Made by a program: the position numbers and the translations under genes | Origin: Candidatus Cloacimonadota bacterium | GTDB lineage: Bacteria; Cloacimonadota; Cloacimonadia; JGIOTU-2; B8-G9 | Direction: 5' to 3' | NCBI GenBank assembly: GCA_003647765.1 | Contig: QMNM01000138.1 | Coordinates: 1-5,154, forward strand | DNA: 5,154 nucleotides | The notes under the pieces: generated by a model | What the model was told of the DNA's origin: nothing | Database searches by the model: none | Seen by the model: only the letters and a program-made list of their open reading frames with translations | Part shown: piece after piece, positions 1 to 5,154 of the stretch | Layout of the letters: every line of letters starts with the position of its first letter | Numbering within the stretch: the stretch's first letter is position 1

Positions 1-121
1 AATCGCCATGTGCAGTAAATATTTTAGTATTATACGCTAAGTCAGCTTCATTTGATATTAAAGCTTCTTCTAATTGTATTCTATGTTGTAACAATGGTAT
101 CACACCATATCCTCTGGCCAT
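1..121 (-). CDS. Unknown protein, N-terminal 40 residues only (cut by left window edge)
   Basis: The minus-strand frame from an ATG at 121-119 is open to the left edge and begins MARGYGVIPLL, followed by a probable helix (QHRIQLEEAL). The ATG overlaps the end of the upstream gene (stop at 100-102) by 22 nt and has only a weak ribosome-binding site. An alternative start is the GTG at 103-101, which forms a GTGA overlap with that stop codon and sits behind a GAGGA sequence at about 110-114. The ATG is preferred because the residues between the two starts look like normal coding sequence, but either is possible. The other two minus-strand frames are closed here, so this is the only continuation of the operon. 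I do not recognise the family and the C-terminal part is missing, so no function is proposed. Confidence 0.6.
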   Translation of the reverse strand, partial: MARGYGVIPLLQHRIQLEEALISNEADLAYNTKIFTAHGD

Positions 122-402
122 AGCTCTGTTGCTAACTCAAGAGCAGGTCTATCAGCTTCGGTAAAGACTATTTCTACTGATGGAATGCCTTGGGCTTGAA
201 GTCGTTTGAATCTTCGCACAAGCCACCTTGCTTTGGCTGTTTCTCTGTTCTCAAAAATATTATTCATTCTCTTGAAAACGGTTTTGCTTGTGTAGACCAA
301 AATAGCAAACATACCCTCGCTTTTTTCACCAGTAAAGATACCATCAATTATTGAACCTGCTCCCTCTAATACGGAAACAGTATCGCCTTGATTAATCATC
401 AT
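100..402 (-). CDS. Unknown 100-residue protein
   Basis: This complete ORF of 100 residues starts with two consecutive ATGs (402 or 399) that overlap the end of the upstream membrane-protein gene by 8-11 nt. The Shine-Dalgarno sequence is poor, so translation is probably coupled to that gene. The N-terminal half is mixed hydrophobic and small residues (VSVLEGAGSIIDGIF), compatible with a beta-rich fold. Residues 52-69 form a strongly basic amphipathic helix (RETAKARWLVRRFKRLQ). The protein ends in a helix finishing LWPEDMV, which resembles the C-termini or C-terminal segments of three other proteins in this window. There is no signal peptide, membrane segment or catalytic motif. The basic helix could bind nucleic acid or a partner protein, but nothing identifies the family and no function is assigned. 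Confidence 0.75.
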   Translation of the reverse strand: MMINQGDTVSVLEGAGSIIDGIFTGEKSEGMFAILVYTSKTVFKRMNNIFENRETAKARWLVRRFKRLQAQGIPSVEIVFTEADRPALELATELWPEDMV

Positions 403-934
403 AAAATTCTATAGTTCTTGAATACTTGATTAGTGGAAAATACTGAACATTATACTTGATAAACTTTGTGTTAGCATATAGTTTATTTACTAACTTTTTT
501 TTATCTGCAGTATAATAATTAGTAACGATAGAATCATTTGTTTGTGTATCGTATATCGTTACTGCTATTCGCTTACCTTTTTTTACTGTAACATCTTCCA
601 TTACTATTTCTACTGCCCGTTTATCATATGCAAACTTGGTACTTGGATATAGAACTAATAGATTTGCTACTATAATACTGTATATAGCCAATCTAATAAC
701 ATATATGAAACCATCTGAACCACTATCCATTGCACCAAATGATGCTATTAATAAAGTAGCACCAAGTCCCAAAAAGATAGGAACGATAGAACCGAAGCCC
801 ATAACTGTAAAACCGAGCAATATACCAGCGATTAATGAAAAGACAAATGTTAGTTTATCCATTGGTAAGTGGTTGATTACAGTTTCAATCCAATCAAAAT
901 TTATTTCTTTGCTCTTTGTAGATTTAATGTTCAT
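392..934 (-). CDS. Putative three-helix membrane protein with soluble C-terminal domain
   Basis: The protein has 180 residues. A polar N-terminus (1-27) is followed by three hydrophobic segments at about 28-48, 49-68 and 76-96; the first two are nearly contiguous and Gly-rich, suggesting a tight hairpin. Residues 100-180 form a soluble, basic, probably beta-strand-rich domain. By the positive-inside rule the Lys/Arg-rich C-terminal domain is likely cytoplasmic. The ATG at 934 directly abuts the upstream stop codon (TAA-ATG, no gap) and has an AAGGA site about 7 nt away inside the end of the upstream gene, so the start is well supported. The family is not recognised. Phage membrane proteins of this size include superinfection-exclusion and host-takeover factors, but there is no direct evidence for either here. 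Confidence 0.8.
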   Translation of the reverse strand: MNIKSTKSKEINFDWIETVINHLPMDKLTFVFSLIAGILLGFTVMGFGSIVPIFLGLGATLLIASFGAMDSGSDGFIYVIRLAIYSIIVANLLVLYPSTKFAYDKRAVEIVMEDVTVKKGKRIAVTIYDTQTNDSIVTNYYTADKKKLVNKLYANTKFIKYNVQYFPLIKYSRTIEFYDD

Positions 935-1303
935 TTATAGTCCTTTTAATAGTAGTTCTGGGTATTCGTCGTATAATGTTTGTGTGAGTTCCAAAAAGTG
1001 TTTGTAATCAACAAAAGTATTATCTCTGAAATCTTTAATGAAATAATGACACCAAGTAACCTCTGCATTCTTTTTATCAGTAAAAAGAAATAGATTTTTA
1101 ATGAAACCGTCCTCATCATGGTCAATCTTAATTGGGAATGAGTTATACCAATTTCCATCTTCTGATATTTGAACATTGAATGTTCCATTAAACTCTTCAT
1201 CATCAATCAATACATGTACCAATTGGCATTTACCACCACCTTGATAGATATACCAATATTTTTCTGTTGAGTCTATATCGGATTTATGGATTTTACTTAG
1301 CAT
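935..1303 (-). CDS. Unknown acidic 122-residue protein
   Basis: This is a soluble protein with no membrane segment or signal peptide. Its composition is acidic and aromatic-rich, with an internal Asp-rich stretch (KIDHDEDGF, residues 59-67). Alternating hydrophobic patterns through residues 16-90 suggest a beta-sheet fold followed by a C-terminal helix (about 101-118) ending DEYPELLLKGL. The ATG overlaps the upstream gene by 11 nt and the ribosome-binding site is weak (TAGAAG), which fits coupled translation. The downstream membrane-protein gene starts immediately after its stop codon. Its two Cys residues (26 and 85) do not form a recognisable metal motif. I do not recognise the family. Confidence 0.75.
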   Translation of the reverse strand: MLSKIHKSDIDSTEKYWYIYQGGGKCQLVHVLIDDEEFNGTFNVQISEDGNWYNSFPIKIDHDEDGFIKNLFLFTDKKNAEVTWCHYFIKDFRDNTFVDYKHFLELTQTLYDEYPELLLKGL

Positions 1304-1571
1304 TGATTGCTTCTACAAATTCAACAAATTCATTGAAATCAGTTGAGATAACATCCTCTGGATATTTACTTTTAACCATCTCTATGATGTCCTGTCCATA
1401 TTTTTTAAGAACAGGAAGTGCTGCTTTAGATACCACCGTTACTTCATGTTGAAGATTAAATACCGTTTGAGAATATTCAATTTCTTCTTTACTGTCCTCA
1501 ATCACTACTTGCATATTACCATAATAAATGTTCTTTTCATCTCGTGACGATTCAATGTTGTTCAATATCAT
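1293..1571 (-). CDS. Unknown acidic 92-residue protein
   Basis: A small soluble protein: residues 12-50 alternate hydrophobic and polar residues as expected of beta strands, residues 51-68 look like a helix (ALPVLKKYGQDIIEMVKS), then comes KYPEDV, and the C-terminus is acidic with an EFVEFVE repeat (residues 81-87) encoded by a short 9-nt tandem repeat. It starts 3 nt after the stop codon of the CoaD-like gene. An AAGGT ribosome-binding site lies in the last codons of that gene, so the two are probably co-translated. It overlaps the next gene by 11 nt. No family is recognised. Its tight linkage to the adenylyltransferase gene is the only contextual clue. Confidence 0.75.
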   Translation of the reverse strand: MILNNIESSRDEKNIYYGNMQVVIEDSKEEIEYSQTVFNLQHEVTVVSKAALPVLKKYGQDIIEMVKSKYPEDVISTDFNEFVEFVEAINAK

Positions 1572-1574
1572 GGT

Positions 1575-2075
1575 TTATACCTTATCTATCTTAATAAGTT
1601 CTGACATAGTATAGAATCCTTCCTTGCTCATATAAGCTTTTGCTTCAGAGGTATTATTTGATTGAATAAACATTCTAACAAGGCTTGAACTTGTGTTGAT
1701 ATGTTCGTTTTTTGGAGTAAGATACGAAGTTTCCATCTTAGAAGTTTTTCTTGTGAACTGTTCTAAATTAAACTCATACTCTAGGTCAGTTCCAGAACGA
1801 ATACCACGAATCATTACATCTGCATCATTTTCATTAGCATAATCACTAATAATACCTTCATACATAATAATATCTATCTTATCCTCTAAATGAGCAAGAG
1901 AAGCTTTTGTAACAGCCATACGCTGTTCTATTGATAAGAAATGTTTTTTGTCTCTATTGTTAGCAACGATTACTGTTACTTTTCTACTTGGAAATAAAGA
2001 TACTGCTCTTTCAATGATGTCTATATGACCACTATGAATTGGATCAAAACTTCCTGCATAAATTACTCTCTTCAT
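1575..2075 (-). CDS. coaD: Phosphopantetheine adenylyltransferase (CoaD)-like nucleotidyltransferase
   Basis: Family members transfer AMP from ATP to 4'-phosphopantetheine, giving dephospho-CoA and pyrophosphate (the penultimate step of CoA synthesis, cytoplasmic, hexameric in bacteria). The sequence shows the full Rossmann-type nucleotidyltransferase layout: GSFDPIHSGH at residues 8-17, a KK pair at 43-44, GIISDYA at 74-80 (the CoaD GLLVDYA region), IRGIRSGTDLEYEF at 89-102, and TSSSLVR at 128-134, equivalent to ISSSLVR of CoaD. Its 166 residues match the family's usual 159-165. Two departures from typical bacterial CoaD are visible. The first motif is HxGH instead of TxGH, and the Pro of the common KKP segment is His. 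The C-terminal tail after residue 140 also diverges. HxGH is typical of other adenylyltransferases such as NMN adenylyltransferases, so a changed substrate is possible, though the RGIRSGTDLEYE block argues for CoaD ancestry. The start has an excellent TAAGGAG site. Confidence 0.9.
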   Translation of the reverse strand: MKRVIYAGSFDPIHSGHIDIIERAVSLFPSRKVTVIVANNRDKKHFLSIEQRMAVTKASLAHLEDKIDIIMYEGIISDYANENDADVMIRGIRSGTDLEYEFNLEQFTRKTSKMETSYLTPKNEHINTSSSLVRMFIQSNNTSEAKAYMSKEGFYTMSELIKIDKV

Positions 2076-2080
2076 AAATT

Positions 2081-2087
2081 CTCCTTA
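2081..2087 (-). promoter_or_regulatory. Strong Shine-Dalgarno site of the CoaD-like gene
   Basis: TAAGGAG lies 5 nt upstream of the ATG at 2075. It also contains the TAA stop codon of the upstream gene (2085-2087), so a ribosome terminating there sits directly on the next initiation site. It is one of the best-matching ribosome-binding sites in the window and fixes the start of the CoaD-like protein. Confidence 0.8.
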
Positions 2088-2588
2088 GATGAATTCTTCT
2101 GGATATTTTTCCAGAATTGTTTTTATTTGTCCAATCAATGTAGCAATTGGTATATGAGATTTTTCTGAATATGTTGTTAGAAAATCAACTGTTGCCATAT
2201 CCAAATCTTTTTCAGATCTAAATACTTTGTGATGGTTTGGCATACCTATCTCAAAAATATAAGGTTTGGTGCTTGTTATTTTTCTGCCTGGAACCATCAT
2301 TTCCCAAGTAACTAAACCATTTTCTGTTTCAACAACATAAGAATCATTAGCAAATGCCATTCTAACTCTACCTTCAAGAACTGGTGTTCTTAAAGATACT
2401 TGTATCGTTACTATATCATCTGTTTTTAACTCAAAGAAGTTTTTGTCAGTTGGAGGGATTTCTCCTTGAACCATTTTTTGTTTTCTTTCATCTTTTTCTC
2501 TATGACGAACTTGTTTCTTCATATCTTTGAACTCGGTTGCCTCTATACCAAAGTATTCATACACTTGTTCGTCATGCATATTAGCCAC
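2085..2588 (-). CDS. Unknown 167-residue protein, GTG start
   Basis: The protein is soluble. Residues 15-40 form a highly charged helix (including KKQVRHREKDERKQK), followed by a Pro-containing linker (GEIPPTDKN). A probable beta-rich domain spans residues 51-115 (FFELKTDDIVTIQVSL, then VRMAFANDSYVVE). The C-terminal region is helical and ends ILEKYPEEFI. The likely start is GTG at 2588, with AGGA four nt upstream and an 8-nt overlap with the preceding gene. An in-frame ATG at 2579, one nt after the upstream stop, would shorten the protein by three residues but has a poorly spaced site. It sits between the small membrane protein and the CoaD-like gene. I do not recognise the family. The basic helix might contact nucleic acid, but this is a guess. 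Confidence 0.78.
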   Translation of the reverse strand: MANMHDEQVYEYFGIEATEFKDMKKQVRHREKDERKQKMVQGEIPPTDKNFFELKTDDIVTIQVSLRTPVLEGRVRMAFANDSYVVETENGLVTWEMMVPGRKITSTKPYIFEIGMPNHHKVFRSEKDLDMATVDFLTTYSEKSHIPIATLIGQIKTILEKYPEEFI

Positions 2589-2796
2589 TTAATCCTGCGA
2601 ATATACCCTCTAATAGTATAAACAGTAAACAACCATCAAAAGCAGAACTTGAACCTCGTTCAGAACTTGCTCTAATTGTTATATGTATGATACCCGCTAC
2701 TAAAAGTCCAACACCAACACCTATTGCCATAGCTATAGAAGTTCCATACCCAAATGCACCAATTAGAAGTCCAATTACTGTGAAAAATAAATACAT
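2581..2796 (-). CDS. Small Gly-rich membrane protein, 71 residues
   Basis: Nearly the whole protein is hydrophobic: segments at about residues 2-17, 20-41 and 53-69, the middle one Gly-rich (IGVGVG) as in closely packed helices. A short polar loop (RASSERGSSS, residues 42-51) lies between the second and third segments. The start chosen is ATG at 2796, which shares its A with the kptA stop codon (TAATG), implying translational coupling to kptA. The frame extends upstream to a TTG at 2811, but that start has no ribosome-binding site and lies inside kptA. Small size and multiple helices are compatible with a holin-like, exclusion or host-membrane-acting phage protein. No family is recognised and there is no adjacent lysis enzyme to support a holin. 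Confidence 0.75.
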   Translation of the reverse strand: MYLFFTVIGLLIGAFGYGTSIAMAIGVGVGLLVAGIIHITIRASSERGSSSAFDGCLLFILLEGIFAGLSG

Positions 2797-3380
2797 TATC
2801 TTAATAACCAAGCTGGAATAGCATCGGCTAAATAAACACCATTTTTTGATTTATAGAACACCACACCATCATTCATAGCTTCAATTGTTGAAATCTTAAA
2901 TATGTGTGTTTCGGTATCTTGCTTTAATCTACGATCACCAACTTCATTCGCTGTTTCAATCTCATCAGAAAGATGAACATGTTGTCGGTTCATTTTCACC
3001 AAGCCCTCTTTCTTAATTGCTTCAACAAATCTTGAATTAGTTCCATGATATAACCAATTTGGAACTTCTCTTGAAGAAAGTGGAGTATAATCCAATTTAA
3101 CATGCTTTAATTTTTTATTGTGACCTTGGTTTGCTCTAATTTTAGTTTTATCGTCATTGAACGAATATCTACCTGGATTACCATTTTTAGCTTTAGAATC
3201 TTGTGAAACAACTATTTCTAAATCTGATAGTTCAACAAATTTACCTTGTTTTTGCATTCCAATCATAAGTTCTGTTACATCAGCCCAACCTTGTGAATCT
3301 AATGTGATACCAATAATTGATGGGTCGTGTCTTAATATTTTACTTAGAAATTTGCTAATATGTTCTTGTGATTTGTTCAT
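2796..3380 (-). CDS. kptA: NAD+-dependent RNA 2'-phosphotransferase (KptA/Tpt1 family)
   Basis: Tpt1/KptA enzymes remove an internal RNA 2'-phosphate. The phosphate attacks NAD+, nicotinamide leaves, and the ADP-ribosylated intermediate resolves to 2'-OH RNA plus ADP-ribose 1'',2''-cyclic phosphate. The 194-residue protein has the whole family pattern. An N-terminal winged-helix-like lobe carries SKFLSKILRH (9-18) and LDSQGWADV (27-35). KIRANQGH lies at 80-87 and YHGT at 111-114, followed by MNRQHVHLS at 130-138. The four residues of the family's Arg-His-Arg-Arg active site are all present: Arg17, His18, Arg82 and Arg132, with the NAD-binding HGT motif intact, so it should be active. The start is ATG at 3380 with AAGGA five nt upstream. 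An extension to a TTG at 3464 would add residues unlike the family. It heads a run of coupled genes after the window's only sizeable intergenic gap. In a phage, RNA repair after host ribonuclease attack is a reasonable role, but this is inferred. Confidence 0.94.
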   Translation of the reverse strand: MNKSQEHISKFLSKILRHDPSIIGITLDSQGWADVTELMIGMQKQGKFVELSDLEIVVSQDSKAKNGNPGRYSFNDDKTKIRANQGHNKKLKHVKLDYTPLSSREVPNWLYHGTNSRFVEAIKKEGLVKMNRQHVHLSDEIETANEVGDRRLKQDTETHIFKISTIEAMNDGVVFYKSKNGVYLADAIPAWLLR

Positions 3381-3420
3381 AAGTATCCTTAATTTTGTGT
3401 ATTGTAGCACAAGAATACTT
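3381..3420 (-). promoter_or_regulatory. Inverted repeat in the kptA leader enclosing the ribosome-binding site
   Basis: On the plus strand AAGTATCCTT (3381-3390) is mirrored by AAGAATACTT (3411-3420). In a minus-strand transcript these arms pair over 10 bp with a single G-U wobble, and an inner GTG/CAC (3397-3399 with 3408-3410) can extend the helix. The 3' arm contains the AAGGA Shine-Dalgarno site (3386-3390) and ends next to the kptA ATG, so folding would hide the site. The repeat could instead be an operator in DNA. The symmetry is seen directly; the regulatory role is inference. Confidence 0.5.
3401..3409 (-). promoter_or_regulatory. Possible extended -10 promoter element upstream of kptA
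   Basis: Reading the minus strand, TGCTACAAT matches an extended -10 element (TGn plus a TATAAT-like hexamer with one mismatch), 20 nt before the kptA ATG. No convincing -35 hexamer lies 16-18 nt further upstream, where the sequence is a C-rich hairpin. If used, transcription would begin just 5' of the ribosome-binding site and would exclude the leader hairpin's 5' arm. The position, in the only long intergenic gap, is what makes it credible. Confidence 0.35.
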
Positions 3421-3433
3421 AAAGGGGCTTTAA
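3419..3433 (-). repeat. Short perfect hairpin over the stop codon of the zinc-protein gene
   Basis: TTAAAG-CCC-CTTTAA is a perfect 6-bp inverted repeat with a 3-nt loop. It includes the TAA stop (3430-3432) of the upstream gene and abuts the longer kptA leader repeat. No U-run follows on the minus strand, so it does not look like an intrinsic terminator. It might be an mRNA-processing or regulatory element, or chance. Confidence 0.35.
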
Positions 3434-3681
3434 TGTGCAGTATTTTTTTGAGGAGGGTGGACAAATGTTTTTATCCAGTTGGCATAGCAGTCGTCACAAA
3501 TATCCATAGATACTCTATCCATATCAAATCGTGAACCGTAGCCGAAATCATGCTCCCATGTTTCTATATCAGATGCATATTCCACATGATCCCCTTCTAC
3601 TGTTTTACCACAACAATTACATGTTATGGCAACTATCTTCTCTTTTTGGATTGTTTCTGTGTGTGTGATTATTTCCCTCAT
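3430..3681 (-). CDS. Small probable zinc-binding protein (CxxC/CxxC)
   Basis: The protein has 83 residues. A short Thr/Glu/Lys N-terminus precedes ITCNCCGK (19-26) and, after a 37-residue loop, DICDDCY (60-66). Cys21, Cys24, Cys62 and Cys65 form two CxxC knuckles able to hold one zinc ion; Cys23 is an additional Cys. The loop contains the segment HDFGYGSRFD (44-53), an F-GYGS-x-x-D pattern that I recall from small uncharacterised zinc-ribbon-like proteins of phages and bacteria, though that recollection is not verified. The ATG shares a base with the upstream stop (TAATG) behind a GGGA-rich stretch. It is the last gene before the 49-nt gap. No catalytic residues are evident; a structural or protein/nucleic-acid binding role is possible. 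Confidence 0.78.
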   Translation of the reverse strand: MREIITHTETIQKEKIVAITCNCCGKTVEGDHVEYASDIETWEHDFGYGSRFDMDRVSMDICDDCYANWIKTFVHPPQKNTAH

Positions 3682-3992
3682 TATTTTTTCCCTTTTTTAT
3701 TTTTCCCTTTTGCCTCTTTCTTATTTGCGATTGCTTCTTGTTTTTCCATATACTTAACAAACTTTTTATGGTTCATAATATCAATAGAAACATAATCAAT
3801 CACTTTCTCAAAATCTGGGATTGCTTCATGAAGCCCACTTGTTTTGTCCGTAATTAATTGCTCAAACATAAACTTCAAGTCAATAATTGCGGGTCTTTGT
3901 TCATAACCGTAACTAATAACATAATTCCCATTGCTGTCCATTAATACAACATAATACTCAAAATCTTTAATCTCTAATTCACTTTTACTCAT
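3681..3992 (-). CDS. Unknown 103-residue protein with Lys-rich C-terminal tail
   Basis: Residues 1-85 form a mixed alpha/beta region: strands around FEYYVVLMDSNGNYVISYGY (11-30), then helices (about 36-50 and 72-88). The last 13 residues are almost all Lys, Gly, Asn, Glu and Ala (from KKEAKG to GKK). The tail is encoded by A-rich DNA with two A6 runs, the second immediately before the TAA stop. The ATG at 3992 has a good AAGGA site seven nt upstream. The downstream zinc-protein gene begins in the -1 frame at the stop codon. The basic tail suggests binding to RNA, DNA or an acidic partner. No family is recognised. Confidence 0.75.
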   Translation of the reverse strand: MSKSELEIKDFEYYVVLMDSNGNYVISYGYEQRPAIIDLKFMFEQLITDKTSGLHEAIPDFEKVIDYVSIDIMNHKKFVKYMEKQEAIANKKEAKGKNKKGKK

Positions 3993-4005
3993 ATATTATC
4001 CTTTT

Positions 4006-4302
4006 TTAGTCGTGACTTTTTAAGAAGCCATCTTTGAAATCACTTGGTTCTGTGTAAGCCTTATGGCTGTATATTTTCGGTCCATAATGTGTTAGAGTTT
4101 CAGTAATTAAGAAACTGATTTCTTCACCGTCTGGGTCAATACCTTTCCACTTTAATTGGTTTGACTCCAATCCTTCGGAATATACTTCGGTTGGACCTTC
4201 TACTACGGAAAATTCAATATTAATACCGCCACTGCAGTTGAATAATGTATCTCCAATGTTTATGTCTTTCAATTGTTTGTATGAATAACTGCCTACTTGC
4301 AT
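4006..4302 (-). CDS. Unknown 98-residue protein, probable paralogue of the gene at 4302-4571
   Basis: This soluble protein is probably beta-rich. It contains YSYKQLKDINIGD (6-18), EFSVVEGPT (30-38) and LKWKGIDPDGEE (50-61). The same order of short motifs occurs in the adjacent upstream gene product: an aromatic-rich start, KDxx(I/V)GD, FSV, a PT pair, a Trp-x-Gly and GEE. This suggests tandem duplication followed by strong divergence. The ATG shares a base with the preceding stop (TAATG) and has a strong AGGAGA site at 4309-4314. The KDxx(I/V)GD start resembles small SH3-like beta barrels, but that resemblance is weak. No function can be assigned. Confidence 0.78.
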   Translation of the reverse strand: MQVGSYSYKQLKDINIGDTLFNCSGGINIEFSVVEGPTEVYSEGLESNQLKWKGIDPDGEEISFLITETLTHYGPKIYSHKAYTEPSDFKDGFLKSHD

Positions 4303-4571
4303 TATACTTCTCCTGTTGGTTTGAAAAACAGATGTGCTGTTTCATCATCTGGCTTATCAGTATTTTGAACAAAGAACTTGTGTTGTCTTTGATATTCTTC
4401 ACCCTCTGTTTCACAGAAGCCTGTCCATTCCACTTTCTCTGAGTAATCTCCGTAAAAATTACTATTGTTGTAATAAGTTGGGTCGGAATCTACCGAAAAT
4501 TTATTACCATTAAAATAAAAGTAATCGCCTACTTTGAAATCTTTTATCTCTACAAATGTAAATCGTTCCAT
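4302..4571 (-). CDS. Unknown 89-residue protein, probable paralogue of the gene at 4006-4302
   Basis: An acidic, aromatic-rich soluble protein with FTFVEIKDFKVGD (4-16), NKFSVDSDPT (23-32), a Tyr/Asn-rich loop (33-43) and VEWTGFCETEGEE (47-59), and a C-terminal FVQNTDKPDDETAHLFF. Its motif order matches the neighbouring downstream gene. The start codon overlaps the stop of the upstream membrane-protein gene by one base (TAATG), and a GGGAGAGAG purine tract lies upstream as the ribosome-binding site. There is no membrane segment, signal peptide or recognisable active site. The high aromatic and acidic content resembles small phage proteins that bind host proteins, but that is only an analogy. 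Confidence 0.78.
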   Translation of the reverse strand: MERFTFVEIKDFKVGDYFYFNGNKFSVDSDPTYYNNSNFYGDYSEKVEWTGFCETEGEEYQRQHKFFVQNTDKPDDETAHLFFKPTGEV

Positions 4572-4924
4572 TAACTCTCTCCCTTTGAATAGTTGTCATC
4601 ATAATAGAAGAACTCGTCTTTTGTTGCTACAAATAATGGATGAGTTTTTCCAAGTCTTGCTTCTTTTAATCTTCTATTGGCTTTCGTCAAATAATCATCA
4701 GCACGATCAATTAATAAGCCACTAACAATATATTTCCAGTTTTCCATAATAGGTTCAAGGTTTATAGTCAAGGTAACAATAGTCATAAAAACCATTGCCG
4801 ATATATTCTGAATATAACCAACCAATATTTCACTTTCACTTGGCATTAAAATAATCAGATAGAAAAAACCAAGAACCAACACTAAATTCTGCTTGTTGTA
4901 AAAGCTAAAAAATCTTTTAATCAT
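4571..4924 (-). CDS. Putative two-helix membrane protein with cytoplasmic-type tail
   Basis: The protein has 117 residues. A basic N-terminus (MIKRFFSFYNK) is followed by hydrophobic segments at about 14-28 and 34-55, separated by a short acidic turn (PSESE). The C-terminal half (56-117) is soluble. It has an amphipathic basic helix (ADDYLTKANRRLKEAR, 75-90) and an acidic/aromatic end (EFFYYDDNY). Basic residues before the first segment and after the second predict both termini in the cytoplasm. The start has an AAGGA site eight nt upstream and overlaps the preceding gene by 8 nt (ATGATTAA). The family is not recognised. The layout is compatible with a membrane-anchored helix that presents a partner-binding tail. 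Confidence 0.78.
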   Translation of the reverse strand: MIKRFFSFYNKQNLVLVLGFFYLIILMPSESEILVGYIQNISAMVFMTIVTLTINLEPIMENWKYIVSGLLIDRADDYLTKANRRLKEARLGKTHPLFVATKDEFFYYDDNYSKGES

Positions 4925-5154
4925 CTTTGGTTTCCTTCATTTTAGTTGTATCAAATACTTGTCCTCTTTTAACAAGTCCAGCAAAACCTTCGGCAAGAAC
5001 TTCTGCTTCTAATTCTTCAAATGTCTTACCATATAACATATAGTGATATAACCACATCTTCGCTTTATACTCTGGTGGAATATCTTTTAGTTCTGAAAAT
5101 TGAGCATGAACACTATTAGGATAAGTAATCATTTCACAGTCGTGAAATATTACA
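4917..5154 (-). CDS. Unknown protein, probably cut by the right window edge
   Basis: The frame ends at a TAA (4917-4919) that overlaps the next gene by 8 nt. Its first in-window ATG (5132) would give 71 residues. Unlike nearly all neighbours, that ATG has no Shine-Dalgarno sequence, and the frame stays open to the window edge, reading VIFHDCE before the Met. The true start is therefore likely outside the window and this is the C-terminal part. The visible protein is helical and amphipathic (PPEYKAKMWLYHYMLYGKTF, then ELEAEVLAEGFAGLV) with a polar charged end (KMKETKDD). No membrane segment or motif is recognised. If the ATG at 5132 is the real start, the gene is complete and its initiation site lies in a 7-bp hairpin. 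Confidence 0.65.
   Translation of the reverse strand, partial: VIFHDCEMITYPNSVHAQFSELKDIPPEYKAKMWLYHYMLYGKTFEELEAEVLAEGFAGLVKRGQVFDTTKMKETKDD

Follow-up and report, generated by a model that had tools for sequence, protein, structure and literature searches.

A predicted KptA/Tpt1 RNA 2'-phosphotransferase carried by a giant T4-like phage, with a possible role in RNA repair

What would a phage do with an enzyme that takes 2'-phosphates off RNA? Even for bacterial Tpt1/KptA, the natural substrate is an acknowledged open question (PMC6333775), and the preliminary description of the locus studied here, a KptA/Tpt1 gene in a phage-like array, offered three guesses for the phage enzyme: repair of RNA cut by a host nuclease, removal of a 2'-phosphate placed by a host defence, or ADP-ribosylation of RNA ends. 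The window that we analysed is 5,154 bp long and spans the whole of C164, one of the 360 contigs in its genome bin. All of its genes lie on the minus strand (Table 1).

The KptA/Tpt1 identity was confirmed, and the coordinates first given for the gene were exact, but it lies on the minus strand. This strand is open for 194 codons from an ATG, which is preceded by AAGGA, a plausible ribosome-binding site on direct reading of the sequence, while the plus strand there is rich in stops. The protein matched Pfam PF01885 (Tpt1/KptA) with an E-value of 4.4e-42 and 144.6 bits, over the cut-off of 26, along profile positions 2-176 of 177. PHROG 5470, 'RNA 2'-phosphotransferase', was matched at E 5e-56, and the best PDB match was 7kw8, the NMR structure of Runella slithyformis Tpt1 (E 4e-32). 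These E-values, together with the conservation described below, rule out a pseudogene or chance ORF at 2796-3380. Four NCBIfam 'equivalog' models scored the protein at 92-191 bits against cut-offs of 231-279, all missed, the best being PRK00819 with 191.1 bits against 239. Since these cut-offs were missed, we file the protein under PF01885 and not under an NCBIfam equivalog.

The Arg-His-Arg-Arg tetrad and the HGT motif claimed for this protein are indeed present, as R17, H18, R82 and R132 and as H112-G113-T114, the NAD+ motif. All of these residues, plus R150, are invariant in an alignment of 10 phage KptA proteins. Among 174 phage and cellular relatives, the R17 and H18 positions hold R and H in 172 (gaps in 2), the R82 position holds R in 172, with K in the other 2, and the R132 and R150 positions hold R in all 174. 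The NAD+-contacting HGT motif and R150 (arginines over the NAD+ phosphates) are thus invariant or nearly so. Moreover, the tetrad aligned with R18, H19, R68 and R121 of CthTpt1, which are essential in that enzyme (PMC6333775), and no active-site residue was misplaced.

An AlphaFold2 model (mean pLDDT 89.7, pTM 0.59) predicts a two-lobed fold, with a winged-helix RNA lobe and an ADP-ribosyltransferase lobe, and the 22 Foldseek matches below E 0.001 were all Tpt1/KptA, with TM up to 0.70. Because the pTM is 0.59 and the TM reached only this value, the placement of the lobes is less certain than the fold of each. The window gene is, as judged from sequence, a predicted NAD+-dependent RNA 2'-phosphotransferase of the Tpt1/KptA family. 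It is 24-36% identical, in fold alignments, to the solved Tpt1/KptA proteins (Runella 7kw8, C. thermocellum 6e3a/6ede) and differs from these cellular enzymes in being phage-borne and under the equivalog cut-offs. Compared with other phage KptA, it has two short insertions, at about residues 64-70 and 88-105.

The array around the gene had been called phage-like, and its synteny with a viral contig supports this. G040, the 290-kb relative of the window, is a T4-like viral contig of 289,880 bp, and nine window proteins have counterparts, with their order kept, within one 20-kb stretch of it. In both, the block runs from the hydrolase end through three small proteins, KptA, a small protein and CoaD to two more proteins. 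G040 encodes a T4-like Gp23 capsid, a Gp20 portal, a prohead protease and a baseplate gene, and also a CCA enzyme and a class II tRNA-synthetase domain. Because the window is syntenic with a bearer of T4-like virion genes, we regard it as a giant-phage fragment that was binned with a bacterial genome. A host chromosomal origin of kptA was rejected on account of this synteny and of the rarity of the gene in related genomes: a search of 39 relatives of the organism behind the bin gave one other KptA match only, and it was partial. The comparison with G040 detected no relative of the small hydrophobic ORF, and a search of the window for tRNAs or known RNAs found none. The window CoaD scored 127.3 bits with the TIGR01510 equivalog, above its cut-off of 103.3, and its G040 counterpart lies at 221068-221565. 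The full-length G040 counterpart of the truncated hydrolase (L023 17910-18800) reached 48 bits with PF23023 (Apyc1), missing the cut-off of 50, and the 78-residue fragment in the window gave no match to PF23023. Note that an Apyc1-like hydrolase, just under the Pfam cut-off, belongs to the KptA block and that G045, a second viral contig considered below, carries the anti-CBASS Acb1.

Table 1. Features of the window, with the identity of each protein to its relative in G040
Feature	Position	Strand	Identity to G040 relative	Basis
Small protein with near-terminal YPELLL tail	935..1303	-	30%	
Small protein	1293..1571	-	42%	synteny
CoaD (pantetheine-phosphate adenylyltransferase), 166 aa	1575..2075	-	64%	TIGR01510 and synteny
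Protein without assigned function, between KptA and CoaD	2085..2588	-	36%	
Small hydrophobic ORF, slightly overlapping the KptA end	2581..2799	-		
KptA/Tpt1 RNA 2'-phosphotransferase (predicted), 194 aa	2796..3380	-	59%	profile searches, alignments, model
Small protein rich in Cys (PHROG 5435), immediately upstream of KptA	3430..3681	-	62%	
Conserved small phage protein	3681..3992	-	59%	
Conserved small phage protein, PHROG 11618	4006..4302	-	62%	
Metallo-beta-lactamase-fold hydrolase, last 78 residues, truncated by contig end	4917..5153	-		

KptA was present in 93 phage records. In a tree of 147 KptA proteins, a sample skewed because its cellular loci are the best 80 of many matches, the copies of the window, of G040 and of one more viral contig formed a single group (support 99/93), and viral and cellular copies were intermixed, with 19 label changes. 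Since the viral copies are scattered among the cellular ones, kptA genes move, and the window copy could be a cargo gene, acquired from bacteria by chance and under weak or no selection. We consider this very unlikely: the reading frame is unbroken, all active-site residues are conserved, and the position of the gene is kept in a block syntenic with a relative that shares just 59% identity. Jumbo phages have already been described as carrying KptA, with a predicted role in 2'-phosphate clean-up during RNA repair (PMC7824862, PMC9503650), and by itself the window gene is one more jumbo-phage example. It shares with those copies (e.g. Erwinia Ea35-70, Clostridioides phage LIBA6276) the protein family and a large-genome phage as carrier, but its branch is separate and well supported, and it is at most 43% identical to the annotated copies of the phage collection.

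The neighbours of KptA elsewhere bear on its substrate. At 50 non-redundant phage loci, the genes no more than two places from KptA included, in raw counts, RtcB (2), CCA/PolyA polymerase (2), NADAR (2), Macro (2), Nudix (2), RNA ligase (1) and Thg1 (1), and the RtcB, RNA ligase, CCA and Thg1 neighbours were confirmed one by one. In 3 cases an RNA ligase lay 5-6 genes away. Because RNA ligase is as frequent or more frequent at this distance than adjacent, which counts against a repair role, we take the association with repair genes to be one of phage lineage and region and not of strict adjacency. Near bacterial KptA, among the best 80 of many matches, a NADAR-like or calcineurin-like phosphoesterase gene was often found, mostly in Bacteroidota.

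NADAR and Macro genes act on ADP-ribose, and their place beside KptA in some other phages would suit an enzyme that adds ADP-ribose to 5'-phosphate RNA or DNA ends, cap-like, and so blocks or protects ends during infection. In support of this, some Tpt1/KptA proteins, such as Streptomyces SCO3953, have the activity in vitro, although its physiological relevance was termed unclear in the same work (PMC11833690). Moreover, the intact tetrad recognises a junction by its 3'-phosphate and 2'-phosphate and promotes the second step of 2'-phosphate removal (PMC6333775), and we hold ADP-ribosylation of 5' ends to be distinctly improbable as the role of the window protein. Erasure of an internal 2'-phosphate, set on intact tRNA by a host (or phage) kinase, is another unlikely role, in which a host mark would be undone. 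Archaeal KptA erases the U(p)47 made by ArkI, the archaeal, E. coli and yeast KptA/Tpt1 do so in cells, and active homologues of ArkI are present in some bacteria (PMC9095486); the intact tetrad and NAD+ motif of the window protein would allow it. However, the known role of this mark is in thermophiles, and the KptA neighbours in other phages indicate RNA breaks and ends.

The other neighbour to be weighed is CoaD, two genes from KptA both in the window and in G040, which hints that the true substrate could be a small molecule, with a tie to coenzyme A metabolism or to CoA-capped RNA. In a CthTpt1 crystal, CoA did fill the site for RNA, but its binding needed a cysteine that is not conserved, and the C46S mutant no longer bound it (PMC6333775). 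CoA carries a 3'-phosphate, not a 2'-phosphate. The phage collection has 64 records with CoaD-like genes, but tblastn detected no CoaD relative near the other phage KptA loci examined. We therefore judge a functional link between KptA and CoaD possible but weak, and a small-molecule substrate extremely improbable.

Next, we consider the rest of the bin, of which the contigs examined are a selection reached through searches. A C-terminal tail, [YFH]PExx[ILV], closes 23 of the 324 G040 proteins, against 0.26 expected, and 30 proteins of G045. By comparison, it was seen in 0/784 ORFs of cellular KptA loci and in 4/1868 ORFs of other phage KptA loci, all four being one repeated sequence. It ends many small, otherwise dissimilar phage proteins (G040 loci L013-L027; G045 loci L236-L247), and one idea is that it serves as a targeting or packaging tag. 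Tails of this type also occur in the window, on 2085-2588 (-), as YPEEFI, and on 100-402 (-), and on bin contigs C20, C85, C243, C245, C310 and C320. A DNA pattern for the tail gave 9 sites in the bin and 0 with a reversed control; it pointed to C20, C85, C243, C245 and C320, where further tails and several genes related to those of G040 or G045 were seen, and it also matched C9, a contig without phage features. Both G040 and G045 contain relatives of C85 and C245. The tetranucleotide profile of the window scored 0.93-0.95 against the phage-like bin contigs and 0.83-0.925 against C1-C3, long-gene contigs that lack the tail, a modest gap. We infer that the window, C20, C310 and the other tail contigs of the bin come from one phage.

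These contigs hold the repair candidates. It had been argued beforehand that the ligation pathway responsible for such 2'-phosphates is usually missing from phages, a generalisation that fails here: C20, reached via a ligase search and the tail and not via genes in common with the window, encodes an RNA ligase (PF09414, 75 bits), and G045 has an uninterrupted relative that is 69% identical. The C20 gene (L035 1402-3582) is fractured by an intein, with the N-part after EKLDGAN in the first ORF, the C-part before SCLKG in a later one and further ORFs between the halves, of which one looked nuclease-like on inspection; at this point the G045 ligase has no such break. A membrane sensor-like gene on C20 (L035 4424-5647, -) is 40% identical to a G045 protein. 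C310, found by a kinase search and carrying one tail, encodes a protein with HD and AAA_33 P-loop kinase domains, truncated at the contig start, which is an end-healing candidate. Single-protein viral scans with this protein and with the window CoaD gave no relatives; such scans detect close relatives only. The single RtcB match of the bin lies on C4, which is host-like (few, long genes, no tails), and it was set aside as not phage-like.

G045, a viral contig of 224,467 bp from the same metagenome as G040, was found by a scan with the C20 ligase. Its GC content is as low as that of G040 (27.9% against 27.4%), the two have only six genes in common at E 1e-10, and a search of G045 for a Gp23 capsid gene found none. 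G040 and G045 may both derive from a single genome larger than 500 kb; possibly they are two different phages. G045 encodes the RNA ligase, two RlaP, Thg1, NADAR, SIR2, NAD synthase and Acb1, and ARAGORN found 22 tRNAs. A tmRNA gene is also present (L245 1437-1818, -; tag ANTKLYIPQTARVAA; Rfam 115 bits). Moreover, a Pnkp-Rnl protein (L244 8620-11310, +) matches Rnl at residues 513-886 and a phosphoesterase at 234-478, with a weak match of residues 10-192 to the kinase region that known Pnkp proteins have, so that one chain appears to combine a kinase, a phosphoesterase and an Rnl. A Hen1 gene lies close by (L244 5589-6842, +). This recalls the Pnkp1-Rnl-Hen1 complex (PMC4411300), whose separate Rnl the Rnl part resembles; unlike that system, the window's bin gave no Hen1 match, and Hen1 was found in G045 only. 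T4-type Rnl1 (PF09511) had a single match, in another phage record (G043), and none in the bin or G040.

A bacterial cassette brings similar genes together. In Ferruginibacter (L098), about 4 kb holds NADAR-like, KptA, calcineurin phosphoesterase, HD plus kinase and RNA ligase genes, named by sequence motifs and similarity. The window's bin likewise has KptA, an HD plus kinase protein and an RNA ligase; the ligase is 36% identical to its Ferruginibacter counterpart, and the HD plus kinase protein aligns weakly with its own (blastp 4e-5). In the bin, by contrast, the genes are spread over three contigs (C164, C310, C20).

Because this lineage carries RNA-joining and RNA-end-healing genes, the phage KptA probably aids the repair of RNA cut by host defences, and with moderate confidence we propose that it performs NAD+-dependent 2'-phosphate removal within the RNA repair kit of a giant T4-like phage. 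Among the three initial guesses, repair of host-nuclease damage is thus the one best supported, by the lineage's repair genes and by the KptA neighbours elsewhere, ahead of mark removal and end modification. Host ribotoxins would cleave tRNA to leave 2',3'-cyclic phosphate ends, end-healing enzymes would open these, and KptA would remove the 2'-phosphate remaining at the RNA end or ligated junction, after which the RNA could be ligated, 2'-O-methylated or used. Following the chemistry of the family, R17, H18, R82 and R132 would hold the 2'-phosphorylated nucleotide and the C-terminal lobe the NAD+. We infer the enzyme activity, the RNA substrate and the residence of KptA with the repair genes in one phage.

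Several observations weigh against the repair role. The window neighbours are CoaD and small proteins without assigned function and not repair genes, and the NCBIfam cut-offs were missed. The five viral records whose KptA is closest to the window protein gave no match to 2H phosphoesterase (PF02834), nor was a Macro domain found in these records or the bin, so the usual downstream steps were not seen in the records searched. Pnkp- and HD-Pnk-type end-healing phosphatases may themselves take off 2'-phosphates, in which case KptA would be redundant.

Finally, KptA might be a dedicated step of a complete repair line in this phage lineage, in which it would free the 2' position of a cut or rejoined RNA for methylation by a Hen1-type methyltransferase and for sealing by the ligase, an extension that we regard as improbable. 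If true, the mended RNA would resist the same ribotoxin, and bacterial and phage Tpt1 would gain a natural substrate. A phage lineage in which KptA apparently occurs with an RNA ligase, enzymes for end healing, tRNAs and genes against host signalling is a concrete setting that can be reconstituted, and the bacterial cassette with KptA, HD-kinase and RNA ligase side by side adds a second one. Because this repair context is supplied, the substrate question, whether the enzyme acts on a 2'-phosphate left where broken RNA has been mended, becomes testable.
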